Of a stretch of DNA of 64,000 nt, positions 1 to 64,000 are shown one piece after another; the first letter of the stretch is position 1, and each line of letters starts with the position of its first letter. The DNA comes from Streptosporangium sp. NBC_01495 (GTDB lineage: Bacteria > Actinomycetota > Actinomycetes > Streptosporangiales > Streptosporangiaceae). The stretch is from assembly GCF_036250735.1 (NCBI RefSeq), contig NZ_CP109430.1:3348001-3412000 (forward strand), written 5' to 3'. Position numbers and translations under genes: made by a program. A model generated the notes under the pieces. The model saw only the letters and a program-made list of their open reading frames with translations, was not told where the DNA came from and searched no databases.

Positions 1-8320: not shown

Positions 8321-9745
8321 CTATTCTGCCGGACCGCTCAGGCCTCCACGCCTGATGGTCCCGGCATACCAGAGAGCGCTCTCTTTGGGAACTCTGACCT
8401 GGGTCTCGTAGTCGACGTGGACCAGCCCGAACCGCTTGCCGTACCCCCACGCCCACTCGAAGTTGTCCATCAGGGACCAGGCGAAGTAACCCTCCAACGG
8501 GATCCCTGCCTCGATCGCGGCGTGGCAGGTGCGCAGGTGGGCGTCGAGGTAGTCCACCCGGTCGCGGTCGTGGACGACGCCGTCGGGGCCCACGACGTCG
8601 TCGAAGGCCGCGCCGTTCTCGGAGATGACCAGCGGGACGCGCGGGTACTCGGCGGCCAGCCGGTGCAGGACCTCCAGCAGTCCCGAGTGGTCGATCTCCC
8701 AGCCCATCGCCGTCACGGGCCGCCCGCCCCCGACGAACGACACGTGCTCGCTGCCGACCCAGGGCGACCCGGTGTCGGTGGGCGCCGCCGCGGCCGACGC
8801 GGCACCGCCCGGGGTGCCCGAGACGGTGAAGCGGCTGTAGTAGTTGATCAGCAGCTTGTCCAGCGGCGCCGAGATGAGCTCCATGTCCCCGTCGTGGACG
8901 AGCCCCGCGGGCCGGCCGAGGTCCTCCAGGACGTCGTCCGGGTACTCGCCCTTGAGCAGGGCGTCCAGGAAGAAGCGGTTCTGCAGCCCGTCGATGCGGC
9001 GGGCGGCGTCCTGGTCGGCCTCGGAGGAGGTCTGGGGCGAGATCGCGTACAGGTTGACGCAGCCGCCGATGACGGTCTCCGGCCGCTGGGCCCGGATCGC
9101 CTGCGCGGCCAGGCCGTGCGCGAGCAGGAGGTGGTGGGCGGCGTGCACGGCCTTGTCGGGCTCGCGCCGCCCGGGGGCGTGCTCACCCGAGGCGTACCCG
9201 AGGAACGCCGAGCACCAGGGCTCGTTGACCGTGCTCCAGTTGGCGACCCGGTCGCCCAGCGCGTCGTGCACGGCCGCCGCGTAGTCGGCGAAGCGCTTCG
9301 ACGTGTCCCGTGACGGCCAGCCGCCCGCGTCTTCCAGGGGCTGGGGCAGGTCCCAGTGGTAGAGCGTCACCCACGGGTCGATGTCCCGGGAGAGGAGCTC
9401 GTCGACCAGGCGGCTGTAGAAGTCGATGCCCCCGGGGTTGACGGCGCCGCGCCCCTCGGGCTGGATCCGGGGCCAGGAGATGGAGAACCGGTACGCGCCG
9501 AGGCCGAGTTCGGCCATCATCCGCACGTCGTCCCGGTAGCGGTTGTAGTGGTCGATGGCGATGTCGGCGTGCTCGCCGTTCACCACCCGTCCCGGCTGCT
9601 TGACGAAGGCGTCCCAGATGGAGTGGCCTCGGCCGTCCTCCGAGACCGCGCCCTCGATCTGGTAGGCGGAGGTGGCCGCGCCCCAGACGAAGTTCGTCGG
9701 GAACACCAGATCCGGGGTCTGAATCCGCGTCTCTTGCGTGGTCAC
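8321..9745 (-). CDS. bglC: GH1 beta-glucosidase (cytoplasmic)
   Basis: This is a 474-residue glycoside hydrolase family 1 enzyme with no signal peptide. The N-terminus is FPTNFVWGAATSAYQIEGAV. The acid/base glutamate is in STVNEPW near residue 180 and the nucleophile glutamate is in LVISENGAAFDD near residue 375. GYFAWSLMDNFEWAWGYGKR is the substrate-site signature. The GTG start overlaps the permease stop by 4 bp, so it is translated with the transporter genes. It is expected to hydrolyse imported cellobiose and short cello-oligosaccharides to glucose. A CebR-like palindrome is embedded near its 3' end (8371-8384). Confidence 0.92.
   Translation of the reverse strand: MTTQETRIQTPDLVFPTNFVWGAATSAYQIEGAVSEDGRGHSIWDAFVKQPGRVVNGEHADIAIDHYNRYRDDVRMMAELGLGAYRFSISWPRIQPEGRGAVNPGGIDFYSRLVDELLSRDIDPWVTLYHWDLPQPLEDAGGWPSRDTSKRFADYAAAVHDALGDRVANWSTVNEPWCSAFLGYASGEHAPGRREPDKAVHAAHHLLLAHGLAAQAIRAQRPETVIGGCVNLYAISPQTSSEADQDAARRIDGLQNRFFLDALLKGEYPDDVLEDLGRPAGLVHDGDMELISAPLDKLLINYYSRFTVSGTPGGAASAAAAPTDTGSPWVGSEHVSFVGGGRPVTAMGWEIDHSGLLEVLHRLAAEYPRVPLVISENGAAFDDVVGPDGVVHDRDRVDYLDAHLRTCHAAIEAGIPLEGYFAWSLMDNFEWAWGYGKRFGLVHVDYETQVRVPKESALWYAGTIRRGGLSGPAE
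8371..8384. promoter_or_regulatory. Perfect palindrome resembling a degenerate CebR site, inside the bglC 3' end
   Basis: AGAGAGCGCTCTCT is a perfect 14-bp palindrome that matches the CebR operator TGGGAGCGCTCCCA at 10 of 14 positions, including the full central GAGCGCTC. It lies near the end of the GH1 coding region, about 85 bp before the cebR start. It could fine-tune cebR read-through or be chance; binding is not shown. Confidence 0.4.
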
Positions 9746-10644
9746 GCCTTGACCGCACCTTCCATGAGTCCGCCGACGATCTGGCGGCCGAACGCGACGA
9801 AAACGATGAACAGCGGCAGGACCGATGCCGCGGTGCCGGTGAACAGCATCACGTAGTCGGTTCCGTGCGCCTGGTTGAGCGCGGCGATCGACGTCTGAAC
9901 CACCGGGTTGTCCGGGTTCAGCACGATCAACGGCCACATGAACTCGTTCCAGGTCTGCATGAAGACCAGGAGGGCGAGCACCGCCATCCCCGGCCGGAGC
10001 GCCGGGAGGATGACGCTCGTGTAGATGCGCATGGTGGAGGCGCCGTCGACGCGGGCCGCCTCGACCAGCTCGTCCGGCACCGCCTGGGTGGCGTACTGGG
10101 TCATCATGAAGACCCCGAAGCCGTTGACCAGGAAGGGCAGGATCACCGCCTTCAGCTGGCCGGTCCAGCCGAGGGTGACCATGAGCTCGTACAGCGGTAC
10201 GACGCCCATCTGCTGGAGCGGGACCATCATCGTCAGCAGGATCAGGCCCAGCAGGATCTTGCTGCCCCGGAAGCGCAGCTTGGAGAAGGCGAAGCCGGCC
10301 AGGGTGGAGATCAGCACGACCGAGACGGTCACGGTGACCGAGACGATGGCCGAGTTCACCAGGCCGGTCACGAAGTAGGCATCCTCGGTGGACAGCAGCC
10401 GCGCGATGTTCTCACCGAGGTGGCCGCCCGGGAGCAGCGGCGGGGGTACGTCGATGGCCTCCTCGTTGGTCCGGGTGGCCATGATGAACATGTAGTAGAT
10501 GGGGAACGCCGACAGCACGAGGGCGAGGGCCAGGACGACCTTCGTCATCGGGCCGGCGTCCCAGATGCGGTTCCGCGCGGCCGACGGGCCGGAAGGCCGT
10601 CTGGAGTGCTGCGCGGGAGGCCGCCGGAGCTGGGTGACCGTCAC
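9742..10644 (-). CDS. cebG: ABC transporter permease, CebG-like (MalG family)
   Basis: This is an inner-membrane permease of about 300 residues for sugar import. After a short basic N-terminus there are six predicted membrane segments, starting with VVLALALVLSAFPIYYMFIM. The EAA loop is DELVEAARVDGASTMRIYTS near residue 205, which contacts the ATPase. The GTG start overlaps the stop of the upstream permease by 4 bp and its own stop overlaps the bglC start by 4 bp. No ATPase gene is present, as usual for actinomycete sugar importers served by a shared MsiK-type ATPase. Confidence 0.9.
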   Translation of the reverse strand: MTVTQLRRPPAQHSRRPSGPSAARNRIWDAGPMTKVVLALALVLSAFPIYYMFIMATRTNEEAIDVPPPLLPGGHLGENIARLLSTEDAYFVTGLVNSAIVSVTVTVSVVLISTLAGFAFSKLRFRGSKILLGLILLTMMVPLQQMGVVPLYELMVTLGWTGQLKAVILPFLVNGFGVFMMTQYATQAVPDELVEAARVDGASTMRIYTSVILPALRPGMAVLALLVFMQTWNEFMWPLIVLNPDNPVVQTSIAALNQAHGTDYVMLFTGTAASVLPLFIVFVAFGRQIVGGLMEGAVKA

Positions 10645-11618
10645 TTGGAACCCCCGATACGGCGGGTGAAGGAGTAGTTGATGAGCGTCCCGACGAGGAT
10701 CAGCGCGAACAGCAGCCACGCCGCGGCCGCGGCGTAGCCGAAGTCGAAGTCGCGGAACGCCTCCTTGACGATGAACATCGCCACGGTCTGGTACTGGCCG
10801 GTCGCGCCGCCGCTCATCGTCGGGTTGCCGTCGAACATGACCGGCTCGGTGAACAGCGTCAGGCCGCCGATGGTGGAGATGAACACCGTGAAGATGATCG
10901 TCGGGCGGAGCATCGGGATGGTGATCTGCCAGAACTGCCGCCTGGGCGAGGCACCGTCGATGGCGGCGGCCTCGTAGAGGTCCTTGGGGATGGTCTGCAT
11001 CGCGGCGAGCAGGATGATCGCGTTGTAGCCGGTCCAGCGCCAGTCGATCATCGTGGAGATCGCGATCCACGAGGACCACTTCTCGTTCTGCCAGTTGATC
11101 GCGTCGACCCCGAAGAAGCTCAGGAACCAGTTGATCATGCCGTAGTCGCGCCCGTACAGCTGGGTGAAGACCACCGCGACGGCGACGACGGAGGTGATCA
11201 GCGGCAGCAGCACGCCGAGGCGGAAGAAGAGCCGTCCCCGGATGCGCTTGTTGAGCGCGTTGGCCAGCAGGAGGGCGAGGACGAGCTGCGGGATCGTCGA
11301 CATGACGAACATGCCGAGGGTGTTGACCACCGCGTTCCAGAAGGCCTCATCGGTGATCAGCTCGATGTAGTTGTCGAGGCCGACGAGGGTCTTGTCCCCG
11401 GCGAGCTCCCACTCGTGCAGCGAGACCCAGAGGGTGTAGCCGAGCGGGAAGACACCGAAGATCGCGAAAAGCAGGAAGTACGGGGAGATGAGGAAGTAGG
11501 GGGTCGCCCGGAGGTCGAACCGGGCCCACCCACTGCCCCGCTCCGGTCCGCGGCGCCCCGCCGGCCGGCGGGGGCCGGGCCGAGGTGGGGCGGCCGGGGA
11601 GTCGACGTGCAGTGTCAT
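10641..11618 (-). CDS. cebF: ABC transporter permease, CebF-like (MalF family)
   Basis: This is a 325-residue permease. A proline/arginine-rich N-terminal tail precedes the first membrane helix (PYFLISPYFLLFAIFGVFPL). The EAA loop is KDLYEAAAIDGASPRRQFWQ near residue 225. The ATG at 11616-11618 begins MTLHVDSPAAPPRP. It lies 83 nt after the binding-protein gene and pairs with the MalG-family permease downstream to form the channel of the importer. Confidence 0.9.
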   Translation of the reverse strand: MTLHVDSPAAPPRPGPRRPAGRRGPERGSGWARFDLRATPYFLISPYFLLFAIFGVFPLGYTLWVSLHEWELAGDKTLVGLDNYIELITDEAFWNAVVNTLGMFVMSTIPQLVLALLLANALNKRIRGRLFFRLGVLLPLITSVVAVAVVFTQLYGRDYGMINWFLSFFGVDAINWQNEKWSSWIAISTMIDWRWTGYNAIILLAAMQTIPKDLYEAAAIDGASPRRQFWQITIPMLRPTIIFTVFISTIGGLTLFTEPVMFDGNPTMSGGATGQYQTVAMFIVKEAFRDFDFGYAAAAAWLLFALILVGTLINYSFTRRIGGSK

Positions 11619-11701
11619 CGGTCTGAGCCTTTCAGCGGGGGCAGGCGACCGGCCCGGCCGCGGGATCGCCGCAGCCGGGCCGATGCGGGTCGGTACGGGG
11701 A

Positions 11702-13051
11702 TCAGCCCGCTGCCTTGACGCCGGCCTCGAGGAACCTGGTCCAGGCCTGGTCGTACTTGACCGAGCCCTGGTCCATGCCCTCGAGGACCTTCTCCACCGA
11801 GGTCTTGACCTGGGCGTGCTTCTCTCCGAGGAAGACGGGCAGCAGGTCCTTGACCGAGGCGCCGAAGATCTGGCCGGTCGGCGCGTCGTTGAAGAACGGG
11901 TTCTTCAGGTCGGCGACCGCCGGGTCCTGCTGCGCGGGGAGGGAGCTCGGGAAGGCCGCGGCCTCCTGGAAGGCCATGATGTGGCCCTCCTTGCCGGTGA
12001 GGTAGTTCAGGACCTCGGCGGCCTCCTTGGGGTGCTTGCTCTGCTTGGGAATGGCCAGGTAGGAGCCGCCCCAGTTGCCCGCGCCGCCGGGCACGGATGC
12101 GACGTCCCACTTGCCCTTGTTGTCGTCACCGGCCGCGCCGGAGACCACGCCGAGCATCCAGGCCGGGCAGCCCATGGTGGCGAAGGCGCCCTTCTTGATC
12201 GCGGCGTTCCACGGCGGGGAGAACGAGGCGAGCTTGGCGGTCAGGCCCGCCTGGCTGAAGCTCTTCACCGTGTCGAAGGAGGTCTTGATGGCCGGGTTGG
12301 TCTCGATGACGAGCTGGTTGTTCTTGTCGAAGTAGGAGACGTTGCCGTTCTTCGGCGCCTCCTGCGACAGGATCACGTTGTAGAGGGTGTTCGGGCCGTC
12401 GATGAACTTGGGATCGGTCTTGCCGGGGTTGGCGGCCTGGAACTTCTTCCCCACCTCCATGAAGGCGTTCCAGTCCGGCCATAGCTTGCCGACCTCCTCG
12501 CGCTCGGTGGGCAGGCCCGCCTTCTCGAACAGGTCCTTGCGGTAGCACATGGTCATGCCACCGATGTCGGTGCCCAGGGCGAAGAGCTTGCTGTCGGCGT
12601 TGATGCCGTTGTCCCACTTCGCCGCGGGGAAGTCGGCCTTGCGGCTGTCCAGCCCGTACTCGGCCAGGTCGGTGAAGAACTGCGGACGGGCCTTCATGAG
12701 GCCCATCGCGCCCTCGTCCAGGGCGATGATGTCGGCCGCGCCGCTGCCGGCCTGCAGACGCTGGAGCAGCTGCGGGAGGTAGACGTCCTCGAAACGGTCG
12801 GTCAGGTTCTGGTACTTGACCTGGATGTTCGGGTGCGCCGCGTTCCACGTCTCCACGGCCTTGTCGTAGCCGAAGTTCTCACCGCCGCCGAAGGTGTGCA
12901 CGGTGATGGTCACCGGCTCGGCCGCGGCGGCGGAGCTACCGCCCGCGGCGGGCTCGGCGGGCTCGCTGGAACTGCACGACGTGATGGCCAGGGCGGTGGC
13001 CGCCATGACCGCGACGGCGGCGAGCCTGCCGTGCCGCTTGTTGTTCAACAT
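11702..13051 (-). CDS. cebE: Extracellular cello-oligosaccharide-binding lipoprotein, CebE-like
   Basis: This is a 449-residue family 1 solute-binding protein. The signal peptide ends in a lipobox, LAITSC, with the lipidated cysteine near residue 26, followed by a serine/alanine-rich tether. The sugar-binding fold runs from VTITVHTFGGGENFGYDK to the end and includes ADIIALDEGAMGLMKARPQF. It is the first gene of the cellobiose operon. Two TGGGAGCGCTCCCA operators lie 105 and 236 bp upstream of its ATG. Cellobiose specificity is inferred from the operators and the linked GH1 enzyme. Confidence 0.9.
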   Translation of the reverse strand: MLNNKRHGRLAAVAVMAATALAITSCSSSEPAEPAAGGSSAAAAEPVTITVHTFGGGENFGYDKAVETWNAAHPNIQVKYQNLTDRFEDVYLPQLLQRLQAGSGAADIIALDEGAMGLMKARPQFFTDLAEYGLDSRKADFPAAKWDNGINADSKLFALGTDIGGMTMCYRKDLFEKAGLPTEREEVGKLWPDWNAFMEVGKKFQAANPGKTDPKFIDGPNTLYNVILSQEAPKNGNVSYFDKNNQLVIETNPAIKTSFDTVKSFSQAGLTAKLASFSPPWNAAIKKGAFATMGCPAWMLGVVSGAAGDDNKGKWDVASVPGGAGNWGGSYLAIPKQSKHPKEAAEVLNYLTGKEGHIMAFQEAAAFPSSLPAQQDPAVADLKNPFFNDAPTGQIFGASVKDLLPVFLGEKHAQVKTSVEKVLEGMDQGSVKYDQAWTRFLEAGVKAAG

Positions 13052-13155
13052 TCCGGACCCCTCTCAGGTGGTCGCCCGAATCATTGGGAGGCGACATCGC
13101 GGACCGGTCCCCGACAAACGCGGTCCTCGCGACGAGGTCGTTCCTCAATGTGCTT

Positions 13156-13169
13156 TGGGAGCGCTCCCA
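13156..13169. promoter_or_regulatory. CebR operator 1 (TGGGAGCGCTCCCA)
   Basis: A perfect 14-bp palindrome, identical to the CebR binding site established in Streptomyces, is located 105 bp upstream of the cebE start. CebR binding here would repress the cebEFG-bglC-cebR operon until cellobiose or cellotriose releases it. Confidence 0.92.
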
Positions 13170-13286
13170 CGAAGAGTGGACGATGGGCAACCAGGACGTC
13201 AATATGCCGAAACTCAACCGTTACATCCGGCTGTTTTAGGTGGGACTATCAGCATGAAGTGGGGATATACCACCCATACGGGTTAT

Positions 13287-13300
13287 TGGGAGCGCTCCCA
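13287..13300. promoter_or_regulatory. CebR operator 2 (TGGGAGCGCTCCCA)
   Basis: A second identical 14-bp palindrome lies 131 bp from operator 1. The centre-to-centre distance of 131 bp would permit looping between two repressor dimers. It is also 3' of the convergent CHAP gene terminator, so no other gene is an obvious target. Confidence 0.9.
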
Positions 13301-13383
13301 TCTCATGGACATACAGTCGGGGCATTTCGTGTCCGTGTGGGGGCTCGCGGGGAGAGTGGAGGCGGCGGGGGACGGAACGCCGT

Positions 13384-13415
13384 CAGGGGCACCGCTCGTT
13401 CGAGCGGTGCCCCTG
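13384..13415 (-). terminator. Strong hairpin terminator after the CHAP gene
   Basis: A perfect 15-bp inverted repeat (13384-13398 and 13401-13415) with a 2-nt centre lies about 80 bp beyond the CHAP gene stop. It is GC-rich with no U-tract, as is usual for actinomycete terminators. Confidence 0.75.
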
Positions 13416-13493
13416 GGAGCGTGCGGACCGGCCCGCGTTCACCGGCGGGGGAGCCGGGTGCCCGCGCCGTGGGGGGCGCGGGGCGGGTGCGGG

Positions 13494-14189
13494 TCAGTTG
13501 GAGTAGACCGGGTAGCCGTAGCCGACGACCTGGGAGACGGGCCTGACGCGCTGCTCGACGTCGCCGTTGCCGGTGTTGCCCTCGATCGTGGTGATCGTGC
13601 CGTCCCCGTTGTCCTTCTTCACGAAGCCGACGTGGTCGATGCCGTCGATGCTCTTGCCGCCGGCCCAGTCGAAGTAGACGACCGCGCCAGGGGTGGGGAT
13701 GGTGCCCCAGTGTCCGTTGTTCTTGAACCACTTGGCGTGGGCGACGGTGTAGGCGTCCCAGCCCATCGTGGGGCGGATGCCGGCCATCTCGCCGACCCAG
13801 GAGACGAACATCGCGCACCAGGGGGCGTTGGCGTAGTCGTACACGGTGTTGCCGCCGTCGCGGGCGAGGGTCTCCTTGGCGCGAGGGGTCGACATGTACC
13901 AGGAGTGGAACTTGGTCCCGCCGCCCTGGGCGTTCTCGCGGACGCCGATCTGCTTCGAGGCGAGGTCCAGGACCTGCGCGGCGGAGACCTTGGGGAGCCT
14001 CTCGGCCGCGATCTGGAGCGGGGTCTTCGCGGACTTGGAACTCTGGGCCTTGGCGTCGACGGGCGGTGCGTTCACGACGCCGTGACCGTCGGCCAGAGCT
14101 ACGCCGGTGGTGCCGGTCGCCAGGACGGCACACGCGCCCAGGACGGCGCACACCGCACGGGGGGTGGAGATGAGGCGATGCTTAGTCAT
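13494..14189 (-). CDS. Secreted CHAP-domain cell-wall hydrolase
   Basis: This is a 231-residue exported protein with a signal peptide (AVCAVLGACAVLATGTTGVALA). A short linker precedes a CHAP (NlpC/P60-like) domain from about residue 75. The catalytic cysteine is in NAPWCAMFVSW, a histidine is in GIDHVGFVKK, and TIEGNTGNG is the third active-site element. It probably cleaves peptidoglycan cross-bridges or stem peptides. AAGGAG precedes the ATG. The roughly 150-nt leader contains a ydaO/c-di-AMP riboswitch signature, so expression is probably tied to c-di-AMP as for other actinobacterial wall hydrolases. Confidence 0.87.
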   Translation of the reverse strand: MTKHRLISTPRAVCAVLGACAVLATGTTGVALADGHGVVNAPPVDAKAQSSKSAKTPLQIAAERLPKVSAAQVLDLASKQIGVRENAQGGGTKFHSWYMSTPRAKETLARDGGNTVYDYANAPWCAMFVSWVGEMAGIRPTMGWDAYTVAHAKWFKNNGHWGTIPTPGAVVYFDWAGGKSIDGIDHVGFVKKDNGDGTITTIEGNTGNGDVEQRVRPVSQVVGYGYPVYSN

Positions 14190-14217
14190 ACGGGGGTTCG
14201 ACTCCTTGCTTCGCTTC

Positions 14218-14345
14218 CATTCCGCCTACCGGGTTAGCTGACGGGTTCGGGCTGGGAAGTGCCCTACGACGCACGAGTGCGTTGATTCACCCCAGGAACG
14301 TGGTTCCCCGGTTCCGCAAACCTCGCGGATTCGGCGGCCGTGCTC
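14218..14345 (-). ncRNA. ydaO-yuaA type cyclic di-AMP riboswitch
   Basis: In the leader of the CHAP gene, the minus strand carries the conserved elements of this class in order: GGGGAACC then GGGGTGAATC, a variable hairpin, CCCGAACCCGTCAGCTAACC and GGTAGGCGG. These blocks are diagnostic for the class, which is an OFF switch for cell-wall hydrolases in actinobacteria. The 5' boundary is approximate. The switch ends about 30 nt before the CHAP start codon. Confidence 0.88.
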
Positions 14346-14727
14346 ACCGATGGCGGAGGGTTCCGCCGGGTGGAGCGCGGTCGGGCAATGTGACGGCAAT
14401 GCGCAGACCTGGATAGACCTAGACAATTGCCATGAACAGGACGAACGTACGCCAACAGGACAGACGATTACAAGTAGGACACATTGCCCTGACTTGGCGG
14501 TACGTCCGAAATAAGGCGGTACGGCGAGGTGTTACCCGGCGCGGGACAGGGAGTGGATCATGCTCGTCCGGTGCCGGACGCGCCTTCCCTCTGCGGGCGG
14601 GACGGTGTCCGGAATCCCCTGCGTCCACGGCGATCCAGGCTTTCCGGACCCGCCTGCGAGGCGTCGGGTGGGGGGTGCTATCGCGCGAGGAGGGAGCCCC
14701 CGATCGACGGTGATGCGCCCGACATAT

Positions 14728-14747
14728 TATCGAACAAGTATTCGATA
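14728..14747. promoter_or_regulatory. Perfect AT-rich inverted repeat of unknown role
   Basis: TATCGAA and TTCGATA are separated by 6 bp in an unusually AT-rich island (about 14722-14762). The form resembles a TetR/PadR-type operator, but no gene start lies close by on either strand. Confidence 0.4.
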
Positions 14748-14880
14748 GTAAAAAGTATACGGATGGTAGGGGTTCTCCCATGGAAGAGCTGGGGGCCACA
14801 CCCTGGGATCCGGCGGCTCGTGGCCGCGTCCTGAGGGGTTTTCGCAGCTCAGGAGGGTGAGATGGAGTCGTCGGCGGGTC

Positions 14881-15053
14881 TCGCCGCCCGAAGGGTAAAG
14901 GAATGCGCCCCCGAAAGGGCTCGACGCCCGCGAAGGTAAAAGCGCAAGGTAAAGGAACACGCTTTCCGGGAGGCCTCGCCGCCCGCGAACGGTAAAGGCG
15001 CGCGGGGCGAGGGAACGCGTCTCCGAAAGGGGTTCGCCGCCCGCCGGGAGCGA
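14881..15053. repeat. Degenerate tandem repeats, about four units
   Basis: Four diverged units of about 40-58 bp each begin with a CTCGCCGCCCG-like block (near 14880, 14920, 14975 and 15033). Most contain GGTAAAGG and a later CCGAAAGGGG- or CCGGGAGG-like block. No coding pattern is consistent across the units. Confidence 0.5.
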
Positions 15054-15060
15054 GGAAACG

Positions 15061-15131
15061 TGCCTCCGCGCTCTCGTGCCTCCGCGCTCTTGTGCCTTCG
15101 TGCCTTCGTGCCTTCGTGCCTTCGTGCCTTC
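15061..15131. repeat. Short tandem repeats (two 15-16 bp units, then five 8-bp units)
   Basis: Two TGCCTCCGCGCTCTYG units (15061-15090) are followed by five perfect copies of GTGCCTTC (15092-15131). It is a simple-sequence array with no gene assigned. Confidence 0.85.
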
Positions 15132-15193
15132 GCGCCGGAGCGGGCGCCGGGCGCTCCGGGTTTCAAGTCCTCGAGCTCACGGCCCCGTGTCCG

Positions 15194-15228
15194 CAGGTCT
15201 CAGGTCTCAGATCTCAGATCTCAGATCT
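15194..15228 (-). repeat. 7-bp tandem array containing the tetR stop codon
   Basis: Five 7-bp units read CAGGTCT (twice) and CAGATCT (three times) on the plus strand. The TetR stop (TCA at 15221-15223) is inside the array, and each downstream unit repeats the TGA triplet. Confidence 0.88.
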
Positions 15229-15799
15229 CCGAGCCGGACCACGCGCGGAACAGTGGGAGCAGGAACCGGTCGACCGTCTCCTCGACGAACTCCCGGTCCA
15301 GCGGCTTTCCGGTGAAGAACAGCCGGTACCACACCAGCGCCTCGGTGACCTTCCTGAGCTCCGCCGGGTCCACCGGTCCCGGCAGCTCGCCGCGCTCCCT
15401 GGCGCGGTCGAGCAGCGGGGTGGTGCCCGTGATGTCGGCGCGGGGCACGTTGTCGCGCAGGGCGGCGGCCAGGTCGGGGGAGGTGAGGAGCGCGGGGAAC
15501 AGGCCGAAGATCATCGCGTGTTTCCGCTCCAGGATCCGGCAGAACCCGTCCACGACCTCGATCAGGTCCCCGCGCATCGATCCGGTGTCGGGCGGCGGCG
15601 CGACCTCGATTTCGAGGTGGTTGCAGATCAGGTCCACGACCAGCGCCTCCTTGCCCGGCCAGCGACGGTAGATCGTGGCCTTGCTGGCGCTGGCCCGCCT
15701 GGCGATCTGGTCGACGGACATCCGGTCGTATCCGACCTCGGACAGCAGCTCCAGAGTCGCGTCGAGGATCGCCCGTTCCCGCGCGGGATCGAGACGCAA
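15221..15799 (-). CDS. TetR family transcriptional regulator
   Basis: This is a 192-residue repressor with the helix-turn-helix RERAILDATLELLSEVGYDR followed by SKATIYRRWPGKEALVVDLI. The C-terminal part matches the TetR_C_16/AcrR-like class (RGDLIEVVDGFCRILERKH). It is read from a TTG at 15797-15799 preceded by GGAGG 4 nt upstream. It lies 15 nt after the SDR gene on the same strand, so it is probably co-transcribed and autoregulated through the palindrome at 16746-16772. Confidence 0.85.
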   Translation of the reverse strand: MRLDPARERAILDATLELLSEVGYDRMSVDQIARRASASKATIYRRWPGKEALVVDLICNHLEIEVAPPPDTGSMRGDLIEVVDGFCRILERKHAMIFGLFPALLTSPDLAAALRDNVPRADITGTTPLLDRARERGELPGPVDPAELRKVTEALVWYRLFFTGKPLDREFVEETVDRFLLPLFRAWSGSEI

Positions 15800-15814
15800 G
15801 GTGCCTCCGGTGGT

Positions 15815-16696
15815 TCACGAGTCCTGTCTGATCTCCCAGAATCGTACGCCGGTCAGCTCCTCCGACCTCTCCCAGAGCCTCGCGGCCACGGCCGCGTCCA
15901 GCGCCTTCGGTGAGGGACGCAGCGGTTTCGGCCCCGGCCCGACGTACTGCCCGCCCCTCGCCTCGGGAGAGGTCGCCGCGTACAGGGACGGCAGGGCGCC
16001 CTTGGCGGGCGGCTGCAACAGCAGGCGCAGCAGGGCGTTGACGGGGCGGGTGAGGGCGCCCGCCTTCATGATGCCGGTGGCCGTCATGCCCGGGTGGGTC
16101 GCCAGGCTCAGCAGGGCCGCTCCGGAGGCGTCGGCACGGCGCTGCAGCTCCAGGGCGAACAGCAGGTTGGCCAGCTTGGAACGGCCGTAGGCGGAGAACC
16201 TGCCGTACCGGCGGTCGAGGGCCAGGTCGTCGAAGTCGATCGCGCCGACGGAGTGGGCGTCGCTGGAGACCGTGACCACCCGGGCGGCGGGGGCGGCCAG
16301 CAGGCGCGGCATGAGCAGCCCGGTCAGGGCGAAGTGCCCCAGATGGTTGACGCCGAACTGGGTCTCGAAACCGTCGACGGTGGTCCGCCGGGGCATCGGG
16401 CCCACTCCGGCGTTGTTGACCAGCAGGTCGAGCGGCCCGTCGACCGTCTCGGCGAACGCGCGCACCGAGCGGAGGTCGGCCAGGTCGAGCGCCCTCACTT
16501 CGACCGCCGCCTCCGGCGCCGCCGTCCGGACCGTGTCGAGCGCGGCCCGGCCCCGGTCCGCGTCGCGCGCGGTCAGGACGACGCGGGCGCCGTGCCTGGC
16601 CAGTTCGAGTGCCGTCGGCACGCCGATGCCGCCGCTCGCCCCGGTGACCACCGCGACGGAGCCGGTCAGGTCGGGAATCTTGTCGGGTGTCCACAT
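15815..16696 (-). CDS. SDR family oxidoreductase (retinol-dehydrogenase-like)
   Basis: This is a 293-residue extended-classical SDR. It has the cofactor loop TGASGGIG, LVNNAGVGPM, a TVSSDAHSV serine region and YGRSKLANLL as the catalytic YxxxK. The ATG at 16694-16696 is preferred because AGGAG lies 6 nt upstream. It is first in a two-gene unit with the TetR gene, and an operator-like palindrome lies about 50 bp upstream of the start. The probable role is NAD(P)-dependent oxidation or reduction of an unknown small molecule controlled by the TetR protein. Confidence 0.85.
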   Translation of the reverse strand: MWTPDKIPDLTGSVAVVTGASGGIGVPTALELARHGARVVLTARDADRGRAALDTVRTAAPEAAVEVRALDLADLRSVRAFAETVDGPLDLLVNNAGVGPMPRRTTVDGFETQFGVNHLGHFALTGLLMPRLLAAPAARVVTVSSDAHSVGAIDFDDLALDRRYGRFSAYGRSKLANLLFALELQRRADASGAALLSLATHPGMTATGIMKAGALTRPVNALLRLLLQPPAKGALPSLYAATSPEARGGQYVGPGPKPLRPSPKALDAAVAARLWERSEELTGVRFWEIRQDS

Positions 16697-16745
16697 CGCT
16701 CGCTCCTCGTGGCGGATCGACGGACGAATCGGGGGATGGATCATG

Positions 16746-16772
16746 TGGTGTACGAAACGGTTCCGTACACCA
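16746..16772. promoter_or_regulatory. TetR-type operator upstream of the SDR-TetR unit
   Basis: The arms TGGTGTACG (16746-16754) and CGTACACCA (16764-16772) flank AAACGGTTC. The GTACG-AAACGGTTC-CGTAC core is typical of operators for TetR regulators of this type. It sits upstream of the SDR ATG in the expected promoter position. Confidence 0.75.
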
Positions 16773-16860
16773 CGGTAAAGGTCGATAAGATCATCGGCAA
16801 GCGCGCGTGGTCGGCTGTTCACCCGCAGTTCCCGGGCGCTTAAGGCCACCGGGTTAGGTT

Positions 16861-17910
16861 GTGGCAGTCGTGAACGGGTCATCGCCCGGCGTGGAGGACG
16901 GTCGAGACCACGCGCGGGAGCAGGGTTCGGCCATTGCCTGGGTGGAATCCCCGTTGCAGATGCTCTGTGCGGTGGAGGCCCACCATGCCGGGCTGCTCGG
17001 TGCCCGCAGCCACCTCGTGCCCCGGGCGAAGCTGCGCCCGCTGGCCGTGACGGGCCGAGAGCTCGGCCGTCTCACCCTGCCGAGGGGGCTGGAGCTCACC
17101 GCGGCCGCGCCGGACATGCCCCGGCCGCGCCGGGGCGAGATCTGGGCGGTGGGCGACGCCTTCTCCGGCAAGGTCCAGTTCCGCTGGCTCACCGCGCTCC
17201 CCGGCCGGATCGTGATCGTCGACGACGGGCTCGCCACCATCAGGCTCCTGGAGCTGCTCACCGGCAGGGTGGGAACGCCCCTGCTGAGGGCGAGGGGGAA
17301 GGCGGGAAGGCTCAGGACCGTCCTCGCCACGGCGGCCGGGCTCAGGCTGCGCGCCGCCGCCCGCTCGGGGCGGCTGTCGATCTTCACCGCGCTGCCCGTG
17401 CCCCCCGACCTGGCGAAGGCCGTACGCGCCAGGGGAGCCGAGCTGGTCACCCACGACTTCGCCTGGCTGCGGTCCCAGCCGCTGCGCAGGCCCCGTCCCG
17501 AGGAGCGCACCGTCGTCCTCGGCACCTCGCTGGTCCGCAACGGCCTGATCCACCGCGACCGCTACTTCACCTGGCTGGCCGGGCTCGGCTCCGCCGAGCC
17601 GGTGGCCTACTTCCCGCACCGCCGCGAGGACCCCGGCGACCTCGCCCGGGTCGGGGAGCAGCCGGGGATCACCGTCTACGACGGCGGGATCCCCGCCGAG
17701 ATGACCCTGCGCGGCCTGGCCGCCGAGCAGCGGGTGCTGAGCCTGCCGTCCACCGCGGTCACCTCCCTGCGGGTCCTGCTCTCGGCCCGGGGCGTCGCCG
17801 TGGAGACGGTGGACGTCCCCGACGAGTGGTGGACGGCCGAGGCGGCGCCGTCACTCCGCTCCCACCTGTCGAGGTTCGCCCATCACGACACGGGGGTCAC
17901 CGGGCCATGA
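16861..17910 (+). CDS. Putative sialyl/nonulosonyl-transferase-like protein of the wall-polymer locus
   Basis: This is a 349-residue protein with no signal peptide. The N-terminal AIAWVESPLQMLCAVEAHHA resembles the SPLQL start typical of GT52/polysialyltransferase-like enzymes. A second Rossmann half includes EERTVVLGTSLVRNGLI and VAYFPHRREDP, where the HR(R)E region is where such enzymes hold catalytic and CMP-binding residues. LPSTAVTSLRVLL resembles the donor-binding SS/T motif. It is the first gene of a locus with CMP-nonulosonate synthesis genes. GTG at 16861 or 16870 could be the start and neither has a clear ribosome binding site. The transferase role is inferred from similarity and context. 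Confidence 0.6.
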   Translation: MAVVNGSSPGVEDGRDHAREQGSAIAWVESPLQMLCAVEAHHAGLLGARSHLVPRAKLRPLAVTGRELGRLTLPRGLELTAAAPDMPRPRRGEIWAVGDAFSGKVQFRWLTALPGRIVIVDDGLATIRLLELLTGRVGTPLLRARGKAGRLRTVLATAAGLRLRAAARSGRLSIFTALPVPPDLAKAVRARGAELVTHDFAWLRSQPLRRPRPEERTVVLGTSLVRNGLIHRDRYFTWLAGLGSAEPVAYFPHRREDPGDLARVGEQPGITVYDGGIPAEMTLRGLAAEQRVLSLPSTAVTSLRVLLSARGVAVETVDVPDEWWTAEAAPSLRSHLSRFAHHDTGVTGP

Positions 17911-18025
17911 CCCCTCGGCCGGGGCCCGGCGGGCTCGCCGCTCGCGGGACGCGCGCCGTGCCGCCTCTCCACAAACGAATCCTCTCCACACACGAAACCG
18001 GGGGATTCCCCGTCGGAGGTTCTCT

Positions 18026-19228
18026 TTGAAGGTCCTGGCCGTGGCCGACTCTGACTCCTACCTGAAGTGGGCGGCCTGCCTGCTGAGGGACCTGCCTTCG
18101 GGCTGCGAGACGGAGCTGGCGGTCATCCGCACCCCCATCACCCCGTCGCCGGCGCAGATCCACGCCGCCGTCGCGGGTTCGGCGGCCGATCCGCCCGTGC
18201 TGTCGGCCCGCGCGCTGCGCCGGGCCGCGGAGCGTTTCAGGCCCGACGTGGTGCTCGTCGCCTGTACGGGGCCCGTGGTGGACGTGCTGGTCGGAGACGT
18301 GCTGACCGGGTTGCGGCCCCGGCCGGTGTTCGTCTCGGGGCTGCCGGGCATCTCCGTCCCCGCCACCGAGAAGGCGTGGCTGTTTCGCAGCGGGTGCGAC
18401 CTGTTCGTGCTGCACAGCGGCCGGGAGGTCGAGGAGTTCTCGGAGATCGGCGGCCGGCTGGGCGGGGGCGGCCAGGTCGGGCTGGCCCGGCTGCCGTTCC
18501 TGCGCGGTGACGCGGAGATCCCCGCCACCGGGCCGCGCGACCGGGTGGTGTTCGCCACCCAGGCCAAGGTGCCCAAGCGCAGGGAGGAGCGCGAGCGCGT
18601 CCTGCTCTCCCTGGCCGAGCTGGCCGGACGGCGGCCGGACCTGGACGTCGTCGTCAAGCTCCGTGCCCTGGACACCGAGCGCCAGACCCACAACGAGCGT
18701 TACCACTACCAGCGCCTGTGGCAGTCGCTCGCCGAGGAGGGCCGGGTGCGCGCCGAGGCCGTGCGCTTCGCGGTGGGTCCCATGCACGAGCACCTGGCCC
18801 ACGCGGCCGGGTTCGTCACCGTCAGCTCGACCGCCGCGCTGGAGGCGATCGCCCAGGAGGTACCGCTCCTGGTGCTGTCGGACTTCGGGGTGGGCGCCGA
18901 GATGATCAACCTGGTCTTCGAGGACAGCGGCCTGCTCGGCACCCTCGACGACCTCTCGGCCGGGCGCTTCCTGGATCCGGACGACGCCTGGTGCAAGGTC
19001 AACTACTTCCACCCCGGCGGCGAGAGCGACTGGGTGTCGCGGATGGTCTCCCTGGTCGGGCAGGCCCGCTCCGGGCGCCTCGTCCCGGCGAAGTCCCTGC
19101 TGGAGGGTCCCGAGTACGCCGCCGCCCGCCGTCGCGCCCGCATGCGCGTGGAGGTACCGCCGAACGTGCTGCGCGTCGGCTACCGCGCCAAGCGCCGGAT
19201 GCGCCGCTACCTCAAGGCGTTCGGCTAG
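18026..19228 (+). CDS. Putative glycosyltransferase (DUF6716-like) of the wall-polymer locus
   Basis: This is a 400-residue cytosolic protein starting at a TTG with GGAGG 6 nt upstream, beginning MKVLAVADSDSYLKWAACLL. The C-terminal half contains FATQAKVPKRREERERVLLS, VVVKLRALDTERQTHNE and VTVSSTAALEAIAQEVPLLV, the architecture of GT-B enzymes that bind a nucleotide sugar. The family is, to my knowledge, catalogued as DUF6716 and co-occurs with sialic-acid-type genes in actinomycetes. It ends in a basic tail (RAKRRMRRYL) that could associate with membrane. It follows the first transferase-like gene by about 115 bp on the same strand. Confidence 0.65.
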   Translation: MKVLAVADSDSYLKWAACLLRDLPSGCETELAVIRTPITPSPAQIHAAVAGSAADPPVLSARALRRAAERFRPDVVLVACTGPVVDVLVGDVLTGLRPRPVFVSGLPGISVPATEKAWLFRSGCDLFVLHSGREVEEFSEIGGRLGGGGQVGLARLPFLRGDAEIPATGPRDRVVFATQAKVPKRREERERVLLSLAELAGRRPDLDVVVKLRALDTERQTHNERYHYQRLWQSLAEEGRVRAEAVRFAVGPMHEHLAHAAGFVTVSSTAALEAIAQEVPLLVLSDFGVGAEMINLVFEDSGLLGTLDDLSAGRFLDPDDAWCKVNYFHPGGESDWVSRMVSLVGQARSGRLVPAKSLLEGPEYAAARRRARMRVEVPPNVLRVGYRAKRRMRRYLKAFG

Positions 19229-19231
19229 GAG

Positions 19232-19253
19232 CCGGAGGTGTACGGACCTCCGG
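19232..19253. terminator. Hairpin between convergent genes
   Basis: CCGGAGGT and ACCTCCGG form a perfect 8-bp stem with a 6-nt loop just after the DUF6716-like stop and 30 bp before the fucosidase stop. It probably terminates in one or both directions. Confidence 0.6.
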
Positions 19254-19282
19254 ACGTGGTGTCCGCCCGGAGGTCCGCACAT

Positions 19283-21409
19283 CTAGGGGATGACGTCGAA
19301 GCGGTCGACGAGCATGTAGGTGCCTGATCGTTTGACGCCGCGCAAGGTGTGCGTTCCCCGCGTCAGCCCGCGGACGCCGTAGATGACCTGTTGGGTCAGA
19401 CGGGTGCCGTTGGTGGTGTCGACGGTGGCCTTGAGGACATCGTCCAGGTAGATGTCCACGAGACCTTGGTCGGAGTTGCGTTCCGACAGGAAGTCGATGC
19501 CGGTGCCGCTGAAGGTGTAGCTGAACGACGCGCCGTTGGTGGTCGTGTACCGCACGTCGTCGTTGTAGTCACCGAAACCCCGGCCGCTGCTGGCCGCCCA
19601 GCCGGCGCTGTAGGTGGCCACGTTGTCGTTGAACCGCTGGACCGTACCCACGGTGGGGTACAGCTGCGACTGCGGCACGATCTGGGCCGGTGTGCTGGGG
19701 CTGGCCCAGGCGAGCTTCATGAACGCCTCGCTGCTGCGTTCGGTGTGTTCCAGGCGGATGTCGTAGCGGCGTCCGGCGACGAGGGTCACGCTGCCCTGGT
19801 CGACGGCCGCCGTGTGCGGGGTGTTGTTGTCGATGACCGGTTGTCCGTCGATCCACAGTCGCACGGTGTCATCGGAGGCGGTGGTGAAGGTGTAGCGCTC
19901 GGAGTACCGAGGCTCGATCGAGCCGGTCCAGCGGCCGGAGAAGTTGTCGACGCCGATCGACGGCGCCGGGGAGCCGCCGAAACGCCATGCGTAGTTGACC
20001 GTCGGATCCGTCCGGGTGACCGCCGGTGTGCCGGTGAACGTGGCGTTGTTCCAGAACTCCGCCTTGAGCCCGGAGCCGGTACCGGCCGCCGTGGGCGCGG
20101 GGGTGGTGATGTCGGCCTCGATGACGGTGGCGATGGCGTTGGTGGTGCCGCCGCTGGGCAGGAAGTCGTAGCCGTCTCCGGCGGCCCGTACGGTCACGGG
20201 TGACGTGCTGCCGAGCACCCGCGCGCCGGTGACCGTGAACGGCGAACGCTGGCTGAGGTGCAGGGTGCCGGCCCAGGAGTTGACGATCAGGTAGAGCTTG
20301 TTGCCCTTACGCGTGACACGGCCCCAGCTCGGCTGGCTGACCAGGCCCGTGTGGCCCGCGCCGGTGATGGCCGCCCCGTTGACGGCCATCCACGTTCCGA
20401 TGCCGCGCAGGCCGTCGGCCTGTCCGGCGGTGACCGCCCCGGTGTCGGTGGGACCGATGTTGAGCAGCAGGTTGGCGCCGTTGCTCGTCAGGGTCGCCAG
20501 GTCGCGCACCATCGTGGTCGGTGACTTGAAGTTGGTGTCCCAGGCTGCGTACCCCCAGGTGTTGTTGATCGTGATGCAGGATTCCTGCAGCTGGATCGAC
20601 GGCGGGGAACCGGCGAGCGCCTGCTCGGGGGTGCCGAAGTCACCGTCGACGGCGCGGCGCTTGCCCACCCGGTTGTTGATGATGACCTGCGGTGAGATGC
20701 CCCGGACGTACCGCTCCAGATCCTCGCCGTTTTGAGCCGACCACGGGTTGGTGGGGTTGGTCTCGGCCCATTCGCCGTCGAACCACAGCACGGCGGGGTC
20801 GTAGCCGGTCACCAGCTCCCGGAGCTGCGCCTTCATCTTGGTGACGTAGGCCGGGAAGTTGCCGACGAAGTCCGGGTCGTGCCAGTCCCAGATCGAGTAG
20901 TAGAAGCCGAGCTTGATGCCGTTGGCGGTCGCGGCGGTCTTGAGCTCGCGCAGGAGGTCGCGGGAGAAGCCGGAATGGTCGCGGAGGTTCCACCGGTTGA
21001 CGCCGGTGGGCCACATGGCGAATCCGTCGTGGTGCTTCGCGGTGATGACGATGTACTTCTGGCCGGCCTGCTTGGCCAGCTGCACGATGGCGTTCGCGTC
21101 GAACGCGGTGGGGTTGAAGGTGGCGGCCTTCGCCTCGTACTCACTCCACGGGATGTTGCACTGCCGTTTGATCCACTCGACCTCGCGACACGCGTTGTAT
21201 TGGCCCTTGTACATGGCGTACGTGCCGAAATGGATGAACATGCCGAAGCGTGATTCGTCGAACCAGCGGGTGCGCGTTGAGCTGAGCGCGTCATCGACGA
21301 CGTAGTTGTCGCCGGGCGCGGCGGCGACCGCCGGCGATGGCGGTATGACGACCATCGCCGTCAGTGCGACGAGCAGGGACAGGGCTGCTCGTAGGAATGT
21401 CGACCGCAT
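19283..21409 (-). CDS. Secreted GH29 alpha-L-fucosidase with PA14 domain
   Basis: This is a 708-residue exported enzyme with a signal peptide (ALSLLVALTAMVVIPPSPAVA). The GH29 catalytic barrel covers about residues 40-340: RFGMFIHFGTY, ITAKHHDGFAMWPT, and the nucleophile aspartate in VLWFDGEW near residue 210. A linker leads to a PA14 domain (about 445-585; GLKAEFWNNATFTGTP, DDTVRLWIDGQPVID). A C-terminal beta-sandwich follows (about 595-708). It would remove fucose from extracellular glycans. It interrupts the nonulosonate locus, has no functional tie to its neighbours, and is flanked by transposase debris, so lateral acquisition is likely. Confidence 0.88.
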   Translation of the reverse strand: MRSTFLRAALSLLVALTAMVVIPPSPAVAAAPGDNYVVDDALSSTRTRWFDESRFGMFIHFGTYAMYKGQYNACREVEWIKRQCNIPWSEYEAKAATFNPTAFDANAIVQLAKQAGQKYIVITAKHHDGFAMWPTGVNRWNLRDHSGFSRDLLRELKTAATANGIKLGFYYSIWDWHDPDFVGNFPAYVTKMKAQLRELVTGYDPAVLWFDGEWAETNPTNPWSAQNGEDLERYVRGISPQVIINNRVGKRRAVDGDFGTPEQALAGSPPSIQLQESCITINNTWGYAAWDTNFKSPTTMVRDLATLTSNGANLLLNIGPTDTGAVTAGQADGLRGIGTWMAVNGAAITGAGHTGLVSQPSWGRVTRKGNKLYLIVNSWAGTLHLSQRSPFTVTGARVLGSTSPVTVRAAGDGYDFLPSGGTTNAIATVIEADITTPAPTAAGTGSGLKAEFWNNATFTGTPAVTRTDPTVNYAWRFGGSPAPSIGVDNFSGRWTGSIEPRYSERYTFTTASDDTVRLWIDGQPVIDNNTPHTAAVDQGSVTLVAGRRYDIRLEHTERSSEAFMKLAWASPSTPAQIVPQSQLYPTVGTVQRFNDNVATYSAGWAASSGRGFGDYNDDVRYTTTNGASFSYTFSGTGIDFLSERNSDQGLVDIYLDDVLKATVDTTNGTRLTQQVIYGVRGLTRGTHTLRGVKRSGTYMLVDRFDVIP

Positions 21410-22004
21410 GGAGTCCTCTCTGGTGGCTGGGTGAGGTCAGCTCGCCGCGGCATGCACGCCGCTACAGGCCACAGCGAACCGGACGAAATGTGCGGTGCAC
21501 TATTGATCTCCTGAAACATCCGACCTGTCAAGTGCGAAACTGGGGTTGTTAGGACGAACCCAGGCGCTTATCCTCGACTAATTCGGCCTTAGGCTGGCGT
21601 TGACCGTGACCGCACCGAGAAAAGACATGGGATGTCTGGGCTCTAGGCTCTGTTTTCAAAGTTGATCTCTGAGCGATCTGAGAGCCTCATGATCGTCGGG
21701 TGCGTGGACGTTCTGCTCCACGCTGGTCGTCGGTCTGAACCACGACGACAACGCGTTTGAAGCCAGGTCCTGGTGGTGCTTTTGCCAGGTCAGGCTGTTG
21801 TGGTCGGCCGGGTTGGCTGTGGGGTGATTCGATGCGGGCTTGACCCCCGAACGGCTCGCCCATATCCGCCGGCAGCCGGAGACGTTCGCCGCTGAGGTGT
21901 TCACCCCGCCGGCCCGCTCGGATCAGCGGACCAAGGCGGTCACCCACCTGGACCGGCCATGCCCCACCTGCCGGCGACGACCGCCCTGACCACCTGACGA
22001 AGCA
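21410..22004. other. Intergenic region with insertion-sequence debris
   Basis: The first 230 bp holds the presumed fucosidase promoter and no gene. From about 21640 the composition changes and fragments of transposase-like reading frames appear on both strands. At 21646-21665 a CTCTGTTTTCAAAGTTGA-like end is reminiscent of IS termini. A minus-strand frame (stop at 21656) ends inside it, ending ALRSLRDQL, as transposase C-termini often do. Identification of this left fragment is weak. Confidence 0.4.
21840..21989 (+). pseudogene. Truncated IS701-family transposase N-terminus
   Basis: The frame from TTG 21840 reads LTPERLAHIRRQPETFAAEV and then FTPPARSDQRTKAVTHLDRP, matching the start of IS701-type transposases (which continue YLRGLLLDGRRKS). 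After about 38 residues the similarity stops and a TGA follows, 16 bp before the end of the polysialyltransferase-like gene. It is a non-functional remnant. It marks a past insertion at the junction between the fucosidase and the right half of the nonulosonate locus. Identification is from memory of the family motif. Confidence 0.5.
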
Positions 22005-23291
22005 CTACTGGGGGAACGCCTTCGACAGGCGGTTGCGGAGCCTGCCCAGGGGGCTGCGCTCCCGGGGGGCGGCCTGGGGGGCGATCAGGTCCAGGGCGCC
22101 GAGGCGCTGGCGCTTGAAGTAGCGGGCCGGGCCGTGCGCCTCCAGATAGGCGGCGGCGCTCTCGCGCAGCTGCGGGTACACCTCGGCCTGCATGCAGTAG
22201 CCGACCGCGCTCACCAGGGCGGGAAGATCCACCGGCGGCGGTTCCTCCAGAGAGCCGTCCGCCGACAGGCGCGGCAGCAGGGCATCGGTGACGGTGGCCG
22301 GGATCCGGTTGCTGTTCTCGTACGGGGTGAGCCGCTCCAGGACCAGCTCGCCGCCCACCGTCGCCACCGGGAGCCCGAAGTAGCGGCTCGCGGTGATCAG
22401 GGCGGTGGAGAAGCAGCCGACCACGAGCTCGGGCCTCAGCGTGGCGAAACACGACTCGGCCGGTACGGTCTCCGCCACCACGTCCAGCTCGACGCCCAGC
22501 TCGGCGGCCGTCTCGCGCAGCTGCTGGGCGTGCCTGCGCCCGGCGGCCGGGTGGGGCTTGAACAGCACGCCGCGAAACCCCCGGGCGACGAGGCCGCGCA
22601 GCATGTCGGCGTGCAGCCGCGCCTCCTCGTCGGGGGTGACGATGTCGAGGGCGGACAGGTACTGCCCGAGGATCATCGCCCGGCCCGGGGGCGCGTCGCC
22701 GGCCTCCCCATCGGCCCTCCCGATCACGTCGAGGAAGGCCCGGTCGGGGAGGGTCTCGGCGGGAACCCCGTACTCCGACAGCAGCAGCGGCGTCAGACCG
22801 GGGACCAGGTCGAGGTGGAGCAGGCGCGTGATCCGGCCGGAGATCTCCAGCGGCAGCGGGTCGCGGGTCGGGCCGTAGCTCATCAGGCCGTCGGAGTAGA
22901 CCGAGATCGGGCAGTCCTTGACCAGCCCTCCCAGGGTCCTGCTCGGGGGGACCGCGACGGACTCCAGGATGAGCTCGGCGGGCCCGTCGCCCAGGGACAG
23001 ACGCGAGCCGATCAGGCGGCTCAGCATCGGCACCTCGATGACGCGCGCCCTCCAGTCCGAGGGGTGCAGCGGGGCCACGATCTCGTTCCACGAGTGGACC
23101 TCGTCGAAGCGCGGGCGCAGCGCGGCGAATCCCGGGGTCTCGTCCAGGGACGGGGTGATCTCGGGAATGGCCGCGTTGTTGGACACCAGCAGGATCCGGC
23201 GTCCCTCGCGCGGGCCGAAGCGGCCGTCGTCGATCGCCGCCGCCAGCGTCATCGCGCCGAACAGGGTCGAGGCGTAGAACAGCTGCGTCAT
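22005..23291 (-). CDS. Polysialyltransferase-family glycosyltransferase
   Basis: This is a 428-residue protein starting MTQLFYASTLFGAMTLAAAI, with RRILLVSNNAAIPEITPSLD, features of the actinobacterial alpha-2,8-polysialyltransferase-like family (PF07388). The C-terminal half has VLFKPHPAAGRRHAQQL (an HP motif) and LVVGCFSTALITASRYFG (SS/T motif), which in this family bind the CMP-sugar donor. The basic C-terminus (RLRNRLSKAFPQ) may contact membrane. Its ATG overlaps the preceding glycosyltransferase stop by 1 bp (TGATG), so the two are co-translated. It is expected to polymerise or attach a nonulosonic acid in a cell-wall glycopolymer. Confidence 0.78.
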   Translation of the reverse strand: MTQLFYASTLFGAMTLAAAIDDGRFGPREGRRILLVSNNAAIPEITPSLDETPGFAALRPRFDEVHSWNEIVAPLHPSDWRARVIEVPMLSRLIGSRLSLGDGPAELILESVAVPPSRTLGGLVKDCPISVYSDGLMSYGPTRDPLPLEISGRITRLLHLDLVPGLTPLLLSEYGVPAETLPDRAFLDVIGRADGEAGDAPPGRAMILGQYLSALDIVTPDEEARLHADMLRGLVARGFRGVLFKPHPAAGRRHAQQLRETAAELGVELDVVAETVPAESCFATLRPELVVGCFSTALITASRYFGLPVATVGGELVLERLTPYENSNRIPATVTDALLPRLSADGSLEEPPPVDLPALVSAVGYCMQAEVYPQLRESAAAYLEAHGPARYFKRQRLGALDLIAPQAAPRERSPLGRLRNRLSKAFPQ

Positions 23292-24217
23292 CAGCCCTCC
23301 AGGAGTCTCTGCAGGATCTGGTCGCGTTCCGGATCCAGGCGGGTCTCGGCGAGCAGGTCCGCGGGGAACCGCCTCAGGGTCGCGGCGCCGCGCTCCTCGA
23401 AACGGGCGCGCAGCTCGGGGGAGAACCGCTCGCCCATCTCCAGGTGGTGGGCGAGGAGCGCGCGGAACATGCGTACCGCCTTGGGCGTGAACTCCTCCTC
23501 CAGGCCCTCGAAGACCATGTCGAAGGCGTCGAAGAAGTGCAGTTGCCTGGCGTCGCCGATCTGCGTCAGCGAGCCCGTCACCATCCGCCGGTAGAACAGC
23601 CCGGCCAGCGACACCACCGCGAACGACCCCGCGCCGCGGTGCAGCCGCCAGATCCACGGCCTGTCCTCGGCGGTGTGCAGGTGCCCGGGGAAGGTCAGCA
23701 GCTCGCCGAGGTCGCGGCGGTAGATCCCCGCCCACGCGTACGGGTAGTCGACCATGGTCTTCGACCGGGCGGGCAGGATGTGGTCGCGCGGCTTCAGCAC
23801 CACCTCCCGGGTGGCGAGCGGCGCCCGGTGGATCACCCGCTTCCTGCCCTCCACCTGGACGTGGTCGACCCGGACGAAGTCGCAGCCGAGCCGCTCGATC
23901 GCCCCGACCAGGTTCTCCAGGTATCCGGGCGCGAGCCAGTCGTCGCCGTCCATGAAGGTGAGGTAGCGGCCGGAGGCCAGGGAGACCCCGAGGTTGCGCG
24001 CGTCGGCCAGCCCGACCGGCGTGTCGTTGTGCAGCACGACCAGACCGGGCAGGTCGTCGCGGAAGTCCTCGACGATCTGCCCGGTCGCGTCTGCCGATCC
24101 GTCGTCCACCACGATGAACTCGAAGTCCCTGCGCGCGTTCCTGACCAGCGAGGTCAGCGCGTCACCGATGTAGGCCTCCGCGTCCCGCACCGGGACGACG
24201 ACGGACAGCTTGATCAA
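23291..24217 (-). CDS. Family 2 glycosyltransferase
   Basis: This is a 308-residue GT-A enzyme with MIKLSVVVPVRDAEAYIGDA, the nucleotide-binding FIVVDDGSADATGQIV, and the DXD-like metal site YLTFMDGDDWLAPGY near residue 97. The later region HTAEDRPWIWRLHRGAGSFA has the ED base motif of GT2. It is read from a TTG at 24215-24217 with a weak upstream GGGAAG. It lies 29 nt after the trifunctional synthesis gene and overlaps the polysialyltransferase-like gene. It probably adds a hexose or another residue to the nonulosonate-containing wall polymer. Confidence 0.82.
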   Translation of the reverse strand: MIKLSVVVPVRDAEAYIGDALTSLVRNARRDFEFIVVDDGSADATGQIVEDFRDDLPGLVVLHNDTPVGLADARNLGVSLASGRYLTFMDGDDWLAPGYLENLVGAIERLGCDFVRVDHVQVEGRKRVIHRAPLATREVVLKPRDHILPARSKTMVDYPYAWAGIYRRDLGELLTFPGHLHTAEDRPWIWRLHRGAGSFAVVSLAGLFYRRMVTGSLTQIGDARQLHFFDAFDMVFEGLEEEFTPKAVRMFRALLAHHLEMGERFSPELRARFEERGAATLRRFPADLLAETRLDPERDQILQRLLEG

Positions 24218-24246
24218 GTTGTTCTTCCCATTCCCGAATCAGAGGG

Positions 24247-26304
24247 TCATACGGTGACGCGGCGCAGGCGCGACTTGGGAGCCTCCTCGCCGGGGAAGAC
24301 ACGCTTGACGCCGTCGCCCAGGGCGGTCTCGATGATCCGGATGTCGCGGACCAGGTGCTCCAGGCCGGCCGGCTCCAGCGAGGCGGCGTGGTCGGAGCCC
24401 CACATGGTGCGGTCGAGCGTGATGTGCCGCTCCACGGTCACCGCGCCCAGCGTCACCGCCGCGAGCGAGATCTGCAGGCCGCGCTCGTGGCCCGAGTAGC
24501 CGACCGGCACGCCGTACCGCTCCTGGAGGGTGACGATCGCGCGGAGGTTGGCCTCCTCCGGGGGGAGGGGGTAGGTGGAGGTGGCGTGCATCATCACCAG
24601 CTTGGAGGTGCCGAGGATCTCCACCGCCCGGTCGATCTCCTCCAGCGTGGACATGCCGGTGGACAGGACGAGCGGCTTGCCGGTGGAGGCGAGCGCGCGG
24701 AGCAGTTCCAGGTCGGTCACGCTCGCCGAGGCGATCTTGTGGGTGACCACGTTCATCGACTCGAGGAACTCCACCGACGGCACGTCCCACGGGGAGGCGA
24801 ACCAGTCCAGGCCGCGCTCCTGGCAGTGCTTGGCGATCTCGGTGTACTCCTTCAGACCGAACTCGGTCCTGATCTTGTACTCCATGTAGGTCATCTCGCC
24901 CCAGGGCGTCTGCCGGATCTGGTCGCGCTGCTCCAGCGGCACGCAGATCTCCGGCGTGCGCTTCTGGAACTTGACCGCCTGGCAGCCCGCCTCGGCGGCC
25001 ACGTCGATGAGCCTGCGCGCGATGTCCAGGTCGCCGTTGTGGTTGATGCCGATCTCGGCGATCACGTAGACCGGCTGGCCGGCGCCGACCAGCGCGTCGC
25101 CGATCTGGACGGGCTTGGCGACCGGGGTGAGCCGCAGTTCGGCGCGGGGCGCGGGGGCGACCGCGACCTCACTCACCGGGCGGGCCGCGAGGACGCGGTC
25201 GCACAGCTCCCGTACGGCCCCGGCGCCTCCGGGCCTGGTCAGCACGGTCCTGGCGGCGGCGCGGACCTTGGGGTGGGCGTCGGGGACCGTGACGGGCCAG
25301 CCGACGTCGCTCATCGGGCCCAGGTCGTTGACGTCGTTGCCGACATACGCGACGCGGGCCGGGTCGATCCCCTCGATGGCGAGCCAGTCGCGCAGCACGG
25401 TCCGCTTGTCGGTCAGGCCCTGCAGGACGGGCACACCCAGCTTGCGGGCGCGGGCCGCGACCACCGGGTTGTGCTCGGTGGACATGATCATCAGCTTGAC
25501 GCCGGAGCGGCGCAGCAGCGAGATGCCCATGCCGTCGGAGCGGCTGACCGCGACCATCTCGCGACCGTCCTGGTCGACGTAGGCGCGGTCATCGGTGTGC
25601 ACGCCGTCGAAGTCGGTGATCACCGCGTCCACGTCGATCGGCTCGGGCTCGTCGACGAAGGGCGCCAGTGCCCGTACGATCTCCAGGTCCTCGGGGGTGT
25701 CGACCTCGATGGCGTGGCGCGAGGGCACCTGCTGCACGGCGACGGAGCCGAAGAAGCGGTGGCCGTGCTCGCGCAGGCCCTCGGCGCGCATCACGTAGAA
25801 CGCGCCGGTCTCGCGGAAGTTCGGCTCGCGGTCCTGGCGGCGGGGGCGGTGGGACGGGTCGTGGTTGACGCCCGCGCCGCTGGCGCTCCACAGGAACTCG
25901 TGCGTCTCCAGCCCGGAGAACACCACGTCGGCGCTGCCGTCCAGGACCTTGGAGATCGCGCTGTCCAGGTCGGCGGGGTCGATGAACGCGCTGGTGCACT
26001 GCACCAGGATGACCACCTCGGGAGCCTCGGACACGTGGTCGAGCGCGTGCAGCACGGCGGACTCGCTGGAGGCGGTCGCGCCGCTCAGCTCTCCGGGACG
26101 GTCGATCACGGTCGCGCCCGCGGCGCGGGCCACCTCGGCGATTCCCTCGTGGTCGGTGCTGACCACGACCTCGTCGACCAGCTCGGCGCGCACGCAGGCC
26201 CGTACCGCACGGGCGACCAGGGGACTGCCGCCCACCGCGGCCAGGTTCTTCAGGGGAACCCCCACCGAACCTCCACGGGCGGGGACAACGGCCAGGACTC
26301 GCAA
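24247..26304 (-). CDS. Trifunctional nonulosonate cytidylyltransferase / HAD phosphatase / nonulosonate (9-phosphate) synthase
   Basis: This 685-residue fusion starts at a TTG with a GAGGAG ribosome binding site. Residues 1-215 form a NeuA-type CMP-acylneuraminate synthetase (VLAVVPARGGSVGVPLKNLA, VILVQCTSAF, FRETGAFYVM). Residues 225-390 form a KdsC-like HAD phosphatase (AVITDFDGVHTDD, MIMSTEHNPVVAARA, GNDVNDLGPM). Residues 395-685 form a NeuB-type synthase barrel (YVIAEIGINHNGDLDIA, AVKFQKRT, HKIASASVTDLELL, VGYSGHERG, VERHITLDRTMWGSDHAASL). The barrel ends at SRLRRV, so the usual C-terminal SAF/antifreeze-like domain is missing. The three domains would make a nonulosonic acid phosphate, remove the phosphate and activate it with CTP. 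That would suit Kdn for a teichulosonic-acid-type polymer; substrate identity is inference. Confidence 0.86.
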   Translation of the reverse strand: MRVLAVVPARGGSVGVPLKNLAAVGGSPLVARAVRACVRAELVDEVVVSTDHEGIAEVARAAGATVIDRPGELSGATASSESAVLHALDHVSEAPEVVILVQCTSAFIDPADLDSAISKVLDGSADVVFSGLETHEFLWSASGAGVNHDPSHRPRRQDREPNFRETGAFYVMRAEGLREHGHRFFGSVAVQQVPSRHAIEVDTPEDLEIVRALAPFVDEPEPIDVDAVITDFDGVHTDDRAYVDQDGREMVAVSRSDGMGISLLRRSGVKLMIMSTEHNPVVAARARKLGVPVLQGLTDKRTVLRDWLAIEGIDPARVAYVGNDVNDLGPMSDVGWPVTVPDAHPKVRAAARTVLTRPGGAGAVRELCDRVLAARPVSEVAVAPAPRAELRLTPVAKPVQIGDALVGAGQPVYVIAEIGINHNGDLDIARRLIDVAAEAGCQAVKFQKRTPEICVPLEQRDQIRQTPWGEMTYMEYKIRTEFGLKEYTEIAKHCQERGLDWFASPWDVPSVEFLESMNVVTHKIASASVTDLELLRALASTGKPLVLSTGMSTLEEIDRAVEILGTSKLVMMHATSTYPLPPEEANLRAIVTLQERYGVPVGYSGHERGLQISLAAVTLGAVTVERHITLDRTMWGSDHAASLEPAGLEHLVRDIRIIETALGDGVKRVFPGEEAPKSRLRRVTV

Positions 26305-26641
26305 GGTGGCTCCTCATGACATACGGCGAACGCCCCTGAGCTGGGGTGTCATAGGAACCTAGCCACGAGGGTGACCGGAAAGGGGTGTCTGAGCTGAACG
26401 TCCAGAGTCGCCCGTCTTAACTTTCCGCGCCACCGGGAGCCCCAGCCTGGAGGTGCCGCGGACGGCACCGGACAGCACGCGCGGCACCTTCCATACCGGC
26501 CATACCGGGCGGCGAAGACCGGGCGGCACCGGCCATCGGCCGGTCATCGGTGGATCGTCGGCGGGTCGTCGGCGGATCGTTCGCGGTGACCCGCGGATCC
26601 TCAGACGGCAGCGCCGATCGGTCGCGGTGATCCGCGGGTCC
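26305..26641. other. Intergenic region with a 41-bp duplication at its right end
   Basis: This 337-bp stretch separates the trifunctional gene (promoter at left) from the 3' end of the esterase. No gene is seen. The right third contains GGATCGTCGGCGG-like repeats, then the duplicated esterase 3' end (26581-26661). Confidence 0.6.
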
Positions 26642-26661
26642 TCAGACGGCCGCGCCGATGG
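26581..26661 (-). repeat. 41-bp tandem duplication containing the esterase stop codon
   Basis: Two copies of a 40-bp unit (26581-26620 and 26622-26661) differ at four positions. The right copy contains the real end of the esterase gene (TCA at 26642-26644 in the plus-strand view). The left copy is a non-coding echo lying just downstream of the stop. Confidence 0.88.
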
Positions 26662-27604
26662 AGCCCATGAGCATGGGGAGCGAGCGCTCCAGGCCGCGGC
26701 GCCAGTATGGCCATGAGTGGGTGCCGGGGCCGTAGAAGTCGACTGCCACCTCGGCGCCGTTCGCCTTGGCCCGCTCGACGAAGGTCACAGCCTGAAGGAG
26801 CAGGGAGGCCTCGCCCTCGTCCCGCGCCTCGGAGGCGTCGTCCAGCGGGCCGGGGGCGCCGTCGCCGCTGGAGACGAAGAGCCGCACCCCGCGCAGCGCG
26901 CCGGTGAGGTCGGCCGGGTTGTGGGCGGCCCACTCCGGATCCTGGGGGGAGCCCCAGAGCTTCACGGACTCCTCGCCGTACTGCCCGAGCAGCCAGTCGA
27001 CGCCGCCGTTGCCGTCGCGGGTGTGCAGCACGCCGGAGAAGGAGGCCGCCGCCTGGAACATGCCGGGGTGGCGGGCCGCGTACGACATCGCCCCGAACCC
27101 GCCCATGGACAGCCCCGCCACCGCCCGCCGGTCCCCGGCGCCGTAGTCGCGCTCCAGGACGGCCCTGACCTCGGTGAGGTGGAAGGTCTCCCAGCCGGGG
27201 CCCTCGCGCCAGTCGGAGTAGAAGCCGACGGGGCCGTTCTCGGGGATGACCACGAGCGCGCGGTAGCCCGAGGTGAGCTCCGCGGCGCCGCCCTTGGTGA
27301 CCCAGGTGTCGTAGCCGGACTGGCAGCAGCCGTTCAGCAGGTACAGCACCGGCCACGGACCCGAGTCCGGCGTCCACTCCTCGGGCAGCAGGACCCTGAC
27401 CCTGCCCTCGCGGCCGAGCGCGGCGGAGGTGACGGTGAGCTCGTGGTCGCGCTCGCCCAGCTTCTTCACCGCGACGGCGGAGGCTCGCGTGTCCTCCTCG
27501 CCGTACGTGCCGGTCGAGGACGGTGGCAGCAGTGCGAGCAGCACCGCCGCGACCGCGACGGCGGCCAGCAGGAGCACTCCCAGACGTACAGCGGTGCGGT
27601 TCAC
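26642..27604 (-). CDS. Secreted or membrane-anchored esterase (esterase D / Ag85-like alpha/beta hydrolase)
   Basis: This is a protein of about 320 residues. The GTG at 27602-27604 is chosen because GGAGG lies 9 nt upstream. An N-terminal hydrophobic segment (LGVLLLAAVAVAAVLLALLP) serves as signal or anchor. The PF00756 esterase domain has PVLYLLNGCCQSGYDTWVTK, the nucleophile serine in VAGLSMGGFGAMSYAAR near residue 165, and the catalytic histidine in FYGPGTHSWPYWRRGLERSL near the C-terminus. Family members cleave or transfer acyl esters. It is divergent from the large subtilase with about 300 bp between them. Confidence 0.85.
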   Translation of the reverse strand: MNRTAVRLGVLLLAAVAVAAVLLALLPPSSTGTYGEEDTRASAVAVKKLGERDHELTVTSAALGREGRVRVLLPEEWTPDSGPWPVLYLLNGCCQSGYDTWVTKGGAAELTSGYRALVVIPENGPVGFYSDWREGPGWETFHLTEVRAVLERDYGAGDRRAVAGLSMGGFGAMSYAARHPGMFQAAASFSGVLHTRDGNGGVDWLLGQYGEESVKLWGSPQDPEWAAHNPADLTGALRGVRLFVSSGDGAPGPLDDASEARDEGEASLLLQAVTFVERAKANGAEVAVDFYGPGTHSWPYWRRGLERSLPMLMGSIGAAV

Positions 27605-27903
27605 GCCGCCAATCCTCCCGTGTCCCGCCGATCGCGTGAAGCCCACATGCCGTACCGGCTCCGGGAAGGGGCGGTGAGGCGGCGTGCCCGGTGGAGGCGC
27701 GGGAGCCCGCGGCGACCGAGAGGGCTCTCTGATTGGGACCGTCCAATCATGTTAATTCTGGTGACATATGGCGCTTTAGTAACCCGAAAGCTTGAAAATT
27801 GCACAAGATCTATTCAAGATTCTCCACGTGGGTTGTAAAGATCGTGTGCACCCCGCGTCGCTTTGCCCGGCGGGAAGCTCTCGCCCGGAGTGAAGGAGAA
27901 TGC
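27605..27903. other. Divergent promoter region of esterase and subtilase
   Basis: This 299-bp stretch is locally AT-richer (27740-27835) than its surroundings, where both promoters probably lie. AAGGAG for the subtilase is at 27893-27898. No inverted repeat or other gene was found. Confidence 0.5.
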
Positions 27904-30900
27904 GTGTCAAACACCCCTCGACGCCGGCGATCGGTCCTGGCCGGGATCGCCGCCGCTCTCGTGCTCGTGCTTCCTCAGGGCGTGGCCCAGGCCGCACTCG
28001 CCCCAGACAAGATTCACAAGACCGTGCTGGCGGATCTGGCCGCGGACGACAAGGCCACCTTCTGGGTACGCCTGAACAGCGACGCCGATCTCAGCGCGGC
28101 CCGCAGGGCGAAGACCAAGACCGAGAAGGCCGAGCAGGTCTTCCAGGCCAAGACCGAGCTCGCCACCTCGTCGCAGGCGGGCCTGCGTAAGCTGCTCACC
28201 GCCGAGCGCGCCGACTTCACCTCCTTCTGGATCGCCAACGCCATCCAGGTGACCGGCAACGCCAAGCTGGCCGAGGAGATCGCCAAGCGGCCCGAGGTGG
28301 ACCGGATCGAGCCCAGCCAGGTCACCAAGGTGCCCGAGCCGCTGCCCGGCAAGGAGGTGGCGAAGATCAACGCGATCGAGTGGAACATCGACCGCGTCAA
28401 CGCCCCCCGGGTCTGGGGCGAGCTCGGCGTCCGAGGCGAGGGCATCGTCGTGGCCAACATCGACACCGGCGTGCAGTTCGACCACCCCGCGCTGGCCGCC
28501 AAGTACCGGGGCAAGAACGCCGACGGAAGCGTCGACCACGCCTACAACTGGTTCGACCCGGCCGGGATCTGCTCCGGCACCGCGCCGTGCGACAACAACG
28601 GCCACGGCACCCACACCATGGGCACCATGGTGGGCGACGACGGCGGCGCCAACACCATCGGCGTCGCCCCCGGCGCGAAGTGGATCGCCGCCAAGGGCTG
28701 CGAGTCCACCAGCTGCTCGGACGCCTCGCTGCTGGCCGCCGGGCAGTGGGTGCTCGCGCCCACCGACCTGAACGGCGACAACCCGCGTCCCGACCTGGCA
28801 CCGCACATCGTCAACAACTCCTGGGGCGGCGCCGGCTTCAACCCCTGGTACAAGGAGACCGTCGACGCCTGGGTCGCGGCGGGCATCTTCCCCGTCTTCG
28901 CCAACGGCAACGTCACGAACGCGGGCTGCAACTCCAGCGGCTCGCCCGGCCAGTACGTCGCCAGCTACAGCGCCGGCGCGTTCGACGTCAACAACACGAT
29001 CGCGACCTTCTCCACCCGGGGTTCCGGCGAGAACGGCGAGATCAAGCCCAACCTCGCGGCCCCCGGCGTGAACGTGCGCTCGGCTGTGACGAACAGCGGT
29101 TACGGCGCCAACTCCGGCACGTCGATGGCCGCGCCGCATCTGGCGGCCACCGTCGCGCTGATGTGGTCGGCCTCTCCGGCCCTGCTGGGCGACATCGCCA
29201 CCACGCGGGAACTGCTCGACCGGACCGCGATCGACGTCAACGACACGCGCTGCGGCGGCACCGCCGCCGACAACAACGTCTGGGGCGAGGGCAGGCTCGA
29301 CGCGTTCGCCGCGGTCCAGGCCACCCCCGCCGGTGAGCTCGGCGGGCTGACCGGCACCGTCACCGCCGGCGGCACGCCGCTGGCCGCGGCGGCCGTCACC
29401 GTCACCGGTCCGCTGAACCGCACGACCACCACCGCGCAGGACGGTACGTACGCGCTGCCCCGCCTGCTGGCCGGCGACTACGAGCTCACGGTCAAGAAGT
29501 TCGGGTACGACGACGCCACCACCGTGACCGTCACCGTCGTGGCCGACCAGACGGTCACCCAGGACGTGTCGCTGACGCAGCGGGCCTCGGGCGCGGTCTC
29601 GGGCACGGTCACCGCCGCGGGCGCCGCCGAGCCGGGTGCCACGCTGACCGCGGTGGGCACCCCGGTCACCGCGGTCGCCGACGCGGCGGGCCGCTATCGG
29701 CTCACGCTGCCCAACGGCGACTACCAGCTGAAGGTCGCCCCGGGTTCCCGGTGCGCGGGAGAGCTCACCGTGCCGATCACGGTGAACGGCGACCTGACCA
29801 GGGACGTCGACCTGCCGCGCCGCACCGACACCTTCGGCTACACCTGTGACAGCGCCGCCGAGGCGTACGTCGCGGGCACCGCCAAGAGCGCGCTCACCGG
29901 CGACGACGCGGTCCAGCAGATCGCGCTGCCGTTCACCTTCCCGTTCTACGGCACCGGCTACACCGGCGCCTGGGTCAGCACCAACGGGTTCCTGTCCTTC
30001 AGGGAAAGCGCCGCCCTCGCGAGCAACGTGACCCTGCCCGCCACCGGCGCGCCCAACGCGGCGCTCTACCCCTACTGGGACGACCTCGTGCTGGACGACC
30101 AGTCCGGCATCTACACCGCCACCGTCGGGACCGCGCCGAACCGGACCTTCGTCGTCGAGTGGCGCAACGCCCGCTTCTACGCCGACGCCACCCAGCGCGT
30201 CTCGTTCTCGGCGCTGCTCGGTGAGAACGGCTCGGTCGGATACCGCTACGACAGCGTCGACAGCGAGCGCGACGCCGGGATCGGTGCCACGGTGGGCGTC
30301 GAGAACGCGGACGGCACCGACGCGCTGCAGTACTCCTTCAACAGCGCCGCGATCGGCGACGGCCAGAGCCTGACCTTCGGCGCGAGCCGGCACGGACTGC
30401 TGGCCGGCACCGTCACCGACGCCAACGACGGCGGGCCGCTGGCGGGCGCGACGGTGAAGGTCGGTGACGTGGCGACCTTCACCACCGGGGCGGACGGCAC
30501 GTTCCTCGGGCAGATCCTGCTGGGCGACTACCAGGTCGAGGTCTCCAAGGAGAACTACGGGACCTTCACCCAGGAGGTCACCGTCACCGCCGGAGCCCGG
30601 ACCCTGGCCGACACCGCGCTGGCCACCGGCCAGGTGACGGCCTCGGTCGCCGAGCTGACCCTGGTGCAGCCGGCGGAGACCACCAGGACGGGCACGGTCG
30701 AACTGTCCAACCTGGGCGTCACCACGGCCTACACCGTGGTCACCGACCCCGCCCAGGGCTGGCTGGGCGTGACCCCCGCCACCGGCGAACTCGCCAAGGG
30801 CAAGTCGGTGACGCTGAAGGTGACCGCCTCCAGCGCGGGTGTCCAGCCCGGCACCGTACGCACCGGCAAGCTGCTGGTTCGCTCGGCGAGCGGCCGCAAC

Positions 30901-31425
30901 CCGCAGATCGAGATCCTCGTGACGATCGTGGTGCCCAAGCACCAGGTCGCCGTCGAGGTGGGCGGCACCAAGGACGTCGTCGACGCCACGGGTGACCGCT
31001 GGACCGCGGACCGCAAGCACAGCACCGGCGGTCACGGCTACGTCGGCACCAGTACCAAGACGAACACGGCGAGCAGGACGATCACCGGCACCACCGAGCA
31101 GGCGCTGTTCAGGAGCGTCCGCGAGGGGATGCTGGAGTACCGGTTCGACCAGGTGCCCAACGGCACCTACGCCGTCGAGCTGGGCTTCGCCGAGACCCGG
31201 GGCAAGCGCGAGGGCCAGCGCGTCTTCGACGTCATCGTCGAGGGTCAGCTCGCGATCCCCGCGCTGGACCTCGCCCTGGAGACCGGCGCGTACACCGCCA
31301 CCACCCGGCAGTACACGGTGAAGGTCACCGACGGCCAGCTCAACGTGCGGTTCGCCAAGCGGATCGGCGACACCGTGCTCAACAGCGTCCGTATCTCCGA
31401 GCGTCCCGACAAGGCCACCCCGTAG
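27904..31425 (+). CDS. Large secreted S8 subtilisin-like protease with repeat and malectin-like domains
   Basis: This is a 1,173-residue exported serine protease. The GTG at 27904 has AAGGAG 5 nt upstream and begins with the signal peptide RRSVLAGIAAALVLVLPQGV. The pro-region is about residues 35-155. The peptidase S8 domain carries Asp in VVANIDTGVQFDHP (near 186), His in NNGHGTHTMG (near 233) and Ser in NSGTSMAAPH (near 406). Two carboxypeptidase regulatory-like folds follow (about 482-625), a beta-rich region, a third such fold (833-900), and a C-terminal malectin-like carbohydrate-binding domain (about 1012-1165; VAVEVGGTKDVVDATGDRW). It resembles bacillopeptidase F-type enzymes and probably digests extracellular protein while bound to glycan. 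Confidence 0.92.
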   Translation: MSNTPRRRRSVLAGIAAALVLVLPQGVAQAALAPDKIHKTVLADLAADDKATFWVRLNSDADLSAARRAKTKTEKAEQVFQAKTELATSSQAGLRKLLTAERADFTSFWIANAIQVTGNAKLAEEIAKRPEVDRIEPSQVTKVPEPLPGKEVAKINAIEWNIDRVNAPRVWGELGVRGEGIVVANIDTGVQFDHPALAAKYRGKNADGSVDHAYNWFDPAGICSGTAPCDNNGHGTHTMGTMVGDDGGANTIGVAPGAKWIAAKGCESTSCSDASLLAAGQWVLAPTDLNGDNPRPDLAPHIVNNSWGGAGFNPWYKETVDAWVAAGIFPVFANGNVTNAGCNSSGSPGQYVASYSAGAFDVNNTIATFSTRGSGENGEIKPNLAAPGVNVRSAVTNSGYGANSGTSMAAPHLAATVALMWSASPALLGDIATTRELLDRTAIDVNDTRCGGTAADNNVWGEGRLDAFAAVQATPAGELGGLTGTVTAGGTPLAAAAVTVTGPLNRTTTTAQDGTYALPRLLAGDYELTVKKFGYDDATTVTVTVVADQTVTQDVSLTQRASGAVSGTVTAAGAAEPGATLTAVGTPVTAVADAAGRYRLTLPNGDYQLKVAPGSRCAGELTVPITVNGDLTRDVDLPRRTDTFGYTCDSAAEAYVAGTAKSALTGDDAVQQIALPFTFPFYGTGYTGAWVSTNGFLSFRESAALASNVTLPATGAPNAALYPYWDDLVLDDQSGIYTATVGTAPNRTFVVEWRNARFYADATQRVSFSALLGENGSVGYRYDSVDSERDAGIGATVGVENADGTDALQYSFNSAAIGDGQSLTFGASRHGLLAGTVTDANDGGPLAGATVKVGDVATFTTGADGTFLGQILLGDYQVEVSKENYGTFTQEVTVTAGARTLADTALATGQVTASVAELTLVQPAETTRTGTVELSNLGVTTAYTVVTDPAQGWLGVTPATGELAKGKSVTLKVTASSAGVQPGTVRTGKLLVRSASGRNPQIEILVTIVVPKHQVAVEVGGTKDVVDATGDRWTADRKHSTGGHGYVGTSTKTNTASRTITGTTEQALFRSVREGMLEYRFDQVPNGTYAVELGFAETRGKREGQRVFDVIVEGQLAIPALDLALETGAYTATTRQYTVKVTDGQLNVRFAKRIGDTVLNSVRISERPDKATP

Positions 31426-31440
31426 CGGCCTGAACCTCCT

Positions 31441-31480
31441 GCACGGCCCGTCCCGCTCTTCTCCGCGGGACGGGCCGTGC
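31441..31480 (+). terminator. Strong hairpin terminator after the subtilase
   Basis: A perfect 15-bp inverted repeat (31441-31455 and 31466-31480) encloses a 10-nt loop, starting 16 bp after the subtilase stop. Confidence 0.85.
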
Positions 31481-31770
31481 TCGTTTCGCGGCCGTTCGCA
31501 GCTGTTTACGGTTGTTTGCAGTTGTTTACGGTGATTTGCGGGCCGGTGGTCCGGCGGCGGCCGGTTCGGAGCCGGGTGGTTCGCGGCGCGGTGGTCCGGG
31601 GTCGGTCCGTCCGGAGCCGGGTGGTCCGGGGGCGGCCGGCCCGGAGTGGGGTGGTCCGCGGGCCGGGTGGTCCGCGGGCCGGTGGGACGGGCAAAGTCCT
31701 GGCCAAACGGCGTTACAGGGCACGCGGGGCCGGGGATTGGCGTGGTGTGTCGTGATTCACGGAGGCCGCC
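31481..31770 (+). repeat. G-rich degenerate repeat region
   Basis: Between the subtilase terminator and a small membrane gene lies a strand-asymmetric tract. First come GTTGTTTGCAG/GTTTACGG repeats (about 31498-31535), then about nine imperfect GGTGGTCCG-GGNCGG units (31545-31690). No supported gene is seen here. The plus strand has many GGG/GG runs and could form G-quadruplexes. Confidence 0.55.
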
Positions 31771-32040
31771 ATGGTCAGGAAAACCACCGCCGCTTCGAAT
31801 GGCAGGACGCGCGGCCGGGCGAACGAGGAACAGCCGCCGCACATCACCCTGCCGGTGATCGGCACGCTGACCCTGCCGCCGCCGGACCGGCTGGTCTTCT
31901 ACGGGGTGCTGGGCGCGCTGGGCGCGTTGGGAGTCATCGAATGGCCCGTCGCGCTCGTCGTCGGCCTCGGCCACTATCTGTCGGAACAGCGACGGTTCCC
32001 GATCCTGCGGCAGGCCGGGCAGGCCGCCGAGGCGGCGTAA
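31771..32040 (+). CDS. Small hypothetical membrane protein
   Basis: This is an 89-residue protein with a ribosome binding site (GGAGG about 8 nt before the ATG). The N-terminus is basic and disordered (KTTAASNGRTRGRANEE). One hydrophobic hairpin or a single helix follows (LVFYGVLGALGALGVIEWPV, ALVVGLGHYL), and the short polar tail ends in QAAEAA. I do not recognise a named family. It sits alone between the subtilase and the MgtC gene, on the same strand as both. Confidence 0.7.
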   Translation: MVRKTTAASNGRTRGRANEEQPPHITLPVIGTLTLPPPDRLVFYGVLGALGALGVIEWPVALVVGLGHYLSEQRRFPILRQAGQAAEAA

Positions 32041-32197
32041 CCGGTACCGGGGACGCCTTCACCGCGACCGGGCACGGAAACGCTTTTACCGGGAACGGAA
32101 ACGCCTTCACCGGTACCGGAAACGCCTTTACCGGCGTCGATGCCGGAAACGTCTTTACCGGGGCCGGTCGCAAGGACGCCCTCACCTGGCCGCGGGA
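32041..32197 (+). repeat. Minisatellite of 21/27-bp units (GNAFTG-like when translated)
   Basis: Directly after the small membrane gene are about six units of the form ACCGGNNCCGGAAACGCCTT with 21- or 27-bp spacing. All lengths are multiples of three. In one frame (not the upstream gene's) it reads GTGDAFT, GHGNAFT, GNGNAFT, GTGNAFT, GVDAGNVFT, without a start codon of its own. Confidence 0.75.
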
Positions 32198-32245
32198 TCG
32201 AGGCCGGGACCGGGCCCGGGACCGGGCCCTGGACGGGGACCGGGG

Positions 32246-32971
32246 GTGATGGTGATGGCCCCTCTCGGTGAACTCGCCGGACAGGGCTGGACACAGGTGG
32301 GGGCGCTGTTCCTCGCCTTCGTGCTCTCGGCCGGGATCGGCCTTGAGCGGGAGGTCCGCCAGAAGAGCGCGGGCCTGCGCACCCACACCCTGGTCGGCTT
32401 CGCCGCCGCCCTGATGATGCTGGTGTCGAAATACGGTTTCGCCGATGTCCTGGGGGAGAACGTCACTCTCGATCCGTCCCGCGTGGCCGCCCAGATCGTG
32501 TCCGGCATCGGCTTCATCGGCGCGGGCCTGATATTCGTCCGTGGTGACGCGGTCCGCGGCCTCACCGCCGCCGCGGCGGTCTGGCTCACCGCCGGGGTGG
32601 GCATGGCGGCGGGGGCCGGGCTGTGGCTGCTGGCGATCGTCGTGACCGTGGGGTACTTCGTGACGGTGTTCGTCCTCACGCCGCTGGCCGACCGGCTCCC
32701 CCGGTCCAAGTACGCACCCTCGCGGCTCCAGCTGACCTACCTTGAGGGGCGGGGCGTGCTGCGGTCGGCACTGGCCGAATGCACGCACCGGGGATTCGGC
32801 GTGGACGAGCTGTCCGTTGACCAGCGCCCCGGGAGGCGGACCCCGGAGGCCGTGTCGCTCTCGCTCACCGTGCACGGCGTCGGCTCGCTGACGGAGCTGA
32901 CCACGGCGCTCTCCGGGATCGACGGGGTGCTCGCCGTGGTGAGCCTGGACCCCGACGCGGCGGCGCTCTGA
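32246..32971 (+). CDS. MgtC/SapB family membrane protein
   Basis: This is a protein of about 241 residues. The membrane domain has four to five helices, with the family signature LAFVLSAGIGLEREVRQKSA, GLRTHTLVGFAAALMMLVSK and QIVSGIGFIGAGLIFVRGDA followed by VRGLTAAAAVWLTAGVGMAA. The cytosolic C-terminal half is ACT-like. The exact start is unclear because GTG 32246, ATG 32249, GTG 32252 and ATG 32255 are all in frame and the upstream sequence is repetitive. MgtC proteins affect magnesium homeostasis and ATP synthase activity in other bacteria; the role here is not determined. Confidence 0.85.
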   Translation: MMVMAPLGELAGQGWTQVGALFLAFVLSAGIGLEREVRQKSAGLRTHTLVGFAAALMMLVSKYGFADVLGENVTLDPSRVAAQIVSGIGFIGAGLIFVRGDAVRGLTAAAAVWLTAGVGMAAGAGLWLLAIVVTVGYFVTVFVLTPLADRLPRSKYAPSRLQLTYLEGRGVLRSALAECTHRGFGVDELSVDQRPGRRTPEAVSLSLTVHGVGSLTELTTALSGIDGVLAVVSLDPDAAAL

Positions 32972-33023
32972 AAGCGGGGACGTGCCCTCGGGGCGTCGTC
33001 GCCGGCGTTCGCCGGGCGATGCG

Positions 33024-33049
33024 CGGCCGGCCCTTCTGATTGCCGGCCG
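33024..33049 (+). terminator. Hairpin after the MgtC gene
   Basis: CGGCCGGC (33024-33031) and GCCGGCCG (33042-33049) form an 8-bp stem with a 10-nt loop about 50 bp beyond the stop. Confidence 0.5.
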
Positions 33050-33100
33050 TCGCGCTCATCGCCTATGGAAGGTCCTGATGGGACGGGACGGACGCCCGCA

Positions 33101-33129
33101 TTGACAGGCAACCGAAAGGTTGCTTGAAT
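33101..33129 (+). promoter_or_regulatory. Promoter with an operator between -35 and -10, ahead of the ArsR-type gene
   Basis: TTGACA (33101-33106) and TTGAAT (33124-33129) are spaced by 17 bp. The spacer holds the perfect inverted repeat GCAACC-GAAA-GGTTGC (33108-33123). A further GGTTGCCT at 33148-33155 mirrors AGGCAACC (33106-33113). This layout suits autorepression by the ArsR-type protein encoded immediately downstream. Confidence 0.65.
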
Positions 33130-33171
33130 CCGAACATGCATCCGGATGGTTGCCTAACTCTGTGAGACAGC

Positions 33172-33969
33172 ATGGACGCGGTATTCAAGGCCCTCGCCGA
33201 CACCAGTCGCCGGAGGTTGCTCGACAGCCTCAACCGGCACAACGGCCAGACCCTGCGCGAGCTGTGCGCGGGGCTGGACATGACCCGGCAGGCCGTGACC
33301 AAGCACCTGTCCGTCCTGGAGGCGGCCGGTCTGGTGGAGACGGTCAGGCGCGGCAGGGAGAAGTTCCACTACCTCAACGCCGCGCCCATCAACGAGCTCG
33401 CCGATCGGTGGATCGGCCGTTACGACCGCGAGCGGGCGCGCGCGCTCGCCGACCTGAAACAAGCCCTGGAGGGTACGGACGTGTCCGAGACCAGTTTCGT
33501 CTACATCAGCTACATCGAGACCACTCCCGACCGGCTGTGGGAGGCCCTGACCAGCCCGGCCTTCATCAGCCGCTACTTCGGCGGCGGGGGCCCGCGATCC
33601 GACTGGACGCCGGGGGCCCCGATCGAGTGGAAGGTCTCCGCGGACGGAGAGTTCCACGACTGGGGCCAGCGGGTGCTCGAGGCCGAGCCCGGCAAGCGCC
33701 TGTCGTACACCTGGCACAACTACGAGCGGGAGGTGGCCGAGCTGTTCGGCTGGAGCGACGAGAAGCTCGCCGAGCTCAGGAAGGAGCCGATCTCGAAGAT
33801 CACCTTCGAGATCGAGCCCGCCGGTGGGGCCACGGTCAAGCTGACCGTGACCCACGAGGGCCTCGCCGCGGGCAGCGAGATGATCAAGGGTGTCAGTGAG
33901 GGCTGGCCCGAGATCCTGTCGAACCTGAAGACCCTGCTGGAATCGGGCGAGACGCTGCCGCTCGGTTAG
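33172..33969 (+). CDS. Fused ArsR-type HTH and SRPBCC (AHSA1-like) protein
   Basis: This 265-residue protein joins two units usually encoded separately. Residues 1-95 form a winged helix-turn-helix of the ArsR/SmtB type (MDAVFKALADTSRRRLLDSL, MTRQAVTKHLSVLEAAGLVE). Residues 105-260 form an SRPBCC/AHSA1 lipid-or-ligand cavity domain (SYIETTPDRLWEALTSPAFI, ITFEIEPAGGATVKLTVTHE, GWPEILSNLKTLLESGE). In most actinomycetes an ArsR gene precedes a separate SRPBCC gene, so the fusion could make a single-chain ligand-sensing repressor. No metal-binding cysteines are seen in the HTH part. Confidence 0.85.
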   Translation: MDAVFKALADTSRRRLLDSLNRHNGQTLRELCAGLDMTRQAVTKHLSVLEAAGLVETVRRGREKFHYLNAAPINELADRWIGRYDRERARALADLKQALEGTDVSETSFVYISYIETTPDRLWEALTSPAFISRYFGGGGPRSDWTPGAPIEWKVSADGEFHDWGQRVLEAEPGKRLSYTWHNYEREVAELFGWSDEKLAELRKEPISKITFEIEPAGGATVKLTVTHEGLAAGSEMIKGVSEGWPEILSNLKTLLESGETLPLG

Positions 33970-34384
33970 GCGCCGGGCGGCGGCCTCCGTGGCCGTCCGT
34001 GGCCCGCCCGGCCGCGGGTAACGATCCAGCTCATCCTGGGCCTTCAGTGTGGATATGTGGCTGTTTGCACGGTTTGTTGGCTGAGGATCCCGTGGGATGA
34101 GTAGGGGCTACTCATGCTTCCCGCCGCGCCCCCCGCCTAGCGTTCGGGAAGACCCGTCCCGCCGATCCACGGGGGCCGGCGTGGAAGGGCTGGATCCATC
34201 CTCATCACCGTTCCGATGACTCCGGCGCCACTCCTCGCGGGTGTCGTACCGGCTGCGGGAGAAGTCGCGAGCCTGGCGGGGGCCGGCTCGTGGACCATCC
34301 CGTCCGGCGGCCCCGGGCGCCGGTCATCGGGCGGTGGACCGTCCGCGTCTGGCGCCTGCGCTGACCGGTCTCCGGGCCGCAGGG
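33970..34384. other. Gene-free stretch with an isolated inverted repeat
   Basis: This 415-bp stretch lies between convergent genes. ATGAGTA-GGGGC-TACTCAT (34097-34115) is a perfect 7-bp inverted repeat of the kind bound by response regulators, but no gene start follows within 100 bp. The minus strand at about 34204-34300 reads like a short degraded coding fragment (DFSRSRYDTREEWRRS) that I cannot identify. Confidence 0.45.
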
Positions 34385-35260
34385 TCAGCGGCCGGCGAGC
34401 TCCGAGAAGATCTCCACCAGTTCGGGCCGGTCGAACGGGCCGACATGGGGTGCGGCGACGCTTCGCACGTCAGTCGGGTTGTCCGGAGTGAGACGGTCGG
34501 CCTCTTCGATGAATCGGTCCTGCAACGCCAACGGAATCAGCCGGTCGAGGGTGAGGCGCACATAGGTCCGGGGAATCCGGCCCCAGGTGTGTGCTTCGCC
34601 CCGGGCTTCGGCCAGCGGAATGCCGGCGGTCTCGTCCGGCTCCAGCATGGCGAGCAGCCGGCTCACCCCTTCGTCGGTGAAGTCTCCGGCAAGGCATTGC
34701 TTGACGCCTTGGAACACCGCCGGGTCGGCTGAGCGCCAGTTGAGCCGGCTCACCCCCAGGACCGCCGGATCGGCGACCATGGCCGCGGTCACCTGGGGGA
34801 GCAGGCTCTCGCTGTTCTCCGGTGTTTCGAGGTAAGCGGTCATGTTCGGCAGGTCCACGCAGCAGTACGCCGCGACGTAGACAACCCGCTCGAGCAGTTC
34901 GGGGATGACGTTGCCGACCCTGCTCAGGGTGACGCCGCCCTGGCTCATGCCGACAAGGATCACGGGCCCGTGGCGGCGGGCGCGGCGCACCACACCCACG
35001 ACGCGCTCGACATAGTCGTCGATGGTGATCTTGGCGAGCGGCGACGGTTCGGTCGCCAGCGCTTCGAGGTCCTGCGGGGCCTGGTAGGAGCGGGGATAGA
35101 ACGCCTCGCTGCCGTGTCCCGGAAGGTCGACGGCCACGCACCGGTGCCCGCGCAGGGTGAGCTCGTTGGTCAGCCCCGAGATCCAGGCCGCCGAGGAGTT
35201 GGTGCCGTGGATGAACACCAGGGTCGCCGGTCGCCGATCGGCTTCGCGGTTCGTCGTCAT
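34385..35260 (-). CDS. Alpha/beta-hydrolase (esterase/MhpC-like)
   Basis: This is a 291-residue enzyme. The ATG at 35258-35260 is supported by AAGGAG 9 nt upstream. TLVFIHGTNSSAAWISGLTN holds the oxyanion HG. The nucleophile serine is in VILVGMSQGGVTLSRV near residue 110, and the C-terminal histidine is in SVAAPHVGPFDRP near residue 270. CVAVDLPGHGSEAF matches plant-type HNL/methylesterase-like hydrolases (salicylate-esterase-like). The substrate is unknown. It is preceded by a (CTGT)4 tract in its leader and by a GNAT gene on the same strand. Confidence 0.82.
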   Translation of the reverse strand: MTTNREADRRPATLVFIHGTNSSAAWISGLTNELTLRGHRCVAVDLPGHGSEAFYPRSYQAPQDLEALATEPSPLAKITIDDYVERVVGVVRRARRHGPVILVGMSQGGVTLSRVGNVIPELLERVVYVAAYCCVDLPNMTAYLETPENSESLLPQVTAAMVADPAVLGVSRLNWRSADPAVFQGVKQCLAGDFTDEGVSRLLAMLEPDETAGIPLAEARGEAHTWGRIPRTYVRLTLDRLIPLALQDRFIEEADRLTPDNPTDVRSVAAPHVGPFDRPELVEIFSELAGR

Positions 35261-35271
35261 TGAAGTTATCT

Positions 35272-35293
35272 CCTTCTGTCTGTCTGTCTGTCG
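35272..35293 (-). repeat. CTGT tetranucleotide tract in the hydrolase leader
   Basis: Four to five tandem CTGT units lie immediately upstream of AAGGAG of the hydrolase gene and downstream of the GNAT stop (35316). Length change here would alter leader spacing, not the reading frame. Confidence 0.7.
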
Positions 35294-35315
35294 GACGGGT
35301 GGTGTGAGCCGGTGG

Positions 35316-35927
35316 TCAACGGTGCGGCGGGCGCCACATCGGCCACAGGAGTGGGCTGTCCGCCACGCGAACCGGCTCGCCGAGATCCTCGAATCCATGC
35401 CGCCGGTAGAGGGCGCGACTCCTGGGCGAGCTCGCCTCCAGATACGCGGCGAGCCCGTCGGTGTCCGCTCGCTCCAGTCGGTGCCGCAACATCGCCGAAC
35501 CGAGTCCGGCGCCCTGCCGCCCGCTGATCACCCCCATGCACGGGAGGTAGAGGTGCGGTTCGCGATCGGGGTGCCGTGGGGCCAGCGCCTGGCCCAGGGC
35601 CGTCAATCGCGCGCCGTTCTCACCGAAGACCGTCTCCCGGCCCGCCTCGGGCGCGTCCGGGGGCTCCTCGTAGGGCGTCTGGCCCGCGGCCAGCGTCAGC
35701 CATACCGAGGCGCCCTCGCGACGGCCGGCCAGGTACGCCTCGGCGGCGGGATGGGTGAGCAGGGGGCGGTAGTGGTGCCTCTGGAGACGACCTCGTTGGC
35801 CCGCCTCGGGGAAGAGCCAGCAGACAAGGGGATCGTTCATGAACGCCTCGGTCAGGACGTCCAACACCGCCTGCCGGTCTGCGTCATCCGCCCGCCGCAC
35901 GGATGCGTACGGTGTATTGACTGTCAT
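35316..35927 (-). CDS. GNAT family N-acetyltransferase
   Basis: This is a 203-residue protein. The GNAT core is seen in VRRADDADRQAVLDVLTEAF, the acetyl-CoA P-loop region PCMGVISGRQGAGLGSAMLR (R/Q-x-x-G-x-G/A like), and YLEASSPRSRALYRRHGFED near the C-terminus. The acceptor is not predictable. It is transcribed divergently from the GntR-TetR hybrid regulator across the inverted repeat at 35986-36024, and is followed by the hydrolase 55 nt downstream, so the two may form a small operon. Confidence 0.83.
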   Translation of the reverse strand: MTVNTPYASVRRADDADRQAVLDVLTEAFMNDPLVCWLFPEAGQRGRLQRHHYRPLLTHPAAEAYLAGRREGASVWLTLAAGQTPYEEPPDAPEAGRETVFGENGARLTALGQALAPRHPDREPHLYLPCMGVISGRQGAGLGSAMLRHRLERADTDGLAAYLEASSPRSRALYRRHGFEDLGEPVRVADSPLLWPMWRPPHR

Positions 35928-35985
35928 GGGTACAGCGTATTGGGTTGGCTGGACAAGTAGGCATGATTTGGGGATTCAGCCAGTT

Positions 35986-36024
35986 AAAGTGAACTAGTGC
36001 TGAGAGATTGAACTAGTACACTTT
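35986..36024. promoter_or_regulatory. Inverted repeat operator between GNAT and the GntR-TetR hybrid gene
   Basis: AAAGTGAACTAGT (35986-35998) and ACTAGTACACTTT (36012-36024) are inverted copies matching at 12 of 13 positions. GAACTAGT also occurs as a direct repeat 19 bp apart. The location is the divergent promoter; the operator is probably for the adjacent GntR-type regulator. Confidence 0.65.
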
Positions 36025-36061
36025 TGCCGGACGGCAACCTCGCTGGGAGGTCGGGGGCTCC

Positions 36062-37052
36062 ATGCCGTCGTCAACGCGGCGACCGGAACCGCCATACCGC
36101 CATACCGCCATACCGCCATACCGGCAGATCGTCGCGGAGATCCGTGCCCGGATCCTGGCCGGCGACCTGCGGCCCGGAGATCGGGTGCCTTCCATCCGGG
36201 AGATCGCCCGGCGATGGGGCGTCGCGGTCGCGACCGCGACCAGAGTGATGGCCACCCTCCGCGATGACGGGCTGGTCGAGACGAAGGTCGGCGCCGGCAC
36301 GGTGGTCAGCACCCTCACGGGTCAGAAGCAGCCGGTCGGCGTGACCACTCCCCTCAGACCACGGCGGGCCGGCGTCCTCAAGCAGGCACTGAACCGGAAG
36401 CGAACTCTCCGCACCGCCATCGCGATCGCCGGCATCGAGGGACTCGACGCCGTGTCCATGCGGCGACTCGCGGCCGAGTTCGGTGTCGGTCCGATGTCGC
36501 TGTACCGGCACGTTTCGAGCAAGGACGAATTGGTGACGCAGATGGCCGACGAGGTCTTCGGCGAACCAGAGCTACCCGTCCCGGGATCGGACGGTTGGCG
36601 AGCCAAGCTCGAACTGATCTCCCGCCTGCAAATGGGAGCTGTGCCGGCGACACCTCTGGCTGCCCGGGGCCATCTCGTTCATTCGCCCGTTGCTGGTGCC
36701 CAACGTGATGGCGCACACCGAGTGGACCCTGCGTGCACTCGACGGGCTCGGACTGCCCATGACGACACGGATTCGCGAGGCGCTCACTCTGCCCGCACTG
36801 GTCCTCACCGTCGCGCTGTCCATGGCGGATGAGGCCGAAGCCGAGCAGGAGACCGGTGTGACGCTCGACCGGTGGTGGCTGACACAGCGGAAGCGGGCCG
36901 ACGAACTCCGCCACTCCAGACGATTTCCGCTGCTGGCCGCGCTTACCGGGGAAGAAGTGCCGGACGTGGACGGATTGTTCGAGTACAGCCTTGCGCGCCA
37001 TCTCGATGGTTTCGTCGCCCTGGTGGAGGATCAGACTCGAACGCGCCCGTAG
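36062..37052 (+). pseudogene. GntR-HTH / TetR hybrid regulator disrupted by a single-base frameshift
   Basis: The first frame from ATG 36062 encodes a GntR winged helix (PYRQIVAEIRARILAGDLRP, ATATRVMATLRDDGLVETKV). A TetR-type HTH follows (RTAIAIAGIEGLDAVSMRRL, VGPMSLYRHVSSKDELVTQM). After LELISRLQ the sequence CAAATGGGAG throws the frame off. Removing one A at 36630-36632 restores WELCRRHLWLPGAISFIRPL and continues in the frame ending at 37052 (MAHTEWTLRALDGLGLPMTT, GVTLDRWWLTQRKRADEL), a TetR_C domain. As sequenced the protein would lose its ligand domain. It is either a pseudogene or a sequencing error. Four 8-bp repeats lie in the 5' end. Confidence 0.8.
36091..36122 (+). repeat. 8-bp tandem repeat (GCCATACC x4) inside a 5' coding region
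   Basis: Four perfect copies of GCCATACC encode the PPYRHTAIPPYR segment at the start of the GntR-TetR hybrid. The unit is not a multiple of three, so gain or loss of one copy would shift the frame, as in contingency loci. Confidence 0.9.
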
Positions 37053-37170
37053 TCCTGTCTCGTCAGAGGTGCTGAGGACGGGCGGCTGTCGCCGCACTCG
37101 ATCAGGTCCATCAACTCCCACGACCCGAGCGCCGAGCCCCGATCCCGGTGCGGATCTCCCCAGGTGGTCT

Positions 37171-37215
37171 CGGATCACGCGGCCCCGGATTACGCGGCCC
37201 CGGATCAGGCGGCTC
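37171..37215 (-). repeat. 15-bp tandem triplication containing the AEC transporter stop codon
   Basis: Three 15-bp units (37171-37185, 37186-37200, 37201-37215) are each an echo of the last codons GAA-stop. Read on the minus strand, the in-frame stops are TGA, TAA and TGA in succession. Confidence 0.9.
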
Positions 37216-38080
37216 CGAGGAAGGCGATGACGGACAGGGTGCCCAGGGACAGGACGCTGGAGACGAGGATGGCGTCGCGGGGCAGGTCGGTTGGGCGACC
37301 GTACTCGGCGGCGTACACGTAGGTGTTCTGGGCGGTGGGAAGCCCGGCGAACAGGACGGCCGCGAAGAGCGCCGGGCCGTCGAGGTGGAGGAGGAAACGC
37401 CCGACCAGGAAGGCCACCAGCGGCTGGACCAGCAGTTTGAGTATCACCGCCGGTCCCGTCCCGCGCCAGGAGACGGCCGAGCCGTTCAGGGACATGCCCA
37501 GCGAGAAGAGCGCCAGGGGCACCGCGGCGCCGCCGAGGATCTCCAGGGGCCTCAGCGCGAGCTCGGGCAGCCGCCAGCCGAGGGCTGAAACGCCCAGGCC
37601 GAGGAACGAGGCCGCCACGATCGGCGTTCGCAGCGGGGCGAGAAAGGACGCGCGCCCGGCCCCGAGGCCGAGAAAGATCAGCGGGGAGACCATCAGGACC
37701 TGGAAGATCAGGACCGACACCACGAACGTCGCGTCGTGCAGGACGTACAGGCCGACGGGGATGCCGAGGTTGCCGGCGTTGACGTAGGCCGACGACATCG
37801 CGCCGATCACCCGTTCCGGCAGCTCGCCGCGGAAGAGCGCGAGCGCGAGCAGGCCGACGGCGAAGGTACTGATCGCGAAGGCGAGCAGCGGGCCGGGCCG
37901 GATCTGGTCGAGCGGGGTACGGCTGAGCGTGGTGAACAGCACCGCGGGCATCGCGACGATGAACGCGAACCTCGTCAATGCCTGCCGGATGTGGACGCTC
38001 GCCCATTCGAACCGAGCGGCCAGCCAGCCGAGAGCGCCAATAAACCATATAGGGATGAATGCTGCGATAACCGACGGCAC
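37205..38080 (-). CDS. AEC family (auxin efflux carrier-like) transporter
   Basis: This is a 291-residue integral membrane protein with about nine to ten helices. Its halves each show the PIN/AEC-type pattern (IPIWFIGALGWLAARFEW, AFIVAMPAVLFTTLSRTP, YVNAGNLGIPVGLYVLHD, GLPTAQNTYVYAAEYG). The NxGNLGIP and Q-N-T-Y-V-x-A elements are typical of the family, which exports small organic acids or amino-acid derivatives. It is read from a GTG at 38078-38080 with no obvious ribosome binding site. Confidence 0.85.
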   Translation of the reverse strand: MPSVIAAFIPIWFIGALGWLAARFEWASVHIRQALTRFAFIVAMPAVLFTTLSRTPLDQIRPGPLLAFAISTFAVGLLALALFRGELPERVIGAMSSAYVNAGNLGIPVGLYVLHDATFVVSVLIFQVLMVSPLIFLGLGAGRASFLAPLRTPIVAASFLGLGVSALGWRLPELALRPLEILGGAAVPLALFSLGMSLNGSAVSWRGTGPAVILKLLVQPLVAFLVGRFLLHLDGPALFAAVLFAGLPTAQNTYVYAAEYGRPTDLPRDAILVSSVLSLGTLSVIAFLGAA

Positions 38081-38155
38081 TCGGCATACCGTAGCCGGGT
38101 TCTCGCGCTCCCCGGGAAGCCCGGTCCCTTCCCGGACCGGAACCGGAAACGCGGC

Positions 38156-38623
38156 TCAGTCGATATGCGGGTACGCGCCGTTCAGGTAGTCGTTGAGCTG
38201 GCGCCACTGGGTCGGGTGGATGTCGAGGGACGAGAGGTCTTGGGGCGCTACCCATCGGACGTCGCTGGCCTCGTCGTTGGCTCCCGGTCGGCCGCCGACC
38301 GGTCGGGCGATCAGCATCACCTCGTACTCCTGGCGAACCTCCCCGTCGGTGTAGGCGACGATGTGGCCGGGGTCAGAGTAGATCCCGAGCATGCTCACCG
38401 GCTCGACGGTGATCCCGGTTTCCTCTTGGGTCTCGCGTACGGCGCACTGTGAGGGCGTCTCGCCGATCTCCATCTTGCCCATCGGCAGCGCCCACTGGCC
38501 GGTGTCGCGCCTGCGCTGGAGGAGGATGCGGCCGGTGTCGTCAACGGTGACGGTTCCGCAGGCGGGGACCAGGGTGTTGGCCTTCGGCGCGTTCGGGTCG
38601 TTCCAGAACTCGACTCGTCCCAT
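38156..38623 (-). CDS. NUDIX hydrolase
   Basis: This is a 155-residue protein with a complete Nudix box near residues 48-70 (GKMEIGETPSQCAVRETQEE followed by TGI), which binds the metal and pyrophosphate. The N-terminal strand ACGTVTVDDTGRILLQRRRD is typical of the MutT/ADP-ribose-pyrophosphatase-like group. The substrate is a nucleoside diphosphate linked to another moiety, identity unknown. It is divergent from the HicB-like fragment. Confidence 0.88.
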   Translation of the reverse strand: MGRVEFWNDPNAPKANTLVPACGTVTVDDTGRILLQRRRDTGQWALPMGKMEIGETPSQCAVRETQEETGITVEPVSMLGIYSDPGHIVAYTDGEVRQEYEVMLIARPVGGRPGANDEASDVRWVAPQDLSSLDIHPTQWRQLNDYLNGAYPHID

Positions 38624-38852
38624 GGGTCTTCCGGCGGCCTACGGTCCCTCCACGACCACATGGAGCGAAGCGATCTTCGACTAGTCCGACATCCCCGAAG
38701 ACCTCGACCAGCTCGAACTCGAAGTCACGACCGACTACCACGCCACCCTCACCCGTACCGGCAAGCGCTGGACCGCCACCGTCCAGGACCTCCCGGACGG
38801 CCACGTCATCCAGGTTCAGGGCGCGACCTGGAGAGAAACCGCGGACAACGCC

Positions 38853-39119
38853 ATGGAGCGCGTGTTCGACCTGCTCGCCCCCGACCCCGGTACCGCCGGT
38901 TTTCACTTCACCCCCGCCGACCCGGAGGCGGCGAACGCACGGAAGGCCGTCTCAGACGCACGCGTCGCACGCCTCTACGCTGAACAGGCCGAGCGCGACG
39001 CCGTCCGCAACGCCGCCCGCACTCTCATCGAACAGGGCTGGACCACCCGCGACATCGGCAGCCTGCTGGGCCTGTCCCACCAGCGCATCTCCCAGATCGT
39101 CCCCCGCACCACCACGTAA
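38853..39119 (+). CDS. HicB-like antitoxin-type protein, probably truncated at its 5' end
   Basis: The open frame actually runs from after a TAG at 38682-38684, encoding SDIPEDLDQLELEVTTDYHA, TLTRTGKRWTATVQDLPDGH and onwards, but has no usual start codon until ATG 38853. The upstream part resembles a HicB RNase-H-like fold and the C-terminus is a helix-turn-helix (TLIEQGWTTRDIGSLLGLSH followed by QRISQIV). An in-frame TAG replaces the expected start area, and a different-frame ATG at 38660 suggests decay by an indel. No HicA toxin gene is adjacent. It is either expressed as an 88-residue C-terminal protein or is a pseudogene. Confidence 0.5.
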   Translation: MERVFDLLAPDPGTAGFHFTPADPEAANARKAVSDARVARLYAEQAERDAVRNAARTLIEQGWTTRDIGSLLGLSHQRISQIVPRTTT

Positions 39120-39261
39120 CGGAACTGATCACACGCTAAGCCGGTTCGGTGAGGCCGGCAGGTGTTGCCGATCGGAGGCCAACATCGGTCGAGAGCCGGC
39201 ACCGGCCTCTGACCGGCACCGGTTCAAGGGGTGGCGATCGCAACTCAGCGCAGGTCAGCGG

Positions 39262-39287
39262 CTGGCACCGGCCGGGGCCGGTGCCAG
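39262..39287 (-). terminator. Hairpin terminator after the alpha-amylase
   Basis: CTGGCACCGGCC and GGCCGGTGCCAG form a perfect 12-bp stem with a 2-nt centre, 8 bp beyond the amylase stop. Confidence 0.8.
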
Positions 39288-39294
39288 CTGGAGG

Positions 39295-41025
39295 TCAGCG
39301 CCAGGAGTCGGTGCGGGTGGCGGTGCCGCCGGAGGGGGTGGTGAAGGAGCGGTTGGGGTCGCTCTCCCAGGTGACCGAGCCGTCGGGGTTCTTCTTGATG
39401 TACTTGTACTGGACCGCGGTGCCGGGCGGCAGGTTCACCGTGGCCCGCCAGACCGGGTACGCGGCAGACGACAGGGCGACGGCGTTCGCCGGGTTCCAGG
39501 AGCCCAGCTGGGCGACGTTGCCGACGACGAAGACGTTCTGGCCCCAGTTCGTGGTCACGGTCGCGTTGAACGTGGTGGCGACCTGGCCGGGGTTCACCGT
39601 CGGCGTCGGGCTGGGGCCGGGACCCGAGGCGCCGGTGTGGATGGCGACCGCGCCCCTGGCGGGAACGGTCACCGAGGCCGAGCCGCCCGCGCCGACGGTC
39701 ACCGAACCGCCGCCCGCGACGTTGGCGTAGGTCCCGGCGGGCAGGCCGGTGGAGAAGGTGCGGGTGAGGCTCCCGCCCTCGTTGTTGATCGCGACCCAGC
39801 CCTTCGCGCCCCGGCTGAAGGCGATCACGTTGTTGCCGTTGTCGTACCAGTTGCCGACCGTGGTGCCCTGGACGGCGCGGTTGAAGCCGACCATGCCGTT
39901 CATCTGGCGGTGGAAGCAGGTCCACTGGCCGTTGCCGCAGTTGGCGTCGGTGGCGAAGCCGCCGCCTGCCGACGGCGGTCCGGCCTCGCCGTTGCTCCAG
40001 GTGAACCCGGAGTAGACCCTCGGCGTGCCGTACGGCCAGGCGAGCATGAAGACGTTGGCCAGCCGGTAGGCGTCGCCGTACTTGTAGTTCATGGTCGAGC
40101 CGTTGCGCTCGGTGTCGTGGTTGTCAATGAACACCACGGCCTTGTCGCCGGGCACCGACAGGCCCCAGCTCTGCCCGAAGGACTGCAGGTTCCTGATCTG
40201 GCCGCCGTTGAACTGCTCCTTGAGTTTGCGCCCGTACACGAACTCGTGCACGTCGCCGATCCCGGTGTACTGACTCGGGCTGATCGCCTCGCCGTCGCCC
40301 TGGATGACCTCCTGGTGGATGTACGGCGAGCCGGTGAGCCTGCCCTTGATCGCGGCCAGGTCGCCGGGGTTGATGTGCTTGGCGGCGTCGACGCGGAAGC
40401 CGTCCACGCCGAGGGAGGTGAGCCTGTTGAGGTAGCCCGCGATCTGGTCGCGGACGTACTCGGAGCCGGTGTTGAGGTCGGACAGGCCGACCAGCTCGCA
40501 GTTCTGCACCCGCCAGCCGTCGTTGACGTAATCGGAGCCGTTGATCCCGCAGACGGGGGAGTGGAAGTCGGCGGCGGAGTAGAGGCCGGGGTAGTCGTAC
40601 TTGCCGAAGGTGTAGCCGCCGTAGCTGGTGCTGCCCTGGCCGGTCATGTGGTTGATGACGGCGTCCGCGTGCACCTTGAGCCCGGCGGAGTGGCAGGCGT
40701 TCACCATGTTCCTGAACGCGTTCTCGTCGCCGAACTTGCTGGTGAGGGTGTAGCGGGCGGGCTGGTAGATGTCCCACCAGACCGAGCCGCCCCGGGACAT
40801 CGAGTCGCTCGGCGGGGAGACCTGCACGGCGGCGTATCCGGCCGGGCCGAGGACGTCGACGCACTCCCTGGCGACGGAGTTCCAGTTCCAGTTCCACAAC
40901 TTCACGATCGGGCCGGGGGTGGGCGGCGCGGCCTGGGCCGGGGTGCTCAGCGCGCCGGGTACCAGCACGGCGGCGCCCACCAGGGCGCTCAACGCCGTGG
41001 CGACGACGACTCTGTAGGGTTTCAC
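39295..41025 (-). CDS. Secreted GH13 alpha-amylase with CBM20 starch-binding domain
   Basis: This is a 576-residue exported amylase. The GTG at 41023-41025 has GGAGG 7 nt upstream and begins with a signal peptide (VVVATALSALVGAAVLVPGA). The catalytic barrel has DAVINHMTG (region I), the nucleophile in GVDGFRVDAAKHI (region II), the acid/base region HQEVIQGDGEA (region III) and VFIDNHDTERNG (region IV). A domain C follows, then a GPGPSPTPT linker, then a CBM20 (about 480-576; TTFNATVTTNWGQNVFVVGN, YKYIKKNPDGSVTWESDPNR). It is the Streptomyces/animal-type GH13 subfamily. It degrades raw starch to maltodextrins for the adjacent transporter. Confidence 0.94.
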   Translation of the reverse strand: MKPYRVVVATALSALVGAAVLVPGALSTPAQAAPPTPGPIVKLWNWNWNSVARECVDVLGPAGYAAVQVSPPSDSMSRGGSVWWDIYQPARYTLTSKFGDENAFRNMVNACHSAGLKVHADAVINHMTGQGSTSYGGYTFGKYDYPGLYSAADFHSPVCGINGSDYVNDGWRVQNCELVGLSDLNTGSEYVRDQIAGYLNRLTSLGVDGFRVDAAKHINPGDLAAIKGRLTGSPYIHQEVIQGDGEAISPSQYTGIGDVHEFVYGRKLKEQFNGGQIRNLQSFGQSWGLSVPGDKAVVFIDNHDTERNGSTMNYKYGDAYRLANVFMLAWPYGTPRVYSGFTWSNGEAGPPSAGGGFATDANCGNGQWTCFHRQMNGMVGFNRAVQGTTVGNWYDNGNNVIAFSRGAKGWVAINNEGGSLTRTFSTGLPAGTYANVAGGGSVTVGAGGSASVTVPARGAVAIHTGASGPGPSPTPTVNPGQVATTFNATVTTNWGQNVFVVGNVAQLGSWNPANAVALSSAAYPVWRATVNLPPGTAVQYKYIKKNPDGSVTWESDPNRSFTTPSGGTATRTDSWR

Positions 41026-41122
41026 GAGGGGGCCTCCAGGATCGATGGACGGGTTCCCTGGCCGGGCCGGGTGCTGCAACACCCGGCCCGGCGGCTTTTA
41101 CGGGGCTGTGCGGGGCTGTACG

Positions 41123-41152
41123 GGAACTTCCCGGAGGGTTCCGAGAAGTTCC
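41123..41152 (-). promoter_or_regulatory. Stem-loop in the amylase leader
   Basis: GGAACTTC (41123-41130) and GAAGTTCC (41145-41152) are perfect inverted repeats with 14 bp between them, about 100 bp upstream of the amylase start and 75 bp after the amylopullulanase stop. The element could be an operator for the amylase or a terminator for the upstream gene. Confidence 0.45.
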
Positions 41153-41166
41153 GTGGAGTTTCGTGC

Positions 41167-41236
41167 GGGTTCTGTCAGGGCTTGGCACAGAGGGGTTCCG
41201 TCAGGGCTTGGCACAGAGGGGTTCCGTCAGGGCTGG
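41167..41236 (-). repeat. 26-bp tandem repeat containing the amylopullulanase stop codon
   Basis: Two full 26-bp units (41167-41192, 41193-41218; one mismatch) and a partial third (41219-41236) are present. The third unit holds the real end of the amylopullulanase gene (TCA at 41227-41229), and the other two lie just downstream of the stop. Confidence 0.9.
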
Positions 41237-44200
41237 ACGAAGACGGCGACCGTGCGGGCCGGGACCGTCAGCGTGCCCGTGGCGGGGTCGAACGTCGACT
41301 GCTTCACGACGGCGTCGTCGCCGGCCGTCTGGACGGGGTGGAGCGTCACCCGGGTGCCCTTCAGCGCGGCGACGGTCTGCGGCCGGGCCTCGGGGGTCGC
41401 GTTGAAGACGACGGTGACCGACTTCCAGCGCGGGTCGATCCCGGTGGCGTCCAGGTGCATGGTCACGACACCCGGGGTCTCCGAGGTGCCGCTCGCCGGG
41501 AAGGTGAGGCGCTTCTGCACCTCGGCCAGGGTGGCGAGGCCGAAGACCGGCGAGGAGGAGCGAATCCTCAGCAGCTCCCCGTACCGGGCGCGGGCCGCGC
41601 CGATCGCCGCGCAGTCCGGCTTCAGCGCCGGGTCGCCGAGCAGCGGTCTGGCGTACTGCCACTTGTCCTCGTTGTCGGGCTTCGGGGGAAGCCCGGCGCC
41701 GAAGCCGTTGCCCGCCGAGCAGTCCCACAGCAGCCGGTTGAACCAGTCGCCCGAGTCGTAGGAGTTGCGGTCGAGCGACTTGGAGCGGAGCCGCTCGCTG
41801 CCCGCGTGCACGAACGGGGTGCCCTGCCCGAGGACGGCCGTGGCCAGCGAGAGCGACTGCATGCGCACCCGGTCGGCCATCGCGGTCGCCGGTGGCAGCT
41901 TGTACGCCAGCGCGTCGAACAGCGTCTCGTTGTCGTGGGCGTCCACGTAGGTGACGACCTCGTCCGGTGAGGCGGTGTACCCGGCGGGGGAGCCGTTGTA
42001 GCTCACTTCCGAGCCCTTGACCTCCTCGCCGCTGGAGGCGGTGAAGGTGTAGTCGCGGAGGTTGCCGGCGAGCCCGACCTTGATCAGGTCCTGGTAGTTC
42101 AGCAGCCGGGCCCGCCGCTGCCCCTCGTCGCCGTTGGCCGGCGAGCCGTTGGGCGCCCCGGCGAGCCCCGAGCCGAAGCCCTGCACGCGGGGGTCGGCGT
42201 CGAACGGGCCGCCGCCGCGCACCGCGTCGCGCAGCCGGTCGCTGAAGGTGCCGATGCCGGTGCCGGCCATGTTGGCCTGGGTCGCCTGCTCGAAGCGGGC
42301 GCCGTCGGCCACCTCGCCGAAGTTCCAGCCCTCCCCGTACAGGATGATCGACTTTCCGTCGACGCCGTCGCGGGCGACGGTGAGCTTGTCCAGGGCCGCG
42401 CGGACCGCGACCATGTTCGCCTTCGGGTGGTGGCCCATCAGGTCGAACCTGAAGCCGTCCACCTTGTACTCGCGGGCCCACGTCACGACGGAGTCGACGA
42501 CGAGCCTGCCCATCATGGCGTGCTCGGGCGCGGTGTTGGCACAGCAGGTGGAGGTGGACACCGTGCCGTCGTCGAGCAGCCGGTGGTAGTAGCCGGGCAC
42601 GAGGCGGTCGAGCACCGAGGTGGGGTCCTGGCCGGCGGCGTGGGTGTGGTTGTAGACCACGTCCATCACCACCCGCAGCCCGGCCTTGTTCAGCCCGCCG
42701 ACCATGCCGCGGAACTCCCTAATCCGCGAAGACCCGTCGGGCTCGGCGGCGTAGGAGCCCTCGGGCACGGTGTAGTGCAGCGGGTCGTAGCCCCAGTTGA
42801 AGGAGTCCTTGGCCGCGGTGAGCGCGACGCAGGCCTGCTGCTCCTCGGAGTCGGGGGGCATCGAGGCCAGGTCGCAGGCGGGCTCGGTCCGGTCGGCCTT
42901 CTTCTCGGGGACGGTCGCCATGTCGAAGACGGGCAACAGGTGCACGTGGGTCAGCCCGTCCCCGGCCAGCCCGCGCAGCTCCCGCATCCCCGCCGAGTCG
43001 CCGGTGAACGCCGCGTACGTGCCGCGTTCGGCCGCCGGGACGGTCGTGTCGGAGGCGGAGAAGTCGCGCACGTGCAGCTCGTAGATCGACGCCTTCCGCT
43101 GGGGGACGGCCTTCGGCTTGGCCAGGGACGACCAGCCGTCGGGCCGCAGGGCCCGGTCGGACAGGTCGGCGAGCTGGCTGCGGCCCGAGCCCGCCGAGAG
43201 CGACAGGCTGTACGGGTCGGTCACCTCGTTGACGACCACCTTGCCCTCACTCGGCACGTAGACCGTCACCAGGAAGGTGTAGTAGCGGTCCTTCCAGTCC
43301 CGCTGTCCCCGCAGCGACCAGACGCCGGTGCCGTCGTCGCGGCGCATGAGGTGGACGGTGCGGTCGCCGCCGGAGGAGCCGCGGTAGAGCGCCAGCTCGA
43401 CCTTGCTCGCGGTCGGCGCCCAGACCGACAGCCTGGGCGTGCCGCCGCTCCACGAGGGCCCGAGCTCGGCGGTCGCCGCCTTGGGGTACAGGTCGTCGAG
43501 CACGCCGGGCAGTTGCGTGCCGGTGGCGGTCAGCAGCGCGCCCGAGGCGTCGCGCTCGACGGCCACGACCTGGCCGCGGGTGGCGTCGGCCACCAGGTCG
43601 GCGTCGCGCGGGTCGACGGTGAACGCGGCGTGCCCGGCCAGGTGCGGCCACTTCGCCTTCTGCGCCTCGGTCAGCGCGCCGGGCGCGAGGCGGATCAGCC
43701 TGAGGTCGCCGGTCAGGTCCCCCTTGTCGTAGGTGATGCCGCCCTTGGCGGAGAAGGCGAGGGAGTAGCGGTTCGAGGCGACGGCGTCGATCTTCCAGGC
43801 GACGGTGGCGCGGTCGATCCAGTGCGCCGACGACTTCGACAGGTCGGCATCGGCCCCGCGCGCCGAGGGCTGGGGCAGCAGGTGGCCCTCGGTGGCCGCG
43901 ACCCGCCACACCTCGTGGCCGATCGCGGTCAGGTCCAGCGACTGGTTGTCCGGAAGGTCCTTGGTGTCGCCCTTGTGGATGATGTAGTTCACGGTCTTCG
44001 CCCCCTCGGTCAGGGGGACGCGGAAGTGCACGCCGAACCCGTCCTCGCCCGCGGGTCGCAGCGGCGCGCCCCACTCGGTGGGAGCGGCCACATCACCCCA
44101 CAGATGAAGTCCCCACCCGTCGTAGTTCCCGTCCGGCCGGTGGTAATGCAGGATCGCGACGTTCTCGGCCGCCGCCCGGCTCGGGTGGACCTTCGCCACG

Positions 44201-47109
44201 CCCGAGGCGACGTAGGCGTCGGGCCGCAGCGCCGGGGTGAACGACTGGTCGGGCCCGGGGTCCTTGGTGTCGCCCCTGTGCACGATGAAGTTCGCCGGGG
44301 CGGAGGCGTCCTTCAGCGGCACCCTCCAGAACGCGCCGTAGGAGTCGACGCCGTCCGGCGGGCGCGGCGCGGCCCACTCGGTGGGCACCCCGTCGGCGAG
44401 CCCGTCGCCCCACAGGTGCAGCCCCCAGCCGTCGTAGTCCTTGTCCGGGCGGCTGTAGTGGACGGTCGCGTACCCCTGGGCCGCCGCGCGGGACAGGTGC
44501 GTCTCCGGTTTCCCCTTCGCCAGCCAGACCTCGCCGTTCCTGGCGGGGTTCACGATCCGGTCGCCGCCGTCCTTCTCGTCACCCTTGTGAGCGATGATCC
44601 CGACGCTGGTGGCACCCGGCTTGAGCCTGATCCAGGCGAAGCGGCCGTAGGAGTCCTCGCCGGTCAGCGGGAGCGGGGTCGCCCACTCGGTCGGGTTCTC
44701 CACGTCGCCCCAGACGTGCAGGCCCCAGCCGTCGTAGTCGTCGGCGTCCTGGCGCTGGTAGTGCACGACCAGCCAGTCGCGCTTGACCGCGCCGGGCTCC
44801 TCGGGGGCGGGCTCGGCGCCGACGGTCGCCTGCGCGCCCGCCGAGGCGAACCGGCCCGCCGAATCCTTCACCACGGCCTTGTACGAGATCCTCGTGCCCG
44901 CCGCGATGCCGCGCAGGTCGTGAAAGACCCGGAAGGCGCGACCCGAGGGGGTGGCGTTGGGGGCGTCGTCGGTGCCGATCGCCCTCCAAGGTCCTTCGCC
45001 CACCTTGGCGGCGAAGGTGACCTGGTCGAATCCGGTGCCCGGCACGGTCGCGACGACCGGGATCCGGCCGTCCTCGGCGGTGCCCCTGATCTCGGTCCCG
45101 GGCAGCGCGATCGCGACGGCCGGGGCCGAGGCCGGGGCGGCGAGTTTGGCGGGCGCCTTGTAGACCACCGCCGACAGGGCGGGGACGGTGAGCGCCAGCT
45201 TCGTGTCCGTGCCGGTGGTGAGCGTGGCGGCGCCCTCGCCGTACACCCTGGTGAAGGCCGCGCCCGCCGAGAAGGTGGGCACGCTCGCGGTCGCGGCCTG
45301 CTCGGCGTTGTTGACCGCGACCAGGTACTCGACCTGCCGGGAGGCGTCGATCCTGGAGAAGGCGTAGACGCCGCCGGAGACCAGCCGCTCGATCTGGGCG
45401 CCGTCGGCGAGGGCCGGGTGGGCGTCGCGCAGCGCGGCCAGGGCGGAGATGCCCCGGTAGAGCGGGTGGGAGGGGACGAAGTTGTCCTTGGCGTGGGTGG
45501 AGTCGGTGCCGATCAGGTCGTCGCTCAGGTAGCTCTCGGTCCTGGAGGCGAACATGGACGCGCGGGCGTCCTGGTCGCCGCCCTTGCCGGTGAAGCCCTG
45601 CTCGTCGCCGTAGTAGACGACCGGCTGGCCCCGGGTGAGGTACATCAGCTCGTGGGCGAGCAGGTCCCTGCGCAGCAGCTCGGAGTCGGGGGCGCCGGGG
45701 TTGTCCTGGGCGACGAACCGGCCGATGCGGCCCATGTCGTGGTTGCCGAGGAAGGTCGGCAGCGACGACGCGTTGCCGTCGGCGTCGGTGTGGTAGTCGT
45801 CCCCCGCGTACAGCCGGGCGAGCCTGGACGCGTCCGCCGTGCCGCCGCCGAAGGAGCGGGCGGCCTCCTGGAACGGGAAGTCCAGGGTGGCGTTCATGCC
45901 GCCCCGGGTGGAGTAGCGGCTGGTGAAGGCGGGTTCGCCGGAGTAGACCTCGCCGAACATGAAGAACCGCTTGTTGCCCTGCTGGGCCGCGTAGCCGCGC
46001 AGCGCCGGGGAGAATTTCTCCCAGAACTCCATGTTGACGTGCTTGGCGGTGTCGATGCGGAAGCCGTCGAGGCCGGTGTCGCGCACCCACGTCCGGTAGA
46101 TGTCGGTCATGCCCTTGACGACCTCGGGGCGCTCGGTCCACAGGTCGTCGAGGCCGAAGAAGTCGCCGTACTCGTCGTTCTCGCCGCCGCTGAAGGTGGA
46201 GTCGCCCCGGTTGTGGTACATCGTCGGGTCGTTCAGCCAGGACGGGGTCTTGACGTTCCTCGGCGCGACCGGCGTGTACGGGAACGAGCCGGTGTCCACC
46301 TTCGGGAAGGTGTCCCTGCCCGCGTGGTCGCGGTCGTCGAACGGCACGCCGCCGGTGTCGACGTAGGGGTAGGCGCCCTTGGAGCGGTAGGAGTAGGTCT
46401 TCTCCGTGTAGTCGACCACGTCGGCCGTGTGGTTGGTGATGATGTCGAAGAAGACCTTCATCCCGCGCCGGTGGGCCTCGCGCACCAGCTCCTTCATCTG
46501 GGCGTTGGTCCCCAGGTGCGGGTCGATCCTGGTGAAGTCGGTGATCCAGTAGCCGTGGTAGCCGGCCGAGGTGTTCGCGCCGGTGCCCTGCACGGGACGG
46601 TTCACGAACGCCGGGGTGATCCAGATCGCGGTGCTGCCCAGGTTCTTGACGTAGTCGAGTTTGCCGAGCAGGCCCTTGAGGTCGCCGCCCTGGTAGAAGC
46701 CCTTGTGCGCGGGGTCGAAGCCGGTGGTGAGCCGGTCGCCGGACAGGCCGCCCCGGTCGTTGCCGGTGTCGCCGTTGGCGAACCGGTCGGTCATCGCGAA
46801 GTAGAAGCGCTCGCGGCTCAGGTCGGCGCGGAGCGCGTCGCGCGCGAGGTCCCTGTCGGAGGGCTCGGCGGTGCGGCTGAGCGCGGACACCACGGGGCCG
46901 GTGTCGCGCGCCCGCGCGGACGCGGAGGCCGCGAAGGTCGCGGAGGCCGGTACGGAGAGGGTCGCGGACACCGGAGAGGACGCTGGGGAGGTGGACGCGG
47001 CGGCGGGGAGCGGGGCGGCGGCGAGGGGTGTGGTGACCAGGGCCACCGCGAGCGCGGCACCCGTCAGAAGGGTCGTTCTCGCGCGCCGTGGGGGGAGCGG
47101 CCAGACCAC
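41227..47109 (-). CDS. Secreted two-headed amylopullulanase (GH13 alpha-amylase plus GH13 pullulanase, three PUD/CBM41 modules)
   Basis: This is a giant exported enzyme of about 1,960 residues. The GTG at 47107-47109 follows GGAGG by 6 nt and begins the signal [20 protein letters not shown]. The N-terminal alpha-amylase covers about residues 95-650: nucleophile in [12 protein letters not shown] near 352, acid in [11 protein letters not shown] near 386, and [10 protein letters not shown] near 454. A beta domain leads to three pullulanase-associated/CBM41-like modules near 775, 881 and 986, each with [12 protein letters not shown]. The C-terminal pullulanase covers about 1050-1960: [11 protein letters not shown] near 1340, [13 protein letters not shown] near 1553, [11 protein letters not shown] near 1590 and [12 protein letters not shown] near 1723. 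It would cut both alpha-1,4 and alpha-1,6 bonds of starch or pullulan. It is divergent from malE. Confidence 0.93.
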
Positions 47110-47173
47110 GGGGGGCCTCCACGGGAGTTGTTTCGGGGGTATTGCCCGGAAGTTACTCACTAGGAATGGTCTG

Positions 47174-47191
47174 TGCAATCCCTTGCGGCAA
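47174..47191. promoter_or_regulatory. Candidate MalR operator, amylopullulanase side
   Basis: TGCAATCCCTTGCGGCAA combines a TGCAA half-site with the palindrome TTGC-G-GCAA (47183-47191), about 75 bp upstream of the amylopullulanase start. It resembles the TTGCAG/CTTGCAAG-type repeats of Streptomyces maltose and amylase promoters. Assignment to the MalR-like repressor is inference. Confidence 0.45.
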
Positions 47192-47352
47192 TTTTCTGAA
47201 TCCCGGTAATTCGGGGGCGTCCGGAAGGGACCCAATCGAGAGTCCAAAACGTACAAAAGATGACTTATCGGCCTTGAAGTGGTGATATCGCCGCCCATGG
47301 TTTAAGTGGAGGATCGGGTAAGTCCTTAGCTTTGGGCGGCTTTGTAACGACT

Positions 47353-47369
47353 TTGCAGACTCTTGCAGA
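47353..47369. promoter_or_regulatory. Candidate MalR operator, malE side (TTGCAGA direct repeats)
   Basis: TTGCAGA occurs twice, 10 bp apart (47353-47359 and 47363-47369), on the same helical face, about 105 bp upstream of malE. Such direct TTGCAG repeats are known in Streptomyces maltose-regulated promoters. Confidence 0.55.
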
Positions 47370-47474
47370 AACTTCTTCCAATGGGATTCATGTCGGCGTA
47401 ACGTCCGGCGTACTCCAGACCCGGCCGGACGGCTCTTCGGTCCCGGCCGCCCCCTTGAACACGAGGAGAAGAAC

Positions 47475-48767
47475 ATGCGGCGAGCCTTCTCGGCCGCGAC
47501 GATTGTCGCGGCCCTCGCCCTGGCGGTCTCCGCCTGCGGTGGCGGTGACGCCGGCACGGCGGCCCCCACCCAGCCCGCGGCGACGGACCCGTCGAAGATC
47601 ACCGGTGAGATCACCTGGTGGGACACCGTCAGACCCGACAGCGAGGGCCCGACGTTCCAGGCGCTCATCAAGGAGTTCCAGGCCAAGTACCCGGGCATCA
47701 AGGTCAAGTACGTCAACGTCCCCTCCGACCAGGCGCAGAACCAGTTCCAGACGGCGGCGCAGGCGGGTGCGGGGGCGCCGGACGTGATCCGCTCCGAGGT
47801 CGCCTGGACCTCCCAGTTCGCCTCGCTCGGCTACCTCCAGCCGCTGGAGGGCACGCGCGCCGTGGAGAACGAGTCGGACTTCCTGCCGGGGCCGCTGAGC
47901 AGCACCAAGTACAACGGCAAGACGTACGCCGTCCCGCAGGTCACCGACACCCTCGCGCTCATCTACAACAAGCGGCTGCTCAAGGAGGCCGGGCACGAGA
48001 AGGCCCCCGCCACGGTCGAGGAGCTCAAGCAGGCCGCGCTCGACGTCAAGGAGAAGACCGGCGCCAGTGGCCTCGCGCTCAACGTCGACTCCTACTTCCT
48101 GCTGCCCTTCATGTACGGCGAGGGCGGTGACCTCCTCGACGTGCAGAACAAGAAGATCACCGTCAACTCCCCGGCGAACGTGAAGGCGATGGCGGCCGTC
48201 TCCGACCTGATCACCTCCGGCGCCGCGCCCAAGCCCGCGATCCAGGACAGCTACGCCAACGCGATGACCGCCCTCAAGGACGGCAAGACCGCGATGATCT
48301 ACAACGGCCCGTGGGCGCTGTCGGAGATCTACCAGGGCAAGGAGTTCAAGGACAAGGAGAACCTGGGCATCGCGCCCGTCCCGGCGGGCTCGGTCAAGGC
48401 CGGGGCCCCCACCGGCGGCTGGAACCTGGCCATCTACGCCGGTTCCAAGAACCTGGACGCCTCCTACGAGTTCGTCCGCTTCATGAGCACCCCCGAGTCC
48501 CAGGCCAGGGTCGCCAAGGAGATCAGCCTCCTGCCGACCCGAGTCTCCGCGTACGACAACCCCGACGTGCAGGCCAACAAGGACGTCGCCGTCTTCAAGC
48601 CCATCATGGACACCGCGACCGCGCGGCCGTGGATCCCCGAGGGCGGCCAGCTCTTCCAGCCGCTCCTTGAGGGCTACCAGTCGCTGGTGGGCGGCACGGC
48701 GACCCCCGAGGACATGCTCAAGAAGGTCGACGGCCAGTACCGAGGCATCTTCAAGGACTGGAGCTGA
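47475..48767 (+). CDS. malE: Maltose/maltodextrin-binding lipoprotein
   Basis: This is a 430-residue family 1 solute-binding protein with a lipoprotein signal ending in LAVSAC (lipidated cysteine near residue 21). The mature protein starts with a disordered tether (GTAAPTQPAATDPSK) and then ITGEITWWDTVRPDSEGPTF. AYAVPQVTDTLALIYNKRLL and GPWALSEIYQGKEFKDKENL are typical of MalE. A ribosome binding site (GAGGAG) precedes the ATG. It is the first gene of malEFG-agl-malR and divergent from the amylopullulanase. It delivers maltodextrins to the MalFG permease. Confidence 0.92.
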   Translation: MRRAFSAATIVAALALAVSACGGGDAGTAAPTQPAATDPSKITGEITWWDTVRPDSEGPTFQALIKEFQAKYPGIKVKYVNVPSDQAQNQFQTAAQAGAGAPDVIRSEVAWTSQFASLGYLQPLEGTRAVENESDFLPGPLSSTKYNGKTYAVPQVTDTLALIYNKRLLKEAGHEKAPATVEELKQAALDVKEKTGASGLALNVDSYFLLPFMYGEGGDLLDVQNKKITVNSPANVKAMAAVSDLITSGAAPKPAIQDSYANAMTALKDGKTAMIYNGPWALSEIYQGKEFKDKENLGIAPVPAGSVKAGAPTGGWNLAIYAGSKNLDASYEFVRFMSTPESQARVAKEISLLPTRVSAYDNPDVQANKDVAVFKPIMDTATARPWIPEGGQLFQPLLEGYQSLVGGTATPEDMLKKVDGQYRGIFKDWS

Positions 48768-48770
48768 TCC

Positions 48771-49784
48771 GTGGCGCTCTCGACTGGGCGTGTGAACAGC
48801 ACGGCCAGGGACCGGGCCGCGGGTGCCGGCGGCGCCCGCGGCCGGGGCCGCCGTAAGGAGCCCGGCCCGTTCCGGCGGGTGACGGGCAGGCACTGGTACG
48901 CCTGGGCCATGGTCGCCCCGGTGATCCTGGTCACCGCCCTGCTGGTCGGCTGGCCGCTGGCCAGGGGCGTCTACCTGTCGCTGACCGACGCGACCGAGGC
49001 CAACATCGGCCGGACGATCGGCGTCAACGTCATCCCCTCGACCTACGAGTTCGTCTGGTTCGACAACTACGTCGCGATCCTGACCAGCGGGTTGTTCTGG
49101 GAGAAGCTGACCTGGACGGTCGTGTGGACCGTCGTCTGCGTGGCGTTCCACTACGGCCTGGGCCTCGGCCTGGCCCTGCTGCTCAACCGCAAGGTCAGGT
49201 TCCGCTCGGCCTACCGGCTGCTGCTCATCCTGCCGTGGGCGATCCCGGGCTTCGTCTCGGCGTTCATCTGGCGCTACCTCTACAACAGCGACTTCGGCGT
49301 GATCAACGCGATGCTCAGGGCCGCGGGCCTGGGAGCGGTCGGCTGGCTCGACGACCCGACCACGGCGAAGATGGCGGTCATCGCGGTCAACGTCTGGATG
49401 GGCGTGCCGTTCATGATGGTCGCCGTGCTGGGCGGGCTCCAGTCGATCCCCGGTGAGCTGTACGAGGCGGCGGAGGTGGACGGCGCCACGCCGTGGCAGC
49501 GCTTCCGCTTCATCACGATTCCCGGCCTGCGTACCGTGTCGAGCACGGTCGTCCTGCTGGGCACGATCTGGACGTTCAACATGTTCCCGGTGATCTACCT
49601 GATCAGCGGGGGAGGGCCGGGCAGCTCCACCGAGATCCTGGTCACCTACGCGTTCCGTGAGGCCTTCACCGGCGTCCGCAACTACTCCAACTCCGCGGCA
49701 TGGGGAGTGATCATCCTCCTGCTCCTCGTCGTGCTGGCCGTGGTCTACCGGCGCTCGCTGCGCAAGCAAGGGGAGGTCTGGTGA
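48771..49784 (+). CDS. malF: Maltodextrin ABC transporter permease
   Basis: This is a 337-residue permease that begins 4 nt after malE with a GTG. A basic glycine/arginine-rich N-terminus leads to the first helix (AMVAPVILVTALLVGWPLAR). The periplasmic loop DATEANIGRTIGVNVIPSTY and the EAA loop GELYEAAEVDGATPWQRFRF near residue 230 are typical of MalF-type proteins. There is no dedicated ATPase gene nearby, so a shared MsiK-type ATPase is expected. Confidence 0.92.
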   Translation: MALSTGRVNSTARDRAAGAGGARGRGRRKEPGPFRRVTGRHWYAWAMVAPVILVTALLVGWPLARGVYLSLTDATEANIGRTIGVNVIPSTYEFVWFDNYVAILTSGLFWEKLTWTVVWTVVCVAFHYGLGLGLALLLNRKVRFRSAYRLLLILPWAIPGFVSAFIWRYLYNSDFGVINAMLRAAGLGAVGWLDDPTTAKMAVIAVNVWMGVPFMMVAVLGGLQSIPGELYEAAEVDGATPWQRFRFITIPGLRTVSSTVVLLGTIWTFNMFPVIYLISGGGPGSSTEILVTYAFREAFTGVRNYSNSAAWGVIILLLLVVLAVVYRRSLRKQGEVW

Positions 49785-50659
49785 GCACCACCACCGGCGC
49801 CACGGCCACCGCCGGGCGCGTCCGGGGGCGCGGGGAACGCAGCGCGGGGAAGTCGATCCTGCTGCACGCGACCCTGCTCGCCGCCGTCGCCGTCTCGCTG
49901 TTCCCGATCGTCTGGCTCGTCCTGACCTCGCTCAAGCCGCGCGACGGCTGGCTCTCCAGCGAGCTGGAGATCTTCAACCAGCCCTCGCTGGACAACTACG
50001 CGCGGGTGCTCACCGAGACGCAATTCCCGACCTGGCTGCTCAACTCGGTGATCGTCGCCGGGCTGACCACGGTCATCGGCGTCTTCCTGGCCTCCACGAC
50101 CGGGTACGCGATCAGCCGCTTCCGCTTCCCCGGCTACCGCGGGGTGATGTGGACGCTGCTCGTCATCCAGATGTTCCCGGTGGCGATCCTGATCGTCCCC
50201 CTCTACAACCTGATGGCCGGCCTCGGGCTGCTCAACCAGATCCCCGGCCTGGTCATCGCCTACATGACGGTGGCGGTGCCGTTCTGCGCGTGGATGATGA
50301 AGAGCTACTTCGACTCCATCCCGCGCGAGATCGACCAGGCGGGACTCGTCGACGGCCTGACGCCGTTCGGCGCGTTCTGGCGGGTCATCCTGCCGCTGGC
50401 CAGGCCGAGCCTCGCGGTCACCGCGTTCTACTCGTTCATGACCGCCTGGGGAGAGGTGGCCTACGCCACCGTGTTCATGTCGCAGGAGGAGAAGCGCACG
50501 CTCGGCATCGGGCTCCAGCAGTTCGTCGGCCAGCACTGGTCGGACTGGGGCCTGCTCACCGCCGCGGCGGTGCTGATCGCGGTCCCGGCGGCGGCGGTCT
50601 TCCTGCTCGTCCAGCGGCACCTGGTCGCCGGGCTTACCGCCGGTGCCACGAAGTCGTAA
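49781..50659 (+). CDS. malG: Maltodextrin ABC transporter permease
   Basis: This is a 292-residue partner permease. The GTG overlaps the malF stop by 4 bp (GTGA). Helix 1 is SILLHATLLAAVAVSLFPIV. The EAA loop is REIDQAGLVDGLTPFGAFWR near residue 190; the canonical EAA is Q-A-G here. The C-terminal helix is VLIAVPAAAVFLLVQRHLVA. It forms the channel with MalF. Confidence 0.92.
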   Translation: MSTTTGATATAGRVRGRGERSAGKSILLHATLLAAVAVSLFPIVWLVLTSLKPRDGWLSSELEIFNQPSLDNYARVLTETQFPTWLLNSVIVAGLTTVIGVFLASTTGYAISRFRFPGYRGVMWTLLVIQMFPVAILIVPLYNLMAGLGLLNQIPGLVIAYMTVAVPFCAWMMKSYFDSIPREIDQAGLVDGLTPFGAFWRVILPLARPSLAVTAFYSFMTAWGEVAYATVFMSQEEKRTLGIGLQQFVGQHWSDWGLLTAAAVLIAVPAAAVFLLVQRHLVAGLTAGATKS

Positions 50660-50709
50660 CACCGTCGTGCTATTACGTCCTGATATGTCATCCGATCGGG
50701 GGATTTAAT

Positions 50710-52326
50710 ATGACCGAGCTTGTCCGGGCGGACCGTACTGCCGGAACCGTCACCCGATGGTGGCGCGACGCGGTGATCTACCAGGTCTACGTGCGCAGCT
50801 TCGCCGACGGAAACGGCGACGGCGTGGGGGACCTGCTCGGCGTGCGCGGCAGGCTCCCGTACCTGGCGGACCTCGGGGTCGACGCGATCTGGCTCACCCC
50901 GTTCTTCACCTCGCCGATGGCCGACTTCGGCTACGACGTGGCCGACTACCGGGACGTGGACCCGATCTTCGGGTCGCTGGCCGACGCCGGGGCGCTGATC
51001 GACGACGCGCACCGGCACGGCCTGCGGGTCATCGTGGACGTGGTGCCCAACCACACCTCCGACCGGCACGCCTGGTTCCTGGAGGCCCTGGCGGCGCCCC
51101 CCGGAGACCCCGTCAGGGAGCGCTACATCTTCCGCCGGGGCAGGGGTGCCGGAGGGGAGCTGCCGCCCAACGACTGGGAGTCGGTCTTCGGCGGCCCCGC
51201 GTGGACCCGGCTGCCCGATGGCGAGTGGTACCTCCACCTGTTCGCCTCCGAGCAGCCCGACCTGAACTGGGAGAACCTCGAGGTCCACGCGGAGTTCGAG
51301 TCGATCCTGCGATTCTGGCTGGACATGGGCGTGGACGGCTTCCGCGTCGACGTCGCCCACGGCATGGTCAAGGCGGACGGCCTGCCCGACGTCGGCCACG
51401 CCGACCAGGTCCGGATGATCGGCACCGAGGTGGTGCCGTTCTTCGACCAGGACGGCGTGCACGAGATCCACCGGGCCTGGCGCAAACTGCTCGACTCCTA
51501 CCCCGGGGAGCGGATCGGCGTCGCCGAGGCGTGGGCGCCGTCCTCGCGGCGGCTGGCCAACTACGTCCGCCCCGACGAGATGCACCAGGCGTTCAACTTC
51601 CACTTCCTCGTCGCCCCCTGGGAGGCCACCGCGTTCCGCGCGGTCATCCAGGAGTCGCTGACGACGGCCGGGCTGGTCGGCGCGCCCTGCACCTGGGTGC
51701 TGTCCAACCACGACGTCAAGCGCCACCTCACCCGGTACGGCGGTGGCGAACTCGGCCTGCGCCGCTCCCGCGCCGCCGCCCTGCTGACGCTCTCCCTGCC
51801 CGGCTCGGCCTACGTCTACCAGGGGGAGGAGCTGGGACTGCCCGAGGTCCTCGACCTGCCGGAGGAGTTCCTGCGCGACCCGCAGCGCCTGCGCAACCCC
51901 GACGACGGCCGCGACGGCTGCCGGGTGCCGCTCCCGTGGGCCGACGGCGAGCCGCACTTCGGCTTCAGCCTGCCCGGCGCCGGGGGGACGTGGCTGCCCA
52001 TGCCGTCCTCCTGGGGGCCGCTCAGCGTCGCGTCCCAGCTCGACGACCCGGTCTCCACGCTCAACCTCTACCGGGAGGCGCTGCGGATCAGGCGCGAGCG
52101 CCGCTCCTTCGACGACGCCCCGCTGACCTGGCTCGAATCCCCGGAAGGCACCCTGGCCTTCGCGAGGGGCGACGGGTTCGCCTGCACGGTCAACCTCACC
52201 GGCGACCCGGTGGAACTGCCCGCCCTCGGGCGGATCCTGCTGGCCAGCGCGGAGACGGCGGTCGAGGGCGGCGTGGTACGGCTCGCCCCCGACTCCGCCG
52301 TCTGGTGGGAACCCGATGTCGCCTAG
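50710..52326 (+). CDS. Intracellular GH13 alpha-glucosidase / oligo-1,6-glucosidase-like
   Basis: This 538-residue enzyme has no signal peptide. It has GVDAIWLTPFFTSPMADFGY, region I VDVVPNHTSDRHAWF, region II with the nucleophile in GVDGFRVDVAHGM near residue 215, region III with the acid in RIGVAEAWAP near 272, and region IV CTWVLSNHDVKRHLTRYG near 335. It follows malG by 50 nt, in the position of the aglA-type gene of actinomycete maltose operons. It is expected to split imported maltose and maltodextrins to glucose. The 11-bp overlap with the regulator shows co-transcription. Confidence 0.9.
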   Translation: MTELVRADRTAGTVTRWWRDAVIYQVYVRSFADGNGDGVGDLLGVRGRLPYLADLGVDAIWLTPFFTSPMADFGYDVADYRDVDPIFGSLADAGALIDDAHRHGLRVIVDVVPNHTSDRHAWFLEALAAPPGDPVRERYIFRRGRGAGGELPPNDWESVFGGPAWTRLPDGEWYLHLFASEQPDLNWENLEVHAEFESILRFWLDMGVDGFRVDVAHGMVKADGLPDVGHADQVRMIGTEVVPFFDQDGVHEIHRAWRKLLDSYPGERIGVAEAWAPSSRRLANYVRPDEMHQAFNFHFLVAPWEATAFRAVIQESLTTAGLVGAPCTWVLSNHDVKRHLTRYGGGELGLRRSRAAALLTLSLPGSAYVYQGEELGLPEVLDLPEEFLRDPQRLRNPDDGRDGCRVPLPWADGEPHFGFSLPGAGGTWLPMPSSWGPLSVASQLDDPVSTLNLYREALRIRRERRSFDDAPLTWLESPEGTLAFARGDGFACTVNLTGDPVELPALGRILLASAETAVEGGVVRLAPDSAVWWEPDVA

Positions 52327-53413
52327 CACCGGCCAGCTCGGCGCCGGGAACGGCACCGGCCCTGGCGCCGGACCCGGATCCGGCGCCGGGAACGGCACCG
52401 CCAGGCTGGCCGACATCGCCGCGCAGGCCGGGGTGAGCGAGGCCACGGTCAGCCGGGTGCTCAACGGCAAGCCGGGCGTGTCCGCCCTCACCCGGCAGGC
52501 GGTGCTGACGGCTCTGGACCTGATGGGGTACGAGCGCCCGCAGCGGCTGCGCCAGCGCAGCAACGGGCTGATCGGCCTGGTCACCCCCGAGCTGGACAAC
52601 CCCATCTTCCCGGCCTTCGCCCAGGCCTTCGAGAAGACGCTCACCCAGCACGGCTACACCCCGGTGCTCTGCACCCAGCTGCCCGGCGGGGCGGTCGAGG
52701 ACGAGTTCACCGAGATCCTGGTGGAGCGCGGGGTCAGCGGCATCATCTTCGTCTCCGGGCTGCACGCGGACATCACCGCGCGCTCGGACCGCTACACCCA
52801 GCTGATCGGGCAGGGCGTGCCGATCGTCCTGCTCAACGGGCACGCCGCCGACGTGCCCGCCCCGTTCATCTCCCCGGACGACCGGGCCGCGGCCCGGCTG
52901 GCCGTCCAGCACCTGGCCGACCTCGGCCACGAGCGCATCGGTCTGGCCGTCGGCCCCGGCCGGTTCGTACCGGTGATCAGGAAGATCGAGGGCTACCGGC
53001 GGGCGATGTCCCAGCTGCTCGGTGTCACGGACGTCGACGAGCTGATCTCGCACTCGCTGTTCTCCGTGGAGGGCGGCCAGGTCGCGACGGCGCAGTTGCT
53101 GGCGCGCGGCTGCACGGGCATCGTGTGCGCCTCGGACCTGATGGCGCTGGGCGCGATCAGGGCCTGCCGCGACCGCGGGCTGTCGGTGCCGGGAGACGTG
53201 TCGGTGGTGGGGTTCGACGACTCGCCGCTGATCGCGTTCACCGACCCGCCGCTGACCACCGTGCGCCAGCCCGTGCAGCCGATGGTCACCGCCGCCGTGC
53301 ACACCCTCCTGGAGGCCGTCGCGGGCGCGCCCGGCCAGCACTCCGAGCTGATCTTCCAGCCGGAACTCATCGTGCGGGGCTCGACGGGTTCCGGGCCCAA
53401 GATCGTTCGCTGA
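52316..53413 (+). CDS. malR: LacI family repressor, MalR-like
   Basis: This is a 365-residue regulator. A glycine-rich 25-residue N-terminal extension (GAGNGTGPGAGPGSGAGNGT) precedes the HTH, ARLADIAAQAGVSEATVSRV and LNGKPGVSALTRQAVLTALD. The sensor domain has VTPELDNPIFPAFAQAFEKT, ADLGHERIGLAVGPGRFVPV and VVGFDDSPLIAFTDPPLTTV. The ATG overlaps the glucosidase stop by 11 bp. Its location at the end of the maltose operon makes it the likely repressor of malE and the amylolytic genes through the TTGCAG-type repeats near 47.2-47.4 kb. Confidence 0.88.
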   Translation: MSPSTGQLGAGNGTGPGAGPGSGAGNGTARLADIAAQAGVSEATVSRVLNGKPGVSALTRQAVLTALDLMGYERPQRLRQRSNGLIGLVTPELDNPIFPAFAQAFEKTLTQHGYTPVLCTQLPGGAVEDEFTEILVERGVSGIIFVSGLHADITARSDRYTQLIGQGVPIVLLNGHAADVPAPFISPDDRAAARLAVQHLADLGHERIGLAVGPGRFVPVIRKIEGYRRAMSQLLGVTDVDELISHSLFSVEGGQVATAQLLARGCTGIVCASDLMALGAIRACRDRGLSVPGDVSVVGFDDSPLIAFTDPPLTTVRQPVQPMVTAAVHTLLEAVAGAPGQHSELIFQPELIVRGSTGSGPKIVR

Positions 53414-53861
53414 TCGCGCCCGCCCGCTGACATTTCGCAACGGTCCGTTTCTGCCACCGTCACGGGCTTCCCCGGCATGGTCGCCGATCTCTATACTCCG
53501 AGATCCTCACACCGCGAGGACCGCCGCAGCCGCCGGTCCTCCGGAACACCGCGAGGACCGTAGCCGCCGGTCCTCCCGGGCATTGCGAAGGCCGCCAGAG
53601 CCGCCGGTCCTCTCGAACATCGCGAAGGCCGCCAGAGCCGCCGGTTCTTCCGCTCGGCACGTGTTTGATCCGGGCCCCCGCGGTCCGGGACCTCACTCTC
53701 GTTCGATTCGCCGATCTCGCGCGCCCGCCCCAGGAGGCCGGTTTGAGTGTGCACGATACCGCCCAGATCGCTATGACCGCCGACCCGTCCCGGCCCGTCT
53801 TCCCGATCCGCGACCGAGTGGGCACGCCCTCGTGTCGCGGAGTCGAGCCGGAGGGGACACC
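53414..53861. other. Intergenic region ahead of the biosynthetic cluster
   Basis: This 448-bp stretch between malR and the monooxygenase gene holds a hairpin-rich tandem array (53511-53655) and about 200 bp of presumed promoter region for the cluster. No gene is supported. No clear -35/-10 pair is visible. Confidence 0.6.
53511..53655. repeat. Four 34-37 bp tandem units, each able to form a hairpin
   Basis: The units start at 53511, 53548, 53582 and 53619 with the form ACCGCGAGGACCG...AGCCGCCGGTCCTC. Within each, GAGGACCG or GAAGGCCG pairs wholly or partly with CGGTCCTC, so the array is a row of stem-loops upstream of the biosynthetic cluster. Units 3 and 4 are the most alike. Confidence 0.8.
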
Positions 53862-55346
53862 GTGAAGGACGTCTCCGGCTTACCCGGCTCATCCGACTTA
53901 TCCAGTTCGCCAGGCTTATCCGGCTCACCTCGCCTACCCGGCTCAACCGGCGACCCGAGCCGCCACGAGACCCACGCCGTCACCGCCACCCCCGCCGACC
54001 GGACCGCACGGGCCGCGGTCGTCGGGGCGGGCCCGGCGGGATCGCTGCTCGCCATCCTCCTCGCCCGCCGCGGCCACCCGGTCGACGTCTACGACATGCG
54101 TCCCGACCCGCGCGACGGCAAGGGCGACGGCGAGGGACGCTCGATCAACCTGGGCCTGTCGGCCCGCGGCATCCGCGCCCTGCGGCACGTCGGCCTCTGG
54201 AACGCTCTCGGGGACAGGCTCGTGCCCATGCGGGGACGCATGATCCACCGTCCGGGCAGGCCGGCGGCCTTCCAGGCGTACGGCACCGACCCCGGGGAGA
54301 TCCTCCACTCGGTCCGCAGGGACGAGCTGACCACCCTCCTCGTCGAGCGCGCCGCGGAACACGAGGGGGTCAGGCACCTCTTCGGCGTCCGCTGTACGGG
54401 AGTCGACCGCGAGAGCGGAGACCTGACCCTGGCCGACGCGATCACCGGGGAGACGCGCGACGCCCGCGCGGACTTCGTGGTCGGCGCCGACGGGGCGTTC
54501 TCCGCCGTACGCGCCGCCATGCAGCGCGGGCTCGCCGCCGACTACCGCCAGGAGTTCCTCGAATGGGGGTACAAGGAGCTCACGATCCCCGCGGCCCCCG
54601 GCGGCGGCTCCCGCGTCCCGCTGGAGGCGCTGCACGTCTGGCCCGGAGAGAAAGCCCTGATCGTCGCCCACCCCAACGTGGACGGCTCGCTGACCGCGAC
54701 GCTCTTCCTGCCGCACTCCGGCGCCCCCGGCTTCGCCGAACTCGAAGGGGAGCGGGACGTCACCCACTTCTTCCTGCGGGTCTTCCCCGGCATGGTCGAC
54801 CTCGTGCCCGACCTGGCCGCGCAGTACGCCGCCAACCCGGTCGGAAACCTGGTGACCATCCGCACCTCACGCTGGCGGCACGCCGACCGGGTGGTCCTGG
54901 CGGGCGACGCCGCCCACGCGGTCTACCCGTTCTACGGCCAGGGCATGAACTCGGCCCTGGAGGACTGCCTGGTGCTCGACGGCTGCCTCGCCCGGCACCC
55001 CGGCGACCGCGCGGCCGCGTTCGACGAGTATCAACGGCTGCGCAGACCGCACACCGACATCCTGGCCGACCTGTCCGAACAGAACTTCGCCGACCTGCGC
55101 GACGGCACCCGGTCACCGCTGCGGCTGGCCCGCAGGCAGGCCGACCTCGCGCTGAACCGCGCCTTCCCCACCCTGTGGCGACCGCTCTACACCATGGTCT
55201 CGCACACCGACATGCCATACGGCGAGGCGTTGCGCCGCGCCCACCGGCAGGACCGCGTGCTGCGCTGGTCGGGCGCGGCGCTGGCCGCGGGAGCCGCCCT
55301 GGCGGCCGTACGGATCACCTCTTCCCCGCGGAGGACGTCCCCGTGA
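53862..55346 (+). CDS. Kynurenine 3-monooxygenase-like FAD hydroxylase
   Basis: This is a 494-residue flavoprotein. The GTG at 53862 has GGAGG 7 nt upstream. Residues 1-45 are a low-complexity repeat (LPGSS, LSGSP, LPGST) containing three TTA codons. The FAD motif is AAVVGAGPAGSLLAILLARR (near 48). Features specific to kynurenine 3-monooxygenase are INLGLSARGIRALRHVGLW, EWGYKELTIPAAPGG, EALHVWPGEKALIVAHPNVD and GDAAHAVYPFYGQGMNSALE (near 345). The C-terminus has a hydrophobic helix (SGAALAAGAALAAV) like the membrane anchor of eukaryotic enzymes. It is expected to convert kynurenine to 3-hydroxykynurenine. It is the first gene of an overlapping operon with an NRPS. Confidence 0.87.
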   Translation: MKDVSGLPGSSDLSSSPGLSGSPRLPGSTGDPSRHETHAVTATPADRTARAAVVGAGPAGSLLAILLARRGHPVDVYDMRPDPRDGKGDGEGRSINLGLSARGIRALRHVGLWNALGDRLVPMRGRMIHRPGRPAAFQAYGTDPGEILHSVRRDELTTLLVERAAEHEGVRHLFGVRCTGVDRESGDLTLADAITGETRDARADFVVGADGAFSAVRAAMQRGLAADYRQEFLEWGYKELTIPAAPGGGSRVPLEALHVWPGEKALIVAHPNVDGSLTATLFLPHSGAPGFAELEGERDVTHFFLRVFPGMVDLVPDLAAQYAANPVGNLVTIRTSRWRHADRVVLAGDAAHAVYPFYGQGMNSALEDCLVLDGCLARHPGDRAAAFDEYQRLRRPHTDILADLSEQNFADLRDGTRSPLRLARRQADLALNRAFPTLWRPLYTMVSHTDMPYGEALRRAHRQDRVLRWSGAALAAGAALAAVRITSSPRRTSP

Positions 55347-56017
55347 TCGCGCACCCCGGCGACCCGTCGCTCCGCCTGATCGAGGTCGCGGACCTCGACG
55401 CCCCGTCACCGCCGCCCGAGGTCCTCGCCCACGGGGACGCGCTGCGGGCCGTCGTGGACTGGGCCGAGACCTACCTGTGCCGCCCCCACCCCGACCTCGG
55501 CCGCAACGGCCCGGTCTGCCCGTACGCCCAGGGCTCGCTGAGCAGGGGCAGGTTCTACCTCGCGGTGCCCGAGGCGGGCCACCGCGCCGCCGAGACCGTC
55601 GAGGACGTCGTCGCCGCGGTGGAGCCCTACCGGGCCTGGTTCACCGCGCTCGCGCCGCTGGACGGCCCCGAGGCCGTGTTCACCACCATCCTGCTGCTCC
55701 TTCCCGGCCTCGGCGACCGCCTGGCGCTCGTCGACGGCGCGCAGGACGCGCTGAAGAACGCCTTCGTCGAGGAGGGCCTGATGATCGGGGAGTTCCACGA
55801 CGGGCCGCCCGACAAGCCGGGGCTGTGGAACCCGCTGCTGCGTCCCCTGGCCGGTCCCGTGCCGCTGCTCGCGATCCGCCACATGGTCGCCACGGACCTC
55901 CCCTTCCTGTGGGGGGACCCGGCCCACCGCCGCGCGTACCTGACCCGGTTCGACGGCCGGGTGCCCGCCCACCTGCGGGAGATCGTCATGGAGACCATCA
56001 TGGAAGGGGCCGAGTGA
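55343..56017 (+). CDS. Unknown 224-residue protein of the biosynthetic cluster (DUF6875-like)
   Basis: The GTG overlaps the monooxygenase stop by 4 bp and has GGAGG 8 nt upstream. The protein is soluble, with GPVCPYAQGSLSRGRFYLAV near residue 55, FTTILLLLPGLGDR near 118, and a striking block, GLMIGEFHDGPPDKPGLWNP, then PVPLLAIRHMVATDLPFLWG near 180-200. I believe this corresponds to the family catalogued as DUF6875, which lacks an assigned function. The single cysteine and two histidines could be catalytic or heme/metal related. Its placement between a kynurenine hydroxylase and an NRPS, with overlapping frames, argues for a direct role in the same pathway. Confidence 0.7.
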   Translation: MIAHPGDPSLRLIEVADLDAPSPPPEVLAHGDALRAVVDWAETYLCRPHPDLGRNGPVCPYAQGSLSRGRFYLAVPEAGHRAAETVEDVVAAVEPYRAWFTALAPLDGPEAVFTTILLLLPGLGDRLALVDGAQDALKNAFVEEGLMIGEFHDGPPDKPGLWNPLLRPLAGPVPLLAIRHMVATDLPFLWGDPAHRRAYLTRFDGRVPAHLREIVMETIMEGAE

Positions 56018-59000
56018 TGCCGATCGCGCGCCGTGACCCAGCGGCGCCCATCCCGCTCACCCCGGCCCAGGCACGCCTGTGGTTCCTCGACCGGGCCGGG
56101 CCCGGCGGGGCGTCCTACGTCTGCTGGACCTTCCAGCGCCTCACCGGGCCGCTCGACACCGACGCGCTGCGCGCGGCCTTCACCGCCGTCGTGGGCCGCC
56201 ACGAGGCGCTGCGCCTGGTCATCGTCGAGGGACCCGCCCAGGTGGTACGGGAGAGCGGGCCCGAACTGCGGGTGGTGGACGCGCCCGACGAGGAGCGGGC
56301 GCGCGACATCGTCAGGGACGTGCTCTCGCGCAGATTCACCCTCGACGGCGCCCCGCTGCACCGGGCCGTGCTGGTCAGGCTCGCGGCCGACGAGCACATC
56401 CTGAGCTGGTGCCTGCACCACATCATGTGCGACGCACCCTCGCTCGGGATCCTGGAGGAGGACCTCTGGGCCCACTACCGGGTCCTGGTCGAAGGAGAGG
56501 AGCCGCCGGGGCCGGTGTCCGCCCAGTTCCCCGACTACGCCGCCTGGCTCGCCGGGCAGGACGAGGCGGGGCGCGAGGCGGGACTGGCCCACTGGCGAGA
56601 GCACCTGTCCGGCGCGCCCGCCGTCACCACCCTCCCGCAGGACCGGGCCCGGCCTCGCGAACCCGTACTGGGCGGGGCCCGCCGGTCCCTGCGCCTGCCC
56701 GCCGACCTGACGGCGGACCTGTACGCCCTCGTCAGGGCGCGGCGCGTCACCCCGTTCGTCATCGTGATGTCGGCGATGACCGCCACCCTGGCCAGGTGCT
56801 CCGACGAGGAGGACGTGGTCGTCGGGACCGCCCTGGTCAACCGGCACCTGATCGAGCTGGAGGGTTCGGTCGGCTGCTACATCAACCTCATCCCGGTACG
56901 GACGGACCTGCGGGCCGACCCCACCCTGGCCGAGCTCCTGCGTGCCGTGCGCGGCTCGGTCATCAGGGGGCTCGGCCACCAGGCGACGCCGTTCGAGGAG
57001 ATCGCCGACCTGGCCGGGGCACCCCGGGACCTGCGCAGGAATCCCGTCTTCCAGACACTGCTCGTCATGGGGGAGGGGGGCGGGTCCGCCGAGCGGGCGG
57101 CGAACATCACCGTGGAGACATGGGAACTCGACGAGTCCTCCCCCGGCGCCCGGTTCGACCTCACCCTCGTCGTGAGCGCGGGCGAGAGAGGGATCGAGCT
57201 GCACGCCGACTACTCCGCCGACCTCTACGACGAGGACACCGTCGACCGGTTCCTGCGCCACGTCGTCGTCTTCCTGTCCGCCTTCACCGCCACGCCGGAT
57301 CTGCGGGTCTGGGAGATCCCGCTCCACGACGAGGCCCGCCACCCCGCCACCCCGGACGCCTCGTACGGCGGCTTCTCGCGGGGTGAGCGGTCTTTGGACG
57401 GGGGCACGTCCGACGGCGGCCTCTCAGGGGGTGAGCGGTCCCCGGGCGGCACGTCCGACGGCGGTCCGGAGCCCCGCGATCCCCGGTCCGCCGGGGACTT
57501 CACGGCGGTCCACGATCTCATCGCCCGGTGGGCGGCCGAGGCCCCCACCGCTCCCGCGCTGGTCTCGGAGGCGGGGACGATCGGCTACGGCGAGCTGGAA
57601 CGCCGCTCGGCGCGGCTGGCGGCGCGGCTGCGGGAGGCGGGGGCGGGGCGCGAATCCGTCGTCGCCGTCGTCCTGCCGAACGGCGGGGACGCCGTCGTCG
57701 CCCTGCTCGCCGCGCTGAAGGCGGGTGCCGCCTACCTGCCGCTCAACCCGGCCGACCCGCCGGACAGGATCGCCGGGATCCTCCTGGAGGCCGGAGCGGT
57801 CGCCGCCGTCACCTCCGACGGGCACCGGGACGCGCTCGCGGGCTACCTCGGCGCTGTTCTCACCGTCGGGGCCTCAGGGGATGTCGGCGATGCCGAGGGA
57901 GCCGAAGGTTTCGAGGACGGTGAGGGGGTCAAGGACGGCGGGGTCGGCGGTGAGCACGGAGCCATGCGGGGCTCCGGGCGTCCCGCGGGTGACCCCGGTG
58001 ACGCCGGTAGCCCGGATGACACGGGTGACCTCGGTGAGGTGCCGTCCGTGGGACCGGAGGACCTCGCGTACGTGATCTACACGTCGGGGTCCACGGGACG
58101 GCCCAAGGGGGTGATGGTGACCCACGGGACCCTCGCCCGGCTGACCGAGGCGTTCCGCGTCGTCCACGGGTTCGGGCCCGGCGGGCGGGTGCTGATGCTG
58201 CCGCCGCTGACCTTCGACGCCTCGGTGGGGGACGTGTTCCCGGCCCTGTGCTCGGGGGCCGCCGTCGTACTGCACCCTGACCCCGTCCTGCTGGACGGGC
58301 CGGAGCTGGTGCGCTTCTGCGCGCGGCACGGTGTGACCGCGGTCGACACCGCGGCCTCCCTGTGGCGCGGGTGGGCGGCCGTGCTGGCGCCCGGGGCGGT
58401 GCCCGCCGACTGGCCGGTCACCACGATGATGGTCGGGGGTGAGCGGGTGCCGCTCTGGGCGGTCCGCGCCTGGGCCGCCGCCACCGGCGGCCGGGTCGAG
58501 CTGTTCAACCACTACGGCCCGACCGAGGCGACCGTGTGCGCCACGGTGCACCGCACCCGCGACGGCGCCGAGGCGGCCGGGCGGGAACACCTGCCGATCG
58601 GGCGCCCGCTGCCGCACGTCCGCGCGTACGTCCTCGACCGCAGGGGCGGCCTGGCGCCCACCGGCACGCCGGGCGAGCTCCACCTGGGCGGTGACTGCCT
58701 GGCCCGGGGTTATGTCGCCCGGCCCGAGGAGACCGCGGCGCGGTTCGTCCGCGACCCCCACGCCGGGCGCGAGGGGGCCCGCATGTACCGGACCGGGGAC
58801 CTGGCCAGATACCTGGCCGACGGGACGCTGGAGTTCCTCGGGCGGGCCGACCGGCAGCTGAAGGTCAACGGCTACCGGATCGAGCCCGCCGAGGTCGAGT
58901 CCGCCGTCGTGGCGCACCCGGGGGTGCGGGACGCGGCCGTCGTGGCCTCCCCCGAGGGAGACCGGCTCATCGGCTACGTGGCGCCGCGCACGGCCGACCC

Positions 59001-60891
59001 CGAGGAACTGCGGGGTTTCCTGCGCGAGCGGCTGCCCCGGCACATGGTGCCCGCCGTGCTCGTCCCGCTCGACGAGATCCCGCGCACGCCGCACGGGAAG
59101 ATCGACACCGGGCGGCTCCCGGCCGCCTCGCGGGACGCGCCCGGACACGTCCCGCCGCGCGGCCCGCTGGAGACGGCCCTGGCCGGGGTGTGGGCCCGGA
59201 TACTCGGCGTTCCCCGGGTGGGACGCCACGACAACTTCTTCGCCCTCGGCGGGTCCTCGCTGCTGGCCGCCAGGGTGCTCGGCGAGGTCCGCGAGGAGGC
59301 CGGGGCCGAGATCTCCCTGGGGGCCCTCTTCGAGGCGGCCGACCTGGCGGAGCTCGCGGCCTCCGCGGCCACGCCGGAACCCGCCCTCGGCGACGACGAC
59401 CTGAGGGCGCTGGCGGTGCTGCCCGGCGACGTGCGCGACGCCCTCGGCTTGACGCGCGGCGTACGGAGGGACGCGCGCGAGGTGTCCGGCGTGGCGGGGG
59501 ATGAGCGTGGCGCGTCCGGTGTGCCGGGGGACGCGCCTGGCACGTCCGGTCCCGTGTCCGGGGTGCGGGGGAACGCGCATGGCGTATCCGGATTCGCGTC
59601 CGGTGCGCGTGGCGTCCCCGGCTCGATCGGCTCCGCGCCGGGCGGGGCGGCGGCGAAGTGGCCCGGACGGGTGTTGCTGACGGGAGCGACGGGCCTTCTG
59701 GGGGCACACCTGCTGGCCGAGTTGCTCGACCGGGGCGTTCCCGAGGTGATGTGCCTGGTCAGGGCGAGGGACGAGCACGCGGCCACCGACCGGGTCCGTG
59801 AGGTCCTGACCCGGCACGGCCTCTGGAGGCCCGGCTACCGGGAAAGGGTCACCGGTCTGGCGGGGGACCTGACGGCGCCCCGGCTGGGGCTGGAGCCCGA
59901 CGTCTACGACGCCGTGGCGGAGGGGAGTGACCTGATCTGCCACGCCGGGCGGGTCGTCAACTTCGTTCAGCCGTACCGGATGCTCGGCCCCGTGAACGTC
60001 GGCGGGACCGTCGAGATGGTCCGGCTGGCCGCGCACCTGAGGCCGACCCCGCTGCACACCGTCTCCACCCTCGGCGTGTATCTCGGCTGGGCGGGCCGGG
60101 ACCGCCCGATCACCGAGGACGAGGCCCCGGACGACCCCGCCGGGCTGGGGTCCCCGTACTACCAGAGCAGGTGGGTCGCCGACGCGGCGGCGCGGCGGGC
60201 CCGCGAGCACGGCCTGCCCGTGACGGTCCACCGGCCCGCGAGGGTCGGCGGCCACAGCCTCACCGGCCGGGGCGACCCCGGAGACTACTTCAACCGGCTG
60301 CTCGCCACGTTCGTCCAGCTCCGTATGGTGCCCGACATACCGGTCACCGAGGACGTCATCCCCGTCGACCACCTCGCCGCCGCCATCGCCGCCAGGCTCC
60401 TGGACCCGAGGTCGGCGGGGCGCGACTTCCACTACTTCGACGCCGAGGGGATCACCTACCGGCAGATGGCGGCGGCCCTGCTCGATCACGGCTACGACGT
60501 CGAGCGGGTTTCCTGGGAGCGCTGGCGGGCGGAGATCCTGCGGCGCTCCGCCGAGGGCGAGCCGGTCGCCATGGGGCCGTTCGCCGCCGATCTGGGCGAG
60601 GAGCCGCCGGGGCCGCGCGGACCGAGGTTCGACTGCTCGTTCGCCTGCCCGCCGCCCGATCCCGCCCTGATCGGTCGCTATCTCGCGTTCCTCGAAACGT
60701 CCCTCGGAGCCTTTCCCGAAGCGTCTCCGGGAATACCTGCCGGGGCCTTTCCCGAGGCGTCTTCGGGGACGCCCACCGGAGCCCCCGCCGGGCCTTTCGC
60801 TGAGAAGTCCACCGGGACCTCCGGCGAGAGGCCCACCGAGCTGTTTGTCGACACTTCCAGTGAAATGTATGAAGAAGGAGGGCTTCGTTGA
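56017..60891 (+). CDS. Single-module nonribosomal peptide synthetase with terminal reductase (C-A-T-R)
   Basis: This is a 1,624-residue synthetase whose ATG overlaps the previous stop by 1 bp. The condensation domain (about 10-430) has LSWCLHHIMCDAPS as HHxxxDA instead of HHxxxDG. The adenylation domain (about 495-1030) has A3 YVIYTSGSTGRPKGV near 685, A4 FDASVGDVF, A5 FNHYGPTEATVCAT, A7 YRTGDLARY, A8 NGYRIEPAEVES and A10 TPHGKID. The carrier domain has NFFALGGSSLLAAR near 1075. The reductase (about 1215-1560) has VLLTGATGLLGAHLLAELL and SPYYQSRWVADAAARRA. My reading of the specificity residues is D-A-G-D-M-G-H-V-C-K, matching no code I know. Low-complexity inserts lie at the C-A, A, T-R and C-terminal junctions. 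The product is probably released as an aldehyde or alcohol. Confidence 0.9.
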   Translation: MPIARRDPAAPIPLTPAQARLWFLDRAGPGGASYVCWTFQRLTGPLDTDALRAAFTAVVGRHEALRLVIVEGPAQVVRESGPELRVVDAPDEERARDIVRDVLSRRFTLDGAPLHRAVLVRLAADEHILSWCLHHIMCDAPSLGILEEDLWAHYRVLVEGEEPPGPVSAQFPDYAAWLAGQDEAGREAGLAHWREHLSGAPAVTTLPQDRARPREPVLGGARRSLRLPADLTADLYALVRARRVTPFVIVMSAMTATLARCSDEEDVVVGTALVNRHLIELEGSVGCYINLIPVRTDLRADPTLAELLRAVRGSVIRGLGHQATPFEEIADLAGAPRDLRRNPVFQTLLVMGEGGGSAERAANITVETWELDESSPGARFDLTLVVSAGERGIELHADYSADLYDEDTVDRFLRHVVVFLSAFTATPDLRVWEIPLHDEARHPATPDASYGGFSRGERSLDGGTSDGGLSGGERSPGGTSDGGPEPRDPRSAGDFTAVHDLIARWAAEAPTAPALVSEAGTIGYGELERRSARLAARLREAGAGRESVVAVVLPNGGDAVVALLAALKAGAAYLPLNPADPPDRIAGILLEAGAVAAVTSDGHRDALAGYLGAVLTVGASGDVGDAEGAEGFEDGEGVKDGGVGGEHGAMRGSGRPAGDPGDAGSPDDTGDLGEVPSVGPEDLAYVIYTSGSTGRPKGVMVTHGTLARLTEAFRVVHGFGPGGRVLMLPPLTFDASVGDVFPALCSGAAVVLHPDPVLLDGPELVRFCARHGVTAVDTAASLWRGWAAVLAPGAVPADWPVTTMMVGGERVPLWAVRAWAAATGGRVELFNHYGPTEATVCATVHRTRDGAEAAGREHLPIGRPLPHVRAYVLDRRGGLAPTGTPGELHLGGDCLARGYVARPEETAARFVRDPHAGREGARMYRTGDLARYLADGTLEFLGRADRQLKVNGYRIEPAEVESAVVAHPGVRDAAVVASPEGDRLIGYVAPRTADPEELRGFLRERLPRHMVPAVLVPLDEIPRTPHGKIDTGRLPAASRDAPGHVPPRGPLETALAGVWARILGVPRVGRHDNFFALGGSSLLAARVLGEVREEAGAEISLGALFEAADLAELAASAATPEPALGDDDLRALAVLPGDVRDALGLTRGVRRDAREVSGVAGDERGASGVPGDAPGTSGPVSGVRGNAHGVSGFASGARGVPGSIGSAPGGAAAKWPGRVLLTGATGLLGAHLLAELLDRGVPEVMCLVRARDEHAATDRVREVLTRHGLWRPGYRERVTGLAGDLTAPRLGLEPDVYDAVAEGSDLICHAGRVVNFVQPYRMLGPVNVGGTVEMVRLAAHLRPTPLHTVSTLGVYLGWAGRDRPITEDEAPDDPAGLGSPYYQSRWVADAAARRAREHGLPVTVHRPARVGGHSLTGRGDPGDYFNRLLATFVQLRMVPDIPVTEDVIPVDHLAAAIAARLLDPRSAGRDFHYFDAEGITYRQMAAALLDHGYDVERVSWERWRAEILRRSAEGEPVAMGPFAADLGEEPPGPRGPRFDCSFACPPPDPALIGRYLAFLETSLGAFPEASPGIPAGAFPEASSGTPTGAPAGPFAEKSTGTSGERPTELFVDTSSEMYEEGGLR

Positions 60892-62204
60892 GAGCCGACG
60901 CGCTCAGGTTCGCCGGTATCTGGTCCGCCGAGCTGGTGTCGGTGATCGGTTCCAGCCTCACCGGCTTCGTGCTCAGCGTCTGGGTCTATCAGGAGTCCGG
61001 ATCCGAGACCCAGTTCGCTCTCACCCTGCTCTGCGCCACGCTGCCCGGCATCCTCATCACCCCCTTCTCCGGGGTGATCGTCGACCGCTTCGACAGGAAG
61101 TGGGTGCTCGTGCTGAGCGACTGCGGGGCGGCGCTGTCGACGGTCGCGCTGCTGCTGATCGTCCAGGCGCAGAGCCTGGCCGTGTGGCACGTCTACGTCG
61201 CCACCGCGGTCGGCGCGATCTGCGGGACCTTCCACCTCACCGTCTACCAGGCGATGACGCCGCTGCTGGTCCCCGAACGCCACCTGGGGCGGGCCAACGG
61301 GCTGATGCAGGCCAGCTGGGGGTTGCAGATCGCGGCCCCGGTGGTGGCGGGGACGTTGCTGGAGGTGGTGGGACTGCGCGGCGTGCTCCTGCTGGACCTC
61401 CTGTCGTTCGCCGTCGCGACGGCCGTGGTCCTGGCGACCCGGCTGCCCCGGTCGGCCACCCGGCCCGAGACCGTCGCGAGCCCGCCCTCGCTGGGCACCG
61501 ACCTGCTCTTCGGGCTGCGGTACCTGCGCACCCAAGGGCTGTTCCCCCTGGTGGCGCTCTTCGCCGCGTTCAACCTCGTGTTCGCCGTCGCGGGGGTGCT
61601 GATCCGCCCGCTCATCCTGTCGTTCACCGGGCCCGCCACGCTCGGGGTGCTGGTGTTCGCCGGAGGGGCGGGACTGTTCGCGGGAAGCCTGGTCATGGGC
61701 CTGTGGGGAGGGCCGCGCCGCAGGATCACCGGGATGAGCCTCTTCATGGGAGCGGGCGGGCTCGCCCTGGCCGCGCACAGCCTGTCTCCCTCGGTGGCGC
61801 TCATCGCGGTGGTCGCCCCCGCGTTCCTGTTCATCCTGCCGGTGGTCAACGGCTGTGTGATGACGGTCCTGCAGGTCAAGACGGAGGCCGGGGCGCTCGG
61901 CCGGGTTCTCGCCACGGCGCGCACCCTGGGACAGTGCGCGACGCCCATCGCCTTCCTGAGCGCCGCGCCCGCCGCGGAGCATCTCACCGGACCCCTGCTG
62001 ATGCCGGGCGGCGCGCTCGCCGGGAGTGTCGGGGAACTGATCGGGACGGGCCCCGGCAGGGGTATCGCCCTGATCTTCCTGATCGACGGGCTCCTGCTCG
62101 TCGCCCTCGCGGTCACGACGTTCGTCCTTCCCCGGCTCCGCCGCCTGGAGCGCGAGATCCCCGACGCGCCCAGGACGGACGCCGCACCCGCCCCGGTCTC
62201 CTGA
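60888..62204 (+). CDS. MFS transporter (Enterobactin/tetracenomycin exporter-like)
   Basis: This is a 438-residue membrane protein read from a TTG that overlaps the NRPS stop by 4 bp, with AAGGAGG 6 nt upstream. Twelve helices are predicted, including FAGIWSAELVSVIGSSLTGF, the loop VIVDRFDRKWVLVLSDCGAA (MFS motif A-like) and PVVAGTLLEVVGLRGVLLLD. The MFS_3 type with N-terminal IWxxELVSxxGS is common for natural-product or siderophore export. As part of the operon, it is likely to export the NRPS product and give self-protection. Confidence 0.88.
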   Translation: MRADALRFAGIWSAELVSVIGSSLTGFVLSVWVYQESGSETQFALTLLCATLPGILITPFSGVIVDRFDRKWVLVLSDCGAALSTVALLLIVQAQSLAVWHVYVATAVGAICGTFHLTVYQAMTPLLVPERHLGRANGLMQASWGLQIAAPVVAGTLLEVVGLRGVLLLDLLSFAVATAVVLATRLPRSATRPETVASPPSLGTDLLFGLRYLRTQGLFPLVALFAAFNLVFAVAGVLIRPLILSFTGPATLGVLVFAGGAGLFAGSLVMGLWGGPRRRITGMSLFMGAGGLALAAHSLSPSVALIAVVAPAFLFILPVVNGCVMTVLQVKTEAGALGRVLATARTLGQCATPIAFLSAAPAAEHLTGPLLMPGGALAGSVGELIGTGPGRGIALIFLIDGLLLVALAVTTFVLPRLRRLEREIPDAPRTDAAPAPVS

Positions 62205-62234
62205 CCCCTACCGACTTCACGAACGGCGACCTCC

Positions 62235-62356
62235 GCGACCCGCACCCCTTACGACCCGCACCCCTTACGACCCGCACCCTTTACGACCCGTACCCCTCAC
62301 GAATCCGCGACCCCGCGAACCGTACCCCCCCACGAACCGCGACCCTTACGAACGAG
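62235..62356 (+). repeat. Short tandem array of about 16-bp units between MFS and methyltransferase genes
   Basis: About seven to eight units of the form ACGACCCGCACCCCTT fill almost the whole gap between the two genes. They are near-perfect at 62235-62290 and decay to the right (ACGAACCGCGACCCTT). The array reaches to the ribosome binding site of the methyltransferase. Confidence 0.8.
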
Positions 62357-62361
62357 GTCCG

Positions 62362-63393
62362 ATGCCGCTGCACCTGACACCCGAGGACGCCCGCCGCTAC
62401 CTGGAGAGCGGAGAGGCGCCCGGTCCCCATCTCGACGTGATCGGCGCCATGTCGGCGCACGCCGCCGCGGCCGGGGTCCGGCTCGGCCTGTTCGAGGCCC
62501 TGGCGGACGGGCCCAGAGACCTGCCCGAGCTGGCCGCCGGGCTCGGTGCCGACCGGGACGGCCTGCGCGTCCTGCTCGGCGCGCTCGCCGCGACCGGATA
62601 CGTGACGTCCGAGCCCGGCGGGTACGCGCTGACCGCCGTGTCCCGCCCGCTGCTCGGCGGGTACGGCAACACGCTGCTGTTCTGGCAGGAGGTCCTGGCC
62701 GGGCTCTGGGGCGGGCTGGAGGAGTCGGTGCGCTCCGGCAGGCGCGGCGCGGACTTCTACACCTGGATGGCAGGGCGCCCCGAGGTGCTGGCCCGCTTCC
62801 AGCGGTTGCTCCAGGACCAGGCGGGATGGCTGGCGGAGGAGATCGCCGCCGTCGTCCCCCTGCCGGACGGCTCCTCCCGGCTGCTCGACCTGGGCGGGGG
62901 GCACGCCCGCTACAGCATCGCCTACTGCCGCGACCGCCCTGATCTGCGCGCCACCGTCGTCGACCTGCCCTCGGGGCTCGAGGCGGGCCGCTCGGCGGTG
63001 GACTCGGCGGGGATGGCCGGCCGCGTCACCCTCCTCGCCGGGGACATCCTGGGCGATCTCCCGTACCGGGACCAGGACGCCGTGCTGCTGTTCAACCTGC
63101 TGCACGGCTTCGGCGAGGAGCAGGCATCGGCCCTGCTGCGGGCGGCGGCGCGCACGCTGCGCCCCGGCGGGGTCGCGCTGGTGCTCGACCGGGATCCCGG
63201 CCATCCGGGGGACGCGGCGGCGCGGGCCTTCACCCCGCTCTTCGAGCTCAACCTGCACCACACCCAGGGCGGGCGCCTGTACTCCCCGGAGACGGTCACC
63301 CGATGGCTCGCCGAGGCCGGTTGTCATGAACCGAGGGAGTATGTCCTGACACGCTCCCCGGCCCACCTTCTGACAGTCGCCACCAGGGCGTGA
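62362..63393 (+). CDS. SAM-dependent methyltransferase (O-methyltransferase family 2-like)
   Basis: This is a 343-residue enzyme. The N-terminal dimerisation helices (AMSAHAAAAGVRLGLFEALA, YALTAVSRPLL) precede the Rossmann domain, with the SAM-binding motif RLLDLGGGHARYSIAYCRDR near residue 175, VVDLPSG as the acidic loop, GDILGDLPYRDQDAVLLFNL and LRPGGVALVLDRDPG. It has the fold of small-molecule O- or C-methyltransferases such as those acting on 3-hydroxykynurenine in pyrrolobenzodiazepine routes. The substrate is not shown by sequence. It is co-directional with the operon and separated from it by the repeat array, so its membership of the cluster is probable but not certain. Confidence 0.85.
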   Translation: MPLHLTPEDARRYLESGEAPGPHLDVIGAMSAHAAAAGVRLGLFEALADGPRDLPELAAGLGADRDGLRVLLGALAATGYVTSEPGGYALTAVSRPLLGGYGNTLLFWQEVLAGLWGGLEESVRSGRRGADFYTWMAGRPEVLARFQRLLQDQAGWLAEEIAAVVPLPDGSSRLLDLGGGHARYSIAYCRDRPDLRATVVDLPSGLEAGRSAVDSAGMAGRVTLLAGDILGDLPYRDQDAVLLFNLLHGFGEEQASALLRAAARTLRPGGVALVLDRDPGHPGDAAARAFTPLFELNLHHTQGGRLYSPETVTRWLAEAGCHEPREYVLTRSPAHLLTVATRA

Positions 63394-63575
63394 TCCGCGC
63401 GGGCGGCGCCCCGGGACCCGGCCTCCTCGGCTCCGCGCGCGGCTCTCCCGGCTCGCGGAAGTGAAACGGATGTAACGGTCTGCTGTACGTCCGTCACTCC
63501 GACCGCTGAGGGAACCCCGGGTGTGCGAAGATCTGCGCTGACGTACCGGCGGTAACGGCGATGGAGCGTACCATT

Positions 63576-64000
63576 ATGAACTCGACGAGGCCGTTGGCCG
63601 CTCCCGTGGCGGGGGTTTTCATGGCGGGAAGCATGCTCGTCGCCGTGCCCGGAGCCACCGCGGCCACGGCGGGCACCGTCTACTACGTCGACTCCAGGTC
63701 CGGCGACGACTCCGCCGCCGGGACCTCGGCCGCGGTGGCCTGGCGCAGCCTGGACAACGTCAACGCCGCCACCCTGAGCCCGGGTGACACCGTGCGCCTC
63801 AAGCGCGGCGGCAGCTGGCCGGGCGCGCTGACGCTGTCGGGTCGGGGCACCGCCGCCAGCCCCATCTCGGTCGAGCCGTACGGCAAGGGCGCGGCCCCGA
63901 GGATCAGCGGCAGGGACGCGGCCTGCGTGGTGATCTCGGGCTCCTACGTGCGGATCGTGGGGATACGGGCCAGTAACTGCCAGTGGGCCGGCTTCGAGGT
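63576..64000 (+). CDS. Secreted parallel beta-helix protein, partial at window edge
   Basis: The ATG at 63576 has GGAG 9 nt upstream; another in-frame ATG lies at 63561. A signal peptide (PLAAPVAGVFMAGSMLVAVP, then GATAAT) leads to GTVYYVDSRSGDDSAAGTSA, a typical start for right-handed beta-helix or pectate-lyase-like proteins. WRSLDNVNAATLSPGDTVRL and SGSYVRIVGIRASNCQWAGF are beta-helix rungs. At least 141 residues are visible, and the catalytic part lies outside the window. It is unrelated to the biosynthetic operon by all signs, and a gap of about 180 bp separates it. Confidence 0.75.
   Translation, partial: MNSTRPLAAPVAGVFMAGSMLVAVPGATAATAGTVYYVDSRSGDDSAAGTSAAVAWRSLDNVNAATLSPGDTVRLKRGGSWPGALTLSGRGTAASPISVEPYGKGAAPRISGRDAACVVISGSYVRIVGIRASNCQWAGFE

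Follow-up and report, generated by a model that had tools for sequence, protein, structure and literature searches.

A conserved DUF6875, flavoenzyme and NRPS gene set in Streptosporangium that may convert tryptophan into a doubly oxidised amino aldehyde

The window, the whole stretch of 64,000 nucleotides that was analysed from the 11.1 Mb genome of Streptosporangium sp. NBC_01495, carries five genes on the plus strand in the order originally predicted, as the open reading frames and their family matches confirm. The first gene (53862..55346; 494 aa; Pfam FAD_binding_3) encodes a FAD monooxygenase resembling kynurenine 3-monooxygenase (KMO); it starts at a GTG with GGAGGGG just before it, and the protein begins with a low-complexity extension of about 45 residues. 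The second (55343..56017) encodes a 224-residue protein that had been called unknown and that belongs to a named family, DUF6875 (PF21780; 208.8 bits against a cut-off of 24.5). The third (56014..60891) encodes an NRPS of 1625 residues, and domain and motif matches (Pfam Condensation, AMP-binding, PP-binding and NAD_binding_4) bear out a single module ending in a reductase, with the four domains in C-A-T-R order. The C domain (aa 13-441; 56050..57336) contains HHIMCDA at 56416-56436; the A domain (aa 504-1029; 57523..59100) contains FDASVGDVF at 58213-58239 and has the pocket DAGDMGHVC; the T (carrier) domain (59176..59361) contains LGGSS at 59245-59259; and the R (thioester reductase) domain (59677..60552), which scores 242.5 bits against TIGR01746 (cut-off 213.35), contains YYQSRW at 60157-60174. 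An MFS exporter (60888..62204; 438 aa; family match) and an O-methyltransferase-type enzyme (62362..63393; 343 aa; Methyltransf_2 and a dimerisation domain) complete the set. Each of the three junctions between the first four genes is a 4-base overlap, the one between the DUF6875 and NRPS genes provided that the GTG at 56014 is the NRPS start. The overlap of start and stop codons described earlier does not reach the methyltransferase gene, because a spacer of 157 bases, containing a 16-base tandem repeat, sets it off from the MFS gene. Upstream of the cluster lies a gene for a LacI-type regulator, preceded by what appear by eye to be sugar-transport genes.

The search for five-gene synteny that had been suggested with the original prediction shows a set far beyond chance: this genome has two copies, and many relatives carry it too. 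In the second copy, at 7.579-7.590 Mb, the genes run C-T, C-A-T-R, MFS, methyltransferase, KMO-like, DUF6875. In a genome scan whose 80 loci are the best 80 of 233 DUF6875 loci, so that the counts describe the nearer relatives, a KMO-like gene lies beside the DUF6875 gene in at least 42, all of them with an NRPS; this is a lower bound because genes outside the window were predicted from codon usage by a caller of our own, for which nine window genes served as the training set and which fails in low-GC loci. The pair occurs in 45 of the 84 analysed loci (a figure that counts two duplicate records and the second copy), again always with an NRPS (45/45), and BLAST found all five gene kinds in 31 of the 84. 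DUF6875 is uncommon: a sample of 296 genomes from the class has it in 13. A KMO-like match of E 1e-120 or better is present in 31 members of a sample of 297 genomes from the family, this genome counted. This is a real, conserved cluster type, for which the literature, incompletely covered, yielded no known product or characterised match.

What do these clusters have in common? With the exception of one Leu and one Thr in place of Met, the terminal A-domain pocket is DAGDMGHVC throughout the distinct loci that contain both KMO-like and DUF6875 genes (50/52), where the pocket positions were placed by motif alignment and nine letters were read, the tenth, Lys, being added and not read. The first set was drawn from 44 readable loci, with the window and the second copy in and the duplicate records L033, L054 and L014 dropped; L034 and L036, in which a contig end cuts the terminal A domain, were left out of the pocket count. 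Its 42 complete terminal A domains, which are 48-98% identical to each other (median 55%), have DAGDMGHVC in 41 cases and DAGDLGHVC in one. Ten further distinct loci, obtained from eighteen stretches by removing seven repeats of scan genomes (L165, L167, L171, L172, L174, L177 and L178) and L169, which has no DUF6875 gene, gave DAGDMGHVC nine times and DAGDTGHVC once (L163). The pocket DAGDMGHVC is found in none of 32 A domains from DUF6875 loci without a KMO-like gene, and the other modules of these clusters vary, with what we take to be Gly-like, Val-like and acyl-type codes. Because the pocket is nearly invariant despite the divergence of the A domains, and is absent from the DUF6875-only loci, the oxidases and the A domain can be regarded as a unit, and both oxidases and the DAGDMGHVC A domain appear to be tied to one unusual substrate. 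This link points to a building block unlike those of the pyrrolobenzodiazepine (PBD) and saframycin families. It also means that DUF6875 proteins now have a defined partner in biosynthesis and, since a near-invariant pocket goes with two named oxidases, that three purified proteins would allow the substrate to be tested directly.

The flavoenzyme finds its best solved relatives among the KMOs, which score 268 bits, with the next at 74. In a midpoint-rooted tree of 51 rows, from which near-copies, three remote rows and the PBD KMOs were left out, the 45 KMO-like rows split from the 6 canonical KMOs at 100/100; a tree of 53 rows again gave the canonical branch, there joined by two more remote rows, at 100/100. 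KMO is therefore the nearest characterised family, as predicted, but the enzyme lies outside the six canonical KMOs, a position that agrees in part with the phylogenetic placement once named as an argument against the prediction. In PfKMO numbering (the printed chain number plus one), the residues R84, Y98, N369 and Y404, which contact the carboxylate of kynurenine, correspond to R126, Y140, N408 and Y443 of the window enzyme and are conserved in 44 of 44 KMO-like enzymes. The ring side, in contrast, is altered: the window enzyme has L266, V268, H270 and L412, with H448 near, and the changes of L226 to His, M373 to Leu and F409 to His are present in all 44 KMO-like enzymes and in none of the six canonical KMOs. 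Where PMC6376250 describes the pocket, roles are given for residues 226 and 373, and 409 is absent from that description. Likewise, His226, Leu373 and His409 hold in all 17 DUF6875-coupled rows added later, which include repeats; the departures among these rows are Leu at 224 in L174 and His at 404 in L163, the locus whose A pocket also differs. On the ring side, L222, V224 and H226 predominate among the DUF6875-coupled enzymes, and the canonical KMOs differ at these positions with the exception of V224 in one of six. Nor do the window-type enzymes lie beside genes for kynureninase or tryptophan dioxygenase (TDO).

The key partner in the cluster is the DUF6875 protein. Heme binding and oxidation of L-tryptophan were reported for this family in 2026; the name 'cytochrome P422' comes from the title of a reference in PMC13307353. 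Our DUF6875 model best matches the heme-thiolate arginine hydroxylase AglA, although the Foldseek match is weak (E 2e-3, TM about 0.37). AglA, of the YqcI/YcgG heme family, hydroxylates the guanidine of arginine (PMC12866846), and no sequence match between DUF6875 and the AglA family was found. Cys59 (codon from 55517) is invariant in 52 of the 52 rows that cover it and, likened to AglA Cys44, is a candidate heme ligand; DUF6875 is probably a heme-thiolate enzyme. The one genetically studied DUF6875 gene that we found is zigI of Micromonospora zingiberis, which is required for a ring methoxy group and not for ring opening (PMC13307353). As in the scheme proposed below, a DUF6875 protein and a methyltransferase of the zigralone cluster act on a tryptophan-derived ring, to which oxygen is added and then methylated; that cluster, compared here by description and not by ZigI sequence, differs in having no NRPS, no KMO-like enzyme and a terpenoid product (PMC13307353). 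Among 30 DUF6875-only loci, a PLP decarboxylase is encoded in 10 (by Pfam in three, the rest by BLAST) and a GNAT-like protein in 9 (by eye, with no Pfam match). Such genes fit, though they do not prove, a hydroxytryptamine-type pathway and hence a role of DUF6875 as a hydroxylase. One KMO locus, L043, also gave a PLP-decarboxylase BLAST match.

We propose, with a probability of about one half, that the product of the locus is an amino aldehyde derived from tryptophan, free or in acylated or peptidyl form, that arises by reductive release of a doubly oxidised, methylated tryptophan. The computed features behind this proposal are the family assignments, the co-occurrence, the near-invariant A pocket, the shift in the KMO pocket, the fold match and the place of the starter genes; from them we infer the oxidation site, the order of steps, the methylation site, the in-trans donor and the aldehyde product. 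First, the DUF6875 protein would add a hydroxyl group to the benzo ring of free L-Trp, perhaps at C7. Second, the KMO-like flavoenzyme, which retains the residues for holding the carboxylate of a free amino acid, would oxidise the hydroxylated ring again, and the methyltransferase would methylate one oxygen. The A domain would load the product onto the T domain, the C domain would join the loaded unit to a donor supplied in trans, the R domain would release the product reductively as an aldehyde, and the MFS protein would export it. The saframycin-type system (SfmC) similarly supplies a reductive C-A-T-R module with an aromatic amino acid that has been tailored beforehand; that system is tyrosine-based, unlike the proposed tryptophan-based window set, and the likeness drawn here is one of logic. 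Against our reading stand locus L169, with TDO and no DUF6875, the Arg in the R domain of the window, the absence of a donor carrier nearby and the weak Foldseek match.

The main rival to a doubly oxidised tryptophan is a kynurenine route, in which the DUF6875 protein stands in for TDO (or a TDO encoded elsewhere in the genome feeds the route), the KMO-like enzyme forms 3-hydroxykynurenine, the methyltransferase caps this product, and the C-A-T-R module yields a kynurenine-type aldehyde that could close to a benzazepine-like ring. The relationship to KMO and the retained carboxylate contacts speak for this route, as does L169, a locus of the same genus in which a KMO-like enzyme nested in the KMO-like clade (branch 91/86) adjoins TDO, an alpha/beta hydrolase and a Trp halogenase where the others have DUF6875. 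Such an exchange of partners raises the possibility that the DUF6875 step, too, ends in a kynurenine. However, the L169 enzyme has M222, I224 and Q226, together with H369, in place of the ring-side letters of the DUF6875-coupled enzymes, letters from which the canonical KMOs also depart, apart from V224 in one of six; judged from these residues, the change suggests that the DUF6875-coupled product may be something other than a kynurenine. A search of the same genome, as proposed with the original prediction, located a TDO-family gene at 3.183 Mb, a kynureninase-KMO (canonical) pair at 7.18 Mb and a stand-alone A domain within a group of starter-type genes at 7.535-7.550 Mb, so that kynurenine enzymes do exist in the genome. 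On the other hand, tblastn with two kynureninase and two TDO probes found neither enzyme in the window or the 84 loci, with matches only in three control loci, and the zigI phenotype concerns the methoxy group instead of ring opening. We consider the kynurenine route, and with it the originally suggested minimal pathway that uses 3-hydroxykynurenine itself, less likely than our own reading.

For the doubly oxidised tryptophan, where would the donor come from? The C domain retains the catalytic HHxxxD motif and no donor carrier protein was found among the called genes of the window or the 13 kb beyond, so a donor is expected in trans. Starter-type genes are present in the same genome (stand-alone A, C-T, ACP, C and E1/E2, the names ACP, MbtH, GNAT and flavin-reductase for small genes being assigned by eye), and the starter A, which is 67-68% identical to Nonomuraea proteins in one comparison and 71% in another, lies about 39 kb from the KMO-like gene of the second copy, with 4.1 Mb between it and the window. 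Nonomuraea soli has C, stand-alone A, C-T, E1alpha, E1beta, E2 and an ACP-like gene in one uninterrupted block with the set. A stand-alone starter A was found in 12 of 13 relatives tested: 10-32 kb from a KMO-like gene in seven, about 0.5 Mb from it and on another contig in Planomonospora (G215), and solely on other contigs in four, including Planobispora. The window set is thus one of several detached forms. It is probably not self-sufficient and probably takes its donor in trans, for which the distant starter genes of the same genome are the simplest source. Quinocarcin and naphthyridinomycin use a glycolyl-starter logic, and some relatives of the window set likewise carry E1/E2 and ACP-like genes.

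The detachment could instead mean that the window set is a decayed or half-finished duplicate: split off from a larger cluster, lacking starter genes and with its reductase impaired, it would make little or no product alone. Its R domain contains Arg in place of the usual catalytic Lys of YxxxK. Among 41 distinct R domains, Arg occurs only in the window and N. soli, and Lys in 39; Lys is also found in 10 of 10 further R domains (some of them repeats), and MxaA, the nearest solved R domain, reads SKW where the window reads SRW. With Arg for Lys, reduction may be weak or altered, which lowers confidence in the reduction and not in the identity of the R domain. Also consistent with decay, no C, A, T or R domain besides those of the NRPS was found in the genes called in the window and the next 13 kb, 15 other genomes of the genus hold no close ortholog of the set (their matches are 55-62% identical), and tandem repeats occur in the spacers and one linker of the cluster. 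Yet all five reading frames are open, the C, A and T motifs and the GxxGxxG of the R domain are intact, N. soli carries the same substitution with starter genes attached, and Planobispora and Planomonospora have the five genes in detached form as well, all of which makes decay unlikely.

The NRPS module of PBD clusters also ends in an R domain, with the same C-A-T-R layout. As described in PMC4194701, PBD clusters (anthramycin, porothramycin) further resemble the window set in their KMO-family enzyme, methyltransferases and condensing NRPS module, and the porothramycin cluster likewise lacks TDO; compared by description and not by KMO or A-domain sequence, the window set differs in having DUF6875 and no kynureninase, TDO or anthranilate A-T protein. 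Despite these likenesses, a PBD-type cluster that borrows its missing enzymes is very improbable, as kynureninase and TDO are absent from the window and the 84 loci (tblastn), no stand-alone A-T protein lies near the cluster (domain scan of the window and 13 kb), and clusters whose modules differ considerably share this KMO-like clade and A pocket; the original prediction of a cluster without TDO, kynureninase and an A-T partner, and of something other than an ordinary PBD cluster, holds.

Finally, we tentatively suggest an uncharacterised product class, in which a DUF6875 protein and a repurposed KMO-like enzyme, a private A pocket and release of a reactive aldehyde would be combined with a starter half that lies millions of bases away and is shared by two copies, and in which cyclisation in the manner of the saframycin family may follow, but on an indole. 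For genome mining, the observations provide a rule: a DUF6875 gene adjoining a KMO-like gene predicts a C-A-T-R synthetase with DAGDxGHVC, which is true in 52 of 52 readable distinct loci.

A form of the set found in Streptomyces and Sinosporangium (seven loci: L072-L074, L077 and L080-L082) carries the KMO-like and DUF6875 genes and combines an A-T protein with a two-module NRPS, C-A-T-C-A-T-R where uncut, whose final A domain has the pocket DAGDMGHVC; a methyltransferase is present in six of the seven. Near several KMO/DUF6875 sets lies a starter-supply sub-cluster like that of the host's own NRPS region L114/L115 (G000:C1:7529009-7551957), which encodes E1alpha, E1beta, E2, a stand-alone A, C-T, an ACP-like protein and C. 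Counterparts of this stand-alone A in relatives have an acyl-type code.

DUF6875 shares its locus with a PLP decarboxylase in ten cases (L086, L091-L093, L097, L100, L102, L103, L084 and L098), eight of them with an additional GNAT-like protein, and these are possibly bacterial hydroxytryptamine or N-acyl hydroxytryptamine pathways. In G310, a genome of the host's genus, a KMO-like enzyme of the same clade as the window's (cluster L169:9433-17965) adjoins TDO, alpha/beta hydrolase and Trp halogenase genes, with MbtH-like and flavin-reductase genes, both named by eye; the pathway looks like a chloro-kynurenine type with an altered KMO pocket. A separate biosynthetic cluster of its own, L016:9271-17489, contains a KMO-related 1058-aa ORF (identity about 36-40%) alongside P450, anthranilate-synthase-like and DAHP-synthase-like genes, these named by eye.

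Tandem repeats occupy two spacers (window 53509-53652 and 62236-62353), the KMO N-terminal extension (53875-53951) and the NRPS T-R linker (59484-59603), and the window NRPS contains several low-complexity, Gly/Asp/Ser-rich insertions.
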